Part shown: positions 1-64,000 of the stretch, one piece after another
Layout: each line of letters starts with the position of its first letter
Position numbering within the stretch: position 1 is the stretch's first letter
Assembly: GCF_008933115.1 (NCBI RefSeq)
Contig: NZ_WBVO01000001.1
Coordinates: 620,001 to 684,000 of the forward strand
DNA length: 64,000 bases
From: Phaeocystidibacter luteus
Lineage (GTDB): Bacteria > Bacteroidota > Bacteroidia > Flavobacteriales > Schleiferiaceae
Direction of reading: 5' to 3'
Program-made: the position numbers and the translations under genes
The notes under the pieces: model-generated
Database searches by the model: none
Seen by the model: the letters and a program-made list of their open reading frames with translations, nothing else
What the model was told of the DNA's origin: nothing

Positions 1-421
1 TACCGCTCATGCCCCATCTCGCCTCGTGATTATTCACGGAACATCTGAAACCTTCCCACTCCACATTCGATTGAATGCTGAAGTTTCTAGGCTCATTCGT
101 TTTTGCCAGACGGAATGGAAAGAAAAAACCTCTACTCCCCTTTAAACCCGGACTCATGGCATGCAAACCTGTCCGCATTGCATCTGAAAGCATACCGGCT
201 TGCACGTGAGAACCGCCCATGTGTAGTACGTCAATCTGCCCTTCACCTTCGAAAGCAAGCTGATCTAATTTCTCAAAAAAGGCCTCAAGCTTATCGTCAT
301 CACCCGGTGTGAGAATCACATTGTTCTCCAAGTGCATGAACGGATATTTGGCTTGGGTAACCGACTGAGCTAGGCAAGCGAGGCTTAGCAAACAAGAAAG
401 CGCTATCAGTCTAATTCTCAT
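1..421 (-). CDS. SGNH/GDSL-like hydrolase, 3' end outside window
   Basis: The gene is read on the minus strand from an ATG at 421-419 and runs off the left edge, so only about 140 N-terminal residues are visible. It begins with a signal peptide (MRIRLIALSCLLSLACLAQ). Around residue 75 it has IDVLHMGGSHVQAG, which aligns with VLHFGDSQIEGD of the gene just upstream, so the two are probably paralogues in which the block I Asp has become Gly while the Ser is kept. The start overlaps the upstream stop by 11 bases, indicating translational coupling. The family comprises esterases and deacetylases; the substrate is unknown, and the LysM neighbour hints at the cell envelope. Confidence 0.75.
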   Translation of the reverse strand, partial: MRIRLIALSCLLSLACLAQSVTQAKYPFMHLENNVILTPGDDDKLEAFFEKLDQLAFEGEGQIDVLHMGGSHVQAGMLSDAMRTGLHAMSPGLKGSRGFFFPFRLAKTNEPRNFSIQSNVEWEGFRCSVNNHEARWGMSG

Positions 422-1904
422 CTACTTGTGTTCCTGGAATTAATACTGAATCGGCTGGATTCTCGACATGGTTTGGAAAGAGTTCGCGACTCAAAGCTGT
501 GGTCAGCCACTCTCCCACCTGTCTCGCACCTTTTGGCGTAAAGTGAACGTGGTCAGGTCCTGCTAATGGTGGATTGGTTCCAACCCAAGCTGGCATAGAG
601 TTTAAACCTCCCATTGCCCCAAAGATGTCCCAGAATGGAACGTTCTCGGCCATGGCTACAGCTTTTAACTCGTCTCTAACCCATGGAACCGCTTCGTAGG
701 TCACAAAAGAAGTTCCCGATTTCGTGCTCATGTCGCTCGGCCCAATCATCAAGATCGTTGCGTCAGGAGCTAATTGCTTCAATCGTTGAATCTGTCTTCG
801 TACTCTGCGCGCGTATGTCGCCGCTTGTTCTTTTGACTTGATATACGGAACCGTATTCCCTCCGTATTGATAGATAATCAACTCTACGGGCTCAAGACTC
901 AGAACTTTATTGAGGTGACTTCTACTCATCCGCGTGAAGATGACGCCGGAAGCTCCGCGCATTGGAATGTTGTCGACTACAATACCCGAATTACCTTCAA
1001 GTGAAACGCCGTAAACGTCAGGCGAAACCTTGCCTTTAAACTCTACTCTCAGCTTTTCGGGAGTTTTAGAGAATGTCCAACTTCGCACCCTCGCCTCCGC
1101 TCCAGGCTGAATAATTTGTTCTGTGAGCAGCGTGTCATTGGCATAGACCGTCAAACGGAAAGCAGCATCTGGATTGCGGTAATGCAAGCGCATCTGGTGA
1201 TAGGTTCTCGCTCGTGAATACGCCATGTTTGACGGCTTGAATTCCAACCATCCCATGGTGGTATCAGTGGCTGTACTGTCGCCTTGAGGTGGCGTGTACC
1301 GACACAATACCGCTCGTAATCCAAAACTAGTATGGGTGATGTTCGTATCGCGCTTTCCGAACGCTGCGTACCTGGCCCAATTATCAGAATGAGTTTGATT
1401 CACTGAGAAAGTTGGCGCTAAAGGCATTGCATCCAACATGCCTGGCCCTTCACCGCCATAAGCTTTTGTCCATTCGTTTCGGATCAAGCTTGTAATTCGA
1501 TCCCCTTCTATTTGAGAATCCCCGAAGTGTAAGACACGCAGTTTTCCTCCATTATCACGTATTTCTTCTAGAGCGGCACGAAGCTTTGAAAGACGAATCG
1601 TATCTGTACTCGCGAACTGAATTTTTCTCAGTTCGAGTGTCTTCATTAGATGTTCGCGCGCTTTTTTCTCTTCTTCAGATTTAGCCTGACCCGCGGTATC
1701 GATTCTAGTCATGTGGCTCGCCCGAATAATCGCTTCCACATCCACTCTTTGCGTGGTGTCTTGTTGAACAAACTCGTCCCACGTCGGATATCGGACAGTT
1801 ACGCCTGCCACTTTCACACCTCCTTCGGGCACAATAAACATCAACCCAAAGCAGAGCATCCCTACAGCTATCAAAAAAAGAAGTGTGATGTGAGGACGAA
1901 TCAT
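411..1904 (-). CDS. SGNH/GDSL hydrolase family protein
   Basis: This 497-residue protein has an N-terminal membrane anchor (about residues 5-25), then a charged region to about 115. The hydrolase part starts with VLHFGDSQIEGD (block I nucleophile Ser near residue 130), continues with YQYGGNTVPY (a plausible oxyanion segment) and ends with GPDHVHFTPKGA near residue 450, giving the Asp-x-x-His pair of the catalytic triad. The active site should face the periplasm. It lies between a LysM protein (4-base overlap) and a second SGNH protein (11-base overlap), so the three are one operon. The family includes peptidoglycan and polysaccharide O-acetyl esterases; the exact substrate cannot be read from the sequence. 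Confidence 0.85.
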   Translation of the reverse strand: MIRPHITLLFLIAVGMLCFGLMFIVPEGGVKVAGVTVRYPTWDEFVQQDTTQRVDVEAIIRASHMTRIDTAGQAKSEEEKKAREHLMKTLELRKIQFASTDTIRLSKLRAALEEIRDNGGKLRVLHFGDSQIEGDRITSLIRNEWTKAYGGEGPGMLDAMPLAPTFSVNQTHSDNWARYAAFGKRDTNITHTSFGLRAVLCRYTPPQGDSTATDTTMGWLEFKPSNMAYSRARTYHQMRLHYRNPDAAFRLTVYANDTLLTEQIIQPGAEARVRSWTFSKTPEKLRVEFKGKVSPDVYGVSLEGNSGIVVDNIPMRGASGVIFTRMSRSHLNKVLSLEPVELIIYQYGGNTVPYIKSKEQAATYARRVRRQIQRLKQLAPDATILMIGPSDMSTKSGTSFVTYEAVPWVRDELKAVAMAENVPFWDIFGAMGGLNSMPAWVGTNPPLAGPDHVHFTPKGARQVGEWLTTALSRELFPNHVENPADSVLIPGTQVDEN

Positions 1905-2998
1905 TGGGCGGTACTGCTTTTTACGAGAATCAACAACACTTGACCTTCGCGAATTCCTTCATCAATGCCATTCCATCTCATGATATCATCAGCGCTAATT
2001 CCGGGATAATTCCGCGCAATCGACCAGAGTGTATCTCCAGTTTTTACTTTGTACTGAACTTCTTCTCGGTCTTCCTCATCCGAGCGAACTTGCCCTTCCC
2101 GACGCTCTGCCGCCTGTGCGGTAACCACTCGTGTATCTACTCCTCGCGGAACGTAGATCACGAGCTCTTGACCAACTCTAATCATGTCCGATCGGAGATT
2201 GTTCCACTTCTTCACATCACTCAGTCCGACTTTATAGCGATTGGCAATCACCCCAAGGTAGTCTCCTGAGCGAACGCGATAGGTAATTCTTGTATGAGTT
2301 GATGGATCGGGAATATCGTTCTCAATGCGGTTACGCGTAGCCATCAAGCCTTGTAACGCCGTACTATCCTTAACTCTTGCCAATTCGAACAACTGAACCA
2401 ACTGATCTTTTGTCGGCAGAGGGTTCATTCGCACAACTGCCGTTCTATCAATCTCCAAATGGTCGTTTTGAATCCCGGGATTTGCGACTTCAAAAAACCG
2501 CTTATCCGCCGCGTTCCACCCCATCACAGCTGGTACATCCGACCAATAGAAGGAGCCAGAAACCGCCATCTCCTTTTGGTCTGAAAAGTCTGGTAGCTCA
2601 TCCATTTCCATGGATTTCCAATCCTCAATGGTCTTCTTCCATTTGATGAATTCTACCGCATCGAAGGACAATCGCGTTGCCGGAGCGGGTCCATACACAA
2701 AGGCATAATCGGCTAGAAGAGAGTCTTCGAATCGCTCGAGTAAATCTTCATACCATTCCTGAGCAGCTTCTGTGCTAAAGTATGGGTCCATGCGCGCATC
2801 GAATCCTTCGCTCACATCCAATCCATACTTGACAGCAATGGCCGGCGATAATCCCCACCATCCCTTACGGTTGGCAGGAAGGTTCAGTGAGCTCATGCCA
2901 CGCACTAAATAACCTTTCTCGCGCAGAAAGACTTCGGGGTCTTGAGCACTAGATGCAAGGGTGAGTAAAAGTAGGATGACAACGTATAAGCGACGCAT
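1901..2998 (-). CDS. LysM domain protein, secreted
   Basis: The start is placed at the ATG at 2998 because MRRLYVVILLLLTLASSAQ is a clean signal peptide; an in-frame ATG at 3031 would put extra residues before it and overlaps the promoter. The protein has 365 residues. The first 235 or so match no domain I recognise. Two LysM repeats follow, YRVRSGDYLGVIANRY near residue 240 and YKVKTGDTLWSIARNY near 320, each with the usual N-W-N/LR-x-GQ tail. LysM binds N-acetylglucosamine chains, so the protein probably anchors to peptidoglycan and may present or recruit the two SGNH hydrolases encoded downstream in the same operon. Confidence 0.85.
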   Translation of the reverse strand: MRRLYVVILLLLTLASSAQDPEVFLREKGYLVRGMSSLNLPANRKGWWGLSPAIAVKYGLDVSEGFDARMDPYFSTEAAQEWYEDLLERFEDSLLADYAFVYGPAPATRLSFDAVEFIKWKKTIEDWKSMEMDELPDFSDQKEMAVSGSFYWSDVPAVMGWNAADKRFFEVANPGIQNDHLEIDRTAVVRMNPLPTKDQLVQLFELARVKDSTALQGLMATRNRIENDIPDPSTHTRITYRVRSGDYLGVIANRYKVGLSDVKKWNNLRSDMIRVGQELVIYVPRGVDTRVVTAQAAERREGQVRSDEEDREEVQYKVKTGDTLWSIARNYPGISADDIMRWNGIDEGIREGQVLLILVKSSTAQ

Positions 2999-3002
2999 GG
3001 CC

Positions 3003-3031
3003 CAAAAATAAGAGAACTGTTCAGACTTCAA
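3003..3031 (-). promoter_or_regulatory. Promoter of the LysM-SGNH operon
   Basis: On the minus strand there is a TTG (3031-3029), an 18-base spacer and TATTTTTG (3010-3003), a full match to the Bacteroidota -33/-7 pattern. The ATG at 2998 begins only four bases after the box, so the transcript should have almost no leader. One arm of a 13-base inverted repeat fills most of the spacer. Confidence 0.6.
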
Positions 3032-3060
3032 CCATTTGTATGAGTCAAAGTCTGAACAGT
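3016..3060. repeat. 13-bp perfect inverted repeat in LysM operon promoter
   Basis: ACTGTTCAGACTT (3016-3028) and its exact reverse complement (3048-3060) are separated by 19 bases. The structure could be an operator, since one arm sits between the -33 and -7 elements of the LysM operon. It could also be the terminator hairpin of the receptor gene that stops at 3081, since the minus strand is T-rich after the second arm. Both roles are possible together. Confidence 0.6.
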
Positions 3061-3080
3061 CCCAAATATTGTGCTAGAAG

Positions 3081-5864
3081 TTATCTAGTTATAGTCACGC
3101 GCTCGCCAAGACGTTCACCTCCGCCGCCTCCACCAGCTGAGCCGCTGTTGAATTTATAGAGGAAGGTGACCATGGCATATCGCCCAAGAGAGTTTGTATT
3201 TCGCTCAACAATTGAATTGAGATTGCCGAATCGGCTTACCCCTCTGTTTTGGTTTAGGATGTCAAACACCGTTAGCTGAAGCTGAGCCGTTCCATCTTTA
3301 ACGAGGTTGTAGCTGATGTTCGCGTTCCAAACCGGTACAACTTGGTCTTCCGCAAACTGAGCGTTGGTGTAAGTTTGGATGTCCACGCCAGTTTCAAACT
3401 CAAGCTGTTCATTTACCGAGTATTCAAAGTTGGCGAAGTAAGAATGACTCAAATACTCCTGGTTCAACTGTGTTTGAAGGGAATACGTACTCCAATTGTA
3501 GTTCAGCCTACCACCAATGTTCACCTCAATTACCTCTCTATTCGAGTTTCTGAAACTCAGTTCTCCACCTACGGAGGAGTTGTCTTGCATATTCACCTCT
3601 CCATTAATCTTACTCGGAGTGGTACGATAGCTACCGTTCGCTTGGGTTCTGATGTCGATACCAATCTTGCTTATTGAGAAGCGGTAATTGACTGCTGAAT
3701 TGAAGTTATATGCGGGTTCAGAAAAGTTCTCCGGACGGAAAATTCGAACGTACTGCGAATCGATGGTTTGATCTGTGGAGATCACATTATCTGTTCTACC
3801 CCCGCTTAAGTATGCGAAGAAGCCACTTCCATCGAAACTGTTCCAGAAGCCGTAGTTCATCCATACACTCTGACGAAACTGTGGCTCCAAATCTGGATTT
3901 CCAATGAACGTTACGAGTGGATTGGTAATGTCCTCAAGCGTCAACAATTGTGTCAACTCTGGCATTTGCACACTCGAGTTATAATTGAAAGATGCTCTAC
4001 TGAAGTTTGAGATGGACCAATTGTAATCAATTCCCGGAAGTAGGTAGAAGAACGAACGTTGAGGAATGGTCGTTTCAAAGCGTTCTTCTATTGCTGACTG
4101 ATAATAGTTTGTTCCTCTCAAGCTCACGCTCACATTGTGAACATCGCCGGTGTACTTGTAGGCGACCTCACCACCTTGGTAGCCTTCACTGAGAAAGAAA
4201 TTAGGCGAGTAAATATCCTGAAAACCACCAGAGTATACGTCGAATGTAGTTCGATCAAGTTGTTCGTCTGCAACGGAGAAATTACCACTCACAGTGAGGA
4301 AATGCTTCTTGGCCAAAGGCTCAGTGTACTCTACCGAACCGTTGTAACGCGTGTTACTCGTAAGGTCATTTCTTTGTTGAAACAAGCTATCGACTTCATT
4401 GTCTAAAGGAAACTGATTGTAGTTCTCCCAAGTACCGTCGCTCTCCACATTCTCAAACACCGCAGAAGTTCTCAAAGCGAGAATTCTACCTTCATTGTTG
4501 AATTTATGGATGTAGTTCACGCCCAAATTAGCGGCGGTATTCACGTCCTCAGAATTGGTCTGACGATTAGATTCTTGAAGGGTTCCGATACCGTCAATTG
4601 TGCGTTGCTCGTAGATGGTTGAGCCAGAGAAGCCCACTTGGTAACGACCGCTGGCCTTAACTTCTACCCTATTCATGGAGTCTAAATCAGATCGGTGATT
4701 TATGCTGAATGAATGGCTGTTAGAAATCGAATTGTCCTCGCTTTCACGGAAACCAGTAATCTCAGTATCGCCGGCAAACTCTCTGGAATTCTCTGTCGTG
4801 GTTGTGAAGTTATCGAGGTGAGTGAAGAAATACGAGGCGTTAAACCGGTGATTTCTGTTCGGATCCCAGTTCAAGTTCACACCCGTAGCCCCAGAGAGGA
4901 AGAGTCCATCATCTGGACCAGCAAAGTTCAGCGGAATAGATTCTGAGCCATCCACAGTGATCATGTAACCCCCTCGGCCCATACCTCCGCCTCCACTCAT
5001 ATCACGGTAATCGCCAAAGCTGAATCCGTAGTCGTTTACGTTGTTGAAGTTGCCGAGAACGGATACACGAGTGGTATTTGTAAAGCTGTGCACACCTGTC
5101 TTTCCCGTGAATGGAATTCGGTCGTCCGCGTAGCCAGCTCCACCTTCTGCATATCCGAAGTAGCCCTTTTTTCTGTCCTCTTTTAATTCGAGGTTGATTG
5201 TTTTCGACCGTTCACCATCGTCCACTCCCGTATACATGGCATCGTCAGTTTGTCGATCGTATACTTGTACCGACTTTACCGCGTCGGCAGGAATATTTCT
5301 AGTCGCGATAGTAGGATCACCTCCAAAGAACTCTTTTCCGTCAACGAGAACTTGCTCCACATCTTGACCTTGTGCGGTGATTGAACCGTCTCTATCCACT
5401 TCGATTCCGGGAAGTCGTTTCAATAGGTCTTCTACATTATCATCTGCCCTCACGCGAAATGAGGAAGCGTCGTATTCTACTGTATCCTTATTGATGAGAA
5501 CAGGAATTCGTTGTCCGTTGATAACAACTTCGGATAGGCTATTCATTTCTGGAGCCATCTGAATATTTCCCAGATTGGAAGCGGTGCCACCTTCTCCCAC
5601 GGTTACATCTCGGTTGTACGTTTGGAATCCCAAGAATGAAACTTGGAAAATGTATTCGCCGTCTCCCACTGGAGTGGTCTCAAAATAACCAACGTCATTG
5701 GTTATTCCGAAGCTAGCCATTGTGCTGTCATCCGGATTGAGAAGGGCAATACCGGCCATGATGAGCGGGTCACCCGTTGTGTCTGTTACAGTTCCCGTAA
5801 AAGTTTGCCCGGAGGATATAAGTCCGAGGCTCGTTGCGAAGAGGGTGAGGAATAGTTTTTTCAT
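3081..5864 (-). CDS. TonB-dependent receptor-like outer membrane beta-barrel protein
   Basis: The start is the ATG at 5864, giving MKKLFLTLFATSLGLISSGQ, a normal signal peptide; 927 residues. A carboxypeptidase-D regulatory-like domain (FTGTVTDTTGDPL, residues ~20-100) is followed by a TonB plug domain (VEDLLKRLPGIEVDRDG; VLVDGKEFFGGDP) and a long barrel rich in aromatic and Asn residues, as in the OMP_b-brl_3 type of Bacteroidota receptor. The C-terminus carries a glycine run (GGGGGG). A GLPGLI protein gene ends 23 bases upstream; this pairing is common in Bacteroidota. The ligand is unknown; members are often linked to peptide, metal or siderophore traffic. Confidence 0.88.
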   Translation of the reverse strand: MKKLFLTLFATSLGLISSGQTFTGTVTDTTGDPLIMAGIALLNPDDSTMASFGITNDVGYFETTPVGDGEYIFQVSFLGFQTYNRDVTVGEGGTASNLGNIQMAPEMNSLSEVVINGQRIPVLINKDTVEYDASSFRVRADDNVEDLLKRLPGIEVDRDGSITAQGQDVEQVLVDGKEFFGGDPTIATRNIPADAVKSVQVYDRQTDDAMYTGVDDGERSKTINLELKEDRKKGYFGYAEGGAGYADDRIPFTGKTGVHSFTNTTRVSVLGNFNNVNDYGFSFGDYRDMSGGGGMGRGGYMITVDGSESIPLNFAGPDDGLFLSGATGVNLNWDPNRNHRFNASYFFTHLDNFTTTTENSREFAGDTEITGFRESEDNSISNSHSFSINHRSDLDSMNRVEVKASGRYQVGFSGSTIYEQRTIDGIGTLQESNRQTNSEDVNTAANLGVNYIHKFNNEGRILALRTSAVFENVESDGTWENYNQFPLDNEVDSLFQQRNDLTSNTRYNGSVEYTEPLAKKHFLTVSGNFSVADEQLDRTTFDVYSGGFQDIYSPNFFLSEGYQGGEVAYKYTGDVHNVSVSLRGTNYYQSAIEERFETTIPQRSFFYLLPGIDYNWSISNFSRASFNYNSSVQMPELTQLLTLEDITNPLVTFIGNPDLEPQFRQSVWMNYGFWNSFDGSGFFAYLSGGRTDNVISTDQTIDSQYVRIFRPENFSEPAYNFNSAVNYRFSISKIGIDIRTQANGSYRTTPSKINGEVNMQDNSSVGGELSFRNSNREVIEVNIGGRLNYNWSTYSLQTQLNQEYLSHSYFANFEYSVNEQLEFETGVDIQTYTNAQFAEDQVVPVWNANISYNLVKDGTAQLQLTVFDILNQNRGVSRFGNLNSIVERNTNSLGRYAMVTFLYKFNSGSAGGGGGGERLGERVTITR

Positions 5865-5887
5865 GATTTTGTGTCTGGTCAGGTTGA

Positions 5888-6598
5888 TTATCTTCCCCAT
5901 CTGCGTCGCATTTCACGGGTCTTTTCTTCTACGATGGCTTTGTATTCATCACGCGTGACTTCCTCTCCATCGTCTGGTACTTCGAGTTCCTCTTCGGGAA
6001 CCTTTCCCATTTGAACGTTTACAGCTGAAATGGTGGTTTTACCATCATCAATATTCACATAAAGAACCGCGCCTGGGAAGCCTACGTATTCTTTGGGACC
6101 TGCTGAAACAGGAAGCCGAGGCGTGAACCAAGCGATAATGTCTACCGTATCGTGTTCCGTTTTTTTGACTTCCATACATGGAAAGCCAAGTACGATCCCT
6201 TGCTTACCGGTAAATTTCCAGCCTTCCATAGAAAGGGTATCTAGGACTTGGAATTCCTTAGACATGAAGTCGGTGTAGTGCTGATATCTTCGGTTGAGAA
6301 AATCGAGGAAATAAACATCTTTCGGTTCCCAACGCATTCTGCGGAATTGGACTCCGCCTGTGCTAAAGTCGTCTTCCTCCTCTTCTGGATGGAAAGAGCA
6401 ATGTGCGTTTTGGGGGTTGAAGTAGACGTCCCACTTCGATTTGATTTCCGTCGGCATATCTGGACGGTTTTGCACCCACCGGCTATCGGAGATGTCGGTA
6501 ATCTCTTCATAGACAATGTGTCCTGTCGTGAGAGAATCTTGTGCAAAAGCGGATATCGGGCCAATCAGGGCGATTAGCCAGAGGCTTGCAGTTTTCAT
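5888..6598 (-). CDS. GLPGLI family protein
   Basis: Translation from the ATG at 6598 gives MKTASLWLIALIGPISAFAQ, a signal peptide, and 236 residues in total; an upstream in-frame ATG at 6691 would add an implausible charged leader. The protein has the layout of the GLPGLI family: an early GHIVYEE strand, a central region with WFTPRLPVSAGP, and the family signature in the form GFPGAVLYVNI. The C-terminus is highly charged (EEKTREMRRRWGR). It is probably periplasmic and forms a transcription unit with the beta-barrel receptor 23 bases downstream. GLPGLI proteins have no well-established biochemical role. Confidence 0.85.
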   Translation of the reverse strand: MKTASLWLIALIGPISAFAQDSLTTGHIVYEEITDISDSRWVQNRPDMPTEIKSKWDVYFNPQNAHCSFHPEEEEDDFSTGGVQFRRMRWEPKDVYFLDFLNRRYQHYTDFMSKEFQVLDTLSMEGWKFTGKQGIVLGFPCMEVKKTEHDTVDIIAWFTPRLPVSAGPKEYVGFPGAVLYVNIDDGKTTISAVNVQMGKVPEEELEVPDDGEEVTRDEYKAIVEEKTREMRRRWGR

Positions 6599-6670
6599 AA
6601 GGCGTGTTTCGTTTGCAACGAAGTTATCTTCATGTGAACGGAAATCAAACACATTTATCATTCCGTTAAC

Positions 6671-6703
6671 AAAAAAGGCCACTCGCCGCATTGGCGAATG
6701 GCC
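6671..6703 (-). terminator. Rho-independent terminator of dnaK
   Basis: An 11-bp stem with one mismatch (GGCCA-TCGCC at 6677-6687 with GGCGA-TGGCC at 6693-6703) is followed on the minus strand by six T. It lies 28 bases after the dnaK stop and before the GLPGLI gene, so it ends dnaK transcription. Confidence 0.8.
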
Positions 6704-6730
6704 CTTATGATGTTTAAAAAAGCGGAAGGT

Positions 6731-8635
6731 TTACTTCACTTCTTCAAATTCTACGTCGGTCACGTCGTCACCGTCATTTCCCGAAGCAGATGCGCCTTCA
6801 GCTCCTGCATCAGCGGCGTCGCCACCAGCCTCTTGCTGAGCTTTGTACATCTCTTCTGAAGCGTTCTTCCAAGCCTCGTTGATCTTTTCCATCGCAGCGT
6901 CAATTGCCGCAACATCTTGAGACTCATGAGCTGCTTTCAACTCTGTAAGAGCAGTTTCAATTGGTGCTTTGTTGCCCTCTGAAAGCTTATCTCCGAATTC
7001 GCTCAACTGCTTCTCGGTCTGGAAAATCATCTGATCAGCTGCATTGAGCTTATCAACTTTCTCCTTTGCTTCTTTATCCGCATCAGCGTTTGCTTCTGCT
7101 TCTTGCTTCATGCGCTCGATTTCATCTTGTGACAAGCCACTTGAAGCTTCGATTCGGATAGACTGCTCTTTGCCAGTCGCCTTATCTTTCGCAGAAACAT
7201 TCAAGATACCGTTCGCATCAATGTCGAATGTCACCTCAATTTGAGGAACACCGCGCGGTGCTGGCGGGATGTCATCTAGGTGGAAACGACCAATTGTCTT
7301 GTTATCCTTCGCCATTGGGCGCTCACCTTGAAGTACGTGAATGTCTACCTGTGGTTGATTGTCAGCCGCTGTAGAGAAGGTTTCAGACTTCTTAGTTGGA
7401 ATAGTCGTGTTCGATTCGATCAACTTGGTGAATACACCACCCATTGTTTCGATACCTAGTGAAAGTGGAGTAACGTCGAGAAGAAGTACATCTTTTACGT
7501 CACCTGCAAGTACACCACCTTGGATAGATGCTCCAATGGCAACTACCTCATCAGGGTTAACTCCTTTCGAAGCATCTTTACCGAAGAACTTCTTAACCGC
7601 ATCTTGGATAGCTGGGATACGTGTTGAACCACCTACTAGGATGATTTCGTCGATATCGCTTGTGCTCATCCCTGCATTCTTAAGTGCAGTGCGGCAAGGC
7701 TCAATTGTGCGCTCTACAAGGTCACTCACCAAACGCTCGAATTCAGAACGGCTAAGCGTACGCACCAAGTGCTTCGGTCCGCTAGCTGTAGCAGTAATGT
7801 ATGGGAGGTTGATTTCGGTGCTAGACGAGCTGGACAATTCAATCTTTGCTTTCTCGGCTGCTTCTTTCAAACGCTGAAGCGCCATGGCGTCGTCGCGAAG
7901 ATCGATGCTTTCTTCTTTCTTGAATTCGTCAGCCAACCAGTCGATTACGCGCTGATCGAAGTCATCACCACCAAGGTGTGTGTCACCATCGGTAGACTTC
8001 ACTTCGAATACGCCGTCACCCAACTCGAGGATAGATACGTCGTGCGTACCACCACCGCAGTCGAATACGGCCACTTTCAAGTCTTGACCTTTCTTGTCGA
8101 TACCGTAAGCCAAAGCAGCAGCAGTTGGCTCGTTGATAATACGACGAACCTTTAGGCCTGCAATTTCGCCGGCTTCTTTAGTCGCTTGACGCTGCGCGTC
8201 GTTGAAGTATGCTGGAACAGTAATAACTGCTTCTGAAACGGTAGTACCCAAGTAGTCTTCAGCCGTTTTCTTCATCTTTTGAAGAATCATTGCTGAAAGC
8301 TCTTGAGGAGTGTACATGCGATCGTCGATTTGGACACGTGGTGTGTCGTTATCGCCTTTCACAACATTATAGGGCACTCTCTTAACCTCGCTTGCGATGC
8401 TTGAGTATGACTCACCCATGAAGCGTTTGATAGAGAATATGGTTTTATGTGGGTTTGTGATGGCCTGACGTTTTGCAGGGTCACCAACTTTTCGTTCGCC
8501 GCCGTCGACAAATGCAACCATCGATGGGGTTGTGCGCTTCCCTTCGCTGTTAGGGATAACTACTGGTTCGTTACCCTCCATTACTGCGACACAGGAGTTT
8601 GTCGTACCGAGGTCGATTCCAATAATCTTACTCAT
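6731..8635 (-). CDS. dnaK: Chaperone DnaK (Hsp70)
   Basis: This is a full-length 634-residue Hsp70. It starts [21 protein letters not shown] (phosphate 1 motif), with [19 protein letters not shown] near residue 193 (phosphate 2; here with Cys and His where Leu and Phe are usual) and [13 protein letters not shown] near 340 (adenosine motif). The substrate-binding domain includes [17 protein letters not shown], and the tail ends [11 protein letters not shown], the usual co-chaperone contact. It works with DnaJ and GrpE in protein folding; neither is encoded next to it. It is monocistronic with its own terminator. An 11-base motif upstream is shared with the small heat shock gene at 12.5 kb. Confidence 0.98.
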
Positions 8636-8692
8636 CAGTGCTTATTTTGATTTTATCTTTAATCTTCTTCGTCGTGAGACACTCCTCTATTG

Positions 8693-8703
8693 TCAAACGA
8701 TAT
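8693..8703 (-). promoter_or_regulatory. Shared motif upstream of dnaK (ATATCGTTTGA)
   Basis: The 11-mer ATATCGTTTGA occurs on the minus strand 58-68 bases before dnaK and again, in the opposite orientation relative to the gene, upstream of the hsp20 gene (12936-12946). No classical CIRCE element is visible at either gene. It may be a heat-shock operator; this is inference from co-occurrence only. Confidence 0.35.
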
Positions 8704-8720
8704 GCCAGCGGGCTAAAAAC

Positions 8721-8750
8721 AAAAAATCCCGACGTATATGTCAGGATTTT
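8721..8750 (-). terminator. Terminator of the DUF4249-like gene
   Basis: A 10-bp stem (AAATCCCGAC, 8724-8733, with GTCAGGATTT, 8740-8749; one G-T type pair) is followed by a T-run on the minus strand. It lies 34 bases downstream of the stop at 8784 and separates that gene from dnaK. Confidence 0.7.
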
Positions 8751-8783
8751 GTGTAGTTGTGACGACAAGTTGTCAGAATGCCA

Positions 8784-9812
8784 CTAAGGCTGACAGAACA
8801 ATGTGTCGGATGTTGTCACCTTGCCAAATCGCAGATCACATGTATAATCTCCAAACACCAACTCCTCAAGAGAGGCATTTGCCAGGCGCTTGTTGAGCTC
8901 GAAGCTTCTGCGAACCGAACTAACGATACCCACGCCATTTTGAACATTTGTAAAGAGCGGTGGGTCTTGCAACACTCCACTCTGAGGCTGACTAACGTTT
9001 ATGTATGTTGCCAAATCATCGGCACCCGCTACAACCTCTACATCTACCCTACGCGCAATTCTGATGCGATTTCCCGTAGGCGGAACCAGCTTGGCAGCAA
9101 TGTTCCCATAGAATTGATCTAGAGTTATGAAGGACGAGATTTCACCAATGCCATCTTCATTATCTCCCGTTACATACGGAAATGAATACGTCACAGTGTG
9201 TCTGGAGCTATCGGCCTTATTATTACGAGGGAATTCTACATACCTCAAGTGCATGTTTGCATTGTACACTCGGCCGTTCACCGCTTGATCCCAAGCCACT
9301 TCTTGTCCGCGTATACCCGCCGGATTCACCGTAGGGAACCTAGGTTGAGTAATGGCAAAGTCTTGCACCATTTGCGTTTCAGCACGAATTTGAGCGTTGT
9401 CATCCGGACGTGTAACCACTACCTCGTACACCAAGTCTTCATTGAGGTTGCCGTTAATGCGATAGGCAGTGTACCCTTGTGTTGTAAAGAAGCCAGTATC
9501 TAGAGTGATACTCGGGTCTTTCACCGCAGTTACCTGCTGGACGATATTGCCGGATTGGTTGCGTCCAATGAGCTGGACGTCCAGGGAATCGTAGTAAAGG
9601 CTATCTGCTAAATCATTGCCTCCAAAGATTCCTTCATCACCCAAATATGCTCGGGTAACTCGGATATAATTTACCGATGTGCTTGCATCTAAAGTGGCGT
9701 AAACAACGGTGGTCTCTTCGAATGGGGCGTTGACGTCCAACTCATTGTCGCAGCTTACTGCGAATATGGATAGAACGGTCAAACTAAGGAGTGAGTAGAG
9801 TGTACTCTTCAT
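8784..9812 (-). CDS. DUF4249-like lipoprotein
   Basis: This 342-residue protein begins with a lipoprotein signal whose lipobox is FAVSC, followed by DNELDVNAPFEETTVVYATLDAS and an early VNYIRVTRAYLGDE strand, the layout of DUF4249 proteins of Bacteroidota. It is predicted to be beta-rich and attached to the outer membrane. DUF4249 genes usually sit beside TonB-dependent receptors; here no receptor is adjacent (the nearest is at 3.1 kb beyond dnaK), so its partner is unclear. It has its own terminator and promoter and appears monocistronic. The function is unknown, and the family assignment rests on overall pattern rather than a sharp motif. Confidence 0.65.
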   Translation of the reverse strand: MKSTLYSLLSLTVLSIFAVSCDNELDVNAPFEETTVVYATLDASTSVNYIRVTRAYLGDEGIFGGNDLADSLYYDSLDVQLIGRNQSGNIVQQVTAVKDPSITLDTGFFTTQGYTAYRINGNLNEDLVYEVVVTRPDDNAQIRAETQMVQDFAITQPRFPTVNPAGIRGQEVAWDQAVNGRVYNANMHLRYVEFPRNNKADSSRHTVTYSFPYVTGDNEDGIGEISSFITLDQFYGNIAAKLVPPTGNRIRIARRVDVEVVAGADDLATYINVSQPQSGVLQDPPLFTNVQNGVGIVSSVRRSFELNKRLANASLEELVFGDYTCDLRFGKVTTSDTLFCQP

Positions 9813-9836
9813 TTCGTGCGTGCTTTGTCAATTGCC

Positions 9837-9844
9837 AAAGGTAA
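9837..9844 (-). promoter_or_regulatory. -7 box TACCTTTG of the DUF4249-like gene
   Basis: TACCTTTG is a full match to TAnnTTTG, 25 bases upstream of the ATG at 9812. A convincing TTG at the -33 distance is not seen. Confidence 0.45.
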
Positions 9845-9950
9845 GGTTTGGTATGGATAACGCACGCATCTCACCAATCGTTTGGTGCCTCAATGTAAAA
9901 CTGTTCCAATTGTACTGCGTACCTTCGCTATTCCTTTAATCCCCTAGTGT

Positions 9951-10769
9951 ATGTCAACGGCAAAATCTGATTACAAGAAGATCACCACGAACTCTGTTCA
10001 GGAAATGAAACGCAATGGAGAGAAAATCTCTATGCTAACGGCGTACGATTTCACAATGGCCAAGATTGTAGACAGTGCCGGGATTGATGTGATTCTTGTT
10101 GGTGATTCGGCTTCGAATGTGATGGCTGGACACGAAACCACGCTTCCAATCACACTTGATCAGATGATTTACCACGCAAGCTCTGTGGTAAGAGCGATCG
10201 ACCGCGCGCTTGTTGTGGTCGACCTCCCCTTTGGTTCATACCAAGGAAACTCCAAAGAGGCGCTCACTTCTGCGATTAGAATTATGAAGGAAAGTGGCGG
10301 ACATGCCGTAAAGCTCGAAGGGGGAACTGAAATTGTAGACTCGATTGAACGAATCTTGAAGGCAGGTATTCCAGTAATGGGACACCTAGGCTTGACTCCT
10401 CAATCCATTTATAAGTTTGGAACGTACACCGTTCGCGCCAGAGAGGAAGCGGAAGCTGAAAAATTACTGGAGGACGCTAAGGCGCTCGAGGCAGCTGGAT
10501 GTTTCGCCTTGGTTCTCGAAAAGATCCCAAGCGCCTTGGCCAAGAGAGTTGCAGAATCACTCGACATCCCTGTGATTGGAATTGGCGCTGGTCCCGATGT
10601 GGATGGCCAAGTACTCGTGCTCCACGACATGCTGGGGATGACCCACGAATTCCATCCGAGATTCCTTCGCCGATACCTCGACTTGTATGATCAAATCACA
10701 GGAGCCGTGGGGAATTACGTTACCGATGTTAAGAATCGCGAATTCCCGAACGACAAAGAATCGTATTGA
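9951..10769 (+). CDS. panB: 3-methyl-2-oxobutanoate hydroxymethyltransferase
   Basis: PanB adds a hydroxymethyl group from methylene-tetrahydrofolate to ketoisovalerate, giving ketopantoate for pantothenate and CoA synthesis. The 272 residues match the usual bacterial length. Recognised segments are [32 protein letters not shown] (metal-binding Asp), [12 protein letters not shown] (second metal Asp), [15 protein letters not shown] and [29 protein letters not shown] box at 9920-9927, 23 bases before the ATG, is a near match to the -7 consensus. The stop overlaps the ATG of the pseudouridine synthase gene by one base (TGATG). The rest of the pantothenate pathway is not in this window. Confidence 0.97.
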
Positions 10770-11446
10770 TGTCTGCGAAGCTCGATATTCTTTATGAGGA
10801 CAATCACCTCGTCATTATCAATAAAAGAGCTGGACAGATTGTACAAGCCGATGCAACCAAGGATAAGACCTTGGGTGAATACCTGGCTGACTACATCAAA
10901 GAAAAATACAATAAGCCTGGAAAAGTCTTCATTGGCATTCCACACAGGCTCGATCGACCAACTTCGGGGATAGTCATTTTCACAAGGACGAGCAAGGGCT
11001 TGAGCCGGATGACAGAACTCTTTAAGAAGCGTGAAATCTCCAAAACCTACTGGGCCGTAACTCAGGAGAAACCCACAAAAGAATCAGGTCGACTCGTAGA
11101 TTGGGTTCGCAAGAATCCAAAGCAGAACAAGAGCTACGTTGTACCAGAAGGCACAAAGGGTTCACAACAAGCGATTCTCAACTATTCGTATCTGAGATCA
11201 AGCGACCGTTATCACCTGCTAGAAATAGATCTTGAAACGGGGCGGCACCATCAAATACGAACGCAACTCACAAATCTGGGTTGCCATATCAAGGGAGATG
11301 TGAAGTACGGCGCCGACCGACCTAACAAGGACCGAAGCATTCATCTTCATTCAAGATCCGTATCTTTCATCCACCCAATCAAAAACACACCAATCCAAAT
11401 CGATGCAGAACCGCCAAACGACCCCGTTTGGAATGCATTGAAATAA
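10769..11446 (+). CDS. RluA-family pseudouridine synthase
   Basis: The protein (225 residues from the ATG at 10769) is a compact RluA-type enzyme without an S4 domain. It opens DILYEDNHLVIINKRAGQIVQ, has the catalytic block HRLDRPTSGIVIFTRT (the Asp of HRLD is the nucleophile-like residue, near 62) and ends with LLEIDLETGRHHQIRTQL, all typical. It converts a specific uridine in rRNA or tRNA to pseudouridine; the target position cannot be told from the sequence. Its start overlaps the panB stop by one base, so it is co-transcribed with panB although the functions are unrelated. Confidence 0.92.
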   Translation: MSAKLDILYEDNHLVIINKRAGQIVQADATKDKTLGEYLADYIKEKYNKPGKVFIGIPHRLDRPTSGIVIFTRTSKGLSRMTELFKKREISKTYWAVTQEKPTKESGRLVDWVRKNPKQNKSYVVPEGTKGSQQAILNYSYLRSSDRYHLLEIDLETGRHHQIRTQLTNLGCHIKGDVKYGADRPNKDRSIHLHSRSVSFIHPIKNTPIQIDAEPPNDPVWNALK

Positions 11447-11456
11447 GCCTCACAAG

Positions 11457-12428
11457 ATGAGATACGCCAAACTCCTTCCCCTACTTCTTTTGGTGTCCTG
11501 TAATTCGCCAGAAAACAAAACCGAAAACAAAGCTCCAAGCTCACCGTCACCCACGATATTAATTCACGGAGGGGCCGGAACTATTACTAAGGAGGGGCTA
11601 TCTGACGAGGTAGAAGCCGCATATGAGCGTTCGCTTCAACGAGTTTTAGACAGTGGTTACAAATGGCTAAACGAGGGTGTTGCACCCGAAGAAGTTGTAG
11701 CGAGATCGATTTCTATGATGGAATCTGATTCTCTTTTCAACAGCGGTGTCGGCGCGGTAGTCACAGCCAAAGGCGAAGCAGAACTAGACGCCTCTATTAT
11801 GCGGGGATCAGACCTTCAGGCCGGGGCGGTTTCAGGTTTGAAGCACATTGAACATCCTATTCAGCTCGCCAAGGTGGTTATGGATTCATCGAAACACGTC
11901 ATGCTAAGTGGCACTGGCGCTGAAGAATACGCACAAAAAATGGGGTTCCCATTGGTAGATAATTCGCTGTTTATCACACATCGAAGAGCGAATCAATATG
12001 CCGATTTAGTTCCAGATAAAATGGGAACGGTAGGCGTCGTCGTACTCGATGCCGATGGCAATCTATCCGCAGGAACTAGCACGGGGGGAATGATGATGAA
12101 GGAATATGGACGGATTGGCGATAGTCCGATTATTGGCTCCGGAACCTATGCAGATAATGCGGGTTGTGCTGTGAGCTGTACCGGACATGGAGAGTACTTC
12201 ATTCGCCATAGTGTAGCCGGACAATTGAGTTTGAGAGTGAAGCACGGAGAAGATTTATCCGCTGCAGCCAATGATATTCTCTTCAACATTTTAAATGCAC
12301 AGCACGGAGCAGGTGGTCTCATTGCACTTGACGCCAACGGAAACTACACGATGCCGTTCAACACTTCGGGCATGTTTAGAGGGGTCAAGAATGCGGATAC
12401 CACCTTCGTTGGAATGTATTCAGAATGA
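11457..12428 (+). CDS. Isoaspartyl peptidase/L-asparaginase (Ntn hydrolase), lipoprotein
   Basis: This is a plant-type asparaginase/isoaspartyl dipeptidase of 323 residues with a lipoprotein signal (lipobox LLVSC near residue 15). The family motif ILIHGGAG is near residue 36, and the autocleavage site and nucleophile is Thr191 in KMGTVGVVVLDADG, followed by LSAGTSTGGMMMKEYGRIGD and GSGTYADN. The precursor self-cleaves before Thr191 to give alpha and beta subunits. The export signal suggests a periplasmic role in degrading isoaspartyl peptides or asparagine. It lies 10 bases after the pseudouridine synthase gene, probably in the same transcription unit. Confidence 0.92.
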   Translation: MRYAKLLPLLLLVSCNSPENKTENKAPSSPSPTILIHGGAGTITKEGLSDEVEAAYERSLQRVLDSGYKWLNEGVAPEEVVARSISMMESDSLFNSGVGAVVTAKGEAELDASIMRGSDLQAGAVSGLKHIEHPIQLAKVVMDSSKHVMLSGTGAEEYAQKMGFPLVDNSLFITHRRANQYADLVPDKMGTVGVVVLDADGNLSAGTSTGGMMMKEYGRIGDSPIIGSGTYADNAGCAVSCTGHGEYFIRHSVAGQLSLRVKHGEDLSAAANDILFNILNAQHGAGGLIALDANGNYTMPFNTSGMFRGVKNADTTFVGMYSE

Positions 12429-12459
12429 AAAAACCCCGACCAACACGAGGTTGTCGGGG
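12428..12459 (-). terminator. Terminator of the hsp20 gene
   Basis: A GC-rich stem (CCCCGAC-CAAC with GTTG-TCGGGG, one bulge) is followed by six T on the minus strand. It ends the small heat shock gene; the same hairpin, without a T-run on the plus strand, lies directly after the asparaginase stop. Confidence 0.7.
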
Positions 12460-12488
12460 CTTCACGCAACTATATAGAGTGGATCCTC

Positions 12489-12914
12489 TTATTGGATCTC
12501 GATGACCCTTGGTCCGCGGTCCTTCGCTTCTTCACGCTTAGGCACCATCACATAAAGAATTCCGCTGTCGTACTTCGCAGAAATCTTGTCCTCATCAACC
12601 AGTCCTTTCGGAAGATTGAATGAACGAGTAAATGACTTCACATTGAACTCTCTGTACTTGTACGTCTTGTCTTCTTCGGACTTCTCAAGCTCCGCCTTTA
12701 CGATGAGTTTGTTCTCAACAACTTCAAGCTTGAAGTCTTCTTTCTTCATTCCAGGTACCATCAATTCAATGTTCCACTCGTCAGACTTCTCCTGAATGTT
12801 AGCCTTTGGTGTCCAAGATTCATTCAAGTGAAAATTGGTCGGGAAATCATTGAGGAGCTCATCGAATAGTGAGTTCATTGATGTGTTTCTTGTTGGAAAA
12901 TGCATGGTTCTCAT
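12489..12914 (-). CDS. Hsp20/alpha-crystallin small heat shock protein
   Basis: This 141-residue protein has a short N-terminal arm (SLFDELLNDFPTNFH), an alpha-crystallin domain from about residue 35 (PKANIQEKSDEWNIELMVPG; REFNVKSFTRSFNLPKGL) and a C-terminal I-x-I anchor (PRVIEIQ). Such proteins form oligomers that hold unfolding proteins for DnaK to refold, and dnaK lies 4 kb away. The start is uncertain: ATGs at 12914, 12905 and 12878 are all possible. The gene is monocistronic with its own terminator, and an 11-base motif shared with the dnaK upstream region lies 22-32 bases before the first ATG. Confidence 0.93.
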   Translation of the reverse strand: MRTMHFPTRNTSMNSLFDELLNDFPTNFHLNESWTPKANIQEKSDEWNIELMVPGMKKEDFKLEVVENKLIVKAELEKSEEDKTYKYREFNVKSFTRSFNLPKGLVDEDKISAKYDSGILYVMVPKREEAKDRGPRVIEIQ

Positions 12915-12935
12915 ATCTAGTGTTCTTTTGATTTA

Positions 12936-12946
12936 ATATCGTTTGA
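12936..12946 (+). promoter_or_regulatory. Shared motif upstream of hsp20 (ATATCGTTTGA)
   Basis: The same 11-mer as upstream of dnaK. Here it forms part of TATC-GTTTGA-GATA, a small inverted repeat. It is a possible heat-shock control site, supported only by its presence before both chaperone genes. Confidence 0.35.
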
Positions 12947-13116
12947 GATACTGCCCTGAAATCAATTCACATACCACCTCAAAAACCACTTCATTTCACC
13001 GTCATTTTGACACTTTGAACGAATTTCGCAAGACAAAATGTCGCAAACACCGTTTTTGAGCTGCCTAAATTGACAGCAGATATTTCGTAATTTCCAGCTC
13101 AAACACCAGAACAACT

Positions 13117-13950
13117 ATGATAAAGACGAAGTACCTCCTTCTTTTAAGCGTTGCTTTCATTCTATCACAATGTAGTAGCGTTCCGCTAACAGGGCGTAAG
13201 CAATTTAACTTACTGTCCGACAGTGAAATGCACGCCATGAGCTTTCAGCAATACAATCAAGTAATCGCCGAAAGCCAATTGTCGAACAACGCTTCCCAAA
13301 CCGCCATGATTGAGCGCGTGGGAGTGCGAATCAGCACCGCAGTTGAATCCTATTTGAAGGACGAGGGAATGGAAGATGTGGTAGATGGATTCGAATGGGA
13401 ATTCAAACTGATAGATAGCGACCAGCTCAACGCTTGGTGTATGCCTGGAGGAAAGGTTGCATTCTACACGGGAATACTTGGAGTTTGTCAAGATGATGCC
13501 GGAGTAGCCGTAGTGATGGGTCACGAAGTTGCGCATGCCATTGCCCGTCATGGATCGGAACGCATGTCGCAAGGATTGGCCACCCAGTTTGGCGGACAAG
13601 CTTTATCCGTTGCCCTTGCTAACGAACCCGCACTCACCCAACAGCTTGCGCTTACCGCCTTCGGACTTGGTGCTCAGTTTGGCGCCATGCTTCCATTCTC
13701 TAGATTGCACGAAACAGAGGCGGACGAGCTCGGACTCTATTTCATGGCTATGGCGGGATACAACCCCGAAGAAGCACCTAAGTTTTGGGAACGAATGAAT
13801 GCTCAAGGCGGAGCACAACCTCCTGAGTTTCTTTCTACCCACCCAAATCATGAAACACGCATTTCCGATTTGAATGGCTGGATGCCAAAGGCGAAAGAGT
13901 ACTACAAGCCACAAAGCACTGGCGGCGTTGGTAGACCAACCAAACTATAA
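13117..13950 (+). CDS. M48-family metalloprotease, lipoprotein
   Basis: The 277-residue protein has a lipoprotein signal (lipobox ILSQC, followed by SSVPLTGRKQFNLLSDSEM, a sequence typical of LoiP/YcaL-like M48 proteases). The zinc motif HEVAH is at residues 136-140 and the third ligand is in HETEADELGL near residue 200. It lacks the TPR extension of BepA and should be a periplasmic peptidase involved in envelope quality control. Three bases separate it from the hydroxylase gene downstream, and the next two genes follow without gaps, so all three are probably one operon. The link with lipid enzymes could be membrane maintenance, which is inference. Confidence 0.92.
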   Translation: MIKTKYLLLLSVAFILSQCSSVPLTGRKQFNLLSDSEMHAMSFQQYNQVIAESQLSNNASQTAMIERVGVRISTAVESYLKDEGMEDVVDGFEWEFKLIDSDQLNAWCMPGGKVAFYTGILGVCQDDAGVAVVMGHEVAHAIARHGSERMSQGLATQFGGQALSVALANEPALTQQLALTAFGLGAQFGAMLPFSRLHETEADELGLYFMAMAGYNPEEAPKFWERMNAQGGAQPPEFLSTHPNHETRISDLNGWMPKAKEYYKPQSTGGVGRPTKL

Positions 13951-13953
13951 GGT

Positions 13954-15156
13954 ATGGACATCAACCCAATTGTTCTCTCCATTCCCGTATTCTTTGGTCT
14001 GATTCTCATTGAGCTAATCGCCGACCTGATTACCGGAAAACGGAGCTACAGATTGGGAGATGCTTATGGAAATATTTCGTGTGGAATATTCGAACAGACC
14101 ACAGGAGTTCTGGCCAAGATTTTCACCGTTGGAATCTACACTTGGGTGTATCAGTTCAGAATTTTCGACATTGAGCGAACATGGATATACGCGGTTGTAC
14201 TCTTCATCGCAGTCGACTTTCTCTACTATTGGGCACATCGAATCAGCCATGAAACCAATTTGCTTTGGCTCGGACACGTAGTCCATCATCAAAGCGAAGA
14301 CTACAACTTGAGCGTAGCACTGAGGCAAGGAGCGGTCCAAAAGGTATTCACCTCTCCATTCTATCTACCCTTGGCCTTGCTCGGGTTTGCACCGGATTGG
14401 TTCCTCTACATTCTCGCCTGGAACACCTTGTATCAATTTTGGATTCACACGGAGAAAATCGGCAAACTGGGTCCGCTTGAGTGGATCCTCAACACCCCTT
14501 CTCACCACAGGGTACATCACGGCAGAAATCCAAAGTACATCGATAAAAATCACGCAGCCACACTCATCGTCTGGGATAGACTGTTTGGCACCTTTCAAGC
14601 CGAAGAGGAACGTCCCACCTACGGCATTACCAAACCGGTGAACTCTTTCAATCCAATTGTAGCACACTTGAAGCCTTTTTCGGACCTAGGTAAGGAGTTG
14701 AAAGGTCTCAACACGAAAGAGTCTATTCAACTCCTTTTTGCGCCTCCAGGATGGCGACCTCAACGTCTGGGAGGCAGAGAATACGCACCTGAAATCACCG
14801 AAGCCAAAAAGTACAACCCCGTATTAAGTTGGCCTATTACTCTAATCACTCTACTTCAATTCGTCGTCGTACTCGGTTTCGTAGCCTTCTTCCTATTTTC
14901 AGTGAATCAACTGTCCACAGCACAAGTCCTTACAGGAATTGGAACCATCATACTCACCGTTTTCGCCCTTGGAATGAAGGCAAATGGACAAACTCCAAAC
15001 CTACTTTTAGAAGCGGGGATGATTGCTTCCATCACGACATGGTGGCTACTCGTAGACATTCCGTTAGCGGCCTACTCTTTCGGAATTTTATTGCTCATCC
15101 TTTCAGCACTCTCTCGCCTTTACAAAGAGCCATTGACAACCAAGAATGCGGCCTAA
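13954..15156 (+). CDS. Sterol desaturase/fatty acid hydroxylase family protein, alkylglycerol monooxygenase-like
   Basis: This is a 400-residue integral membrane protein. Several N-terminal membrane segments frame the di-iron histidine cluster: YYWAHRISHETN near residue 90, GHVVHHQSEDYN near 108 and SHHRVHHGRN near 186, followed by the conserved WDRLFGTFQAE. The order and the C-terminal block of four further membrane segments resemble alkylglycerol monooxygenase (TMEM195) more than C4-sterol oxidases. AGMO cleaves the O-alkyl ether bond of glyceryl ethers using tetrahydrobiopterin. The downstream gene, overlapping by 11 bases, looks like a lysoplasmalogenase, which supports an ether-lipid role but does not prove it. 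Confidence 0.85.
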   Translation: MDINPIVLSIPVFFGLILIELIADLITGKRSYRLGDAYGNISCGIFEQTTGVLAKIFTVGIYTWVYQFRIFDIERTWIYAVVLFIAVDFLYYWAHRISHETNLLWLGHVVHHQSEDYNLSVALRQGAVQKVFTSPFYLPLALLGFAPDWFLYILAWNTLYQFWIHTEKIGKLGPLEWILNTPSHHRVHHGRNPKYIDKNHAATLIVWDRLFGTFQAEEERPTYGITKPVNSFNPIVAHLKPFSDLGKELKGLNTKESIQLLFAPPGWRPQRLGGREYAPEITEAKKYNPVLSWPITLITLLQFVVVLGFVAFFLFSVNQLSTAQVLTGIGTIILTVFALGMKANGQTPNLLLEAGMIASITTWWLLVDIPLAAYSFGILLLILSALSRLYKEPLTTKNAA

Positions 15157-15829
15157 CTATACTCCAATAGTACTCTACATTATAGCTACACTCGTAGCAT
15201 TTGTCGTATTTGTGGAGATTGGAGGGCTCGTGGGCTACGCTTCGCACGCCCTACCTCATCTGGTTTTGTTAGTTTTTTGGTTTAATCGAGTGGGAAGTGA
15301 CTACAAATTATTCTCTATCGCCTTGATTGGGTACGCAATTACCGACCTTCTCACGCTACACACGGAGACTTACTCTTCCATACTAACGTCCGTTGGAGCC
15401 ATCATTAGCCTGTCTTTTCTCATTTGGGCTTTCTTCAAATGGCGAAGCGGCTATGCGAAACGCAGGGCGTACGTCGGACTAATCGTGGTGATTTACGGCA
15501 TCGGGTATTTTTTGCTGATTGAGGAAACCATTCCGCAGGAACTGCTCATTCCAATTGGGATTTATGTGGCGCTCGATGCCCTGTTGTTTGTTGTAGTGTC
15601 TGGGATGAAACTCCGAAACAACTTCTCTTACATTCTTTGCATAATCGCAGTGTTCATTCACCTAGTGTCAGACGGAATCTACGCCTATCACTTTTTCGTT
15701 GAACCGCTCATTATAGGAGAGCCAATTATGGGATTGATGCACAGCTTATCGCAAGGATTGTTTGTCATAGGCATCCTTAGTGAAAACCAAACGCCTGAGT
15801 ACGCTTACACGGGGTCTACATCAAAATAA
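15146..15829 (+). CDS. YhhN/TMEM86-like membrane protein, possible lysoplasmalogenase
   Basis: The 227-residue protein is almost entirely hydrophobic, with about eight predicted membrane helices, small acidic residues in several of them (ITDLLTL, LDALLFVVV, LVSDGIYAY) and a C-terminal MHSLSQGLFVIGIL helix, as in the YhhN/TMEM86 family. That family hydrolyses the vinyl ether bond of lysoplasmalogens in animals and in some bacteria. It starts inside the end of the hydroxylase gene (11-base overlap) and its 3' end overlaps the convergent priA by 25 bases. The family call rests on topology and length; no single motif is decisive. Confidence 0.55.
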   Translation: MRPNYTPIVLYIIATLVAFVVFVEIGGLVGYASHALPHLVLLVFWFNRVGSDYKLFSIALIGYAITDLLTLHTETYSSILTSVGAIISLSFLIWAFFKWRSGYAKRRAYVGLIVVIYGIGYFLLIEETIPQELLIPIGIYVALDALLFVVVSGMKLRNNFSYILCIIAVFIHLVSDGIYAYHFFVEPLIIGEPIMGLMHSLSQGLFVIGILSENQTPEYAYTGSTSK

Positions 15830-18246
15830 ACCCGCACCTTTCTGTGATCTTTGTGGAAATCTAGGCGCTTCACTTCCGTCTGCAAGGCCTTCTTCACCTT
15901 TGGCAATGAAAGTCCATTTTCAATCTTGAGAATAATGCGTTTGTGATACTGCCCCCTTACTCTGGCAATAGGAGCGAACTCAGGTCCGAGAACTCGTTTC
16001 CCGAAAATCCCTTGCAGTCTGCCCGCTAAGAAATCCGATGCATCACTTACCACCTCTACTTTGACATGCCTCATTTCGATATGAATCAAACGATAGAAAG
16101 GAGGGTAATGGAATTGCTTTCTATCGGCGCGTTGCTCCCGAAACATCTCCTCAAAACTGTATGTGGTAACCTGTTGGATGATTCTGTGATCAGGCTGAAA
16201 ACTCTGTATCAGCACAAGCCCGCGTTCCTCTCGCCTTCCTGCCCTACCAGCTACTTGACTCATCAACTGATACGCACGTTCGTGAGCTCTGAACTCCGGG
16301 TAATTCAGCAGGCTATCGGCTGACAATATCCCAACGAGCCCAACATCCTCAAAGTCGAGACCTTTAGCAACCATCTGTGTACCAATGAGTATGTCTATTT
16401 CCCCTTTTTCAAATCGATCTACCAGCTTTTGAAATGAGTTCTTCTTTCGGGTCGCATCCAAGTCCATCCGAGCGATACGAGCATTTGGAAGAATCACTTG
16501 AAGGTCTTCTTCAATCTTCTCTGTTCCAAACCCTTGCATCTTCAACTCCACACTTCCACAGCTCTTACACTTGGTCGGCGGGTGAATGGAGTACCCGCAA
16601 TAATGGCAGCGCAATTGGTGACTCAGCTTGTGGTAGGTCAATGTGATATCGCAATTAACACATTGCTCAGAATGTCCACAGTTTTGACAAATCACGACCG
16701 GCGCAAAACCTCGTCTATTTTGAAAGAGGATAACCTTTTTTTCCTGTTCTAACTGATCTTTGATCGCCTCAAGTAGTCGCGGACTAAAGTGCCCGTGCAT
16801 TTGCTTGCGGATGGTCTCCTTGCGAATATCTACGGCCTCGACCACCGGGAGTCGAATGCCGCTATAGCGTTTTGTGAGTTCGGCATAACCGTACTTGCCT
16901 TCCTCTGCATTCTGGTAGCTTTCAATAGATGGAGTTGCCGAACCTAAAAGTACTCGAGCCTTGTGGTAATGCGCGAGTATAATAGCGGCATCACGACCAT
17001 GGTACCTCGGGGCGGGATCGAACTGCTTGTAGGATGACTCGTGTTCCTCATCAACAACCACAAAATCCAGATCAGTAAAAGGAAGAAAGACGCTGGAACG
17101 CGCGCCCAGAATTACAAGAGGACGCCGCTCAGGGTCAAGCATTCGCTCCCAAACCTCCAAGCGTTCTCGGTCAGAAAGACGGCTGGTATACGTAACTACC
17201 TTATCTCCAAAATGGCTTTGCAGTCGCTTAACCATTTGGGCGGTGAGTGCAATCTCGGGAACCATAAATAGCGATTGACGGTTCTTTTCAATACACTCAT
17301 GGATGTAATGGAAGTAGATTTCTGTCTTACCGCTCGAAGTCACTCCGTACAACAGTGAGGTGATCTTATCTTCCCAGGCCGTATTGAGGTTCTGTACCGC
17401 CAAGGCTTGTTGATCTGAAAGTGTCGGCGCGCTCTCCACCGCGGCTATTCTCTCTGGCTCCACAGGAAAAACCTTTTCTTCCAACCATCCTTTTTCGACT
17501 AGGGCTTTAAGGGGAGAACGATTTGAATCAGTGGCTTTGAGAAGGTCAGCTTCTCTGACCCATGGATTCTCTTTATCAGTGTTCAGCTTGAAATAGGCGA
17601 GCAACAATTCGCTTTGGACTTTTGCACGCTTTAGTTGGTCGAATGCATCCTGAGTCAACTCCTCGCCATAGCCTTCTGGCCACCTATATCTTCTTTCGGT
17701 TTTGGATTTGACAGTTCCCTTTACTTCTTCATCGAGATTGACATAGCCCTCAGCATACATCCGTCGGATGACGGGCATTGGATTCTTCCAATTCAGCTTT
17801 TTACCTAGGTCGGAGATACGCAGCGAATCGAGTTCCAGAAGTAGTTCATAAACCTGAAACTCATCGTCTTTCAATTCGGCTTCGTCCACTTCCAACTCGG
17901 GATTGCGACTCACCTTTGTTTCAGATTGCATCTTAAACGCTGCCGGAAGAGCGGCATTCATCACTTCTCCCATAGAGCACATGTAGTACTCTGCCAGCCA
18001 CCTCCAATATTCAAGTTGAAGTTCGGTTACGATTGGAATCTCATCCTCAATTTCGAGGATAGGCTTCACATCATAACCTGGTTGTTCGTTGTGGATACGC
18101 AAAACTATACCAGCGTAAAGCTTCCTTTGTCCAAATTGCACGAGAACACGGCGCCCTCGCTCCATCTGCCCCTCCCACTCTACAGGAATTCCGTAGGTGA
18201 AGGTTTGATTAAGCGCAAGAGGAAGAATGACGTCTGCGTACATCAA
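15805..18246 (-). CDS. priA: Primosomal replication protein N' (PriA helicase)
   Basis: PriA reloads the replisome at collapsed forks. The 813 residues show the N-terminal DNA-binding domain (MYADVILPLALNQTFTYGIP), Walker A GVTSSGKTEIY near residue 305, DEEH (Walker B) near 398, the paired zinc fingers CQNCGHSEQCVNCD and CHYCGYSIHPPTKCKSCGS near 525-565, and helicase motifs QMVAKGLDF and QVAGRAGR. It is about 80 residues longer than E. coli PriA, mostly in the region between residues 150 and 260. It overlaps pfkA upstream by four bases and the membrane protein gene at its 3' end by 25 bases. Confidence 0.97.
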   Translation of the reverse strand: MMYADVILPLALNQTFTYGIPVEWEGQMERGRRVLVQFGQRKLYAGIVLRIHNEQPGYDVKPILEIEDEIPIVTELQLEYWRWLAEYYMCSMGEVMNAALPAAFKMQSETKVSRNPELEVDEAELKDDEFQVYELLLELDSLRISDLGKKLNWKNPMPVIRRMYAEGYVNLDEEVKGTVKSKTERRYRWPEGYGEELTQDAFDQLKRAKVQSELLLAYFKLNTDKENPWVREADLLKATDSNRSPLKALVEKGWLEEKVFPVEPERIAAVESAPTLSDQQALAVQNLNTAWEDKITSLLYGVTSSGKTEIYFHYIHECIEKNRQSLFMVPEIALTAQMVKRLQSHFGDKVVTYTSRLSDRERLEVWERMLDPERRPLVILGARSSVFLPFTDLDFVVVDEEHESSYKQFDPAPRYHGRDAAIILAHYHKARVLLGSATPSIESYQNAEEGKYGYAELTKRYSGIRLPVVEAVDIRKETIRKQMHGHFSPRLLEAIKDQLEQEKKVILFQNRRGFAPVVICQNCGHSEQCVNCDITLTYHKLSHQLRCHYCGYSIHPPTKCKSCGSVELKMQGFGTEKIEEDLQVILPNARIARMDLDATRKKNSFQKLVDRFEKGEIDILIGTQMVAKGLDFEDVGLVGILSADSLLNYPEFRAHERAYQLMSQVAGRAGRREERGLVLIQSFQPDHRIIQQVTTYSFEEMFREQRADRKQFHYPPFYRLIHIEMRHVKVEVVSDASDFLAGRLQGIFGKRVLGPEFAPIARVRGQYHKRIILKIENGLSLPKVKKALQTEVKRLDFHKDHRKVRVYFDVDPV

Positions 18247-19211
18247 GAGAGGATTTCCACTAATTCGAGTAAATGTGGATTGAGAGTCTCGTGGTGTTTG
18301 GAAGCTTGTGTGAATGGCACTTCGACCATTTCATTATTGCGTTGACCAATCATCACGTTCGTGCTTCCTTTCAGCAAAGCTTCAACGGCTGAGTTACCCA
18401 TACGAGAAGCTAGGATTCTGTCGAAAGCCGTAGGAGAGCCTCCTCTTTGAATATGCCCTAAGACAGTAACTTTAGTCTCCCAGGCGTCAAATTTCTCGTT
18501 CACCTTTTTGGCAATATCCAGCGCCCCTCCTTCATCATCACCTTCAGCGACAATAATGATGGCGCTCGCCTTTTTCAACTTTCGCCCCTCTTCAAGTTTT
18601 GTGATGAGTTCGTCGATGTACGTAGTGGTTTCTGGCACCAACACGGACTCTGCACCTGAAGCAAGACCCGTACGCAGGGCTATGAAACCGGCGTCACGCC
18701 CCATCACCTCAACAAAGAAGAGTCTATTATGACTATCCGCCGTATCGCGAATTTGGTCGATGGCCTGAACAGCGGTGTTCACAGCAGTGTCGTACCCAAT
18801 GGTATAGTCGGTGCCGTAAAGATCATTGTCAATCGTACCGGGACATCCGACTACTTGGATCCCGTGCTCGGCATGAAGAGCTGCGGCTCCACGAAAGCTA
18901 CCGTCTCCACCAATCACCACGAGCGCTTCAATTCCTTCCTTCTTTAAATGAGCTGCGGCCTTAGCCCTACCCTCAACGGTTCGGAATTCCTCGCTTCGGG
19001 CGGTTTTCAAAAACGTGCCGCCGCGTTGAATTATGTTACTCACACGAAATCGGTCGAGTGGAATAAAATCGCCTTCAATCATGCCCTGATATCCGCGGTA
19101 AATCCCCACTACCTCCAAACCTTTCTGGAGTGCAGTTCGAGTTACAGCTCTGATACCAGCATTCATGCCTGGGGCATCGCCTCCAGAAGTCATTACAGCG
19201 ATTTTCTTCAT
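18243..19211 (-). CDS. pfkA: ATP-dependent 6-phosphofructokinase
   Basis: This glycolytic enzyme phosphorylates fructose 6-phosphate. The 322 residues are typical of bacterial PfkA. Visible motifs are MTSGGDAPGMNAGIRA (ATP site), VIGGDGSFRGA, GCPGTIDNDLYGTDYTIGYDTA (catalytic Asp in TIDND), VEVMGRDAGFIA and GHIQRGGSPTAFDR. The Gly-Gly-Asp-Gly in the ATP site marks it as ATP- rather than pyrophosphate-dependent. Its stop overlaps the priA start by four bases (ATGA), and an RNA methyltransferase gene ends 22 bases upstream, so the three genes are probably co-transcribed. Confidence 0.97.
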   Translation of the reverse strand: MKKIAVMTSGGDAPGMNAGIRAVTRTALQKGLEVVGIYRGYQGMIEGDFIPLDRFRVSNIIQRGGTFLKTARSEEFRTVEGRAKAAAHLKKEGIEALVVIGGDGSFRGAAALHAEHGIQVVGCPGTIDNDLYGTDYTIGYDTAVNTAVQAIDQIRDTADSHNRLFFVEVMGRDAGFIALRTGLASGAESVLVPETTTYIDELITKLEEGRKLKKASAIIIVAEGDDEGGALDIAKKVNEKFDAWETKVTVLGHIQRGGSPTAFDRILASRMGNSAVEALLKGSTNVMIGQRNNEMVEVPFTQASKHHETLNPHLLELVEILS

Positions 19212-19233
19212 TCTGATAGTCTTTGTGAGCAGC

Positions 19234-20382
19234 CTACTTGCCGCTGTAGAGGTCTAGCCCTACAAGTCGACATTCAAGCTTGCCGTTGTACATTTTAATC
19301 TTTGCCTTGGTGCGCAAACCTAGATGCTTGAGCGCTTCTAAGTCGGATGTAATGAACCATGCGGACCATCCATCATACCCTTGCTTCAGAGTATCACCAA
19401 TTTGTTTGTACAAGCGAATATTATCCGAAACGAGCTTTTGATCGTACGGAGGATTGAAGATAAGGAGTCCATTTTCTTCCGGCTTGGTTGAACCGATGAA
19501 ATTTTGATCCCAAACCACAATTCTATCCTGAAACAAAGCCTTTTCAATATTGATCTTAGCCTTGGTGAGCATGCTCATGTCCTGATCCGACCCCAATATC
19601 TTCACATTTGAAGGTCTCGCCTTATTAAGTGCAGACTCCTCAATGGTTGCATGCAGGTCAGCATCATAGTCATGCCAATGCATGAAGCTGAAATCCTTAC
19701 GGTAGATATTTGCCGGAATATTGTCAGCAAAAATCGCTGCTTCGGTTAACATGGTACCCGAGCCGCACATTGGATCATACAGTGTTGAATGCCCTTCCCA
19801 ACCGGATAGGCGCAACAAACCTGCTGCGAGTACCTCATTAATTGGTGCGGGTCCTACTGCTACGCGATAACCGCGACGGTGCAAAGAACGTCCGCTACTA
19901 TCCAGAAACACCTCACACTTGTCTTTTATAAGATGAATGGAGATAACAACTTCGGGATAGTCTTTATCTACACTTGGACGACGACGAAACTTTTCGCTAA
20001 ACCTGTCGACCACTGCATCCTTAGCTCTCAAGGAAGCGAAGTGGGAGTTGGAAAAATGATCTGAATAGATGACTGTATCTACCATTATCGTCTTTTTCAA
20101 GTCGAAGAGATCCTCCCATGGGATGCTCTTCAGATTGCGGTAATAGTCATCTTGGCTTCGAATATCGAATGAGGCAATGGGACGGAGAATTCGCAAAGCG
20201 GTTGACGCCCATAGGTTTGCCTTGTAGATAAATCCCAGGTCGCCTGTAAACTGAACAGCGCGCTTAAGTGGCTTGATATCCCGTGCACCCAATTGCTTGA
20301 GTTCACGTGCAAGCACGGTTTCTAGGCCAAAAGGAGTCTTGGCGATGAGCGGCTGATCTGCCGTAGATATCTTCAATTTCAT
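19234..20382 (-). CDS. THUMP-domain class I RNA methyltransferase (RlmL/YpsC-like)
   Basis: The 382-residue protein starts with the ferredoxin-like/THUMP region (FGLETVLARELKQLGARDIK to about residue 160) and continues with a Rossmann methyltransferase carrying LYDPMCGSGTMLTEAAIFA near 205 (motif I), LGSDQDMSM near 265 and the catalytic motif LIFNPPYDQKL near 308. NPPY is characteristic of N2-guanine or N6-adenine methylation of RNA. It resembles the N-terminal methyltransferase half of RlmL, which makes m2G2445 in 23S rRNA; the precise target here is inferred. It heads the priA-pfkA transcription unit. Confidence 0.9.
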   Translation of the reverse strand: MKLKISTADQPLIAKTPFGLETVLARELKQLGARDIKPLKRAVQFTGDLGFIYKANLWASTALRILRPIASFDIRSQDDYYRNLKSIPWEDLFDLKKTIMVDTVIYSDHFSNSHFASLRAKDAVVDRFSEKFRRRPSVDKDYPEVVISIHLIKDKCEVFLDSSGRSLHRRGYRVAVGPAPINEVLAAGLLRLSGWEGHSTLYDPMCGSGTMLTEAAIFADNIPANIYRKDFSFMHWHDYDADLHATIEESALNKARPSNVKILGSDQDMSMLTKAKINIEKALFQDRIVVWDQNFIGSTKPEENGLLIFNPPYDQKLVSDNIRLYKQIGDTLKQGYDGWSAWFITSDLEALKHLGLRTKAKIKMYNGKLECRLVGLDLYSGK

Positions 20383-20541
20383 ATTCTGGGAATCAGATAG
20401 CGAAGTTCGACATACTTTGTGAAGTAATCAACGATAGTCGCAGACGATGTCACTCGACGTTAAAGTTCTGTCAATGTGAAAGATGAATACACAAAACCCC
20501 GCTTGTTCACGTTGACCCCTCGACTCTAACTATCTCAACTT

Positions 20542-21204
20542 ATGAATATTCGAAACGAATGGACGGCCTTTGCCTTATTGTCTCTGCTTTGCTTTGCATT
20601 GAGTATTGCGCGAATGCTCTACACAGGTTCGGCAGGTTACATCTTCTTGAATTGGAATCTCTTCTTGGCAGGAATCCCCTGGTTCATCAGTTGGAATATG
20701 GAACGTAAACCTTGGATGCAACGTCGCGCTCCACTGGTCATATTCAGCATGTTTTGGTTGCTCTTTTTTCCGAATGCCCCGTACATTCTGACTGACCTTT
20801 TCCACCTCAGACATTTGAATTCAGCACCCATTTGGTACGATCTAACCATGATTCTCACCTACGCATGGGTGGGAATACTATTTGGTTTCAAAAGCCTGCT
20901 CAAGCTCGAGAGAATTTATGCTGATAAAATCGGTGCTCGATTCACCAAGCTTCTCATACCTGCTTTGCTGTTTATAACTGCATTCGGAGTCTATTTAGGC
21001 AGATACCAAAGGTGGAACAGTTGGGACATCATTCATCAACCGGGCAACTTGCTGTACGATGTGTTACACCGTGTTTTTGTGCCATGGGAGCATCCACAAA
21101 CATGGGGAATGACCATCGTGTTTGGCATTCTTCTAAACCTGATGTACTACAATTTCAAGCACTTTAAAACAGCATCAGAAGTACGATCTATCACTCAGCC
21201 TTAA
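20542..21204 (+). CDS. DUF1361 membrane protein
   Basis: A 220-residue polytopic membrane protein with about six helices. The family signature is clear: LLFFPNAPYILTDLFHLRH near residues 73-91 and ILFGFKSLL near 115, with LGRYQRWNSWDI after the fifth helix. DUF1361 proteins have no established activity. It is preceded by a 159-base gap and followed by a convergent gene whose stop overlaps its own by 14 bases. No partner gene is evident. Confidence 0.88.
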   Translation: MNIRNEWTAFALLSLLCFALSIARMLYTGSAGYIFLNWNLFLAGIPWFISWNMERKPWMQRRAPLVIFSMFWLLFFPNAPYILTDLFHLRHLNSAPIWYDLTMILTYAWVGILFGFKSLLKLERIYADKIGARFTKLLIPALLFITAFGVYLGRYQRWNSWDIIHQPGNLLYDVLHRVFVPWEHPQTWGMTIVFGILLNLMYYNFKHFKTASEVRSITQP

Positions 21205-22603
21205 TCCATCTTGAAGTTCGAATATGCTTACCATCATTTAATTGAATGATGTACACTCCCATTGGAAGACCAGCGGTGTTGATTTCAGTTCGTATGCCAT
21301 GTACAGTTGATGAATACACCGTTTCTCCCGAATTTGAAAGGATTATTAGTTCGCCGCTTTCTATCTCTGTACCCCAGTTCACGTTGAGGACATCTGACCC
21401 CGGGTTAGGATACGCCATAAAGAACGACTGTTCCCACTCTTCACTGCCAATGCTACAGGAGTAACTGCTCAATGCATTTTCAATAACGCAACCAAGCTCG
21501 ATGGACATGAGGCCTACCTCGTTCACCTTTTCGAAATCGTTTCCAAGTATGGCCATGGTATACCCATAGTCTGCACTGTGCATGAGGATATTCATACCCA
21601 ATCCATTTCCTCCGTGACCATAATAGATGGAGGTATCTGCCCCCCTAAATTCCCAAATGTTTGTTCCCAAACCGTAGTTCACTTCAACGGTCCCGTTGCA
21701 AGTTCCGGGAAGAACCACAGGTGCGTTATCCACCTTCGTGTGCATGTCAGCCAAATTTGAGGCAGAAATAACTTGTCCGGTGTGCAGCGCACGGATAAAT
21801 GTAGCAGCATCGCTTGAATTTCCAGCCCAGGAGCCACCTCCGCCTCTAGTTGTTAGGTATGAAGTATGCGACCAAGTACTTCGATCCTGGCCGTTGGCAT
21901 ACACACCATTCAGCTGACTCATACTCAGGCCATTTGTGAATATCACTGAGTTTGACATCCCCAGAGGCGTGAACAGTCGGGTTTGCGCTTCTTGCTCGTA
22001 AGTGTTTCCTGAAACCTCTTCGATGATCATCCCCAAAATCGAGTACGTTGTGAACGCGTTGTACTTGTGATCGCGATTAGGGTTGGAAACCTTGGGAAGC
22101 ATGTACACTGAGTCTAAGGCATCTCGCCAACTCCAAACACTGTCTCTATCCGCCCATACCGCCTGCCATAATGGTGTTGTGGGATTGTCTCCCCAGTTAT
22201 TGGAAATGGTTGAGGTATGATTCAAAAGTTGTCTGATGGTTTCTGTACTATCCACATAGAGTAACTCATCTGTGTCGATATGCATGCCGATGGGATCATC
22301 AATATCCAACAAGCCGTCTTCCTGCAAGAGAAGAATAAGCGAGGCGGTCATTGATTTCGAAACGCTTCCAATTGTAAAATAGAGGCTAGTATCAATTGGG
22401 TTTCCTGAAGTACCCAAACCAGAGGTGGTGGTCCACCTACAACCTCCATCTAGAATAATTGTAAATTCGATACCCGTGATACCGGCAGCCGTTCTTCTGG
22501 AGTCAATTTCACTTTGAAGAATGGCGGCAAATGATGAATCGATTTGTGCTAGTACTCCTGTAGACAAGACTAGCCCAGCGCAAAGAGCGAGGAATTGTTT
22601 CAT
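21191..22603 (-). CDS. Secreted beta-lactamase-family serine hydrolase with T9SS C-terminal domain
   Basis: A signal peptide (MKQFLALCAGLVLSTGVLAQ) leads into a class C beta-lactamase/DD-peptidase fold. The catalytic S-x-x-K is Ser80-Val-Ser-Lys83 in FTIGSVSKSMTASLIL; a Tyr-containing second motif lies in DHKYNAFTTYSILG near residue 175, and HGGNGLGMNI near 325 is in the place of the third motif. The last 75 residues (AYPNPGSDVLNVNWG to GVYIIQLNDG) form a T9SS type A sorting domain, so the enzyme is exported by type IX secretion. The substrate could be D-amino peptides or small esters; it is unlikely to be a dedicated resistance enzyme. Confidence 0.92.
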   Translation of the reverse strand: MKQFLALCAGLVLSTGVLAQIDSSFAAILQSEIDSRRTAAGITGIEFTIILDGGCRWTTTSGLGTSGNPIDTSLYFTIGSVSKSMTASLILLLQEDGLLDIDDPIGMHIDTDELLYVDSTETIRQLLNHTSTISNNWGDNPTTPLWQAVWADRDSVWSWRDALDSVYMLPKVSNPNRDHKYNAFTTYSILGMIIEEVSGNTYEQEAQTRLFTPLGMSNSVIFTNGLSMSQLNGVYANGQDRSTWSHTSYLTTRGGGGSWAGNSSDAATFIRALHTGQVISASNLADMHTKVDNAPVVLPGTCNGTVEVNYGLGTNIWEFRGADTSIYYGHGGNGLGMNILMHSADYGYTMAILGNDFEKVNEVGLMSIELGCVIENALSSYSCSIGSEEWEQSFFMAYPNPGSDVLNVNWGTEIESGELIILSNSGETVYSSTVHGIRTEINTAGLPMGVYIIQLNDGKHIRTSRWIKAE

Positions 22604-22655
22604 GATAGGTGGCGGTTAGTTGATGACAAGGTACTCAAAATCAAACACATACGAC

Positions 22656-23390
22656 ATGCGTCGACTCAAACTACTCCTACTGCTAGTCCTAGCGAGTGCA
22701 GCATCCATTGCTCAGGATACTTTTTCTATTGTTGCTATAGACCCTGAAACAGGTGAAGTGGGAGCTGCAGGAGCCTCTTGTGTGGATCTCGCAGAATACG
22801 GAATTGAAGACGCCAGTTTTCTAGGTGTGTTGATGCCTGGCATGTTTGCGATGAACACCCAAGCCTACTACGACTCTACAAACCAAGCGAACGCAAAGGA
22901 ACTTTTACAACAGGAATTTACTCCCACTGAAGTGATTACTTGGTTGCATTTGAATGATGTGAACGACACTCCCGAGGTTCGCCAATATGGGATAGTCGCC
23001 TTTGTAGATGGCGAGCCACAATCGGAAGGTTATACGGGTGCTCAGAACATGGATTATGCAAACCACATCGTAGGTGAGAATTATGCCATTCAGGGGAACA
23101 TATTACTTGGACCAGAAGTCTTGGAGAAGATGGAAGAGAACTTCAATTCTACAGAAGGAAGCCTTGCCGAAAAACTCATGGCTGCCTTGGAAGGGGCCAA
23201 AATTGTGGGTGCTGATTCAAGATGCTCGGAAAACGAGAGCTCTTCACTATTCGCCTTTGTAAAGGTGGCCGCACCAGATGATGAGCCTGGGGAACCTTCA
23301 TTAAAACTGCAAGTAATTACCAAAGCTGGAGATAAAATCGAACCCATTACCGAATTGCGAAAGAAGTTCGACGAAGCGATGGAACAGTAA
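22656..23390 (+). CDS. DUF1028 family secreted Ntn-hydrolase-like protein
   Basis: The start is the ATG at 22656 (MRRLKLLLLLVLASAASIAQ, a signal peptide); an ATG at 22620 would add 12 residues before it. The mature protein begins DTFSIVAIDPETGEVGAAGASCVDL, the DUF1028 hallmark, and ends in charged helices. DUF1028 members resemble Ntn hydrolases. The usual sequence after the signature, with several Gly and Gln residues, is preserved (GMFAMNTQAYYDS). It is transcribed divergently from the T9SS serine hydrolase, with 52 bases between them. The substrate is not known. Confidence 0.85.
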   Translation: MRRLKLLLLLVLASAASIAQDTFSIVAIDPETGEVGAAGASCVDLAEYGIEDASFLGVLMPGMFAMNTQAYYDSTNQANAKELLQQEFTPTEVITWLHLNDVNDTPEVRQYGIVAFVDGEPQSEGYTGAQNMDYANHIVGENYAIQGNILLGPEVLEKMEENFNSTEGSLAEKLMAALEGAKIVGADSRCSENESSSLFAFVKVAAPDDEPGEPSLKLQVITKAGDKIEPITELRKKFDEAMEQ

Positions 23391-23442
23391 TTTTAGCATG
23401 ACGATAACAATGAGCTATCGACATAGCGCGTACTTTCCCGTC

Positions 23443-24171
23443 ATGTTCAAATGGATATTCTTCCTTGCATTCCCATGGCTTGGCTACTCCCAAGCAGACA
23501 GTATTTACTCAGAGGTCACTGGAAAAGGCGAAATCACAATCATTTTTGAAAGTGGCATGGCCGGAACGCATGACGAATGGGATTCATACATCGATTCCCT
23601 CAAAGGCTCCTTCACCCTATTCACATATGATCGCGCGGGAATCGGTCAATCACTACCTACAGATGCTCCACGAAGCATTCCTCAAATGGTAGAAGAGTTG
23701 AGAAGCGAACTTTCGGAACGCGGACTTTCTCCACCTTACCTACTTGTTGGACATTCTATGGGAAGCTATGTCAGTAGGTATTTCACGGACTCCTATCCCG
23801 AAGAAGTCGTGGGGCTAGTTTTAATAGACCCAAGTCCGGACAGACTCTACGACGAATACACGGACGAAGAAATGGAAGACTTCATCTCGTTTGGAGACGA
23901 GGCAATGTCGGAATCACCTGAAGGAGACGTTGCCGAATGGGACGCTTACCTTTCGAACAGAGCGTATGTCCGCGGCTTGGCAGCTCCGGACACCATCCCA
24001 GTAATCATACTATCCGCAACTCAGTGGGACTTTTGGGAGTATCACGAAGACTATCTAAACGAACACCCTGAATCAGTTCACTTGCAGATGGAAGCAACGC
24101 ACGCCATTCATAAGGAGAGAGCATTAGACATCATTCCACTCCTAATTGAGTTAGGCAATAAACAGCTGTAA
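23443..24171 (+). CDS. Secreted alpha/beta hydrolase
   Basis: The preferred start is the ATG at 23443, giving MFKWIFFLAFPWLGYSQ as a signal peptide; an upstream in-frame ATG at 23398 is less likely. The fold is a standard alpha/beta hydrolase: FESGMAGTHDEWD (oxyanion region), YDRAGIGQS, the nucleophile elbow LLVGHSMGSYVSR near residue 106, and the catalytic His in ATHAIHKE near the C-terminus. The acid is probably the Asp of IDPSPDRL or a later one. It follows the DUF1028 gene closely. The substrate is not predictable. Confidence 0.85.
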   Translation: MFKWIFFLAFPWLGYSQADSIYSEVTGKGEITIIFESGMAGTHDEWDSYIDSLKGSFTLFTYDRAGIGQSLPTDAPRSIPQMVEELRSELSERGLSPPYLLVGHSMGSYVSRYFTDSYPEEVVGLVLIDPSPDRLYDEYTDEEMEDFISFGDEAMSESPEGDVAEWDAYLSNRAYVRGLAAPDTIPVIILSATQWDFWEYHEDYLNEHPESVHLQMEATHAIHKERALDIIPLLIELGNKQL

Positions 24172-24208
24172 ATGAACATTTAGTACTTTGGTAAAAACAC
24201 TAATCAAT

Positions 24209-24886
24209 ATGAAAAAGACATTCAAACTTGCCCTCCTAGCTGTACTAGCCATTGGGCTTTCTAGCTGCATTGAAATCACGGAGAAGGCCAAATTTAACAG
24301 CGATTACAGTGGAACTTTTTCCCTGACGATTGACATGGGCCAGATGAAGCAGATGATGATTGCAATGGGCATGGATCCAGATAGCCTAGCTGGTACCGAA
24401 AATCCAATGGAAGGAATTGAGCAAGATATCCGAGAGCAAAAAGCAAAACTTGAAGGAGTGCGTGGTGTTTCGAATGCTCGAGTTGAGGCTGACGAAGAGA
24501 ACTTTGTAGTACGAACGCTTTTCGACTTTGATGATATTGACGCACTGAATGCGGGCATCGCGCATATTATGGAGGAAGGTGAAATTTCAGAACGACCTGT
24601 TTTTTACAAGAAAAACGGGAGATCTATTGAAAGGACATCGGAGCAAACTCATGTAGCTCAAATGAAATCGGAAATGATGGACAATCCCGATATGGAGGGT
24701 ATGGATCCATCGATGATTTTTGGTGACATGAGCTACAATGTGGTGATGGAGTTTTCCAATCGAATTGACAATGTCAGCAACGCCAACTACACGCTCAGTG
24801 CGGATGGCAAATCAACTCAATTACGCTACTACATCTTCCGTCCAGAAAGTGAAGGGCAATCTTTCGCGAATAAAGTGAGCTTCTAA
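24209..24886 (+). CDS. Lipoprotein of unknown function
   Basis: The start at 24209 yields MKKTFKLALLAVLAIGLSSC, a lipoprotein signal with Cys20, and 225 residues. The mature protein begins IEITEKAKFNSDYSGTFSLTIDMGQ, contains a Met-rich stretch (MKQMMIAMGMDPDS) and is predicted to alternate strands and acidic helices. I do not recognise a named domain, though proteins with this beginning occur in Bacteroidota as outer-membrane lipoproteins. A Pro/Ala-rich secreted protein is encoded 43 bases downstream and may be co-expressed. The low Cys content and acidity fit an extracytoplasmic location. Confidence 0.8.
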   Translation: MKKTFKLALLAVLAIGLSSCIEITEKAKFNSDYSGTFSLTIDMGQMKQMMIAMGMDPDSLAGTENPMEGIEQDIREQKAKLEGVRGVSNARVEADEENFVVRTLFDFDDIDALNAGIAHIMEEGEISERPVFYKKNGRSIERTSEQTHVAQMKSEMMDNPDMEGMDPSMIFGDMSYNVVMEFSNRIDNVSNANYTLSADGKSTQLRYYIFRPESEGQSFANKVSF

Positions 24887-24929
24887 CACTTGGCAAGAAC
24901 ATTGTGTAGCATCAACAAAAAACTCAATT

Positions 24930-25271
24930 ATGAAAAAGACAATGATTACAGGCATCTTGCTTTTTAGCGGAATGATTGCCTTCGCACAGTCGAACGAAAC
25001 GGGCGAGTCGAATACGTTACCTGCTCAAAGAACGATGCAAGTTGAAGAACCAGAGCAGCCAGAGCAACCTGCACAGCCTGCAACACCTGCCCGAGCTCCG
25101 AAAGCGAGCACCACTTCTCCAACTGTAGTTTCTCCGCCGAAGGCTCCAACTGCTCCGCGTTCAGCCGAAGTAGAGGAAGTTATGGAAAGAGCTACTGAAG
25201 TTCGTGAAGAAGAGCTTTCGGAACCAGAAAGACCGCTTCGCATTCAAGAGACCACTCGATCTAAGAAATAA
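24930..25271 (+). CDS. Small secreted Pro/Ala/Glu-rich protein
   Basis: This 113-residue product has a signal peptide (MKKTMITGILLFSGMIAFAQ) followed by a low-complexity chain made of short E-Q-P and A-P-x-A/T-P blocks (EEPEQPEQPAQPATPAR; PPKAPTAPRS), ending in a charged helix (EEVMERATEVREEELSEPER). No enzyme-like region is present. It could be a flexible periplasmic spacer. The normal start, ribosome-distance and signal peptide argue that it is a real gene; the function is unknown. It follows the unknown lipoprotein gene by 43 bases. Confidence 0.65.
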   Translation: MKKTMITGILLFSGMIAFAQSNETGESNTLPAQRTMQVEEPEQPEQPAQPATPARAPKASTTSPTVVSPPKAPTAPRSAEVEEVMERATEVREEELSEPERPLRIQETTRSKK

Positions 25272-25324
25272 TGTGATAATTTATTCTTTGCCAACAACAG
25301 GTTCTGCCATCCATACTTCCAATG

Positions 25325-25332
25325 TACCTTTG
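25325..25332 (+). promoter_or_regulatory. -7 box TACCTTTG of the TSUP gene
   Basis: TACCTTTG is a full consensus match. The ATG at 25337 begins four bases later, so the transcript is predicted to be leaderless. The -33 element is weak (CTG at the expected distance). Confidence 0.5.
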
Positions 25333-25336
25333 CACA

Positions 25337-26113
25337 ATGGATTTTGGAGGATGGGATTGGCCCCTGTTTATTGGCGGAGGATTTCTAGCTGGAATTATCA
25401 ACACCCTAGCAGGTAATGGTTCGGCTATTACACTGACCTTGCTCCTCACTACAGGTATGGACGCTACGGTTGCCAATGCGACGAACCGTATTGGCGTTCT
25501 CTTTCAAACCTTCACCTCTCTCGTTAGCTTAAAGCGCTCTAAGCGCACCCTCATACTTCTCAAACACAGTTCTTGGTACTTTTTACCAACCATTCTTGGC
25601 TCTATTGGTGGCGCATTGCTGGCTGTTGAAATCGATGATGGTACATTGGAGATCATCATTGGAATTTTTATGATTCTCCTCTTGGGAACATTGGTTCTTC
25701 AACCTAAAAAGTGGCTCATTTCTACGGATGCCAAGAAGGAAAGAAAGACTCCATTAAACTGGATATTGATGTTCATCATTGGGTTTTATGGTGGCTTCAT
25801 TCAGATGGGGATTGGCATCATGATGCTCGCGGCCTTAGTCCTAAGCGCCAAATTCAGCCTTAAAGATGCCAATATCATCAAACTACTCTTGGCCTTTATC
25901 CTCATTATTCCAGCATTCATCATCTACCTCTTATCTGGAGATATTGTTTGGCTTCCCGGCATAGCATTGGCGATCGGCGCATCAATTGGTGCATGGTTCG
26001 GAACCCGCTATGTCCTATATCATCCCAAGGCCAACCAATACATACGCTATATTTTGATTGGCATCATCATTTTCGCGTTACTCAAGATTTTCACTCCTTG
26101 GTTCGAGTTTTAA
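25337..26113 (+). CDS. TSUP-family (TauE/SafE) sulfite/organosulfur exporter-like permease
   Basis: The start is put at the ATG at 25337 (MDFGGWDWPLFIGGGFLAG), 258 residues. Eight membrane segments in two halves are visible, with the family motifs FLAGIINTLAGNGSAITLTLLL near residue 15 and NATNRIGVLFQT in the first half, and GFYGGFIQMGIGIMMLAALV opening the second. TSUP proteins carry small anions such as sulfite, taurine breakdown products or sulfonates; which applies here is unknown. An ATG at 25322 in another reading of the start is actually inside the promoter sequence and is not favoured. Confidence 0.9.
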   Translation: MDFGGWDWPLFIGGGFLAGIINTLAGNGSAITLTLLLTTGMDATVANATNRIGVLFQTFTSLVSLKRSKRTLILLKHSSWYFLPTILGSIGGALLAVEIDDGTLEIIIGIFMILLLGTLVLQPKKWLISTDAKKERKTPLNWILMFIIGFYGGFIQMGIGIMMLAALVLSAKFSLKDANIIKLLLAFILIIPAFIIYLLSGDIVWLPGIALAIGASIGAWFGTRYVLYHPKANQYIRYILIGIIIFALLKIFTPWFEF

Positions 26114-26221
26114 TTGAATCTGAAAACGCAACTCCATTGCAAAAAGGGTGTTATATTCGCACTTCTGTCGTAAGACCGAGCACGACTGCACGTCTACACG
26201 ACACATCCAGAACTTGAATTG

Positions 26222-26917
26222 ATGCCAGCACTCGTATTTTTCCTCTCTGTTTGGGTTGGAGTACTTCTCGCCTCTGTCATACGAAAGAATGCCAGCTTGG
26301 GAACGAGTATTTTGCTTGCTTTCAGTGGGGCATTCCTGTTTTCTGTAAGCGTTCTTCATCTGATTCCGGAGCTTTACGAAGGGCATAGTCACATGCCGGG
26401 CCTCTTCATTTTGATTGGCTTCATTTCTCAATTCTTAATGGATTTCCTCTCTCGCGGAGTTGAACATGGTCACCACCACAGCAGCGACGTCATGCGAGGG
26501 GCACTTCCTGTTGGAATTTTCGTCGGACTCTTTGTACACGCTTTTTTAGAAGGTCTTCCAACCTTCGGAATGGACGATGTTAGCTTGCGTGGCTTCGTCA
26601 TCGCTGTAGCGTTACACAAGGTTCCTGTAGCCATGGTGCTGTACTTGTTGCTGCGCGAGGCGAATGTATCCGGGATGAAACTATGGTCTTCGATGCTCCT
26701 CTTCTCTGCAATGGCTCCATTGGGAAGCATTACCATGTCATACTTCCCGAGCATTCAGGAATGGATGCCGGAGATCAATGCCTTTGTGATTGGTATTTTC
26801 CTTCACGTAAGCACGACCATCTTGTACGAGTCGAGCAAAGACCACAAATTCAATGTGAGAAAGCTCGTTGTGGTGATTACAGGTGCGGTGCTAGCTTGGA
26901 TTACTATACAGCACTAG
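26222..26917 (+). CDS. ZIP-family divalent metal transporter
   Basis: The 231-residue protein has eight membrane segments. Helix IV carries FVHAFLEGLPTFG and helix V carries VALHKVPVAMVLYLLL, the two metal-binding motifs of the ZIP family (usually HN-x-x-EG and HE-x-PHE). A His-rich cytoplasmic loop between helices III and IV (VEHGHHHSSD) is typical. It should import Zn or a similar divalent metal. The ATG at 26222 is preferred over a TTG one codon earlier. A TATATTCG box at 26152-26159 could be its promoter. Confidence 0.9.
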   Translation: MPALVFFLSVWVGVLLASVIRKNASLGTSILLAFSGAFLFSVSVLHLIPELYEGHSHMPGLFILIGFISQFLMDFLSRGVEHGHHHSSDVMRGALPVGIFVGLFVHAFLEGLPTFGMDDVSLRGFVIAVALHKVPVAMVLYLLLREANVSGMKLWSSMLLFSAMAPLGSITMSYFPSIQEWMPEINAFVIGIFLHVSTTILYESSKDHKFNVRKLVVVITGAVLAWITIQH

Positions 26918-27024
26918 GGTTGCGTCAAGACATACTCGAGACTTATTCGAGACTTCATCAAGACACCTTATCAAGGTATAGATACAAATAATGTGTGCAT
27001 GATGAAATGGACATAGAGTCGGCG

Positions 27025-27032
27025 TATCTTTG
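27025..27032 (+). promoter_or_regulatory. -7 box TATCTTTG of the peroxiredoxin gene
   Basis: A full match to TAnnTTTG, 40 bases upstream of the peroxiredoxin ATG. The -33 element is not clear. Confidence 0.55.
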
Positions 27033-27072
27033 TGTCAGCAAAAATGAATTTATAACCCGTAAATAGATTATC

Positions 27073-27702
27073 ATGGCTGTACTAGTTGGAAAACAAGCCC
27101 CTGATTTTAACGCTGCCGCTGTAATCAACGGTGAAGAGATTGTAGAGAACTTTTCTCTTTCACAGTTCCGTGGCAAATATGTAGTGCTCTTCTTCTACCC
27201 GAAAGATTTCACTTTCGTGTGTCCAACAGAATTGCACGCTTTCCAAGCTAAGCTTGACGAATTCAAGAGCCGTAATGTTGAAGTAATTGCCGTTTCTACT
27301 GACACTGAGCAGTCTCACTGGGGATGGTTGCAGCTTTCAAAGGACAATGGTGGTATCCAAGGTATCACTTATCCAATCGTGGCTGACACCAACAAGACTA
27401 TCTCTCACAACTACGACGTACTAGCAGGTCAGTGGGGATACAACGAGAACGACGAGCTTGTAGCTGAAGGAGAATTGGTTGCATACCGCGGTCTTTTCCT
27501 AATTGACACCGAGGGAGTTGTTCGTCACCAGTTGGTGAATGACCTTCCATTGGGTCGTAACGTAGATGAGGCTCTTCGCATGATCGACGCGCTTCAGTTC
27601 TTCGAAGAAAAAGGCGAAGTATGTCCGGCAAACTGGAACAAAGGTTCTGAAGGTTTGACTGCCACACATGACGGCATTGCAGACTACTTGAGCAAGAACT
27701 AA
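27073..27702 (+). CDS. 2-Cys peroxiredoxin (AhpC/Prx1 type)
   Basis: This thiol peroxidase reduces hydrogen peroxide and organic peroxides. The 209 residues include the peroxidatic Cys50 in FYPKDFTFVCPTELHAFQ and the resolving Cys184 in KGEVCPANWNKG, the arrangement of typical 2-Cys enzymes that form disulfide-linked dimers. GGIQGITYPIVADTNKTIS and YRGLFLIDTEG are standard. The gene stands alone, with its own promoter and a strong terminator; high expression is likely, and codon use is noticeably regular. A reducing partner (AhpF or thioredoxin) is not adjacent, but a thioredoxin lies at 34 kb. Confidence 0.96.
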   Translation: MAVLVGKQAPDFNAAAVINGEEIVENFSLSQFRGKYVVLFFYPKDFTFVCPTELHAFQAKLDEFKSRNVEVIAVSTDTEQSHWGWLQLSKDNGGIQGITYPIVADTNKTISHNYDVLAGQWGYNENDELVAEGELVAYRGLFLIDTEGVVRHQLVNDLPLGRNVDEALRMIDALQFFEEKGEVCPANWNKGSEGLTATHDGIADYLSKN

Positions 27703-27732
27703 TAGCTCAAAGGAGCAATCGTCTCAGAATAG

Positions 27733-27760
27733 ATCCCTGCCCTAGTGGCGGGGATTTTTT
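27733..27760 (+). terminator. Rho-independent terminator of the peroxiredoxin gene
   Basis: A 9-bp stem (ATCCCTGCC with GGCGGGGAT, one wobble) and a run of six T on the plus strand, 30 bases after the stop. Confidence 0.85.
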
Positions 27761-28745
27761 ATTTGGCTATATCCCATTTGTAAATGATACGCTCCATACG
27801 AGCATCGCCAGCGAAAAGACCAATGCGGTTCTTCATCACGCGATTTGCCGAATCAGGTGGATACTCGGGTTCCAACGCAATCCCAGAGAAGGCACGAAGC
27901 CCGTCTTCCTTCATGGTGTTGCTAGTGTACACTTGCAAGGCGGGCATGCTGCTGTGTATATGGAGATTCACACCGTTACCAGCTGATAAACTACAGAGGT
28001 GTTCGGTACTAGGCAATCCATCTCTAATCCAGCAAAGATTCAAGATATCCGTTCGCGGCCCAGTCAGGATAGATTCCAACTTCGAGCCTTTGGTCAGGTC
28101 GTTCCATCCTTTCACCGCTACGGGCCTACCCTTTGGAACCCCATCTTCGAGTTTCTGGAAATACTGTAGCGGAATGGTGAGCTTATGATCGTTGATATTT
28201 CGGGCACCAGAAAGATTGAAAAATGGATGCAGTGTTGGAGCGAACAACGTATTGTGCGAGGATTGTGCACGAAATTCTGTGTGAAGCGCATTCTCCTCCA
28301 GTCGATAGGTCAATGTCACCTCTAACATTCCAGGATAACTATCCTCCTCGGTGCTAATTCTGGTATACAAACGCACCATTGCTTGATCTGGACGAATATC
28401 CGCGACCTCCCAGTTTCTCGAGTGAAATCCTCTCGTACCGCCGTGAATATGGTCGCCATTGAAGTTATCCTCTAAGGAATACTTCTTACCCTGAAATTCG
28501 AACTGCGCCCGTTTGATGATGTTTGCTACACGTCCTACTGAAGCACCAGCAAAAGATGGTTTCGAAACGGGATCTGAGGGAGAAACCACAATGCTTTGCA
28601 GCTTCTTCCCTACTTGAATTTCGAGCTTGTGTAATCGGCCGCCGTGCGTCCAAATTTCAGCAGATGAAGTTCCCGCTGAAAGGGTAATCACCTTGATTTC
28701 TCTTTCTGTTTTAGATCGCCCGAGCGACTTAACTTGTGCGTTCAT
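27759..28745 (-). CDS. Aldose 1-epimerase (GalM)
   Basis: GalM interconverts the alpha and beta anomers of galactose and other aldoses. The 328-residue protein has ASVGRVANIIKRAQFEF, LEDNFNGDHIHGGTRGFHSRNWEV (the His of HGG is catalytic), FAPTLHPFFNLSGARNINDH (second catalytic His) and IALEPEYPPDSANRV (catalytic Glu), in the expected order. There is no signal peptide, so it acts in the cytoplasm. It stands alone on the minus strand and converges with the peroxiredoxin gene; the terminator between them is on the plus strand and overlaps its last codons' region. Confidence 0.93.
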   Translation of the reverse strand: MNAQVKSLGRSKTEREIKVITLSAGTSSAEIWTHGGRLHKLEIQVGKKLQSIVVSPSDPVSKPSFAGASVGRVANIIKRAQFEFQGKKYSLEDNFNGDHIHGGTRGFHSRNWEVADIRPDQAMVRLYTRISTEEDSYPGMLEVTLTYRLEENALHTEFRAQSSHNTLFAPTLHPFFNLSGARNINDHKLTIPLQYFQKLEDGVPKGRPVAVKGWNDLTKGSKLESILTGPRTDILNLCWIRDGLPSTEHLCSLSAGNGVNLHIHSSMPALQVYTSNTMKEDGLRAFSGIALEPEYPPDSANRVMKNRIGLFAGDARMERIIYKWDIAK

Positions 28746-28838
28746 ACTCGAAAATTTATGTTCAAGTTAGGAGAATCTTTTTGATTCAACTGAAAGCTCA
28801 GTGTATATAACTTGTTATCTTTCCTCAAACAAAATTCC

Positions 28839-29753
28839 ATGTCAGATTCCACCAAAAAGAATGTCGCATTAGTTCTGGGAAGTGGCGGTGCCAGAGGCCT
28901 AGCTCACATAGGTGTGATAGAAGCGCTAGAAGAGAGAGGTTACAAAATCACTTCGATATCCGGTGCCAGCATTGGGGCCGTAATTGCTGGTGTCTATGCA
29001 GCAGGGTCTATGGAAGATTACAAGAAATGGATCATATCCCTAGACCGCCGAAAGGTATTCGGATTGATGGATTTCACGCTTAGTTCCCACGGTTTCATCA
29101 AGGGCGAAAGAGTGTTCGAAGAAATGAAGCGGTTTGTAGGCGTTGAGAAAATTGAAGATCTAAAGATTCCCTTTAGCGCTGTGGCGGTTGACCTTGAAAA
29201 CCAAGAAGAGGTCGTCTTTACAGAAGGCGACTTATGGTCGGCTATACGCGCATCCGTGGCAATTCCATCGGTGCTGACACCCGTGATGCAGGACAATAGA
29301 ATCCTGGTAGACGGTGGTGTGGTCAATCCCCTCCCTGTCAACAGAGTAAAACGTACGGATGACGATATCATGGTGGCGGTTGATTTGAATGCCTTAGTGG
29401 ACGATGAACTTCCTATGGCGAACCCGAAGTCGCAACCTACAGAAGACAAGGAGCAAAATAAATTCTTGGAATCCATTAAGGATAGAATCGGTGATTGGTG
29501 GCCGTTTAACGGTGAAAGCGAAAAAGACACTAGTCACGTAAAAAAGAACTACTTAGGCATTCTGAATGCTTCTTTTGAAATGATGCAAGACCGCGTGGCC
29601 CAACTGGCTATGGAGCAATTTAAGCCCGAAATATTCATTCAAATACCAAGAAAGTCAGCCAGCACATTTGACTTCTACTTGGGCGAAAAGCTCATCGATG
29701 CGGGCAGAACTTTGGCGATGAAAGCGATTGACGAATTCGAGAACAATCAATAG
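28839..29753 (+). CDS. Patatin-like phospholipase
   Basis: The start is the ATG at 28839 (MSDSTKKNVALVLGSGGARG), 305 residues. Patatin motifs are the oxyanion GSGGARGLAHIG, the nucleophile Ser44 in SISGASIGAVIAG and the dyad Asp in ILVDGGVVNPLPV near residue 160. No signal peptide or barrel domain is attached, so it is an RssA/YchK-type intracellular lipase acting on phospholipids or acyl esters. The C-terminal 100 residues (PFNGESEKDTSHVKKNY and beyond) are less conserved. A TATCTTTC sequence at 28816-28823 is a near match to the -7 box. Confidence 0.92.
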   Translation: MSDSTKKNVALVLGSGGARGLAHIGVIEALEERGYKITSISGASIGAVIAGVYAAGSMEDYKKWIISLDRRKVFGLMDFTLSSHGFIKGERVFEEMKRFVGVEKIEDLKIPFSAVAVDLENQEEVVFTEGDLWSAIRASVAIPSVLTPVMQDNRILVDGGVVNPLPVNRVKRTDDDIMVAVDLNALVDDELPMANPKSQPTEDKEQNKFLESIKDRIGDWWPFNGESEKDTSHVKKNYLGILNASFEMMQDRVAQLAMEQFKPEIFIQIPRKSASTFDFYLGEKLIDAGRTLAMKAIDEFENNQ

Positions 29754-29786
29754 AATAAGACGTTTCGATATAAACTAAATGAAACT

Positions 29787-30287
29787 ATGGCAACAACAGC
29801 ATTAAAAGGCAATCCGGTTCAATTGAAAGGAGAACTTCCAACAGTGGGAACTGTGGCTCCTGATTTTACGCTCACTCAAATGGACCTCAGCGATGTGTCT
29901 CTAGATAATTTCAAAGGGAAAAAGATTGTCCTGAATATCTTCCCGAGTGTCGACACTGGAATATGTGCAGCAAGTGTACGCAAGTTCAACGAAGAATCCG
30001 CGAAGCTTGACAACACAGTCGTGCTCTGCGTTTCACGTGATCTTCCTTTTGCTCACAACCGATTCTGCGGTGCTGAAGGAATTGAAGGCGTAGTAAGTGT
30101 ATCACAAATTCGCAACACCCAGTTTATGGATAACTACGGTGTGGAATTAGCCGATGGACCGATGGCTGGACTACTCGCTCGTGCAGTAGTTGTGCTTAAC
30201 GAGAACCACGAAGTAGTGTATACGGAACTCGTTCCCGAAATCACAACGGAGCCGAACTATGACGCTGCAACGGCGGCCTTAGGATAA
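29787..30287 (+). CDS. tpx: Thiol peroxidase (atypical 2-Cys peroxiredoxin)
   Basis: Tpx reduces alkyl hydroperoxides in the cytoplasm using thioredoxin. The 166 residues match the family length. Peroxidatic Cys60 is in [20 protein letters not shown] and resolving Cys94 in [12 protein letters not shown], corresponding to the Cys61/Cys95 pair of the E. coli enzyme. [14 protein letters not shown] near the start and [15 protein letters not shown] near the end are also typical. It follows the patatin gene by 33 bases and may be co-transcribed. A structured stretch and a terminator follow it. Confidence 0.95.
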
Positions 30288-30344
30288 ATTTGACATCTCC
30301 ACCCAAACCATCTGGGTAATCGCCGCGTTATATAGGTGTTGAAA

Positions 30345-30392
30345 ATGAGAAACACCAATTATCGCAATTGCGCGACGCGATAGAATTCTCAT
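30345..30392. other. Nested inverted repeats downstream of tpx
   Basis: ATGAGAA (30345-30351) pairs with TTCTCAT (30386-30392), and inside it ATCGC pairs with GCGAT; just upstream GGTGTT pairs with AACACC. The stretch is directly followed by a terminator. It could be a structured 3' UTR or a small RNA; no coding potential is visible. Confidence 0.35.
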
Positions 30393-30428
30393 AAAAAATC
30401 CCGGCAGAGATGTTGGGATTTTTTTTTT
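30393..30428 (+). terminator. Terminator after tpx
   Basis: A 10-bp stem (AATCCCGGCA with TGTTGGGATT, two wobble pairs) with nine or more T on the plus strand and six T on the minus strand, so it can serve both tpx and the convergent esterase gene. Confidence 0.8.
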
Positions 30429-30483
30429 GACTAACGTGATGTGGACCTCTTGAAGGCAGCCGAGTAATCTGCTAAATCCACGT

Positions 30484-31650
30484 TCAGTGGTTATCTTCCG
30501 CAGCATTCGTAAAATGTACCGCCTTCATGTAGACCTTTAACGTCTGATTATACCAAGTGTACGCGTCTTTGAATCGACCTCGCCATGCCATCTCGTTGTG
30601 GTCATCCTCTGGAAAGTACTCGTACTTGTACCACTTATTATCTTCTGTCCAGCCAAAAGCATCGAGTGAATCCGTGAGCATATCAAGCCCCGGTTTTAGA
30701 ACGGAATCAACTCCCAAACCTCCCATATCAAAATAAATGGGAGCTTTATTGCTACTTCTAAATGAGGGGATTAAGTCGATTTGAGTCTCCTCTCCTTGAT
30801 AGTACACGGCTGGAGAAAAACACAACGCACCTCCACCGAATGTTTTAGATTCTCTTCGATGAAGAAGCAGACTCACGGTACCACCAGCACTCGATCCACC
30901 CAATAGCCGGTTAAATGCACCGGGAATTGTCGAATAATGCTCATCTACATAAGGAACCACAACTTCTACTACCCATTTGCGGTACACCTCTCCCTCGGGG
31001 GTGTCCAGATATTCCTTCATCCTTAGAGGTGAGTTATCTATGCCGACAACGATAGACATATTATAATCCTTCAGCTCCTTCATCGATTCGTCAATCTTCC
31101 ACTCCTCTCCCATATTTGCCGTTGCCGCATCGAACAAATTTTGTCCGTCTGCCATATAGAGTGTTCTGTACCTCTTGTAATCAGCGGCATAAGGTCTCCA
31201 AACACGAATTTTCCTCGTTGGAAAATCCTCATTCGGAAACGGTAATTCGATGATATCTAGAACCCCCACAACGGTAGATTCTACGGGCGGGGCTGTCCAT
31301 GATGAATAACGCAAATGGATGATCGTGTCTTTATCCGCTTTAAACGAAACGTTTGGAGGTGCTGATCCGTCGCCAAGGCGTCCCTCCGTCTCCCATGACC
31401 CGAGTGTGATTTTGAATTCCACTACCTCTGAAGTGTCCAGCGTAAAGTGAACAACGTGAAAACTATCGTCTTTTATCAGCTCCACTTGCGAAGGATTCCA
31501 GTTTCCCAAAGCATCAGAATTACCGGTAATAAAGGCGGTTGCTGAATCAGGGACTCCCTCAACCTCAACGATAACACTAACTTTCGAAGCATCTTTGCAG
31601 GAGATTAGTGTTGCAAAGGCTAGAACAAAAAGAAAAGACACTCGAAACAT
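30484..31650 (-). CDS. Esterase with CBM20-like N-terminal domain, lipoprotein
   Basis: A lipoprotein signal (lipobox TLISC near residue 18) precedes a domain that looks like a CBM20 starch-binding module: VEVEGVPDSATAFITGNSDALGNWNP and the following strands to about residue 120. The rest is an alpha/beta hydrolase of the putative esterase (FrsA/Fes-like, PF00756) type, with YMADGQNLFDAAT, the nucleophile elbow LLGGSSAGGTVSLL near residue 245, GGGALCFSPAVYY and a C-terminal His in PEDDHNEMAW. Such fusions act on acylated sugars or enterochelin-like esters. It is surface- or periplasm-exposed and monocistronic. Confidence 0.82.
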   Translation of the reverse strand: MFRVSFLFVLAFATLISCKDASKVSVIVEVEGVPDSATAFITGNSDALGNWNPSQVELIKDDSFHVVHFTLDTSEVVEFKITLGSWETEGRLGDGSAPPNVSFKADKDTIIHLRYSSWTAPPVESTVVGVLDIIELPFPNEDFPTRKIRVWRPYAADYKRYRTLYMADGQNLFDAATANMGEEWKIDESMKELKDYNMSIVVGIDNSPLRMKEYLDTPEGEVYRKWVVEVVVPYVDEHYSTIPGAFNRLLGGSSAGGTVSLLLHRRESKTFGGGALCFSPAVYYQGEETQIDLIPSFRSSNKAPIYFDMGGLGVDSVLKPGLDMLTDSLDAFGWTEDNKWYKYEYFPEDDHNEMAWRGRFKDAYTWYNQTLKVYMKAVHFTNAAEDNH

Positions 31651-31704
31651 ATTATGCTTGGTTAGGAAGTGAAGCCTGCGTAACTTGAAATCAAATTACG
31701 AGAA

Positions 31705-32169
31705 ATGTCTGAAATCATCCGTGAGAAGAAGCGCTTAGACTTACGTTGGAGCGATATTGACCCGAACTTCCACCTCCGTCATTCTGTGTACTATGACTTC
31801 GGCGCACAAATGCGAACTGAGGTCCTAAATAAAATTGGATTAACCCTCGCAGTTTTTGCCAAGGAGAAGGTAGGTCCAGTACTATTCAAGGAGGAATGCG
31901 TCTTTAGAAAAGAGATTCACTTTGGAGACGAAATTTACATGGACTTTGAAATAATTGGATTGTCGAAGGACTTGGAGCGCTTTGCTTTCAGACATCGGTT
32001 CATGAAAGCGGACGGCACCCTTTGCGCCGTTTTAACCTTGAATGGAGCATGGATGGATACGGTGAAGCGAAAATTGACCCTTCCACCTGAGGCCATAGAA
32101 AATGGTTTAGAGGTACTTCCGAGATCGGAAGATTTCGAATGGATTGCCACGAGCAAGAGTCCAAAATGA
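31705..32169 (+). CDS. Acyl-CoA thioesterase (4HBT hotdog family)
   Basis: This 154-residue protein has the single-hotdog fold of 4-hydroxybenzoyl-CoA/YbgC thioesterases: KRLDLRWSDIDPNFHLRHSVYYDFGAQMR at the N-terminus holds the catalytic Asp (in DIDPN), and FRKEIHFGDEIYMDFEIIG and RFRHRFMKADGTLCAVLTLNGAWMD complete the beta-sheet. It hydrolyses an acyl-CoA; chain preference cannot be told. It is transcribed divergently from the esterase with a 54-base gap and is followed by a hairpin. No pathway partner is nearby. Confidence 0.88.
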   Translation: MSEIIREKKRLDLRWSDIDPNFHLRHSVYYDFGAQMRTEVLNKIGLTLAVFAKEKVGPVLFKEECVFRKEIHFGDEIYMDFEIIGLSKDLERFAFRHRFMKADGTLCAVLTLNGAWMDTVKRKLTLPPEAIENGLEVLPRSEDFEWIATSKSPK

Positions 32170-32198
32170 GAAAAGGCCGGCAAAATGCCGACCTTCTC
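32168..32198 (-). terminator. Hairpin between the thioesterase and yceI genes
   Basis: CGGCA-AAA-TGCCG extended by GAG..AAGG with CCTT-CTC (one mismatch, two unpaired A). The minus strand is T-rich in the distal arm, so it probably ends the convergent yceI gene and perhaps the thioesterase gene. Confidence 0.55.
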
Positions 32199-32227
32199 AA
32201 CCCTTATGAAACTGTTTGTGATGAACT

Positions 32228-32776
32228 CTAAGCTTCAACGGTTTCTGTCACAGCAGCGAGTTGTACTTCGCCGTCTAACTTGATTTCGTCGCTTACGAGA
32301 AGATTTCCCGCTTCGTTCACTACGTGAAACTTCAAACCGAAATCTTTACGGTTCAAAGAACCTTTGAATGCAAACCCTGCTTTGGTGTTACCCCATGGGT
32401 CTACTGCTACTCCACCCACTTCAACGCGAATGGTAACTGGCTTGGTCACGTCGCGGATGGTCATGTCACCAGTTAAATCAAACTCATTGCCACTTACATT
32501 GCTGATCTCTGTTCCTCTGAAGGTCAACTTTGGATACTCTTCTGCATTGAAGAAGTCATCGCTGCGAAGGTGATTGTCACGGTCGGTACTCCCTGTGCTA
32601 ACACTAGCAACATCGGCTTCGAAGTAGAACTTACCGGTAGAGAAATCTTCTCCTTCGGTTTCTACTGATCCCTCAATGGTACCGAACTCGCCAGTAACGG
32701 TGGTAATCATCAAGTGCTTCGCCTTGAAGTGAATGTTGGTGTGTGATGCGTCAATTGTCCATTTCATAGTGCTCAT
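32228..32776 (-). CDS. YceI-family protein
   Basis: The 182-residue protein has the YceI lipocalin-like pattern: MKWTIDASHTNIHFKAKHLMITTVTGEFGT, GSVETEGEDFSTGKFYFEADVASVSTGS, RDNHLRSDDFFNAEEYPKLTF and LTGDMTIRDVTKPVT. It lacks a signal peptide, so it belongs to the cytoplasmic subgroup. These proteins bind polyprenyl-type lipids in a barrel pocket; some are stress-induced. The start is either the ATG at 32776 (MSTMKW) or at 32767. The gene has an excellent promoter with a perfect 12-bp palindrome between the -33 and -7 elements, suggesting tight control by a DNA-binding regulator. Confidence 0.92.
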   Translation of the reverse strand: MSTMKWTIDASHTNIHFKAKHLMITTVTGEFGTIEGSVETEGEDFSTGKFYFEADVASVSTGSTDRDNHLRSDDFFNAEEYPKLTFRGTEISNVSGNEFDLTGDMTIRDVTKPVTIRVEVGGVAVDPWGNTKAGFAFKGSLNRKDFGLKFHVVNEAGNLLVSDEIKLDGEVQLAAVTETVEA

Positions 32777-32818
32777 ATCTATTGGATTTAGATTAATTCC
32801 CTTGAATCAATGTTACAA

Positions 32819-32847
32819 CAAATATATAAACAATGTTTAAACATCAA
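32819..32847 (-). promoter_or_regulatory. yceI promoter with 12-bp palindrome in the spacer
   Basis: On the minus strand TTG (32847-32845), an 18-base spacer and TATATTTG (32826-32819). The palindrome ATGTTTAAACAT occupies 32833-32844, squarely between the two elements, a natural position for a repressor. Confidence 0.65.
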
Positions 32848-32889
32848 AGTGTATGGGTGATAGATTTTGTTGAAGTGGGGATAGAGGGG

Positions 32890-33240
32890 CATGGAGGGTT
32901 AGAGGGTTGGATGGCCAGAGGGTTAGACTGGCAGACTGATGTTCCGACTGAAAGGAGGAATCCCGAGAGGCAGAGCCGATTCGGGAGAGGGTTAGAGGGT
33001 TGGAGGGCCAGAGGGTTAGACTGGCAGACTGATGTTCCGACTGAAAGGAGGAATCCCGAGAGGCAGAGCCGATTCGGGAGAGGGTTAGAGGGTTGGAGGG
33101 CCAGAGGGTTAGACTGGCAGACTGATGTTCCGACTGAAAGGAGAAATCCCGAGAGGCAGAGCCGATTCGGGAGAGGGTTGGAGGGTCTGACTAGTGTGCC
33201 GAATGAAAGACGAATCCGAAAAACGCGCTCGATTCGGGAC
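32890..33240 (-). repeat. Tandem repeat array, 3 units of 93 bp plus a degenerate unit
   Basis: Three nearly identical 93-bp units and a decayed fourth. Read on the minus strand each unit holds CCCGAATCGG, CTCTCGGGATTCC, TCGGAACATCAGTC and AACCCTCT octamers, the same family as the arrays at 58-62 kb. The block is open in one plus-strand frame (93 is divisible by three), but units elsewhere are 77 and 85 bp long, so it is not a gene. Confidence 0.9.
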
Positions 33241-33364
33241 TGACTGTAAGGAAAAGTCTCGCTAGTCAGAGCCTATGAGGTGAATGATGGGAATCATCGG
33301 CGCAATTGCAAGAAAGTCCTGCAAGAAGTCAGTTGTGTTGGATGACGAATCTTTTGGGGCTATA

Positions 33365-33545
33365 GGGGCTGGTTAGCCCCTCCCCGGTCTCAAGTTCGGA
33401 TAAATGATTAACAAGCGTGTACTTCTGAAAGGGACATCTGGTGGACATCGATCATTGTGAAAATCTAGCCGATTGTAAACGTAAAACACACGACTCATAT
33501 CGACCAACAGACGTAACTTGAGACTGGGGCGGGGTTTCAGTCCCC
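33365..33545. repeat. MITE-like element, copy 1
   Basis: The left end (33365-33396) and the reverse complement of the right end (33515-33545) share the pattern GGGG...CCCC-CCCC-GTCTCAAGTT, giving imperfect terminal inverted repeats of about 31 bp around 118 bp of AT-richer, non-coding sequence. A related copy in reverse orientation lies at 57761-57928. No transposase is present. Confidence 0.6.
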
Positions 33546-33750
33546 GAAACGAAGCTCGGTATCAGGCATTCAGTTTCGCGCCGTAGGTTACGAGCTTTCG
33601 GCGAGAGGTTTCAGACTTGCAGGCCGTGGGCAGTAGGCATCAGGCATCCGATGTGCATCAGGGCGATAGCGTCATGCTTGCTGCACATAGGCCGCAGGCG
33701 GAAGGCGGCGCGCTTCAGGCGTGAGACTGAAGGCCAAAGTTTGACCTGAC
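33546..33750. other. Gene-free stretch rich in AGGC/CAGGC words
   Basis: The sequence contains TCAGGCAT, GTAGGCATCAGGCATC, GCCGCAGGCGGAAGGCGG and TTCAGGCGTGAGACTGAAGGC. It has higher GC than its surroundings and no convincing reading frame. Similar word-rich stretches lie at 48350-48545 and 61695-61735. Together with the array and MITE it fills the 1,035-base gap between yceI and the next gene. Confidence 0.5.
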
Positions 33751-33756
33751 CTTGTC

Positions 33757-33792
33757 AAAAAATAAAATCCCCGCCTTGTGAGCGGGGATTTC
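33757..33792 (-). terminator. Terminator of the thioredoxin/small-protein pair
   Basis: A 10-bp perfect stem (AAATCCCCGC, 33765-33774, with GCGGGGATTT, 33782-33791) followed on the minus strand by a T-rich run (ATTTTTTG). It lies 20 bases after the stop at 33812. Confidence 0.8.
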
Positions 33793-33811
33793 AGCTATGA
33801 AAAACAACCTA

Positions 33812-34051
33812 CTAACTAATGGAGTTCCTAACCCTCAGAGTGAAAGCTCGCAGTGCTTCCGACTCTTTCATTCCATTGTCAATGTTTCTTAGTATTTCTA
33901 TGGAACCGATTAGGTGTGTCAATTGTTCACCCTCATCGTCTCCTTCCACTTCAATCGAAGGAGTTTTCTCTTCTAGTATATCAGCCTCAGCTTGAAGTAG
34001 CTCCTCCAAGCTATACGTCTTTACCAACTTTCGGATTGCTGGGATTTTCAT
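33812..34051 (-). CDS. Small conserved protein, DUF6952-like
   Basis: This 79-residue acidic protein (MKIPAIRKLVKTYSLEELLQAEAD; EVEGDDEGEQLTHLIGSIEILR; ESEALRAFTLRVRNSIS) matches my memory of a small Bacteroidota family annotated as DUF6952 that regularly follows a thioredoxin gene. Its start overlaps the thioredoxin stop by four bases (ATGA). It is predicted to be all-helical and cytoplasmic. The function is unknown; the constant pairing hints that it is a thioredoxin substrate or partner. The Pfam number should be treated as tentative. Confidence 0.75.
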   Translation of the reverse strand: MKIPAIRKLVKTYSLEELLQAEADILEEKTPSIEVEGDDEGEQLTHLIGSIEILRNIDNGMKESEALRAFTLRVRNSIS

Positions 34052-34368
34052 GACTGCTGTGCTTTATCAATCATCTTGCGCAAATATTCCTCTTTGCTGG
34101 TCGCGCTGCCTTCAATCAATTCCCCATCCTTAAAGACCGCCAAGAATGGCAGGTTGTCTACCCCTGCTCTCTTTCGTGCAGCCTCATTTTGCTCGGCATT
34201 AACGTCCAAAAACGTTATTCCCTGCATCTCCTCTTCTTCAGAAACTCTGCGGAATTTTGGAGAGAAGAGCTTACATGAACCACACCAATCGGCATAGTAC
34301 TTTACAGCTACAATTCCTCCTTTATTGATTTGCTCGTCGAATACTTTATCGTCAACCTGATGTACCAT
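34048..34368 (-). CDS. Thioredoxin family protein
   Basis: A 106-residue single-domain thioredoxin without a signal peptide. The active site is Cys29-Gly-Ser-Cys32 in VKYYADWCGSCKLFSPKF, with cis-Pro in GVDNLPFLAVFKDGE. The CGSC centre differs from the CGPC of TrxA and usually gives a more oxidising or specialised protein. It may reduce the peroxiredoxins encoded at 27.1 and 29.8 kb, but that is not shown by context. It is followed in the same transcript by the small DUF6952-like gene and has a TACCTTTG promoter box 26 bases upstream. Confidence 0.93.
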   Translation of the reverse strand: MVHQVDDKVFDEQINKGGIVAVKYYADWCGSCKLFSPKFRRVSEEEEMQGITFLDVNAEQNEAARKRAGVDNLPFLAVFKDGELIEGSATSKEEYLRKMIDKAQQS

Positions 34369-34394
34369 TGCTTTGCTTGTTTTCTTTTACAAGA

Positions 34395-34402
34395 CAAAGG
34401 TA
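34395..34402 (-). promoter_or_regulatory. -7 box TACCTTTG of the thioredoxin gene
   Basis: A full match to the consensus, 26 bases upstream of the ATG at 34368. TTG triplets upstream are closer than the usual spacing. Confidence 0.5.
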
Positions 34403-34454
34403 ATTCGACTTCAATCAATGCTATTTAAAGGTTGATAGGTGAAATCTATCACGC

Positions 34455-35366
34455 CTATTTTTCAATTCTGCGACGGTACTTTCTGTGATAGAGATCGCGA
34501 ACAATACCATCACTCACACCAATTTTAGGCACGTACATATGTTTGGCGTGACTCCACTGCATTACCGTCTTATAAATGCGAAGCGCATGGACAATTACAT
34601 CAGCCCGGTCGAAGTTCAACCCCAACTCCGTAACCCTTTCATCTCTAGTATAAGATGAAAGAAGCTTATCCTGACTATTCAGGTAGCGCATGGTAAGTGG
34701 TTCTGTGAGCTTGCGACCACTCATTTTATGAAGCTTATTGATATTACCCCCAGAAGCTATAATGGCTAAATCGTCGCCTGGTTTCACATTCGCTTCAATC
34801 CACTTCTTCATCTCCTTCCACTCCGCTGGATCGTCCATCTCATTGAGCAGGCGTACCGTTCCAATCTTAAAGCTTCTTGACACAACGATTTCTCTGTTCT
34901 CTAAGACGGTTAGCTCGGTAGATCCACCACCGACGTCGATGTAAAGAAATCGGTCCTCCTCTGGCTCAAGTCTATCAAACATCTTTGATTCAAAGATGAG
35001 TCGAGCTTCCTCCATCCCATCGATGATCTCAATTTCAATACCCGTTTGCTTCTTGACCTGCTCAACAACTAAATCGCCATTACTTGCTTCGCGCATGGCA
35101 CTCGTAGCACAGGCACGAAAGTCTTGTACTCCATGCACATCCATAATTGCGCGATACGCAACCATCGCTTCAAGCATGCGCTTTCGATTGGCCTCGGAGA
35201 TTTTCCCTTTTGTGAAAGAGTCGGCACCTAGACGAATCGGCAGACGTGTCATGCTCGATTTCTTGTAATACGTGTAATTCTTCGATGGCTCGTGAATTAC
35301 GTTCGTAATGAGGAGTCGAATGGAGTTCGATCCTATATCAATGGCCGCTAACTTCTTTAACTTCAT
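34455..35366 (-). CDS. Ppx/GppA-family phosphatase
   Basis: The 303-residue protein has the ASKHA fold of exopolyphosphatase/pppGpp phosphatase: LAAIDIGSNSIRLLITNV (phosphate 1), FLYIDVGGGSTELTVLE near residue 145 (phosphate 2) and LAIIASGGNINKL near 205. It corresponds to the short form without the C-terminal HD domain. It lies three bases after ppk1, so the operon encodes both synthesis and probable breakdown of polyphosphate; action on pppGpp cannot be excluded. Confidence 0.93.
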   Translation of the reverse strand: MKLKKLAAIDIGSNSIRLLITNVIHEPSKNYTYYKKSSMTRLPIRLGADSFTKGKISEANRKRMLEAMVAYRAIMDVHGVQDFRACATSAMREASNGDLVVEQVKKQTGIEIEIIDGMEEARLIFESKMFDRLEPEEDRFLYIDVGGGSTELTVLENREIVVSRSFKIGTVRLLNEMDDPAEWKEMKKWIEANVKPGDDLAIIASGGNINKLHKMSGRKLTEPLTMRYLNSQDKLLSSYTRDERVTELGLNFDRADVIVHALRIYKTVMQWSHAKHMYVPKIGVSDGIVRDLYHRKYRRRIEK

Positions 35367-35369
35367 GTA

Positions 35370-37442
35370 CTATTGCCTTCCTCCTCGTCTCAATTGCTGA
35401 GCCACATAATCTGCCATGGCCGTTTGTGATCTGATCCGAGGTCCCGGAACTTTCCGGTATGTATTGTCCTGTTCTGCGTTGTGAATTCTGCCTTTCACAT
35501 TGTCTTTCCATAGAATCTCCATGTGGTCGCGAATCTCCCTCAATACAGATTTGCTGTAAATCGGTGTACTCACTTCCAATCGGTGGTCCAAATTCCTTGT
35601 CATGAAATCGGCCGACGCAATAAAGCATCGAGTATCACCACCATTCTCAAAGATATATACTCTTGAATGCTCCAAGAAGCGATCGATCACACTTATCGCC
35701 TCAATATTCTCACTCATTCCAGGAATTCCCGGAATCAAACAGCAAATACCGCGGATAATCAATCGAATCTTCACCCCAGCATTATTGGCCTCGTAGAGCT
35801 TCTCAACCATATCGTAATCCGACAGGCTATTCATCTTCAAGAACATCGAAGCTGGTTTACCTGCCTTCGCATTGGCAATCTCGTTATCAATATAACTGAT
35901 GAACCTTTCACGTGTGTAATGCGGACTCACAATCAGATGTTCATACTTGAATACCTGATAGTTCGCACGGATGAATTCGAAAATATTTCTGATCTCTTTC
36001 GTGATGCGTTTATCAGCCGTCATCAAGTGATAATCTGTGTAAATTTTAGCCGTACCCTCGTGGTAATTTCCTGTGCCGATTATGGCGTAATCGACCAGCT
36101 TCTTACCTTCTCTACGTTGGACCAAGGCCACTTTACTATGCACCTTTAGTCCCGGAACACCGCTGATCACGTTTACTCCATCTGCACGAAGTTTCTCCGT
36201 CCATTCAATGTTGGCCTCTTCATCAAAACGTGCCTGTAGCTCAATCACCACTGTCACATTCTTACCATTCTTAGCCGCATTTATGAGTGCGCTGATTACT
36301 CGGCTCTGATCCGCCAAGCGGTATAAGGTAATCTTGATGTTTTCCACCTGTGGGTCAATGGCCGCCTCGCGCAGGAATCGAATCAAGTAGCTGAACGTGT
36401 GATATGGAAGGAAAATAAGAACGTCCTTCTGTCGTACGACTTGCAAAATGGAACGCTCCATGTCAAGGTCCGGATGATAGACCGGTTCAACTTTCGGATA
36501 CTCCAAGTCCCTCCTTCCCACATTGGGGAATTTCATCAGGTCCTTTTTGTTGTGGTACCTGCCACCAGGAATTAAGCTGTCGTAGCTATCCAATTCCATG
36601 TTCTCCTTGAAGAACGTCAGATAATCGCGCGGTAACTCCTTGTCGTATACGAATCGTACAGGGTCACCGATCTTTCTGGCTTTCAGCCCTTTTTCAATCT
36701 TCTCGAGGAAACTCTTAGACACATCATTGTCCAAATCCAGCTCCGCATCCCGTGTAATCTTAATGGTATGCGCTTCAATCTTATCAAATGGATAAATGAA
36801 GAAAGCGTACTTCAGATTGAATCGAATCAAATCGTCCAAGAACATGATGTAGTTCTTGCCATATTTAGGCAAAAGCACAAATCGACCAATCAATTCAGAC
36901 GGAACCTCGATAAGGGAATAAACCGGATTATCTGGATCAGCATTCCTAATGAGCTTGATAGCCAGGTAAATGCTTTTATCTCGTAGCTCTGGGAATTCTT
37001 CCCGATCATTCAACAATAGAATGAAAACAGAGGGACTTACTTTCTCAACGTAATACTTACGGACAAAGCGCTGCTGAGCGTGAGTAAGGTTCTGCTCATT
37101 GAGAATGACAACGTTCTCCTTCTCTAATTCCAGAATGAGCTCGTCGTAGATTCGTGTCGCCTCTTCTTGCTGTCGAATCACTTCTTCTGTAAGCGCCTTT
37201 AGTAGCTTCTGTGGAGACCATCCGCCGAGTTGTTCCTTCACCTTTTTCCCCTTGAGTGTATTCATACGCTTTATGGAGGCGTATCGAACACGGAAGAACT
37301 CGTCTAGGTTGTTGGAGAATATACCGAGGAACCTCATTCTTTCGATGAGGGGTACATCTGTATCTGCCGCTTCTTGCAGCACTCGCGCATTAAAACGCAA
37401 CCAACTTAGGTCGCGATTTACATACCTTTTTACGTCGCTCAT
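35370..37442 (-). CDS. ppk1: Polyphosphate kinase 1
   Basis: PPK1 builds long-chain polyphosphate from ATP. The 690 residues match the family. The N-terminal domain begins YVNRDLSWLRFNARVLQEA; FLPYHTFSYLIRFLREAA is near residue 345, and the two phospholipase-D-like catalytic histidines are in PGLKVHSKVALV near 430 and GTGNYHEGTAKIYTDY near 465-480. The domain ends with FIASADFMTRNLDHRLEV. It is the middle gene of a sixA-ppk1-ppx operon, overlapping sixA by four bases and separated from ppx by three. Confidence 0.97.
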   Translation of the reverse strand: MSDVKRYVNRDLSWLRFNARVLQEAADTDVPLIERMRFLGIFSNNLDEFFRVRYASIKRMNTLKGKKVKEQLGGWSPQKLLKALTEEVIRQQEEATRIYDELILELEKENVVILNEQNLTHAQQRFVRKYYVEKVSPSVFILLLNDREEFPELRDKSIYLAIKLIRNADPDNPVYSLIEVPSELIGRFVLLPKYGKNYIMFLDDLIRFNLKYAFFIYPFDKIEAHTIKITRDAELDLDNDVSKSFLEKIEKGLKARKIGDPVRFVYDKELPRDYLTFFKENMELDSYDSLIPGGRYHNKKDLMKFPNVGRRDLEYPKVEPVYHPDLDMERSILQVVRQKDVLIFLPYHTFSYLIRFLREAAIDPQVENIKITLYRLADQSRVISALINAAKNGKNVTVVIELQARFDEEANIEWTEKLRADGVNVISGVPGLKVHSKVALVQRREGKKLVDYAIIGTGNYHEGTAKIYTDYHLMTADKRITKEIRNIFEFIRANYQVFKYEHLIVSPHYTRERFISYIDNEIANAKAGKPASMFLKMNSLSDYDMVEKLYEANNAGVKIRLIIRGICCLIPGIPGMSENIEAISVIDRFLEHSRVYIFENGGDTRCFIASADFMTRNLDHRLEVSTPIYSKSVLREIRDHMEILWKDNVKGRIHNAEQDNTYRKVPGPRIRSQTAMADYVAQQLRRGGRQ

Positions 37443-37942
37443 GAATTGCTTTTCTTCCGCTTTTTCGGGTAGTCAAAGTAAAGCAATTCGGCCCTATCGT
37501 CTACTTCCTTCCACGATTCTTCTTCGAAGTGCAGGCACACTACCCCAGAGGTTGGAACATTGTCGATTCTTTGATCCACACAGCGGTTCACAAAATTGGT
37601 TATAGTCGGATTGTGACCAAAGAACATCACACTGTGAATACTTTCAGGAAGTCCACGAATAATGCTCAGCACCGTTTCGTTTGAAGCCATGTAGAGATCA
37701 TCTTCAACGTCGATTGATCCCAAAGGAAAACTCAGGGTCCGAGCGAAGATCATAGCCGTATGTAGCGCTCGGGTAGCCGGACTACTTATGAGCAGCTGTG
37801 GACGATCCGCTTCGGTATCTAACCATTGAGAAATGAGGTGAGCGTCGCGGATTCCTCGCCCTTTCAACGGGCGGTCGTAATCGTCGATATCCTCATATTG
37901 CCACGAACTCTTGGCATGGCGAACTAAGTAAACCGTTTTCAT
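37439..37942 (-). CDS. sixA: SixA-type histidine phosphatase
   Basis: The 167-residue protein begins MKTVYLVRHAKSSWQYED, whose RHA is the histidine phosphatase signature, with the second catalytic His in VMFFGHNPTITNFV near residue 107. Length and motifs fit SixA, which removes phosphate from phosphohistidine. In Bacteroidota such genes often lie next to ppk1, as here (four-base overlap); whether the substrate is a phosphoprotein or a small molecule is not known. It is the first gene of the operon and is divergent from the GWxTD gene. Confidence 0.88.
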   Translation of the reverse strand: MKTVYLVRHAKSSWQYEDIDDYDRPLKGRGIRDAHLISQWLDTEADRPQLLISSPATRALHTAMIFARTLSFPLGSIDVEDDLYMASNETVLSIIRGLPESIHSVMFFGHNPTITNFVNRCVDQRIDNVPTSGVVCLHFEEESWKEVDDRAELLYFDYPKKRKKSNS

Positions 37943-38011
37943 GCGACACAGTTTCCTTCAAATTACGCGAATAATTCGAAACTTCCATGAAAACTAAAGG
38001 TTAAGGATATG

Positions 38012-38027
38012 CTGTCAATTCTGACAG
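38012..38027. promoter_or_regulatory. Inverted repeat in the sixA/GWxTD divergent gap
   Basis: CTGTCA-ATTC-TGACAG, a perfect 6-4-6 inverted repeat near the middle of the 146-base intergenic region between the polyphosphate operon and the GWxTD gene. It is a candidate operator for either or both. Confidence 0.4.
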
Positions 38028-38076
38028 ATTTCGGTGGCAATGACGGTAATCACCAACTACTACAGCACATTCTTCG

Positions 38077-38084
38077 TAATTTTA
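38077..38084 (+). promoter_or_regulatory. -7-like box TAATTTTA before the GWxTD gene
   Basis: Seven of eight... fixed and free positions agree with TAnnTTTG (last G is A). The ATG at 38089 begins four bases after it, as in the other leaderless candidates. Confidence 0.35.
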
Positions 38085-38088
38085 GCAC

Positions 38089-39576
38089 ATGAACAAGCGC
38101 TTTACACTTCTACTCCTTTTCTGTCTGTCCATTAGTGCTTTGGCGAAAGATCCCTATTTGAACCTTTCGGCCCAGCAATTCTGGCATCCCGAATCTGGAC
38201 CATTCTTGGAGGTTTACTACCACGCTGAAGGTAGATCGCTTGTATTTGCTCCCCGCAATGGAGGCTTCGAATGCGCCCTCGAAATCACAACCATGTTCTT
38301 AGATGGTGATGACGTTGTTGCGTTCGATAAAGTAGCTCTCACAACAGGAGTGATAACTGACACTACTGGTTCCATACCACTTGTAGGATTGTCTAGAATC
38401 TCCGTTCCAGAGGGAACTTGGAAGGTGCAAATCATATACGAAGACCTTTATGGCAGCATGGAGCCTATCGAAGTTGAGGATAGCGTAACCATCGCTGCCC
38501 CTACGCAGAAAACGTGTTCTCGATTCATGTTCACAGAACTCGATGCCCCTTCAGAAGATTGGATCCGTTACGGAGTTCCGGCTTTTCCTAGATCATTGGG
38601 CCGTCGTGCCTACTACCCCACTCAAGATTCAATTCTGCAATTTTACACGGAGTTTTATCAGCCCGACTCTGTAGAAAGACACATCGCCACGTTCGGTATT
38701 TACAACGCCACAAACGGAGAAATGGTCGATGGCATGTATGGCTTTATTCGACTAGATGCCGTGCCGTTTCAACCTATCACAAAACGAATAGACCTCCGCC
38801 AACTCCCTACCGGCAACTACATATTCAAGTTTCAAATTCAAGATGCAAGGAGCACTGTGGTTTCACGCGATTCCATCTTCTTTGGCAGGAACAATCAGAA
38901 AATGGCGGCACCACTTATTAGTGTATTGCAGAATTCAGCTCCGGCGCATTTCCTCGACAAATTCAAAGGTGTTGAGCAATGGCGATTCTTGGCGGATTGC
39001 CTCTTCCCTATCGAAGATGATTTACAGCGACTACAAGCCGCTTCATTGATTGAAGAAGGAGATACGACGAAACTCAAGCGGTTTGTAAGCGGGTTTTGGA
39101 ATCAACATGCGCCTAACAATACAGAGGAAGCCTTTGTAAACTACATGACTCGAGTTGAACTGATGAACGATGCCTATGGCGGAGGAACGTTCAGAGGCTA
39201 TCAGACCGACATGGGGCGTGTAAGGCTTCAGTATGGAGATCCTAGCAATATTGAAGAGCGTGCGTTTGACAACAACACGTATCCGTATGAAATCTGGCAG
39301 TATAACCGTCTCACCGCACCTAATCGGGCTCCGCAAACCAACAAGGTGTTTATATTTGTGAACCGACAGATTGCTGGTAGAGATTATCGCTTGATTCACT
39401 CAAGTGCAGTAGGTGAACCGTACGATCCTCAATGGAAAGCACAAATTGCACGAGGCGGAACAGTTACCAATCCCGACGCCAGTTCAAGTCAGTACAACGA
39501 AGATCCATTTGGCTCTCGTTTGAACAACAACACCATCATCAACGGCGGAACGTCAAACAGCGTTGAACGCCGATAA
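38089..39576 (+). CDS. GWxTD domain-containing protein
   Basis: A signal peptide (MNKRFTLLLLFCLSISALA) is followed by about 350 residues of beta-rich sequence and a C-terminal GWxTD domain: MTRVELMNDAYGGGTFRGYQTDMGRVRLQYGDPSNIEER. Here the name-giving Trp is replaced by Tyr (GYQTD). The end is Asn/Gly-rich and probably disordered (SRLNNNTIINGGTSNS). GWxTD proteins are exported proteins of Bacteroidota and relatives with unknown role; some are found with gliding or envelope genes. The downstream glycosyltransferase starts 11 bases after its stop. Confidence 0.85.
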   Translation: MNKRFTLLLLFCLSISALAKDPYLNLSAQQFWHPESGPFLEVYYHAEGRSLVFAPRNGGFECALEITTMFLDGDDVVAFDKVALTTGVITDTTGSIPLVGLSRISVPEGTWKVQIIYEDLYGSMEPIEVEDSVTIAAPTQKTCSRFMFTELDAPSEDWIRYGVPAFPRSLGRRAYYPTQDSILQFYTEFYQPDSVERHIATFGIYNATNGEMVDGMYGFIRLDAVPFQPITKRIDLRQLPTGNYIFKFQIQDARSTVVSRDSIFFGRNNQKMAAPLISVLQNSAPAHFLDKFKGVEQWRFLADCLFPIEDDLQRLQAASLIEEGDTTKLKRFVSGFWNQHAPNNTEEAFVNYMTRVELMNDAYGGGTFRGYQTDMGRVRLQYGDPSNIEERAFDNNTYPYEIWQYNRLTAPNRAPQTNKVFIFVNRQIAGRDYRLIHSSAVGEPYDPQWKAQIARGGTVTNPDASSSQYNEDPFGSRLNNNTIINGGTSNSVERR

Positions 39577-39586
39577 TACTGGCCGA

Positions 39587-40630
39587 ATGAAGCCCATCGC
39601 TCTAGCCATCCTCAATTGGAATGGCAAATCCCTTCTCGAAAAGTTTCTCGGTAAAGTCATTGACGATAGTCCTGAAGGTGAGGTTATCGTAATTGACAAT
39701 GCCTCTAGCGACGATTCTGTCAGTTGGATTCAACAGAACCATCCCGAAATCCGCATCATTGAGAACAATACCAACACCGGGTACGCGGGAGGATACAACG
39801 AGGGACTCAAAGAAATCAAGCACGACTTTGTCGTACTTCTCAACAGTGATGTTGAAACTACACCGGGTTGGCTCGCCCCAATCTTGACGCGCTTCCAGTC
39901 AGACGATTCCATAGCAGCAATTCAACCCAAAATTAGAGCTTACAACGATAAAGAGTATTTCGAATATGCGGGGGCGAGCGGTGGATTCATAGATAGCCTT
40001 GGATATCCATTCTGTCGCGGTCGAATTTTCGGTCACCTCGAAAAAGATGAAGGCCAATACGACGAAGCCATGCCCGTGTTCTGGTCTACCGGCGCATGCC
40101 TAGCCGTTAGAAACAGCGCATATCAAGAATGCAACGGACTCGACCCCATGTTCTTTGCGCACATGGAGGAGATTGATTTGTGTTGGAGATTTCAACGAAG
40201 TGGATACACATGTTGGGTGGAACCTAAGAGTTGTGTGTATCACGTTGGCGGAGGCACATTGGACAGTCTGAATTCGAGAAAGACATACCTGAACTTCAGA
40301 AATAACTTGGTACTGCTTACCAAAAACCTCCCCAGACATAAAATCCTTCCTATCATCTTTTCGAGATTGATTCTTGATGGATTAGCCGGAATTCAATTTC
40401 TACTTCAGCGCAAGCCTAAGCACACCATTGCGATCGTGAAAGGACACTTCCACTACTATGGGATGTTCAACAAAATAATGCGTGAAAGAAGCGGCCAGTT
40501 CCCATGGCCACTGACAGGCGTGTATCAACGAAGCATCGTTCGTCAGGTTTTTTTAGGCGGACTAAAGAACTTCAGTCAGCTTGCTCAGTCATCATTTGTC
40601 AGAACGAAGACAGTAGTCGATCGCAAGTGA
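39587..40630 (+). CDS. Glycosyltransferase family 2
   Basis: The start is the ATG at 39587 (MKPIALAILNWNGKSLLEKF), 347 residues; a TTG further upstream inside the preceding gene is not needed. The GT-A fold shows VIDNASSDDSVSWI, NTGYAGGYNEGL, VVLLNSDVETTPGWL (the DxD-like motif is NSD) and GLDPMFFAHMEEIDLCWRFQRSGY, characteristic of rhamnosyltransferase-like GT2 enzymes. There are no membrane segments beyond a short hydrophobic stretch. It probably adds a sugar to a cell-surface polysaccharide. The last 39 bases overlap the convergent aroQ gene. Confidence 0.93.
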   Translation: MKPIALAILNWNGKSLLEKFLGKVIDDSPEGEVIVIDNASSDDSVSWIQQNHPEIRIIENNTNTGYAGGYNEGLKEIKHDFVVLLNSDVETTPGWLAPILTRFQSDDSIAAIQPKIRAYNDKEYFEYAGASGGFIDSLGYPFCRGRIFGHLEKDEGQYDEAMPVFWSTGACLAVRNSAYQECNGLDPMFFAHMEEIDLCWRFQRSGYTCWVEPKSCVYHVGGGTLDSLNSRKTYLNFRNNLVLLTKNLPRHKILPIIFSRLILDGLAGIQFLLQRKPKHTIAIVKGHFHYYGMFNKIMRERSGQFPWPLTGVYQRSIVRQVFLGGLKNFSQLAQSSFVRTKTVVDRK

Positions 40631-41017
40631 GTAGCCTTCCAGTCCAAGTCCTGTAATCACACCCACACAATTGTGAGCGGTCAGGCTATGCTGACGAAAT
40701 TCTTCTCTTGCGTAAATGTTGCTGATATGCACTTCCACGACTGGTGCGGGAATAAGTGCAATGGCATCGGCCATAGCCACAGAAGTATGCGTATACCCTG
40801 CTCCGTTTAAGATGATGAAATCAGCTTCGAATCCAGCACGTTGAATTTGGGAAACGAGTTCACCTTCACTATTGCTTTGGAAATATGACAAATCGACCTC
40901 GGGATAACGCATTCTGAGCCTTTCGAAAAAGGTTACAAAGCTCTCATTTCCATAAATCTCTGGCTCTCTTCTACCTAGGAGATTGAGGTTTGGACCGTTG
41001 ATGATTTGGATTTTCAT
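40592..41017 (-). CDS. aroQ: Type II 3-dehydroquinate dehydratase
   Basis: AroQ dehydrates 3-dehydroquinate in the shikimate pathway. The start at 41017 gives MKIQIINGPNLNLLGRREPEIYG, the family N-terminus, and 141 residues, the usual size. The lid-loop Arg and Tyr are in that motif; FIILNGAGYTHTSVAMADAI and PVVEVHISNIYAREEFRQHS carry the catalytic His and substrate-binding residues. Upstream in-frame ATGs up to 41134 lie inside the divergent xerD and are not plausible starts. The promoter is the TATCTTTG box at 41036-41043. Confidence 0.96.
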   Translation of the reverse strand: MKIQIINGPNLNLLGRREPEIYGNESFVTFFERLRMRYPEVDLSYFQSNSEGELVSQIQRAGFEADFIILNGAGYTHTSVAMADAIALIPAPVVEVHISNIYAREEFRQHSLTAHNCVGVITGLGLEGYSLAIDYCLRSDK

Positions 41018-41035
41018 GGCAAATAGGTTGTCTTT

Positions 41036-41043
41036 CAAAGATA
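41036..41043 (-). promoter_or_regulatory. -7 box TATCTTTG of aroQ
   Basis: A full consensus match in the 46-base gap between aroQ and xerD, 18 bases before the aroQ ATG. Confidence 0.5.
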
Positions 41044-41063
41044 GTGCTTCATATCTTGCTTTC

Positions 41064-41960
41064 ATGACTTGGGAAGCGGCAATTCGAGATTTTTCTAGGT
41101 ACCTCAAACTCGAACGAGGCTTGAGTAAGAACACCTTATCAGCCTACATTAGAGATATTGAAAAGCTGGCAGACTGGTCTACGGAAGCAAAAGTATCGCC
41201 TGAAAAGGTAGACCTTGAAGTGTTGCGGAAGTTTCTTGCCGACCAGCAAAGTCTCTCTCCTCGATCTCAAGCGAGGCTCATCACTTCCATAAAATCACTC
41301 TTTAGGTTTCTCGTTTATGATGATGCCCTTAAAACTGATCCCACCGAACTTTTAGAAGCCCCAAAGATTGGGAGAAAACTGCCCGACTATCTAACGGATT
41401 CTGAAATCGATAAAATGATATCGAATATCGATTTGAGCACGGACGAGGGTGAAAGAAACAAGGCTATACTCGAAGTGCTGTACGGGTGTGGATTGCGCGT
41501 GAGCGAATTAATTGAAATGAGGCTCAGTGACTTATTTCCGAAAGACGAAATAATTCGCGTCATCGGTAAGGGCGACAAAGAACGCTTGGTTCCAATTCAC
41601 TCCGTAGCCATGAAAGTGCTCATGCGATACATCCATGAGGTGCGAATTCACAACAATCCGAAGCACGGAGAAGAGGACATTGTATTCCTCTCAAAAAGGG
41701 GGAAGCGAATGGGCAGAAGTACAGTGTTCACCATGATTAAGCAGCTCGCAGAAAAATCGGGAATTAGGAAGAATATTGGTCCCCATACGTTCAGACACAG
41801 CTTTGCGACGGCGCTGGTCAACAACGGCGCCGACCTCAGAGCGGTTCAGCAATTATTGGGACATGAAAGCATAACCACCACGGAGATTTATGCGCATTTG
41901 AACGACAATAAGCTCCGTGCGGCTATTGAAGACCACCCGATGTACAATCGGAAAGGTTAG
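41064..41960 (+). CDS. xerD: Tyrosine recombinase XerD
   Basis: XerD works with XerC at dif to resolve chromosome dimers. The start at 41064 gives MTWEAAIRDFSRYLKLERGLSKNTLSAY, 298 residues. The SAM-like core-binding domain runs to about residue 100; the catalytic domain has YGCGLRVSEL (Arg), the beta-hairpin Lys in IGKGDKERLVPI, HTFRHSFATAL (His and Arg) and LLGHESITTTEIYAHL (His and the nucleophile Tyr). It is a housekeeping type rather than an integrase: there are no att-like repeats or phage genes nearby. The stop overlaps the convergent adaptor gene by four bases. Confidence 0.94.
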   Translation: MTWEAAIRDFSRYLKLERGLSKNTLSAYIRDIEKLADWSTEAKVSPEKVDLEVLRKFLADQQSLSPRSQARLITSIKSLFRFLVYDDALKTDPTELLEAPKIGRKLPDYLTDSEIDKMISNIDLSTDEGERNKAILEVLYGCGLRVSELIEMRLSDLFPKDEIIRVIGKGDKERLVPIHSVAMKVLMRYIHEVRIHNNPKHGEEDIVFLSKRGKRMGRSTVFTMIKQLAEKSGIRKNIGPHTFRHSFATALVNNGADLRAVQQLLGHESITTTEIYAHLNDNKLRAAIEDHPMYNRKG

Positions 41961-43042
41961 TTCCTATTCCAGTCTTTGATTTCGTCCTCAGCAGAAATTC
42001 CAGAGATCACTTCCACTTGGAGGCCATTGCTCAATCCGAGCTCTAAGTCACGTCTCTCGAATTGCTGTGGACCAACCATCACTTCAACAAATGGCTGTTC
42101 GTCGTCGTACTGAACGAGTCCTTCATCCACACTCAATACAGAATCTCTTTTGGCGAGAACAATATCGGCATTGGCAGAATATCCAGCGCGGATGAACTGT
42201 GAATCATCAAGATTTACTTCAGCGCGAATTTGGAATTGAATAGCACCATTCTCTTCGGTTCCCTTTGGAGCGATGTACTCAAGCTCTGCCGGGTATGTTT
42301 CATTCTGAATCGCTCCCACGCTGATGACCAACTCCATTCCTGTTTGAAGCTTCCCTACCTCAGACTCGTCGATGAGTCCTTCAAAAATGATGTCATCCAT
42401 ATCGGCCACAGAAGCTACCGTAGTTCCATCGTTGAACGTATTGGACTCGATTACCTGATTACCTTTCTTCACAGGAACGTCTAGAATCATCCCAGACACC
42501 GTACTGCGAATAAGCGTAAGTGAGCTGCTACCCGACTTCTGTGTTGCACCTTCGCGAATAATCTGAAGATTGTCTTTAGCCGCCTCGAGCTCGGCGCGCG
42601 AGCTGGTGTACGACAGCTCAACGTTCTGAAACTCGCGATCAGAAATGACACCTTGCTCGTGCAATTGCTTTTGACGATTGTACTCACGCTCATTGTTGTC
42701 GAAGTTCAATTGAGCTACTTGCACCCTATTCTCGGCATTGTTCAAGGTCACCATATCCGGAATCACCTGAACTTTAGCGATTAGATCGCCTTCTTTCACT
42801 TCATCACCGGGTTCTACGTAGAGCTCGGCAATGATACCGGACACCTGAGGCTTAATCTCTACTTCCTCTCGAGGAATCACTTTCCCAGTAGCCACTGTTT
42901 TCTGGATAATATCCTGATAAGCAGCAGTTTCGGTATTGTAAACGATTGGATCTTCTTGAGATTTAGCGTAGAGATAGTAAAGGGTATATAGGATTAGACC
43001 GACTAATAGAATAAGTAGTACGGTCCGAATGACCTTTTTCAT
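41957..43042 (-). CDS. RND/ABC efflux periplasmic adaptor (HlyD/MacA family)
   Basis: The 361-residue protein has an N-terminal membrane anchor (VIRTVLLILLVGLILYTLYYL), a split biotinyl-lipoyl domain (GKVIPREEVEIKPQVSGIIAELYVEPGDEVKEGDLIAKV and the matching STVSGMILDVPVKKGNQV), an alpha-helical hairpin (about residues 95-160) and a beta-barrel domain after residue 210. This is the layout of MacA-type adaptors, which connect an inner-membrane transporter to an outer-membrane channel. The transporter (a MacB-like permease) and channel are not adjacent: the flanking genes are xerD and a glycosyltransferase. Confidence 0.92.
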   Translation of the reverse strand: MKKVIRTVLLILLVGLILYTLYYLYAKSQEDPIVYNTETAAYQDIIQKTVATGKVIPREEVEIKPQVSGIIAELYVEPGDEVKEGDLIAKVQVIPDMVTLNNAENRVQVAQLNFDNNEREYNRQKQLHEQGVISDREFQNVELSYTSSRAELEAAKDNLQIIREGATQKSGSSSLTLIRSTVSGMILDVPVKKGNQVIESNTFNDGTTVASVADMDDIIFEGLIDESEVGKLQTGMELVISVGAIQNETYPAELEYIAPKGTEENGAIQFQIRAEVNLDDSQFIRAGYSANADIVLAKRDSVLSVDEGLVQYDDEQPFVEVMVGPQQFERRDLELGLSNGLQVEVISGISAEDEIKDWNRN

Positions 43043-43108
43043 AGACTCGGATTGTTTGGTGGTATCAAGTAGCTTTTCAAATGTAGCAAACCGAAATTAG
43101 AAAATCGG

Positions 43109-44086
43109 TTACAGCTTCATGCCTTTCCCATGTTTGGTCCAGTGCATATAGTTTTTCAGGAATCCCCAGCCGTATCCAAAATGCATTACAACCGTGGTTT
43201 GGATTGATTTTAACCCCACCAAGAATGAGCGATTTTGAAGGGTAGAATCGAGAAAAACCAAAAGCAGGTAAACCAGCATCGGTACTGCTAGGTAACGAAT
43301 AATTGGAAAGGGTAGTACGAGTGCGCTAAAGATGAGTGCAAGGGAAAAGACAAGCGGAAACAAATGAGTCAGTTTCAACTCTTCGGGATGTAACTTCCAG
43401 ATATTCACACGAGCGGCTCCAAAGCGGAAAACTTGCTTGAAAAACTGTTTAACGCTTGTCCTTCTCTTGTGAAAAACATGTGCCGATTCAATCAATGCGG
43501 TCTTATACCCTGCTTTGATCAATCGGATGCTGAGTTCGATATCCTCACCACAGCGAAATGTAGAATATCCATTTACTGCTTCGAAGGCCTCTCGTTTCAT
43601 CCCCATGTTAAACCCTCGCGGATGATAGGTTCCCACGTGAGACTTTTTCCCACGAATTCCGCCAGTAGTCAGCATAGAAGTCATGCTATAGCTTATCGCC
43701 TTCTGGAGAATAGTGAAATCATCATGAGCAGCGTCGGGACCTCCAAAGATGTCGGCATCGTTTTCCTGCAAATAGGCCTCGATATGATTCAAATACTCCG
43801 ATGGGATAATACAGTCGGAATCCAGAAAGATAAAGTATTCGCCACTCGCAATTTTTGCTCCGTCGTTCCGCGCGGCACTTACGGGTAAGAACTCTTCGTA
43901 GTGGATGGTCAGCGGGTACACATCATTGCCTACAAAGCGCTGTAACTCTGGACGAAGCGTATCCTTAGGCGTACCGTCGGAAATAATGACTTCAAAAGAA
44001 CGGTGATTCTGTTCGAGTAGGCTATCGAGGAACTCGGTGACCTCTTCTGGGCGACCGAAAGTGGGAACGATTAGTGAAAACTTCAT
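43109..44086 (-). CDS. Glycosyltransferase family 2 with membrane segments
   Basis: The 325-residue protein starts MKFSLIVPTFGRPEEVTEFLDSLL, has IISDGTPKDT, ISAARNDGA-type (VSAARNDGAKIASG), FIFLDSDCIIPSEYL (the DSD metal motif near residue 93) and GGEDIEL-like (FRCGEDIELSIRLIKAGY) in order, then two or three membrane helices after residue 230 (LFPLVFSLALIFSALVL; MLVYLLLVFL). It would use a nucleotide sugar at the inner membrane. It overlaps the next glycosyltransferase gene by one base and is the last gene of a three-gene unit. Confidence 0.92.
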   Translation of the reverse strand: MKFSLIVPTFGRPEEVTEFLDSLLEQNHRSFEVIISDGTPKDTLRPELQRFVGNDVYPLTIHYEEFLPVSAARNDGAKIASGEYFIFLDSDCIIPSEYLNHIEAYLQENDADIFGGPDAAHDDFTILQKAISYSMTSMLTTGGIRGKKSHVGTYHPRGFNMGMKREAFEAVNGYSTFRCGEDIELSIRLIKAGYKTALIESAHVFHKRRTSVKQFFKQVFRFGAARVNIWKLHPEELKLTHLFPLVFSLALIFSALVLPFPIIRYLAVPMLVYLLLVFLDSTLQNRSFLVGLKSIQTTVVMHFGYGWGFLKNYMHWTKHGKGMKL

Positions 44087-45060
44087 TACTCGCCGATGGT
44101 TTCGTCGATCGTGTAGTTCGGTTTCTTGGCGCTGTTTCTCGACATCAATTCGGCCAAAAATCCTGTGGTAAACAGTTGCATACCGAGGATAATGGTAGTT
44201 AGGAAGATGTAAAACAACGGATTATCCGCAATCAAACCTGGCTCGTTGTTCGCCCAAAGCTCTTTGAACTTGTAGATGATTAGTCCGAAAAGTGCCAGGA
44301 AGCCGATAACGAACATGAACGTCCCAATCATTCCAAAGAAATGCATTGGGCGCTTTCCGAATCGAGAAACCACATAAAGAGTAACGAGGTCAAGGAACCC
44401 GTTGATGAATCGATCTAGACCAAATTTTGTGACGCCATACTTGCGTGCACGGTGCTCCACCACCTTCTCTGTGATTTTGGGAAAACCTGCATTCTTAGCT
44501 AGAATCGGAATGTAACGGTGCATCTCGCCTGTCACTTCCACATTATGGCAAACTTCGCCGCGGTATGCCTTAAGTCCGCAGTTAAAATCGTGAAGCTTGA
44601 TTTTTGACATTTTCCGAGTAGCCCAATTGAAGAGCTTGGTTGGAATAGTCTTGGAAATTGGATCGTAACGCTTCTTCTTCCATCCTGAAACAAGATCCCA
44701 TCCATCTTCTGCAATGAGTTTGTAGAGATCAGGAATTTCGTCAGGACTATCTTGAAGGTCGGCATCCATGGTAATCACTACTCTACCCTTGGTGCGCTTG
44801 AAGCCAACATTGAGGGCGGCAGACTTACCTTGATTCTTGCGGAAACGAATGGCGCGAACGCATTCGGGATTCTTCTCCGCAAGCTCTTTAATCACCTCCC
44901 ATGAACGATCGGTAGACCCGTCGTTCATGAAGAGGATTTCGTAAGTAAACTTGTTTTCATCCATCACTCGAGCGATCCAATCATGGAGCTCGGGGAGGCT
45001 TTCATCCTCGTTGTAAAGTGGTATTACAACGGAAATATCAACTGATGATTCAGGCATCAA
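44086..45060 (-). CDS. Polyprenol-phosphate-type glycosyltransferase (GT2, GtrB/DPM1-like)
   Basis: This 324-residue GT2 begins VDISVVIPLYNEDESLPELHDWI, with ILFMNDGSTDRSWEVI, KNQGKSAALNVGF and VITMDADLQDSPDEIPDLY (the DAD metal motif near residue 100), and FNCGLKAYRGEV. Two C-terminal membrane helices (MIGTFMFVIGFLALFGLII; LFYIFLTTIILGMQLFTTGFL) are in the position seen in GtrB and ArnC. Such enzymes transfer a sugar to undecaprenyl phosphate. It starts within the last 11 bases of the DUF4199 gene, so both are translated from one message. Confidence 0.93.
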   Translation of the reverse strand: MMPESSVDISVVIPLYNEDESLPELHDWIARVMDENKFTYEILFMNDGSTDRSWEVIKELAEKNPECVRAIRFRKNQGKSAALNVGFKRTKGRVVITMDADLQDSPDEIPDLYKLIAEDGWDLVSGWKKKRYDPISKTIPTKLFNWATRKMSKIKLHDFNCGLKAYRGEVCHNVEVTGEMHRYIPILAKNAGFPKITEKVVEHRARKYGVTKFGLDRFINGFLDLVTLYVVSRFGKRPMHFFGMIGTFMFVIGFLALFGLIIYKFKELWANNEPGLIADNPLFYIFLTTIILGMQLFTTGFLAELMSRNSAKKPNYTIDETIGE

Positions 45061-45610
45061 GTGTTTCTTCTTGCTGTTCGTTATCGAGGAATGGACGCTT
45101 CTTCGAGAATATTGCTCCTACAATAAGGCCGATGACAGCACCAAGTACTATCCCTTTTATCATCCCCGTAACTTGTGTTTCAACAGAGAATGAATTTTGT
45201 CCTTCAAGCTGCTCTACGGCTTCCGCTAACTGCTGATCTGGCATCCCAAATCCTTCCATCATCTCGATTTGTGCGTCAATTATCATTTCATTGATTTCGA
45301 CACCCGCTTGTGGATCGATAACATTAAACAGCAAAATGCTAAATGTAACGCTCACTAAAGACTGAACTATCCATGCCACCACATATGCGGAAAAGCCTTC
45401 CTTAAACGACAAAAATCCGCCTTGGGCTTTCTTTACTTTCACCACTGGAACAATCAAAAGTCCAATGTTTAGAAAAAGAATGAGTAGTCCCGCAACCCAA
45501 TTGGTATAGAGCGACCAGTCAACTGAGTACGCTACAACATAATAAGAAATGCCAATTGCCGCTACAATCAATCCCCATTGTACGGAGTGTTTCTTCACAT
45601 GTTCATTCAT
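45050..45610 (-). CDS. DUF4199 membrane protein
   Basis: The 186-residue protein has four membrane segments (GLIVAAIGISYYVVAYSV; WVAGLLILFLNIGLLIVPVV; FSAYVVAWIVQSLVSVTF; GIVLGAVIGLIVGAIFS) with the DUF4199 feature GGFLSFKEGFSAYVVAW between the second and third. In Bacteroidota, DUF4199 genes regularly precede a polyprenol-phosphate glycosyltransferase, as here, so it may help that enzyme or flip its lipid-linked product; this is inference from gene order. It is the first gene of the unit and has a TATATTTG promoter box 43 bases upstream. Confidence 0.85.
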   Translation of the reverse strand: MNEHVKKHSVQWGLIVAAIGISYYVVAYSVDWSLYTNWVAGLLILFLNIGLLIVPVVKVKKAQGGFLSFKEGFSAYVVAWIVQSLVSVTFSILLFNVIDPQAGVEINEMIIDAQIEMMEGFGMPDQQLAEAVEQLEGQNSFSVETQVTGMIKGIVLGAVIGLIVGAIFSKKRPFLDNEQQEETLDA

Positions 45611-45653
45611 GATAGTAGATGTCTAAGGTTATGGTTTTCGAGGTTCAAAGAAG

Positions 45654-45661
45654 CAAATATA
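45654..45661 (-). promoter_or_regulatory. -7 box TATATTTG of the DUF4199-glycosyltransferase operon
   Basis: A full match to TAnnTTTG, 43 bases upstream of the ATG at 45610. No TTG at the usual -33 spacing. Confidence 0.45.
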
Positions 45662-45678
45662 ACTTTCTAGGTCGATAG

Positions 45679-47274
45679 TTATTTTACTACAACGCGCTCA
45701 GTTCTTGAGAAGTCTTTCCCTTCGTATTCCAGCAGATAAACACCTGCATTGAAAGAGCTTAAGTCCACCTCATTCCCAACGCCTTCATCGATCACTCTTC
45801 CACGGATATCGCGCAGCACGTAGTTCTGCACTCTCTCATCGAGGATGAACCGAGTTGAGGCTGGGTTTGGTCGTGCATACTCAAAGTCTGTCCGTGAGCT
45901 CTCAGACTCGGAAAGCGCGAATGGCGTGGGGATAATAGGAATCACCACGTTACCCGATGGAAGATTCGTCAATATTTCGAGTGTGATTCCATCTGCTGCC
46001 GTGAAGCTTGGCGAATACGGGAAAGTAAATTCGATTTCCTTCACCTCTCCTGGAAGAAGCGTAGAAGGGTTCCCGCTCGCGCCACGGTAATTCAATTCAG
46101 TAGTTGCAAACGCCTGAGGGTCAACGAAGATTGGCTCGTTGCCCGCGTTGACTACTGCAGTGCGAAAAATGTACACTCCATTTTCGCCGGATTGACTGAT
46201 AGGCAAAAAGATGGTATCGTTTCCAAGCTGAAGATCGAAATTCACATCAGCCGAAGAGTTAGCTACAAAGTTGTTGATACGATCTGCGAATTGCGGGTAA
46301 TCGACAAAAGGATTGCGGTTGTTTTGAACCGCGTAGATGTCGTTATTCCTACCTGTTTCGAATGCTGAAGGTGGAAACTGTTCGTGCCACTGGAGCAAGA
46401 TTGATTCCTGTGGCGCAAAGAAATTGGCGTAATCCTGATAGCGAATTACAAAGTACATCATTGCACGAGCTGCAGCACCCTTGTGGGCATCGCGTGGCTC
46501 GAATACAGAGTTTCCATATTTGCTTCCTCCACCTGTCCATGACGGATTTGAAACTATACCAAAGGGATGGTTACTTCTGCGGCTGTTTGTTCCGGCATCG
46601 GTAGGAAACAAGTGGTGGATGTCAGACCTCATAGGCTGATTCTGACTAAAGAATCCTTGAGGGAAAGTATGCTCGCAATTGAAGTTGTTGGCATTAGCGC
46701 CTGTCCTATCGTTGAAGGTTGCGGTTCGTCCGGTATACACGCACTCAACATCTCCATTGACATTATCTAGGTTGGCATACATCTCATCGCGGGCTGCATT
46801 GTACGAGAGTGTAACATACCCTTGAGCTAGTAGAGTATTCAGCGCTGTTTTGAGCAATTCCTCGCTTTTTCCTTCTGTCGAGTTGTAATACGAATTGCTA
46901 AACCGTCCATGCGCCTCTACTTCAAGAATGGCGCATCCACCCGGACCATCATCGGCGAGGATAAGCTCTCCTTCGTAATCCAGGTTTTGATTCGGCGAGA
47001 AAACGATGTAGGCCGTTGCCGAATCCATTGGGGGAATAGAAACTTCGGAGGGAGAAAGCCTGAATGCATCATCGGCATACGGCAAGATATGCTTCTCTGC
47101 GTCAACCGTAAACGTGGTACGGGTTGAATTATACAGGGTAATTTGGATGCTGTCTGGAGCTACTTCTGTCACAAAACCGAAGTTTATTTGTGCGGGATAT
47201 ACCTCTAAAGCTTGTCCAAATGCACTCGAAGAAATGAGTGCCAACCACATGAATCTCAAGGCAGTCTGTTTCAT
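45679..47274 (-). CDS. Secreted endonuclease I with T9SS C-terminal domain
   Basis: The start at 47274 gives MKQTALRFMWLALISSSAFGQ, a signal peptide; 531 residues. Residues ~20-130 form an Ig-like choice-of-anchor domain (INFGFVTEVAPDSIQITLYN). The EndA/NucM nuclease domain follows: CVYTGRTATFNDR, NNFNCEHTFPQGFFS, RSDIHHLFPTDAGTNSRRSNHPFG (catalytic His in the beta-beta-alpha metal site) and GAAARAMMYFVIRY. A linker and a type A sorting domain (EYARPNPASTRFIL to YLLEYEGKDF) finish the protein. It should degrade extracellular DNA for nutrients or biofilm turnover. Confidence 0.93.
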   Translation of the reverse strand: MKQTALRFMWLALISSSAFGQALEVYPAQINFGFVTEVAPDSIQITLYNSTRTTFTVDAEKHILPYADDAFRLSPSEVSIPPMDSATAYIVFSPNQNLDYEGELILADDGPGGCAILEVEAHGRFSNSYYNSTEGKSEELLKTALNTLLAQGYVTLSYNAARDEMYANLDNVNGDVECVYTGRTATFNDRTGANANNFNCEHTFPQGFFSQNQPMRSDIHHLFPTDAGTNSRRSNHPFGIVSNPSWTGGGSKYGNSVFEPRDAHKGAAARAMMYFVIRYQDYANFFAPQESILLQWHEQFPPSAFETGRNNDIYAVQNNRNPFVDYPQFADRINNFVANSSADVNFDLQLGNDTIFLPISQSGENGVYIFRTAVVNAGNEPIFVDPQAFATTELNYRGASGNPSTLLPGEVKEIEFTFPYSPSFTAADGITLEILTNLPSGNVVIPIIPTPFALSESESSRTDFEYARPNPASTRFILDERVQNYVLRDIRGRVIDEGVGNEVDLSSFNAGVYLLEYEGKDFSRTERVVVK

Positions 47275-47279
47275 AGCCC

Positions 47280-47287
47280 CAAAGATA
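47280..47287 (-). promoter_or_regulatory. -7 box TATCTTTG of the endonuclease gene
   Basis: A full match; the ATG at 47274 begins five bases after the box, so the transcript should be leaderless or nearly so. Confidence 0.5.
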
Positions 47288-47323
47288 GCCAAACGCCCAG
47301 CAGAATTAGGTATAGATTCCTTT

Positions 47324-47351
47324 TTGATTTTCCATTATTCACGTACCTTTG
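47324..47351 (+). promoter_or_regulatory. Promoter of the SRP RNA gene
   Basis: TTG (47324-47326), 17-base spacer and TACCTTTG (47344-47351). The RNA's terminal stem begins at 47356, four bases after the box. This gives an internal measure of where transcription starts relative to the -7 box. Confidence 0.75.
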
Positions 47352-47355
47352 CAGC

Positions 47356-47459
47356 GGGCAAGTCTCATACAACCAGCTCCTGGTGAACTCCCCCAGGTCC
47401 GGAAGGAAGCAAGGGTAACTGGTCGAAGCGGTGTGATATGAGGAGCTTGCCCTTTTTTT
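47356..47459 (+). ncRNA. ffs: Signal recognition particle RNA, small (4.5S) type
   Basis: This is the RNA scaffold of the signal recognition particle, which targets inner-membrane and exported proteins. The conserved domain IV is plain: GGTGAACTCCCCCAGGTCC, GGAAGGAAGCAAGGGTAAC, with the GGAA tetraloop and the asymmetric loop that binds Ffh. The ends pair (GGGCAAG at 47356-47362 with CTTGCCC at 47446-47452) and a run of seven T follows directly, acting as terminator. The length of about 97 bases before the T-run fits the small bacterial form without an Alu domain. Confidence 0.95.
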
Positions 47460-47640
47460 GTGCCCTAAAGTGAAGGTTTCCGTTCGGCATTAGTGGAACG
47501 AATGAGGTCCGCCGATTGTCGGACAAGGTCCGTCTCCCTTCGGAAAAGGTTCTTTGCCAAAGGCGAAGAAAAGTTAGGTCGACTTAAGGCTATATCCAGC
47601 TGTTCAAAACTGTATCATTCCTTTCAAAATCACGCTTTTG
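47460..47640. other. Intergenic stretch between ffs and transaldolase
   Basis: No gene is visible. It contains a short inverted repeat (GTCCG, 47507-47511, with CGGAC, 47520-47524) and words that resemble the decayed member of the repeat family (TTTCCGTTCGGCATTAGT; CTCCCTTCGG). It may hold a remnant of that family. Confidence 0.3.
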
Positions 47641-47665
47641 CGGTGTGGTGCTTTTGCTATCTTTG
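47636..47665 (+). promoter_or_regulatory. Promoter of the transaldolase gene
   Basis: TTTTG (47636-47640), 17-base spacer and TATCTTTG (47658-47665), a full -33/-7 match 26 bases upstream of the ATG. Confidence 0.7.
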
Positions 47666-47691
47666 CGGCATCATAATTTCAACTATCAGGC

Positions 47692-48348
47692 ATGAAGTTT
47701 TTCATCGACACTGCGAACCTAGACCAAATCCGTGAAGCTCAAGATCTTGGAGTACTCGACGGAGTAACTACGAACCCTTCTCTAATGGCCAAAGAAGGCA
47801 TCAGCGGAGAAGAAAATGTAATCAACCACTACAAGGCGATTTGCGAAATCGTTGATGGTGATGTGAGTGCAGAAGTTATTTCTACCGACTACGAAGGAAT
47901 CATCAAAGAAGGATTGGCCCTTGCAGAACTCAATCCGAAGATTGTTGTGAAAGTTCCAATGATCAAGGACGGTGTTAAGGCGTTGAAGTTCTTCAGCGAT
48001 CAAGGCATCAAAACGAACTGCACGCTCGTTTTCTCTGCTGGTCAAGCTCTACTTGCCGCTAAAGCAGGTGCAACCTACGTTTCTCCATTTATCGGTCGCC
48101 TCGATGATATCTCTACCGACGGTCTTGACCTCATCGAGAAGATTCGTGTGATTTATGACAACTACAGCTACGACACTGAGATTCTTGCCGCTTCTGTACG
48201 TCACCCAATGCACATTATCGAGTGTGCAGAAATTGGTGCCGATGTAATGACAGGTCCACTTAGCGCAATCACCGCACTTTTGAAGCACCCTCTTACCGAT
48301 ATCGGTTTGGAGAAGTTCTTGGCGGATCACGCGAAGTCGAATAAATAG
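47692..48348 (+). CDS. Transaldolase/fructose-6-phosphate aldolase family protein
   Basis: The 218-residue protein is the short, single-domain transaldolase (TalC/FSA type). It begins [31 protein letters not shown]; the Schiff-base Lys87 is in [13 protein letters not shown], followed by [31 protein letters not shown]. Most Bacteroidota members of this group are annotated as transaldolase of the non-oxidative pentose phosphate pathway; aldolase activity is also possible. It is monocistronic, with its own strong promoter and terminator. Confidence 0.95.
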
Positions 48349-48607
48349 ACAGGCGACAGACGATAGGCTTGAGGCTTTAGGCTCTTGCTCAAAACTCGTT
48401 CAACTATAGAAGAGTCCTCCATTTTTTGGAGGGCTTTTTTTTTGCGAAGGAATCAGAACAGTCATCATGTCGCCGAGGCCCATTGTCGAAACCGACACGG
48501 CCTCACGTTTCATGCCTCATGCCTCACGTCTGTCACCTCTCACCTCAACCCAAATAAACCTCAACCAACCCTCCATTTTCGTACCTTAGAACAAACACTT
48601 CAACCAC
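48349..48607. other. Gap with terminator and AGGC/GCCTC word-rich sequence
   Basis: Two word-rich stretches flank the transaldolase terminator: GATAGGCTTGAGGCTTTAGG (about 48364-48383) and, on the other side, CATGCCTCATGCCTCACG (about 48509-48528). The first matches a segment at 61715-61735. A TACCTTAG sequence at 48592-48599 could be a -7 box for the Sua5-like gene. Confidence 0.45.
48411..48443 (+). terminator. Terminator of the transaldolase gene
   Basis: GTCCTCC pairs with GGAGGGC around a T-rich loop, followed by nine T on the plus strand. Confidence 0.8.
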
Positions 48608-49234
48608 ATGGCAGAGCTCGTAAAAATATATCCCGAAAATCCACAAGAGAAAGAAATGCTGAGAGCCGTAGAAACCCTACGCAACGGCGGACTCGTCATC
48701 TTTCCGACTGATTCTGTTTACGCCATTGGAGCAGATATTTCGCAACCAAAAGCGCTTGAGCGACTAGCCAGAATCAAAGGTTCTAGCTTGGATAAAGTCG
48801 ATCTTTCGTTCATCTTCTACGACCTGAGTCACCTGAGCGACTTCACGCGACAGTTCGACACGCCAACCTACAAGCGACTCAAGCGTGCGCTGCCTGGTCC
48901 GTTTACTTTCATTCTAGAATCGAACAATTCCATCCCAAAACTCTTTAAGAGTAAGAAGAAAACTATCGGTATTCGTGTGCCTGACAATTCTATTGCGCGT
49001 CAATTGAGCCAGATGCTCGACAACCCGATTGCGACTACGTCCGTACATGATGATGACGATGTGATAGAATACACCACGGATCCATCTCTGATTAAGGAGA
49101 AATACGACGCTCTCGTAGATCTTGTAATCGATGGAGGATTCGGCGACAACATCGCATCAACTGTAATTGACTTAACCGGGGATGAACCTGAAGTAATTCG
49201 CGAAGGAAAAGGGGATCCCGCTGATATTGAATAA
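48608..49234 (+). CDS. L-threonylcarbamoyladenylate synthase (Sua5/YciO/YrdC family)
   Basis: The 208-residue protein matches the YrdC fold: LRNGGLVIFPTDSVYAIGADI near residue 32 (KxR/SxN region), LARIKGSSLDKVDLSFIF, YKRLKRALPGPFTFILESN and TIGIRVPDNSIARQL. It makes threonylcarbamoyl-AMP for the t6A37 modification of tRNAs, although the sequence is closer to the YciO-type paralogue (for example LDK in place of the usual KR-PK-PL loop), so the role may be different. Its last base is the first base of the next gene's ATG. Confidence 0.85.
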   Translation: MAELVKIYPENPQEKEMLRAVETLRNGGLVIFPTDSVYAIGADISQPKALERLARIKGSSLDKVDLSFIFYDLSHLSDFTRQFDTPTYKRLKRALPGPFTFILESNNSIPKLFKSKKKTIGIRVPDNSIARQLSQMLDNPIATTSVHDDDDVIEYTTDPSLIKEKYDALVDLVIDGGFGDNIASTVIDLTGDEPEVIREGKGDPADIE

Positions 49235-50178
49235 TGTGGAATAAGTGGATATACAACGCTGGTCCCTTTCAAGGTAAGAACAAGACCAAGTCCTATTTCG
49301 AAGGATGGTATATCCGCATCACTTCCCGAGAAGAACCGTGGAATTTTGCCGTAATACCCGGGGTTTCTATTGATTCAAACGGTAATGCCATAGCATTTTT
49401 ACAGTTTATTGAAGCTGAAGGAACCTCGCATTACCTGCCCTATCCAATTGAGGAATTTCATGCCTCAAGCGACGAGTTCGCCATTGAAATCGGACCAAAT
49501 CGCTTCACAGATACGCTCATTCACATCGACCTAAGAAGTCGAGGTTTGGATTTTACCGCAGATTTTGACCTGAGTCATAGCGATGGATTCGGAAAGAACT
49601 TCCATACCATGAATGCAATGGGATGGGCTAGTCAAGTTCCGTTCCTTCCCTGCTATCACCACATTCTTCACATGCGCAAGCCTGCTCATGGTCAGGCTAA
49701 ATGGAAAGAGAGCGACTACTCCTTTGAAAATGCGCATGTATACATCGAAAAGGATTGGGGAAATTCGTTTCCTAAATCATGGAGCTGGCTACAGTCTTCC
49801 CACTTGTCCGACGCCCAAGGGGCGTTTACAGCTGCAACGTCTCACCTGCCTTTAGGGCCATTCAAGGTTCCGGCTGGAGTGGCGGCCTTGGAGCTTGATT
49901 CAGACAGATTCTTCTGGTCCTCCGCCTGGGGGCACAGCTGGAAAAAGGAAACGTCAAGCTCCGGTGGAGTACTCAAGTTTTCCAACCCAAATCACGAATT
50001 GATTCTGGAGGTAACTACCTCGCAAACGGCTCCATTGATCGCACCTAACAAAGGAAAAATGGACCGGATTATCCAAGAAAGCATCTCGGGATCGGTAGGA
50101 ATGACATTGCGTGAAAAACGTGGAGGCATCATCTACTCAGGAACCGCTTCACACGCCGGGATTGAGCTCGTAGCCTAG
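49234..50178 (+). CDS. Tocopherol cyclase-like family protein
   Basis: The 314-residue protein has the family hallmarks YFEGWYIRITSREEPWNFAVIPG near residue 22, YIEKDWGNSFPKSWSWLQSSHL near 170 and a C-terminal GGIIYSGTASHAGIELV strand; the fold is a lipocalin-like beta-barrel pair. Plant members cyclise tocopherol precursors, but bacterial members are not known to make tocopherol, so a lipid or quinone ligand is only a guess. Start and previous stop share one base, and its 3' end overlaps the convergent menE gene by four bases. The menE neighbour makes a link to quinones imaginable. Confidence 0.85.
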   Translation: MWNKWIYNAGPFQGKNKTKSYFEGWYIRITSREEPWNFAVIPGVSIDSNGNAIAFLQFIEAEGTSHYLPYPIEEFHASSDEFAIEIGPNRFTDTLIHIDLRSRGLDFTADFDLSHSDGFGKNFHTMNAMGWASQVPFLPCYHHILHMRKPAHGQAKWKESDYSFENAHVYIEKDWGNSFPKSWSWLQSSHLSDAQGAFTAATSHLPLGPFKVPAGVAALELDSDRFFWSSAWGHSWKKETSSSGGVLKFSNPNHELILEVTTSQTAPLIAPNKGKMDRIIQESISGSVGMTLREKRGGIIYSGTASHAGIELVA

Positions 50179-51182
50179 AGTTTATGCCTTACTATTTTAC
50201 CGGATTCAGTCATCGGAAAGCTTGAAACACTCAACCAAGCTTTAGGAGTTTCATACACGCTCAAACCAGATGATTGCAAAAGTTCCCTTGACAGTTCAGG
50301 AACTTCTCCTTCTACAATAGCCACAAGCCTTCTTCCAAGAGCATCATCTTGTCTCGAAGTCACATAAACTGATTTCCCCACCAATTTTGAAAGAATCGGT
50401 TCAACCTTCTCTGGATGGATTTTAACGCCACCGCTATTAATCACGAAATCTGAGCGTCCTTTCCACACAAAGGTGTTCTCGTTAAGTAGAGAAACCACAT
50501 CCGTGGTCTGTAACTCAGTATGATTCCACTGAGGTGCGTGAATACGCAGTTCAGAATCCGCATTAACACTAAAAGTCACACCCGGCACAGCGTGAAAGGC
50601 GTCTTGTGTATGTGGACGCAACTCCTTGAGCGCAATATGGCTTACCGTTTCGGTCATTCCATAGGTTTCAAACACCCTGGTTTTTACCTCATTCATTTCA
50701 TCAAGTAAGCCAGCATCAACGGGAGCACCACCCAGTATGGTCGTTCCAATTTTATTTAGCTGAGTTGCCCGACCTTTCACCTGAAGAGGAACTAAGGCGG
50801 CGAAGTCGAAATCACTTCTTAAGTCATCCAAAATGGCGGTGGACAAATCGTGGACATGCAGTTTCCAGCCGCCGAGCAATGCTCTAACAATCATCATTTT
50901 ACCAGCGATGTACTGAGGAGACAACGCCAACAAAGCGTGAATTGATTCAGCGAGTCCTAAAGCCGCAATGGTAGCTGTTGCTGAATGCCACATGACTGCC
51001 TTTTCAACTTGAACAACCTTTGGCACTCCAGTACTCCCACTTGTTTGTAGGGAAATAGTAGGGTCGTCCTTCCGCCATTCATCCAGAAAGTCGAGCGCCT
51101 GGTCTCCAACGGCGCTATCCCCCCTTTTCAAGGCTATTCCATTTCGAAGTAACTGAAAATCAGAGTGCTCATTAAACTGCAT
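50175..51182 (-). CDS. menE: O-succinylbenzoate-CoA ligase-like AMP-binding protein
   Basis: The 335-residue ANL enzyme is short for the superfamily but fits the MenE form seen in Bacteroidota. It has the AMP-binding loop ISLQTSGSTGVPKVVQVEK near residue 45, GTTILGGAPVDAGLLDEM, VFETYGMTETVSHIALK and a C-terminal subdomain with FVWKGRSDFVINSGGVKIHPEKVE. It would ligate CoA to o-succinylbenzoate in menaquinone synthesis. menC and menA lie 11-13 kb further on, same strand. The ATG begins four bases after a TACCTTTG box. Confidence 0.88.
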   Translation of the reverse strand: MQFNEHSDFQLLRNGIALKRGDSAVGDQALDFLDEWRKDDPTISLQTSGSTGVPKVVQVEKAVMWHSATATIAALGLAESIHALLALSPQYIAGKMMIVRALLGGWKLHVHDLSTAILDDLRSDFDFAALVPLQVKGRATQLNKIGTTILGGAPVDAGLLDEMNEVKTRVFETYGMTETVSHIALKELRPHTQDAFHAVPGVTFSVNADSELRIHAPQWNHTELQTTDVVSLLNENTFVWKGRSDFVINSGGVKIHPEKVEPILSKLVGKSVYVTSRQDDALGRRLVAIVEGEVPELSRELLQSSGLSVYETPKAWLSVSSFPMTESGKIVRHKL

Positions 51183-51186
51183 AATT

Positions 51187-51194
51187 CAAAGGTA
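51187..51194 (-). promoter_or_regulatory. -7 box TACCTTTG of menE
   Basis: A full match; the menE ATG (51182) begins four bases after it, so the mRNA is predicted to be leaderless. A TTG lies 23 bases upstream of the box, longer than the usual spacing. Confidence 0.5.
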
Positions 51195-51274
51195 GGTAGA
51201 TAAATGGAAAACCGCATCAACACTGGCTCCTAGGCATGATTATTGATAACTTCGGAACCAAATTGAATGGAAAG

Positions 51275-53686
51275 ATGACAGAACTACGAAAGGCCTTTAG
51301 GCTGCTCGCGATTGCTATTGGAATCAGCTCAACAGTCCAAGCGCAAGATGTTACCGTTGTTGATGCAACCGACGGAATTCCAATTGAATACGTGTATGTA
51401 TCCGTTGACAATCAGAGTTTCCTCACCACAGATGAGAAAGGGATGGTCAACGTTTCAAAGCTTGGGTCAGCTGATGCCTTACTTACGTTTCAGCATACTG
51501 GATACCGCACATTATCGATTCAAAAAGCTGATTTGAAGCTTGACGAAATGAATACAATTCGTCTGGAAGCTTCAAACATCAATATTAATGAAGTAGTGGT
51601 TTCTGCCGTCAAATGGGAACACAAAGCTGAATCGCTTCCCGTTCAGGTTGAAGTTCTGGACCAACAACTCATCGCTTTCCAGAACCCGCAAACTTCTGCC
51701 GACCTCATCGGACAGAGCAATCAGGTCTTCATCCAAAAATCACAACTTGGCGGAGGTAGTCCAATGATCCGAGGATTCGCCACTAGTCGCGTTCTCCTTG
51801 TAGTAGACGGAGTTCGAATGAACACCGCCATCTTCAGAGGCGGAAATATTCAGAACGTACTCAACGTCGATCCATTGAGTATTCAACGAACCGAGATCAT
51901 CTTCGGTCCCAGTTCCGTGATGTACGGTTCTGACGCATTGGGAGGAGTGATGAACTTCACCACTCTACAGCCTCAGTTCGCTCTTACTGAAGGAGAAACC
52001 CGAATAAATGCAAATGCCATGTTGCGCACGGCTACTGCAAACAACGAGCGGACTGTCCACATGGATTTCAATGTCGCCACTCACAACTTCTCTTCTTACA
52101 CGAGCATTTCATCGAGCTTCTTCGACGATCTTGAAATTGGGAGTTATGGTGATGAATTCTACACACGACCTACCTACCAAGTTCGCGGTGACACATCAGA
52201 CTTTACCGCGAACAATCCCAACCCCAATCAGCAAATTTATTCAGGGTACGAGCAGTTCAATGTGATGCAAAAGCTCAAATACAGAGCGAATGAAAACGTG
52301 ACTTGGGAGCTAGATTACCACTACTCTCGACTTAGCGATGTTCCGCGTTACGACCGGCTTACACAAACCAGAAACGGTAACCTTCGTTTTGGAGAATGGT
52401 ACTATGGGCCACAAGAATGGCAAATGGCACGACTGGGTTACACGTTCACTGAGCCCGTTGGAATTTTCGACAAACTCAAGTTTACCGGGGCTTGGCAACA
52501 ATTTACAGAGAGCAGACATGACCGAAACTTCAATTCGGATATTCGAGAAAATCGCTTTGAGACCGTGAACGCATACAGTGCGAATTTCGATTTCCAGAAG
52601 TTCTTCACAGAGAAAACCCACCTATACTACGGACTTGAGTCGGTTTACAACCAGACTGGTAGCGAATCTTATGCAGAGGATATTACCACGGGTGCGCGTT
52701 CAGACATCCAGTCTAGGTACCCGAATGGATCAACTTGGTCTAGCCACTCGGCCTATGCCACTTGGATTCAGGACTTAGGCAATAGATTCACGCTCACTAC
52801 TGGCGCTCGTTACAGTCAAATCATCATTAATGCTGACTTCCGTGAATCCGTCCTGCCCCTACCCTTCACGACCTCAACGCTAAATACGGGTGCACTTACC
52901 GGAAACTTCGGAATTGCCAAAGAATACGGAAGCGCATCAAGGGTGTACTTCAACGCAGGAACAGGTTTCCGTGCTCCGAACATTGATGACATCGGGAAGT
53001 TCTTCGAACTCGACAACGGCTCTACGGTCATCCCTAATCCTGACCTTCAACCTGAATACCTCTATTCTGCAGAAATAGGCATCCAGCAGCGTGTGAAAGA
53101 ATCCTATGAAATCGAAGTTGTTGCTTACTACAGTTATCTCGACAACGCCGTTGATCGCCGTCCGACTACGGTAAACGGTCAAGACAGCATCCTGGTAGAC
53201 GGAGAATTACTGCAAGTTCAAAGTGTTCAAAACGTAGATGGCGCCTTCATTTATGGTGTTTCGGCGAGCTTTGGCGCAGATATCACTGACCATTGGAATG
53301 TGAAAGCTAGCGCCAACTACACCAAGGGAGAAGCATTCGATGGAGAGCCATGGAGACATGCAGCACCGTTCTTCAGTAATGTTTCTGTAGGCTACCGGTA
53401 TGAGCGTTTCAGAGCACAGGCGTATGTGAATTACAACGGTGAGATTAGTCCAGAAAACATGGCTCCTTCAGAAAGAGACAAGAACATCTACATTACCGAT
53501 GAAAACGGCAACTCGTACGCACCTTCGTGGTACACCGTCAACTTAAAAGGAACTTTCCGCATCAACGAATATGTCGAAGTGAACGCTGGAATTGAGAACA
53601 TTCTCGATGTGCGATATCGACCTTACTCAAGTGGAATTACGGCACCTGGAAGAAACTTCATCGTAGCTGTACGAGCAGAGCTCTAA
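51275..53686 (+). CDS. TonB-dependent outer membrane receptor
   Basis: The start at 51275 gives MTELRKAFRLLAIAIGISSTVQAQ, a signal peptide; 803 residues. A carboxypeptidase-like domain (VTVVDATDGIPIEYVYVSVDN) is followed by the plug (GGGSPMIRGFATSRVLLVVDGVRMN; IIFGPSSVMYGSDALGGVMNF) and a 22-strand barrel ending GITAPGRNFIVAVRAEL with conserved NPDLQPEYLYSAEIG near residue 590. The layout is of the vitamin B12/heme/siderophore class (BtuB-like) rather than SusC. It overlaps the convergent gene at its 3' end by four bases. No binding-protein partner lies next to it. Confidence 0.92.
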   Translation: MTELRKAFRLLAIAIGISSTVQAQDVTVVDATDGIPIEYVYVSVDNQSFLTTDEKGMVNVSKLGSADALLTFQHTGYRTLSIQKADLKLDEMNTIRLEASNININEVVVSAVKWEHKAESLPVQVEVLDQQLIAFQNPQTSADLIGQSNQVFIQKSQLGGGSPMIRGFATSRVLLVVDGVRMNTAIFRGGNIQNVLNVDPLSIQRTEIIFGPSSVMYGSDALGGVMNFTTLQPQFALTEGETRINANAMLRTATANNERTVHMDFNVATHNFSSYTSISSSFFDDLEIGSYGDEFYTRPTYQVRGDTSDFTANNPNPNQQIYSGYEQFNVMQKLKYRANENVTWELDYHYSRLSDVPRYDRLTQTRNGNLRFGEWYYGPQEWQMARLGYTFTEPVGIFDKLKFTGAWQQFTESRHDRNFNSDIRENRFETVNAYSANFDFQKFFTEKTHLYYGLESVYNQTGSESYAEDITTGARSDIQSRYPNGSTWSSHSAYATWIQDLGNRFTLTTGARYSQIIINADFRESVLPLPFTTSTLNTGALTGNFGIAKEYGSASRVYFNAGTGFRAPNIDDIGKFFELDNGSTVIPNPDLQPEYLYSAEIGIQQRVKESYEIEVVAYYSYLDNAVDRRPTTVNGQDSILVDGELLQVQSVQNVDGAFIYGVSASFGADITDHWNVKASANYTKGEAFDGEPWRHAAPFFSNVSVGYRYERFRAQAYVNYNGEISPENMAPSERDKNIYITDENGNSYAPSWYTVNLKGTFRINEYVEVNAGIENILDVRYRPYSSGITAPGRNFIVAVRAEL

Positions 53687-54045
53687 GCGCCTCTGCGCCA
53701 ATCTGGGGCGTCTCTTTTGGCAAAATACCTGCGGATGTACTTATGTACTTCCTCCATGCACTCACGAATAAAGAGTAGCTCCTCTTTATCGATGATTTGC
53801 AACTTACGGAGATGGTCTGCTCTTCGCTCACACCTAGATAGCGTGTGATGAAGAGCAGACCAAGCCCTCGTTTCGTTTTGGCGATTGCCTTTACTTACTT
53901 CTTCGAATCGATTGTAGATTCTACGGGCGATTGAAAGAAACTCATCTCCTTCTCTCGGGAATCCGCGGTAGTAACATCTGTCGCTATAAATCTCAGCAAT
54001 GTCGAGTAAATCGCGGATGGCTTCGGTTGATCGATATACATTCAT
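53683..54045 (-). CDS. Hypothetical helical protein, 120 residues
   Basis: I do not recognise the family. The protein is rich in Arg and Glu and almost entirely helical by pattern (STEAIRDLLDIAEIYSDRCYY; EFLSIARRIYNRFEEVSKGN; WSALHHTLSRCERRADHLRKL; LFIRECMEEVHKYIRRYF), like a four-helix bundle. There is no signal peptide. It ends four bases inside the receptor gene and has a TAGATTGG box whose end lies four bases before its ATG, so it may also be leaderless. The even spacing of four helices and normal codon use suggest a real gene. Confidence 0.6.
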   Translation of the reverse strand: MNVYRSTEAIRDLLDIAEIYSDRCYYRGFPREGDEFLSIARRIYNRFEEVSKGNRQNETRAWSALHHTLSRCERRADHLRKLQIIDKEELLFIRECMEEVHKYIRRYFAKRDAPDWRRGA

Positions 54046-54049
54046 ACCG

Positions 54050-54057
54050 CCAATCTA
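54050..54057 (-). promoter_or_regulatory. -7-like box TAGATTGG
   Basis: One mismatch to TAnnTTTG; the ATG at 54045 follows after four bases. Weak on its own, supported by the same spacing at other genes here. Confidence 0.3.
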
Positions 54058-54120
54058 GCCAGCAAAAATCCGCCTAGCCGTAGATAAACGTTTACTTACG
54101 TTTTCAAACGGCTCTAGCTC

Positions 54121-55794
54121 TTAGAATAAGCCCTCAATTTGTCCTTCGGAATTGACAGAAATCCGATTTGACGCGGGCTCGGCTGGAAGTCCAGGCATAC
54201 GCATCAGATTACCCACTACGGCAATCACGAAGCCAGCTCCTCGCGCAAATTCAAACTCTCGGATGGTAATTCGAAAATCGCGCGGACGACCTCTCTTGGA
54301 ATCATCATCAGAAAACGACTTTTGCGTTTTGGCGATACACACCGGAAGATTTGAAAGCCCCAAACTTTCGATTGTGCGTAAATCAGCCTTTGCCTTCGCC
54401 GTGAACTCCACACCTTCAGCACCGTAAATCCTTGTAGCTACGGTAGTAATCTTATCTTGAATGGAGCTATTTACGTCATAAAGCATCTCCAGATTAGACT
54501 TGCCCGATTCGGCCTCTTCAATAACTGCTTTGGCCACTTCACGGACGCCTTCTCCACCTTCTGCCCAGCCATTGGACACCTTGCATTTTATGCCAAGCGA
54601 CTCACATTTATTCACAAGCCATTGAATCTCTTCTTCAGAATCCGACACAAACTTGTTGACAGCCACTACGGGTCGAACACCGAACGACTGCATGTTCTCA
54701 AGGTGCTTCTCTAAGTTCTCAAAACCAGCTTCTACTCTTTCAACAGAAACATCATTCAACTCTGAAAGCGACGCTCCTCCGTGGTATCGCAACGCGCGAA
54801 TTGTTGCCACAACAACCACGGCCGCCGGCTTAAGTCCAGAAGCGCGACATTTTAGGTGAAAGAATTTCTCAGCTCCCAAATCTGCTCCAAAGCCTGCTTC
54901 CGTAACGACGTATTCACCCAGACTCATCGCCATTTTCGTAGCGATAATTGAATTCGTGCCTTGGGCAATATTAGCAAAGGGTCCCCCGTGAATTATGGCA
55001 GGAACACCGTGTAGCGTCTGAACAAGATTGGGCTTGATCGCATCTTTGAGTAGAGCTGCCATTGCACCTTCAGCCTTGAGGTCTCGAGCATAAATTGGCT
55101 TTTTGTCAAAAGTGTATCCAACGAAAATATTTCCCAATCGCTCTTGGAGGTCTGCAAAATCAGTTGACATGCAAAGAATGGCCATAATCTCACTCGCAGC
55201 GGTAATATTAAATCCATCCTCCCGCAAGATTCCATTTGCCTTACCGCCCATTCCCACCGTAATCTGGCGAAGTGCGCGGTCATTCATATCCATTACGCGT
55301 TTCCAACGAACTGTCCTTCCGTCAATACCAAGATTGACCTCCGCTTTCGCTTGAATATTGTTATCGATCAAAGCAGAAAGTAGGTTGTTCGCCTTTTCAA
55401 TTGCCGCAAAGTCTCCCGTAAAATGAAGGTTGATGTCCTCCATAGGCACAACTTGTGAGTGTCCACCTCCTGCTGCACCGCCCTTTATTCCAAAAACGGG
55501 ACCCAAACTTGGCTCACGAAGAGCAGCCACTGTCTTCTTTCCTTCGAGGTTTAAACCTTCTGTCAATCCAATGGTAACCGTAGTCTTGCCCTCGCCTGCA
55601 GGTGTGGGTGACATGGCCGTAACCAAGACGAGCTTGGCATTGGCGACTTTAGAATCATCAATCAGTGAAAGTGGAAGCTTTGCCTTGTGGTGACCATAAG
55701 GCTCGAGGACGGATTCAGGTACGTCAATCTTCGCTGCAATGTCTTTTATATGTTGAAGTTTCGCTGCTTGAGCGATTTCAAGATCCGTTTTCAT
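54121..55794 (-). CDS. fhs: Formate-tetrahydrofolate ligase
   Basis: The enzyme makes 10-formyl-THF from formate, THF and ATP. The start at 55794 gives MKTDLEIAQAAKLQHIKDIA, 557 residues. The P-loop is TPAGEGKTTVTIGLTEGL near residue 65, followed by LREPSLGPVFGIKGGAAGGGHSQVVPMEDINLHFTGD in the expected place, DMNDRALRQ, ATKMAMSLGEYVVTEAGFGADLGAEKF and GAGFVIAVVGNLMRMPGLP near the end. It supplies one-carbon units for purine synthesis. It is monocistronic on the minus strand. A TACATTTG box lies 16 bases upstream. Confidence 0.97.
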   Translation of the reverse strand: MKTDLEIAQAAKLQHIKDIAAKIDVPESVLEPYGHHKAKLPLSLIDDSKVANAKLVLVTAMSPTPAGEGKTTVTIGLTEGLNLEGKKTVAALREPSLGPVFGIKGGAAGGGHSQVVPMEDINLHFTGDFAAIEKANNLLSALIDNNIQAKAEVNLGIDGRTVRWKRVMDMNDRALRQITVGMGGKANGILREDGFNITAASEIMAILCMSTDFADLQERLGNIFVGYTFDKKPIYARDLKAEGAMAALLKDAIKPNLVQTLHGVPAIIHGGPFANIAQGTNSIIATKMAMSLGEYVVTEAGFGADLGAEKFFHLKCRASGLKPAAVVVVATIRALRYHGGASLSELNDVSVERVEAGFENLEKHLENMQSFGVRPVVAVNKFVSDSEEEIQWLVNKCESLGIKCKVSNGWAEGGEGVREVAKAVIEEAESGKSNLEMLYDVNSSIQDKITTVATRIYGAEGVEFTAKAKADLRTIESLGLSNLPVCIAKTQKSFSDDDSKRGRPRDFRITIREFEFARGAGFVIAVVGNLMRMPGLPAEPASNRISVNSEGQIEGLF

Positions 55795-55809
55795 TCTTTC
55801 AAATTTTCT

Positions 55810-55817
55810 CAAATGTA
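55810..55817 (-). promoter_or_regulatory. -7 box TACATTTG of fhs
   Basis: A full consensus match 15 bases before the ATG at 55794. No -33 TTG is apparent. Confidence 0.45.
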
Positions 55818-55909
55818 CGAGGGAGACTTCGTTTCGCTGTTGATATATATCATGTATTCGATTGGAAAATATAATCGAACACTGTCAGGGATGTTCCAGA
55901 AAATCAAAT

Positions 55910-55950
55910 GTAAAGTTTACTTGACTTTATGTAAAATGTGTTTAACTTTG
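55910..55950 (+). promoter_or_regulatory. Promoter of the membrane protein/XRE pair with two palindromes
   Basis: TTG (55921-55923), 19-base spacer and TAACTTTG (55943-55950). GTAAA-G-TTTAC (55910-55920) abuts the -33 element and TTTA-TG-TAAA (55926-55935) lies in the spacer. The two share TTTA/TAAA half-sites and could be the operator of the XRE regulator encoded in the unit. Confidence 0.6.
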
Positions 55951-55988
55951 CGTCAACTAAACACGACATCAACAAAAACTAACACACC

Positions 55989-56438
55989 ATGTCTTACCAA
56001 GAAAAAAAGGCTCTTCTCAACTTTGTAACCTATGTGATTGCTCTGCTACTCTACGCCAACTACGTGCATGCTCATTATTGGCAAGAAGGCATGAACACGG
56101 ATGAGCTCCTGCAGTTTTGGTCGAGATTCCTTCTCATCATGATTCCGGTTCAAATTGTGATTCACATCATTGTGCACATTCTATTGGGAATTGCGAGAGG
56201 AATGGCGAACGGAGGGAAAATCAAGGAAGAAGTAGTTGATGAATTCGACAAGATCATTGAGCTGAAGTCGAGCCGAAATGGGATGATTTCATTTGCGTTC
56301 ACCTTTATTGGAGGATTGATTTGGTTGGCCAATGGGTATGGTGTAAATCACTTCTTTATGACTCTGATCATAGGCGGAGTTTTCGGGGAAGTGATAGAAG
56401 CTGTATCTAGAGTGTATTATTACAGAAAGGGAGTATAA
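55989..56438 (+). CDS. Small four-helix membrane protein paired with XRE regulator
   Basis: This 149-residue protein (MSYQEKKALLNFVTYVIALLLYANYVH at the start) has about four membrane segments, the second ending LLGIARGM and the last two short (MISFAFTFIGGLIWLANGYG; FFMTLIIGGVFGEVIEAV). A charged cytoplasmic loop (GGKIKEEVVDEFDKIIELKSSRNG) lies between. Such proteins commonly precede a small YozG-like HTH regulator in Firmicutes and Bacteroidota; their role is unknown. The stop overlaps the regulator start by one base. Confidence 0.75.
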   Translation: MSYQEKKALLNFVTYVIALLLYANYVHAHYWQEGMNTDELLQFWSRFLLIMIPVQIVIHIIVHILLGIARGMANGGKIKEEVVDEFDKIIELKSSRNGMISFAFTFIGGLIWLANGYGVNHFFMTLIIGGVFGEVIEAVSRVYYYRKGV

Positions 56439-56656
56439 TGGCAAAGTCAAAAATCACAAATCAGATTAGGAAGCTTCGATTCCTCAAGGATGAGATGACC
56501 CAGCAGGACCTTGCCGATGCCGTAGGTGTATCTCGACAAACCATTGTGGCTATTGAAAAAGGAAACTACTCCCCTTCACTGGAACTTGCTTTCAAGCTTG
56601 CGCAGTCGTTCGATAAATCAATTGAAGATGTATTCAGCTATGACGACCAAAAGTAA
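56438..56656 (+). CDS. Small XRE-family HTH transcriptional regulator
   Basis: The 72-residue protein is a bare Cro/C1-type helix-turn-helix: MTQQDLADAVGVSRQTIVAIEKGNYSPSLELAFKLAQSFDKSIEDVFSY, with the turn at DAVGVS and the recognition helix SRQTIVAIE. It ends two bases before the oxidoreductase ATG. It belongs to the YozG-like group that is encoded with small membrane proteins and probably represses its own promoter, where two TTTA/TAAA palindromes lie; that regulation is inference. Confidence 0.9.
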   Translation: MAKSKITNQIRKLRFLKDEMTQQDLADAVGVSRQTIVAIEKGNYSPSLELAFKLAQSFDKSIEDVFSYDDQK

Positions 56657-56657
56657 G

Positions 56658-57629
56658 ATGCGAGCAGCTGTCATGCCGCGCTATGGAACTCCGAGCGACC
56701 TGAAGCTTGTTGAAAAGGACATTCCACAGCCTGCGGATAATGAGGTACAGATCAGGGTTCATGCAACAGCGGTTAACGACTTCGACTTGGGAATGATTAA
56801 GGGAAGACCCTATGTTCTTCGTATGGCTAGTCTGAACAAGCCCAAATACCCCATACTTGGCCTAGATGTAGCGGGAGAAGTTTCGGCGGTTGGCAAAAAA
56901 GTTTCGAAATGGAAAGTTGGCGATCGCGTTGTTGGCGATTTATCTGAAGACCATTGGGGTGGATTTGGAGAATACGCCTGTGCTCGTGAAACTTCCTTCA
57001 GTGAAATTCCGGTTGAAATGAGTTATGTAGAGGCGGCTTCCCTACCCCACGCCGGCCTTTTGGCTCTTCAGGCGATTCGTCAGATTGACGCCCTTCAACC
57101 TGGAAAATCTATTGCCGTTAATGGAGCTGGCGGCGGTGTAGGTCCGATTGTTATTAAGCTTGCAAAGAGAGCCAACATGCAAGTCACAGCCATAGATTCC
57201 GCTGAAAAATTAGACTTTCTGAAAGAGCTAGGCGCTGACGAAGTAATTGATTACAAAGTGGAATCCTACCAGAAGGAGCGTCGTGACGCTTTTGATTTCA
57301 TCATTGATTGCAGAGCGACAGGCCGCCCGCCATGCTACGCCCTTACTCTGAAAAAAGGAGGAAGATTTACGGCGATTGGAGGAGCGTCCAACTCCCTAAT
57401 CGGTTTACTCACGGTTGGAAGCATCATCAACCTATTTGGTTCAAAAAAGCTAAAGATACTCGGCTACAAGCCTAATTCAACGGATATTGCAGAGACCTTG
57501 CAGATGTGTGAAGATGGAATCATTACTCCCATGGTTGACTCCGTATATCCCCTCACGGAGATCAAACAAGCTTTTGAAAAGTATGAGAATTTTGGAATGA
57601 AGGGTAGGATTGTAATTTGTTTGGAATAG
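56658..57629 (+). CDS. Quinone oxidoreductase-like NAD(P)-dependent alcohol dehydrogenase
   Basis: The 323-residue protein (MRAAVMPRYGTPSDLKLVEKD) is a zinc-free medium-chain dehydrogenase/reductase. The GroES-like domain has VHATAVNDFDLGMIKG and PKYPILGLDVAGEVSAVGKKV; the nucleotide-binding motif is SIAVNGAGGGVGPIVIKLAKRAN near residue 145, followed by LGADEVIDYK. It is of the type annotated QOR or NAD(P)-dependent alcohol dehydrogenase. An ATG at 56640 inside the regulator gene is an alternative start. It is likely co-transcribed with the membrane protein and regulator, which may make it a target of that regulator. Confidence 0.9.
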   Translation: MRAAVMPRYGTPSDLKLVEKDIPQPADNEVQIRVHATAVNDFDLGMIKGRPYVLRMASLNKPKYPILGLDVAGEVSAVGKKVSKWKVGDRVVGDLSEDHWGGFGEYACARETSFSEIPVEMSYVEAASLPHAGLLALQAIRQIDALQPGKSIAVNGAGGGVGPIVIKLAKRANMQVTAIDSAEKLDFLKELGADEVIDYKVESYQKERRDAFDFIIDCRATGRPPCYALTLKKGGRFTAIGGASNSLIGLLTVGSIINLFGSKKLKILGYKPNSTDIAETLQMCEDGIITPMVDSVYPLTEIKQAFEKYENFGMKGRIVICLE

Positions 57630-57760
57630 GATGAAGGAGATGACTCTAAAGGCTGATAATTTCCGCAAGACGGAATAAGAATAAGCACAACTATTTTTCG
57701 GAAATCGCAGCGCGTTATTTGATTTCTAATTGCTCAAATGCCTTGGGTCTCAACTCAAGG
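57630..57760. other. Gene-free stretch before MITE-like copy 2
   Basis: No gene is visible. It ends in a small hairpin (CCTTG..CAAGG, 57741-57760) that directly adjoins the MITE-like element and shares the GTCTCAA word with its ends. Confidence 0.3.
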
Positions 57761-57928
57761 GGGGCCCCATCCCCTCCCCAGTAGTCAAGTTCGGTAAATC
57801 CCAATGGCTAGTCGGAGGACAAACGTTTACAAACGGATAATCATGTGAATCACGCATTCGACTACTGAGATTCGCTCATTCTGACGCTTGTTAATTAACT
57901 TGAGACTAGGGAGGGGCTAACCAGCCCC
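57761..57928. repeat. MITE-like element, copy 2
   Basis: The left end (57761-57791) and the reverse complement of the right end (57897-57928) share the same pattern as copy 1. The right end matches the left end of copy 1 over GGGGCTGGTTAGCCCCTCCC and GTCTCAAGTT, so the copies are in opposite orientation. Interior similarity is patchy (ATTAACAAGCGT; TTGTAAACGT). No reading frame. Confidence 0.6.
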
Positions 57929-58133
57929 CTACCCACTAGATTACATACCAGCGCTCCTGATTCATTAGACTTTCAGCCTTAGGCGAGGAGCAAGAATCCA
58001 CAGAATACAGCTTTTTCAATAATCAGATTCAATTCCCAAACAATACCAGTCGAAATCTCGTTTGTTTTGTAATTTGACCAAGCCTCATCAAATCCTAAAT
58101 CAATACACCTCATTTCAACCGGTCCAACTCTCT
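57929..58133. other. Gene-free stretch between MITE copy 2 and the repeat core
   Basis: No reading frame or strong signal. It includes TTAGGCGAGGAGCAAG, weakly similar to the AGGC word family. Probably decayed repeat sequence. Confidence 0.3.
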
Positions 58134-58182
58134 CCCGAATCGGCTGCGCCTCTCGGGATTCCTCCTTTCAATCGGAACATCA
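58134..58182 (+). repeat. Single core of the hairpin repeat family
   Basis: One repeat core (CCCGAATCGG-CTGC-GCC-TCTCGGG, then GATTCC..GGAACATC) without a clear octamer tail, upstream of the pirin gene and in the same direction. The loop differs (TGC) while both stem arms of hairpin 1 are kept. The following bases to 58258 are rich in TTAGTCY and contain no gene. Confidence 0.8.
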
Positions 58183-58258
58183 GCTACTGAGTTAATTAGT
58201 CCATTTGTCCAAAAGTCTATTAGTCTATCCCCCCATTAACCCACTAATCCAACACCCC

Positions 58259-59131
58259 ATGTCTAATCAATCCCTCATCATCGAAGAACGTGCCCGCGAC
58301 ATAGGAGATTTCCTAGTTGGACGTCTACTTCCATTTCGCAAAAAACGCATGGTGGGACCATTCATCTTTATTGATCATATGGGACCTTCAACTATTGGGG
58401 AAGGCAGCTACCTTGATATTGCTCAGCATCCGCACATTGGAATATCAACGTTGACCTACCTCTTTGAAGGAGAAGCTATGCATCGCGACAGTACAGGCGC
58501 AGTTCAAAGAATTACACCTGGATCGGTAAATTGGATGACGGCCGGCAGTGGCGCGGTTCACACCGAACGCACTCCCGAAGACAAGAGAGATGGGCGTGCC
58601 CGAAATATGCACGGATTTCAAATTTGGGTTGCTCTTCCGAAGGAGAAGGAGAACATGAAGGCAGAGTTCCACCACGTTTCCAAAGAAAATCTGCCTGTTT
58701 GGGAAGAGAATGGTATGCGGTTGAAACTCGTAGCCGGCGAGGCCTTCGGAAGGAAAAGTCCTGTTCCAGTTCACAGCAAACTCTTCATGTTGAAGATTGA
58801 AGTTCTGGAGGATGGTCAGCTTGACTTTAAAAACAAACTCTACGGCGAAGTCGGAATAGCGGTAGTTGAAGGGGCAGTTGAGGCTTGTGGTGAAACAGTC
58901 GACAAAGGCAAAATGCTCGTTTCCAATGAGGAAGGCGGTTGTACTTTCGGGGTGAAAGCTGGAAGCTTGCTTCTCATTTTTGGAGGCGAGCCATTTCCGG
59001 AGCCCCGCCACATTTGGTGGAATTTTGTCGCAACTTCCCAAGAAGCCATAGAAGACGCGAAAACACGATGGAAAAACGGCGAGTTTGACATGGTACCTAA
59101 CGAAAGCGGGGTGATTCCTTTGCCGTCGTGA
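58259..59131 (+). CDS. Pirin family protein
   Basis: The start at 58259 gives MSNQSLIIEERARDIGDFLV, 290 residues. The first cupin has the metal ligands of pirins: QHPHIGISTLTYLFEGEAMHRDS with its two His, and HTER with the third His and Glu after VNWMTAGSGAVHTERTPE. GFQIWVALPKEKENM and a C-terminal GGEPFPEPRHIWWNFVATS complete it. Pirins bind iron and include quercetin 2,3-dioxygenases; the substrate here is unknown. It is transcribed alone, between two repeat clusters. Confidence 0.93.
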   Translation: MSNQSLIIEERARDIGDFLVGRLLPFRKKRMVGPFIFIDHMGPSTIGEGSYLDIAQHPHIGISTLTYLFEGEAMHRDSTGAVQRITPGSVNWMTAGSGAVHTERTPEDKRDGRARNMHGFQIWVALPKEKENMKAEFHHVSKENLPVWEENGMRLKLVAGEAFGRKSPVPVHSKLFMLKIEVLEDGQLDFKNKLYGEVGIAVVEGAVEACGETVDKGKMLVSNEEGGCTFGVKAGSLLLIFGGEPFPEPRHIWWNFVATSQEAIEDAKTRWKNGEFDMVPNESGVIPLPS

Positions 59132-59156
59132 ACAGGAAGCAGGCTCTAAGTTCATT

Positions 59157-59706
59157 GGCCTGCCCGTCCAACCCTCTCCCGAATCGGTTTCGCCTCTCGG
59201 GATGCCTCCCTTCGGTCGGAACATCAGTCTGCCAGTCTAACCCTCTGGCCATCTAACCCTCTAACCCTCTCCCGAATCGGCTCCGCCTCTCGGGATTCCT
59301 CCCTTCGGTCGGAACATCAGTCTGCCAGTCTAACCCTCTGGCCATCTAACCCTCTAACCCTCTCCCGAATCGGCTTCGCCTCTCGGGATGCCTCCCTTCG
59401 GTCGGAACATCAGTCTGCCAGTCTAACCCTCTGGCCATCTAACCCTCTAACCCTCTCCCGAATCGGCTCCGCCTCTCGGGATGCCTCCCTTCGGTCGGCA
59501 CATCAGTCTGCCAGTCTAACCCTCTAACCCTCTCCCGAATCGGCTTCGCCTCTCGGGATGCCTCCCTTCGGTCGGCACATCAGTCCAACCCTCTAACCCT
59601 CTAACCCTCTAACCCTCTCCCGAATCGGCTCCGCCTCTCGGGATGCCTCCCTTCGGTCGGCACATCAGTCCAACCCTCTAACCCTCTAACCCTCCAACCC
59701 TCTGGC
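59157..59706 (+). repeat. Array of six hairpin-repeat units
   Basis: Six cores start at 59178, 59271, 59364, 59457, 59534 and 59619. Spacings are 93, 93, 93, 77 and 85 bp, all differing by multiples of eight, the length of the tail unit AACCCTCT. Each core holds two hairpins: CCCGA..GGC-loop-GCC..TCGGG and GAT-GCC or TCC..GGC or GGA-ACATC. The array ends 34 bases before the ATG of the WG-repeat gene. Confidence 0.92.
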
Positions 59707-59740
59707 CTACATTTTGCGTTATCCAACCAAACGAATCGCC

Positions 59741-61690
59741 ATGAGACCTCACCTCCTTTATACCCTCGCTATACTTGCAAGCGCCATTCAAGCTCTCGCT
59801 GTTCAACCCAAACTGTTTCCCTGTAGCGAGAACCAAAAGTGGGGGTACATCGACATCCACGGCGATTGGGCAATTGAGCCCCAATATGACTTAGCAGAAG
59901 TATTCACAGAGGGAATCGCTGCTGTGCGTCAGGATGGATTCTACTTCTATATCAATGACAAAAATGAACGTTTGCATACCTCAGCATTCGTTTATGCATA
60001 TCCTTTTACAAATGGCTTGGCCATTGTCATGGAGGGCGAACACTACCACCTCATCAATGCTGACTTTGAAAGGATTTCAGCTCGAGAATACACGCAAATC
60101 TATCGTCGGCCTAGTGGGATCTACATCGCGCTTATAAATAACGAAGAAGTTGAAGTGCTGGATGAGAACGGCGAATCCATTCTACCTCCATCGGCAGGGT
60201 CGACATGGCCTTTTGGGACAAGTCTATTCGTCAGACATGAAAGCAATGACGTACCTGGAGAGATCTACAACTACGAAGGACAGCACATCATGTCAATTGG
60301 TGATTTACAGGCAGGCGCCTGCAACGATGCTTACTTCGTGCTTCAGAAATCTAATTCCCAAGGACTTGGTGTGAACTACGTTTACACCAGCGAAGGGGAA
60401 ATGAAGTTCACAATTCCCGATTCGCTCTACTTCTATCATTCGCGGCATTATACACAAAGTCCCACCCCATTTGAGAAATATTCAAGTCCGATAAACTCTT
60501 ATCGCGATATGTATGACCGTCCGCGTCACTGGGGATTGCTACACGATAATGGTCACTTCCAACCCTTAGGGGACTCCATTACGAATATGACCTACATGGA
60601 GAATGACCGATGTTTTGCAGAGATAAACCAGCAACACTGGATTCTGCTAGACGAACAGGGCAAGCAAGTTTCAAACAAGCGATTTAACCTCCCACCCCAT
60701 TACTTGGAGAGCATGGATTTGCCCCTACTCTTCACGAACGGCAAAGCACTAGTCGAGTTTGAGAATAGATGGGTTCTGATAAATCGCAATGGAGACGTAA
60801 CTCTTACTGGACCGAACTCGGAGTACCATGAAGCGATCTTTCAAATCATGGATGGTAAGATGGCGCTTTTTCGCCACGCATCTGACAACAACAAGCGCAC
60901 CTATTGGAATTTGAAAACAGGAGATACGTCGAAAGCCGTCTACGACCGTATATTCGTGTATAACAGCAATTACATGGGATGCTTGAAGGATGGTGAAATG
61001 ACATTCGTGCTATCAGACGGAACCATTGTTTACCCCCCATCCACCACCAAAAACTCAGCCTTACGTCCACTTAACATTGCGGCAAAATTCGAAAACTGGG
61101 TCACGGTAGGAAGCCCACCTCTTCGCAGCACTAGCGGATATGGAGGTTGGGGAAATTCTCGCAATGGATATCAGGCAGCTTCACATTCCGATCTGAAGGG
61201 TGAGCTTCAAGTAATTCGCTCCGAAGAGGTGATTCCATGGAAAAGAGACTCTAGTATTTCTGCCCGAAAAGTAACCTTAGTGAACGGCACCAAGGACACT
61301 ATTTTCTTTGAGGCTCAAGACAGCCGGCTTTACACCGTAGTTGAGGCTGTCAATGGAGAAGGAGAATGGTTACCAATTGAGAATTTCAGGAGCTCATGGT
61401 GTGGAAATAGCTACCATACGGTTTACTTGCCGCCAAACAAAGAATGGACATGGACCGTCCCTGAGTTTGATGGCGGCGTAGAAACGGAATTCCGGATAAG
61501 GGTCTACAAGGCTTTTACGCGGGAATACGACCCAGACAAGGAGCCGGAGAACGACTGGGACTACACCTCAAAATATTCGAACTCAGAACCGTTCGAGGTA
61601 TATTCAGCCACTTGGACCGGACGATTAAACCCAAGTCAGTTCTATCGAGAAATGTCGTACTCTCCTTCAGGGATTATGGATCCGTATTGA
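59741..61690 (+). CDS. WG-repeat containing secreted protein
   Basis: The start at 59741 gives MRPHLLYTLAILASAIQALA, a signal peptide; 649 residues. The first half has WG (KWG) repeats of about 30-35 residues (ENQKWGYIDIHGDWAIEPQYDLAEVFTEGIAAVRQ; later RHWGLLHDNGHFQPLGDSI; RWVLINRNGDVTLTG). The C-terminal 200 residues (SDLKGELQVIRSEEV to YDPDKEPENDWDYTS) form a separate beta-rich domain with several Trp that I cannot name. WG proteins are thought to form repeat solenoids; the function is not established. It lies between two repeat arrays in the same direction. Confidence 0.85.
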   Translation: MRPHLLYTLAILASAIQALAVQPKLFPCSENQKWGYIDIHGDWAIEPQYDLAEVFTEGIAAVRQDGFYFYINDKNERLHTSAFVYAYPFTNGLAIVMEGEHYHLINADFERISAREYTQIYRRPSGIYIALINNEEVEVLDENGESILPPSAGSTWPFGTSLFVRHESNDVPGEIYNYEGQHIMSIGDLQAGACNDAYFVLQKSNSQGLGVNYVYTSEGEMKFTIPDSLYFYHSRHYTQSPTPFEKYSSPINSYRDMYDRPRHWGLLHDNGHFQPLGDSITNMTYMENDRCFAEINQQHWILLDEQGKQVSNKRFNLPPHYLESMDLPLLFTNGKALVEFENRWVLINRNGDVTLTGPNSEYHEAIFQIMDGKMALFRHASDNNKRTYWNLKTGDTSKAVYDRIFVYNSNYMGCLKDGEMTFVLSDGTIVYPPSTTKNSALRPLNIAAKFENWVTVGSPPLRSTSGYGGWGNSRNGYQAASHSDLKGELQVIRSEEVIPWKRDSSISARKVTLVNGTKDTIFFEAQDSRLYTVVEAVNGEGEWLPIENFRSSWCGNSYHTVYLPPNKEWTWTVPEFDGGVETEFRIRVYKAFTREYDPDKEPENDWDYTSKYSNSEPFEVYSATWTGRLNPSQFYREMSYSPSGIMDPY

Positions 61691-61750
61691 TATCTTGTGA
61701 AAGGCCAGAGGCAAAAGGCTTGAGGATTTGGGCAAGAGTCCAAGTTCCGG
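61691..61750. other. AGGC-word stretch after the WG-repeat gene
   Basis: GTGAAAGGCCAGAGGC and AAAAGGCTTGAGGATTTGGG resemble the stretch at 48364-48390. No reading frame. Confidence 0.4.
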
Positions 61751-61884
61751 CTCCAACCCTCTCCCAAATCGGCTCCGCCTCTCGGGATTCCTCCTTTCAG
61801 TCGGAACATAAGTCCATAAGTCCAACCCTCTAACCCTCTAACCCTCTAACCCTCTAACCCTCCAACCCTCCAACCCTCCAAAAA
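61751..61884 (+). repeat. Hairpin repeat with extended octamer tail abutting a start codon
   Basis: One core (start 61763; CCCAAATCGG, GGATTCC, CGGAACATA) followed by eight or so AACCCTCT/CCAACCCT octamers, the last of them ending four bases before the ATG at 61885. The tail therefore occupies the place of the ribosome-binding site and promoter of the DUF1697 gene. Confidence 0.88.
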
Positions 61885-62403
61885 ATGAAAATCCACCTCC
61901 TCCGCGGCATCAACGTCGGCGGCCACAAGAAAATTCCAATGGTTCAATTGCGGGAATGCTATGAGCGACTTGGATTGAAGAATGTGAAGACGTACATCCA
62001 ATCTGGAAACGTGGTTTTCGACGGAGACGTGACAAATGAAGCTCTTGAGAAATCTATTACAGAGGTCACTGGGTTCGAAGTACCCGGGATGTTATTTGAG
62101 GCTGATGAGTGGCTGGAACTTGTGGAAAAGGCTCCTTCCATATACGAGGAGGCAGGAACGGAAATCAAGAAGTATATCACGCTAACTCAGCACCAACCCA
62201 CAGATGCACAGGTTAAGGTCGTAACGGAAAAACTAACAGAAGAGGAAACACTGACACACCATGGTCGAGCACTTTACCTCCATTACCCTTCTGAATTAAA
62301 GAAGCCGTTTTTCACCAACACGGCCGTTGAAAAAGCGCTCGGACAGCGATGTACTACCCGAAACTGGAATACGCTTGTTGCGCTTAAAAAAATGGTGAGC
62401 TGA
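61885..62403 (+). CDS. DUF1697 family protein
   Basis: The 172-residue cytoplasmic protein begins MKIHLLRGINVGGHKKIPM and continues LRECYERLGLKNVKTYIQSGNVVFDGD, the DUF1697 signature (usual form: RGINVGGxNxxxM, YIxSGNVxF). The C-terminal half includes KKPFFTNTAVEKALGQRCTTRNWNTL, also typical. The function is not established. Its ATG directly follows the octamer tail, with an A-run (CCAAAAAATG) but no purine-rich ribosome site. Its stop and the stop of the convergent menC abut with no gap. Confidence 0.9.
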   Translation: MKIHLLRGINVGGHKKIPMVQLRECYERLGLKNVKTYIQSGNVVFDGDVTNEALEKSITEVTGFEVPGMLFEADEWLELVEKAPSIYEEAGTEIKKYITLTQHQPTDAQVKVVTEKLTEEETLTHHGRALYLHYPSELKKPFFTNTAVEKALGQRCTTRNWNTLVALKKMVS

Positions 62404-63444
62404 TTATAGGTCAAACAACGACAAATCCCAGTCGCGCTGCACTTTCACCAAATGTCCTTTGTAGATGTAAAGCGGACCTTCAATGTTGTTTGTGTAAAGC
62501 GAACCCGTTCCTAATCCTTGCGGCATTTCATTGCCCAGTGTACTTGTCCACTCTGCGATCGCGTTCAATCCTACGTTTGATTCTAATGCCGATGTGACCC
62601 ACCATCCAATACCGGCTTTTTCAGCGCGAGTAATCCAATCTCTACTTCCAATCCATCCGCCGATAAAAGATGGCTTTAAAATGATGTATTGAGGATTGAT
62701 AGCATCTAGCAATTCCTGTCGTTTCGCATAGTCATGCACGCCAATCAACTCCTCATCTAATGCGATCGGCACTGGCGTTGAAGCACACAGTTTTGCCATT
62801 TCATCCCACTGGCCGGCCTTAATAGGCTGTTCGATACTATGAATATCAAGTTTCTTCAATTGATCGAGCATCGCTGGGGCTTGGTCTGACGTGAAAGCTC
62901 CATTCGCATCCACCCGAAGTTCTAATTCGGATGAAGAATATCGGTCGCGGATAGATTTCAAAATTGCCCGCTCACTATCCCAATCAATGGCGCCAATCTT
63001 CATTTTCAAACAACGAAAACCGGCCTCAATTTTCTCTTCGACTTGCTTTCGCATGAAGTCTTCATCCCCCATCCAAATCAGGCCATTTATCGACTGCCCT
63101 TCCTCGCCCCTGCTGTAGAACGTGTCAAATAGAGAAAGAGGTTCAGCCGTAAAAACATCGCGCGTCGCCTGTTCCAATCCAAATTGAATGGATGGGAATT
63201 CAGCCAATCGGGGATACCAATACTTCATTCCTTTATTGATGTACTTGCAAACTTCATCGAGCTTTTCCTCATATTCTGGTACATCATCCGGACTAAGCCC
63301 CCTCAGCAAGCCACATTCACCAATGCCATACTTCCCTTCTTCACGAGCGATGATGAAATACGTCTCTTTGGTTTTGAGGACACCCCTACTCGTTCCAGCA
63401 GGTTGTTTGAATATCAATTCATGTTTTATCCAACGTGCTTTCAT
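62404..63444 (-). CDS. menC: o-Succinylbenzoate synthase-like enolase superfamily enzyme
   Basis: The 346-residue protein has the capping domain and TIM barrel of the MenC/dipeptide epimerase group. The catalytic Lys pair is KMKIG near residue 145 and ILKPSFIGGW near 235, the metal acids are in LRVDANGAFTSDQ, HSIEQPIKAGQ and IALDEELIG. It dehydrates SHCHC to o-succinylbenzoate in menaquinone synthesis, consistent with menA 10 bases away and menE at 50 kb; an epimerase side activity is possible. It is preceded by menA in the same direction. Confidence 0.9.
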   Translation of the reverse strand: MKARWIKHELIFKQPAGTSRGVLKTKETYFIIAREEGKYGIGECGLLRGLSPDDVPEYEEKLDEVCKYINKGMKYWYPRLAEFPSIQFGLEQATRDVFTAEPLSLFDTFYSRGEEGQSINGLIWMGDEDFMRKQVEEKIEAGFRCLKMKIGAIDWDSERAILKSIRDRYSSSELELRVDANGAFTSDQAPAMLDQLKKLDIHSIEQPIKAGQWDEMAKLCASTPVPIALDEELIGVHDYAKRQELLDAINPQYIILKPSFIGGWIGSRDWITRAEKAGIGWWVTSALESNVGLNAIAEWTSTLGNEMPQGLGTGSLYTNNIEGPLYIYKGHLVKVQRDWDLSLFDL

Positions 63445-63454
63445 GTGGTGGGAT

Positions 63455-64000
63455 TTAAAGTAAATGGAAGTTCAGCGCAAGTCCGGAGATAAGTGCAAAC
63501 AGAAGTGTCGACAAGGCAAGCGGTTTCAACAGAGGATCAAATTCACGTGGCGTTTCAGCCTTCCTCGCTTTTCTCAATTGAATAAAAATGATGGGAGAAG
63601 TTGCCATAGCTAACCAGGCCCATCCACCCTGAGTCCCAAGCCATATATATAAAGCCATGGAGACAACCGCACCGATCAGAAGTACAGAATGATAAGTCTT
63701 TGCCTTAGCTCGTCCAATCTTCACCGGAACAGTCATCTTACCGTGGGTAACATCCGATTCCAAATCGCGCATGTTATTCAGGTTTAGTACTCCCATTGCG
63801 AGAAACCCAACGGAAGTAGCTGGAAGGAAGACGAGCAGATTCAATTCTTGAGTTTGCAAAAAATGGCTTCCAACAACTCCGACCCATCCAAAGAATATCA
63901 ATACGTAGACATCGCCATAGCCCTTGTAACCGTAGGCCGTTCCCCCCACAGTGTACCGAATGGCCGAAATCACCGCGCCCGTGTTCAAAATCAGAAAGGC
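63455..64000 (-). CDS. menA: 1,4-Dihydroxy-2-naphthoate polyprenyltransferase, 5' end outside window
   Basis: The visible 180 C-terminal residues belong to an UbiA-fold prenyltransferase. FLAMGVLNLNNMRDLESDVTHGKMTVPVKIGRAKAKTYH is the second Asp-rich region (DLESD), typical of MenA with NNxRDxxxD...GKxTLxVxxG. Membrane segments include LIFFGWVGVVGSHFL and LLIGAVVSMALYIWL. The coding sequence continues past 64000 (codons for AFLILNTGAV precede the first visible start), so the N-terminus with the first Asp motif is missing. It attaches the polyprenyl tail to dihydroxynaphthoate and precedes menC by 10 bases. Confidence 0.92.
   Translation of the reverse strand, partial: AFLILNTGAVISAIRYTVGGTAYGYKGYGDVYVLIFFGWVGVVGSHFLQTQELNLLVFLPATSVGFLAMGVLNLNNMRDLESDVTHGKMTVPVKIGRAKAKTYHSVLLIGAVVSMALYIWLGTQGGWAWLAMATSPIIFIQLRKARKAETPREFDPLLKPLALSTLLFALISGLALNFHLL

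Follow-up and report, generated by a model that had tools for sequence, protein, structure and literature searches.

Repeat cores and linkers in the window

The window, a 64-kb stretch of the Phaeocystidibacter luteus genome, carries short repeats in gaps beside genes for an ADH-family protein, a pirin, a WG-repeat protein, and a DUF1697 protein (Table 1). Each core is 56 bases long and consists of two imperfect hairpins placed back to back, with hairpin 1 (H1; TCCCGA-atc-GGC-TNC-GCC-tc-TCGGGA) followed directly by hairpin 2 (H2; TNCC-tc-CY-TNC-RG-tc-GGNA; in both, lower case marks conserved unpaired internal loops). Both hairpins are built alike: a conserved unpaired internal loop separates the outer stem from a short inner one, and the triloop is T-N-C, read as G-N-A on the other strand. 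A preliminary description, made from the letters of the window, had listed eleven cores, all of which were recovered in place by a model search (77–84 bits), together with a decayed twelfth on the minus strand (~16 bits) absent from that list. The variation it described was likewise recovered: the H1 arms are fixed with only two exceptions (one base each in cores 59174, C>T, and 61759, G>A) around loops of TCC, TTC, TGC, or TCT; H2 occurs in two paired states (TGCC/GGCA in three cores and T-A at the same pair in six), with mismatched G-A intermediates in the cores at 59174 and 59360; and the H2 tip is seen as both CC-TTC-GG and CT-TTC-AG. Folded as DNA, most of the copies tested took essentially the expected shape on both strands with modest z-scores (approximately −1.6 to −2.3), the exception being one copy at locus L022 with a second half that folded differently; folding energy by itself would not be evidence for structure. 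Elsewhere in the window are a Bacteroidales small SRP RNA (RF04183; 47349–47456, 96.6 bits) and two copies of a GAGACCGGGGAGGGGCTAACCAGCCCC-type intergenic hairpin repeat (57905–57935 and 33370–33400), which is seen again near the array at L024.

Table 1. Positions of repeat cores and octamer linkers, numbered from the first base of the window.
Feature	Position	Strand	Details
Core (H1+H2), lone copy	58130–58185	+	ADH-family gene/pirin gene gap; 77.2 bits
Core 1, six-copy array	59174–59229	+	H2 G-A mismatch; H1 T-G wobble
Core 2, six-copy array	59267–59322	+	H2 pair T-A
Core 3, six-copy array	59360–59415	+	H2 G-A mismatch
Core 4, six-copy array	59453–59508	+	H2 pair G-C; H1 59456–59481, H2 59482–59500
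Core 5, six-copy array	59530–59585	+	H2 pair G-C
Core 6, six-copy array	59615–59670	+	H2 pair G-C
Core, lone copy	61759–61814	+	5′ of DUF1697 gene; H1 arm G>A
Core, minus-strand array	32934–32989	-	
Core, minus-strand array	33027–33082	-	
Core, minus-strand array	33120–33175	-	H2 T-G wobble
Decayed twelfth copy	33189–33242	-	16.3 bits, E 0.0096
Octamer linker	59225–59268	+	CCTCTAAC/AGTCTGCC-type units; shift-8 self-match 0.72
Octamer linker	59576–59616	+	shift-8 self-match 0.82
Octamer tail	59661–59705	+	last core to next gene (WG-repeat protein)
Octamer tail	61805–61880	+	ends just 5′ of DUF1697 gene ATG; shift-8 self-match 0.88

Cores within an array are direct repeats, and the distance between neighbours was 53, 61, 77, 85, 93, 101, or 109 bases (45 + 8n) in 24 of 35 cases, such that spacing equalled 5 modulo 8 far more often than expected (p = 2e-14, for copies that are not independent of one another). 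This spacing arises because the linkers consist of 8-base units, degenerate octamers such as CCTCTAAC and AGTCCATA, which are lost or gained whole; the octamer phase is kept, and linkers match themselves at 0.62–0.88 when shifted by 8 bases compared to ~0.1–0.4 at other shifts. Along the array of six cores, TTC and TCC take turns as the H1 loop and copies 1 and 3 share the same H2 state, from which it follows that the array grew by duplication and, in turn, that the window alone holds few independent changes. The repeats have thus multiplied locally, in tandem and in direct orientation, with 8-base linker units between the copies. The preliminary description had set selection on structure against simple duplication, a contrast that proved false, as tandem duplication is clear, with linkers stepping by 8 bases, and both processes occur. 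A CRISPR-like array was rejected, as unique spacers are missing and the linkers are octamers. Short tandem GGAACTTCCAGTC-type units lie directly 3′ of H2 in several copies (L012, L013, L015, and L027).

Copy number, distribution and gain of repeat blocks

Within the genome (3.21 Mb in 27 contigs) there were 71 exact matches to CTCTCGGGATNCCTCC (reversed control, 0), many more than chance would give, and a search model built from 70 distinct copies returned 94 matches, located on most large contigs and in both orientations. The family occupies roughly 40 intergenic sites, and all 38 clusters examined lie between longer ORFs. Among 88 genomes of the family Schleiferiaceae, the sole exact match outside the P. 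luteus genome, an apparent copy in genome G030 (L040), fell inside a gene and was rejected as chance; apart from this match, the exact pattern was absent from the two sister species. Searching 296 genomes of the order with the model yielded nothing beyond two weak single matches, a lone H1 with the loop AAA (G021) and an H2-type repeat with the sequence GATTTCTCCCTTCGGTCGAAATGACA (G266), and an exact-pattern scan across phyla (own-genome records excluded) returned scattered single matches in unrelated phyla with weak model scores. The search of the genome and its relatives that the preliminary description proposed sets ~94 copies here against essentially none in the two sister species and the 296 genomes of the order, and the two-hairpin unit is for this reason an expansion in one species, P. 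luteus. A plasmid search using a neighbouring gene gave no match, and a literature search using the repeat sequences gave nothing relevant.

In yajC-ybbR, a conserved operon, the gap with its repeat block measures 480 bp in P. luteus, whereas the gaps of the two sister species measure 116 and 85 bp and each contain a plain terminator-like stem and T-run; in P. luteus the block sits after the genome’s own terminator-like stem. This difference implies that blocks have been gained in intergenic space, which may have occurred through transposition of a single unit or through the exchange of bigger, composite segments. Several loci have longer mosaics in common, in which other hairpins follow one another in the same order. 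At L016, L018, L022, and L035, small hairpins split by AAGG are followed by CCACGGGGCTTTAGCCCGTGG hairpins and then by H1/H2 cores, and one of the AAGG modules, TGCCTCCCTGCGGTCGGCA, is itself a hairpin of the H2 type. Separately, a longer repeated block (GCAAAAAGCAAAACCGCAATAGATAAAGGCGTGAGAYGTGAGCCATCAGGCTTGA...) occurs 5′ of the cores at L014 and L015, loci that are ~10 kb apart.

The spread of copies over most large contigs in both orientations would be compatible with a double-stranded or cruciform site, duplicated and kept for chromosome organisation, to which gyrase or a nucleoid or recombination protein binds, and E. coli REP/BIME elements have been described as binding several proteins (PMC2817692). 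The family is missing from both sister species, which argues against a conserved chromosomal role and leaves this reading very improbable.

Paired changes in hairpin 2

A shuffle test for covariation between paired positions was applied to the 70-row alignment of copies from the genome, in which the structure gave 95.7% paired cells, compared to 24–51% when one arm was slid along the other. Double changes were found in 28 cells against 7.6 expected in shuffles, with none of 500 shuffles reaching 28, and almost the whole signal came from two H2 pairs, columns 34-50 (T-A, 53; G-C, 7; A-T, 3) and columns 40-44 (T-A, 46; C-G, 17). Sorted by site, the G-C state of columns 34-50 occurred in five fetched regions and the A-T state in two, and lasting mismatches were found at the same columns as A-C in three fetched regions (six copies at L030 and L032 and one more in L024) and as G-A in the window. 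The H1 arms had zero double changes in this alignment and are therefore no test of structure, either way. The loop was T-N-C in 65 of 70 H1 and 62 of 70 H2 hairpins.

Related copies within one genome are not independent, and the comparison was therefore extended to other genera. The H2 pattern GATTYCTCCYTNCRGTCGRAA, which lets both arms vary independently between Y and R, was found in 21 of 395 Bacteroidia genomes (13 of 197 genera), including 51 exact copies of the hairpin in P. luteus (22 + 29), whereas the reversed pattern was matched in none of the Bacteroidia genomes listed. The other 20 genomes contributed 103 listed copies, in which the outer pair was T-A in 68, C-G in 35, and mixed in none, and the tip pair was C-G in 82, T-A in 18, C-A in two, and T-G in one; both states occur together in one genome, G504. 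The T and C of the loop are preset by the pattern, so that only the middle base is informative, and at that base all four bases occur. Outside P. luteus, TGAC[AG] comes after H2 in almost every copy read, which makes YGTCA on the opposite strand; in the window family the place of TGAC is taken by CATC, CCTCC, or CTTCC, and H2 is preceded by a fused H1. Pairing across genera is strong and largely independent support for a stem that is kept paired, and the cross-genus covariation is firm evidence that the hairpin itself is the thing maintained. The window H2 thus belongs to a repeat that extends across the class Bacteroidia, with an outer and a tip pair that change in concert. The preliminary claim that structure is maintained accordingly stands for H2, on both the within-genome and the cross-genus counts, and does not extend to H1.

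Paired changes of this kind could also be mutational, if one arm templates the other (quasi-palindrome correction) or copies convert each other around a functionless fold. DNA hairpins are known substrates for template switching, array copies share states that alternate in blocks, implying frequent duplication and exchange between copies, and recombination between T-A and G-C copies could account for the G-A state at 59174 and 59360. Against such an origin, which is considered unlikely, H1 is a longer palindrome in the same core and has no double changes, the mismatched A-C states last, and the internal loops stay mismatched and conserved where arm-templated repair should tend to perfect them. 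As the internal mismatches are conserved and H1 is without double changes, the evidence leans towards selection on H2 over arm-templated repair.

Strand orientation, transposase genes and known repeats

The preliminary description had considered RNA or a cruciform the probable form of the maintained structure. A structured RNA in mRNA leaders or 3′ ends, acting in stability, attenuation, or protein binding, would fit copies that lie between genes, and as RNA the tip of H2, CCTTCGG, might fold into a cUUCGg tetraloop. The gene on the 3′ side is on the same strand in 24 of 38 clusters and on the opposite strand in 14, a preference that is not significant (p = 0.14) and rests on gene calls taken as the longest open frames, such that individual strand cases may be off. 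Between co-directional genes the split was 14 to 7 (not significant), 10 of the 38 clusters lie between divergent genes, and seven are antisense to both neighbours. The main array had no match in Rfam, and no terminator-like T-tract was found in 59157–59706, where an intrinsic terminator was rejected as no T-run follows the stem. The alternative tip C-T-TTC-A-G, further, breaks the UUCG tetraloop and keeps the triloop pair. The RNA reading is therefore not borne out and is held to be improbable.

Among DNA folds, GNA triloops have been described as exceptionally stable (Yoshizawa 1997, cited in PMC6479982), and the T-N-C/G-N-A loops suggest that the maintained fold is DNA. The E. coli TnpA-REP enzyme needs a conserved unpaired zone in the REP stem, and its activity is abolished when a regular stem is restored (PMC8266576). 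The absence of strand bias, of a T-tract, and of an Rfam match, together with the GNA loops and the conserved unpaired zone of the stem, favour, though they do not prove, the view that what is read is one strand of DNA in its folded form.

Three Y1 (PF01797; IS200/RAYT-like) transposase genes are present in the genome (L009, L010, and L011), each between copies of its own, different hairpin family in a REPtron-like arrangement, with 12-mers repeated 9, 9, and 3 times at the three loci. None of the three lies beside H1/H2 in this 27-contig draft (99.9% complete, so that there is only a small chance of a gene lying in a gap), no H2 hairpin was found near the Y1 loci fetched from H2-carrying genomes or genomes of the family, and a link to one of the three genes was rejected, as those genes are embedded in different hairpin arrays. 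Y1 genes occur in 17 of the 20 other H2-carrying genomes (class background, 260 of 395) and are slightly commoner with H2, though not significantly so (18 of 21 H2-positive vs 242 of 374 other genomes, p = 0.06).

On a narrow balance of probability, the family is an orphan repeat of REP-like DNA hairpins, with kinship to the CGTC-tagged REPs, that would be spread by a trans-acting enzyme and amplified locally in tandem. Pairing in H2 would be kept because the enzyme that copies or pastes the hairpin recognises it as folded single-stranded DNA, much as HUH (Y1) TnpA-REP enzymes read REPs; this enzyme would act in trans and be encoded away from the repeat, and slippage or unequal recombination within the octamer linkers would let arrays expand and contract. 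That a Y1 enzyme mobilises the family is inferred. A bolder proposal, regarded as quite improbable, casts the family as a self-contained mobile unit of two hairpins that represents a new mechanistic class, an orphan repeat in which paired hairpins and 8-base linkers would both take part in one single-stranded DNA copying reaction by a non-Y1 enzyme that also spreads CGTC-type REPs across phyla.

As a short palindrome present in many intergenic copies, the window family is a REP in the broad sense; neither the curated match nor the fixed transcribed strand of a structured RNA family was found for it. One close counterpart is the Bacteroidia-wide repeat formed by the H2 relatives in 20 other genomes ([CT]GTCATTYCGACYGNAGGGAGRAATC on the minus strand), for which no published name was found. 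The window H2 is identical to it over a 21-base core (e.g., GATTCCTCCTTTCAGTCGGAA in G504, from another family) and has the same internal loops, triloop, and covarying pairs, but the Bacteroidia-wide repeat has TGAC[AG] after the hairpin and is without H1, whereas the window family is fused to H1 with TGAC replaced.

CGTC-tagged REPs include Neisseria dRS3 and Rickettsia RPE-4/6 (Di Nocera et al. 2013, PMC3733652) and apparently lack a dedicated transposase (PMC3733652). The window family is similar in consisting of short intergenic palindromes without a dedicated transposase (no H2 at the fetched Y1 loci), and H2 relatives outside P. luteus share the CGTC/TGTC tag and stems starting with AT; with YGTCA at the start and AT as the first stem bases on the other strand, these relatives fit the CGTC-REP description. 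In the window family itself, however, the CGTC (or TGTC, CCTC) tag is missing, with GATG in its place on the minus strand, H2 has 4 + 2 pairs, internal loops, and a triloop rather than an 8–9 bp stem and a loop of 4–5 bases, and copies are direct and tandem rather than head-to-head dimers. For the question of how CGTC-type REPs move (PMC3733652), a species that has amplified one such hairpin ~94-fold, with close relatives that are without the two-hairpin unit, is a good place to seek the enzyme.

GTAG-REPs and REPINs with a RAYT (TnpA-REP) resemble the window family in their imperfect hairpin, conserved internal mismatch, high copy number, and intergenic location, and the three P. luteus Y1 genes do sit in REPtron-like hairpin arrays, not of the H1/H2 type. 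Unlike those systems, the window family has GT[AG]G on neither strand of its consensus and flanks no cognate Y1 gene, and a REPIN/BIME arrangement was rejected as there are no inverted pairs and array copies are direct. The ‘atypical’ REPs of subclass 2.6 TnpA-Y1, mainly from Bacteroidetes and flanking the transposase gene (PMC6006769), share with the window family the phylum and hairpins without GT[AG]G, but adjoin their own transposase gene, which the window family does not. The window family is thus of an ordinary, REP-like kind and of an unusual build, with no tag and no linked enzyme, and with octamer linkers joining units of two different hairpins.
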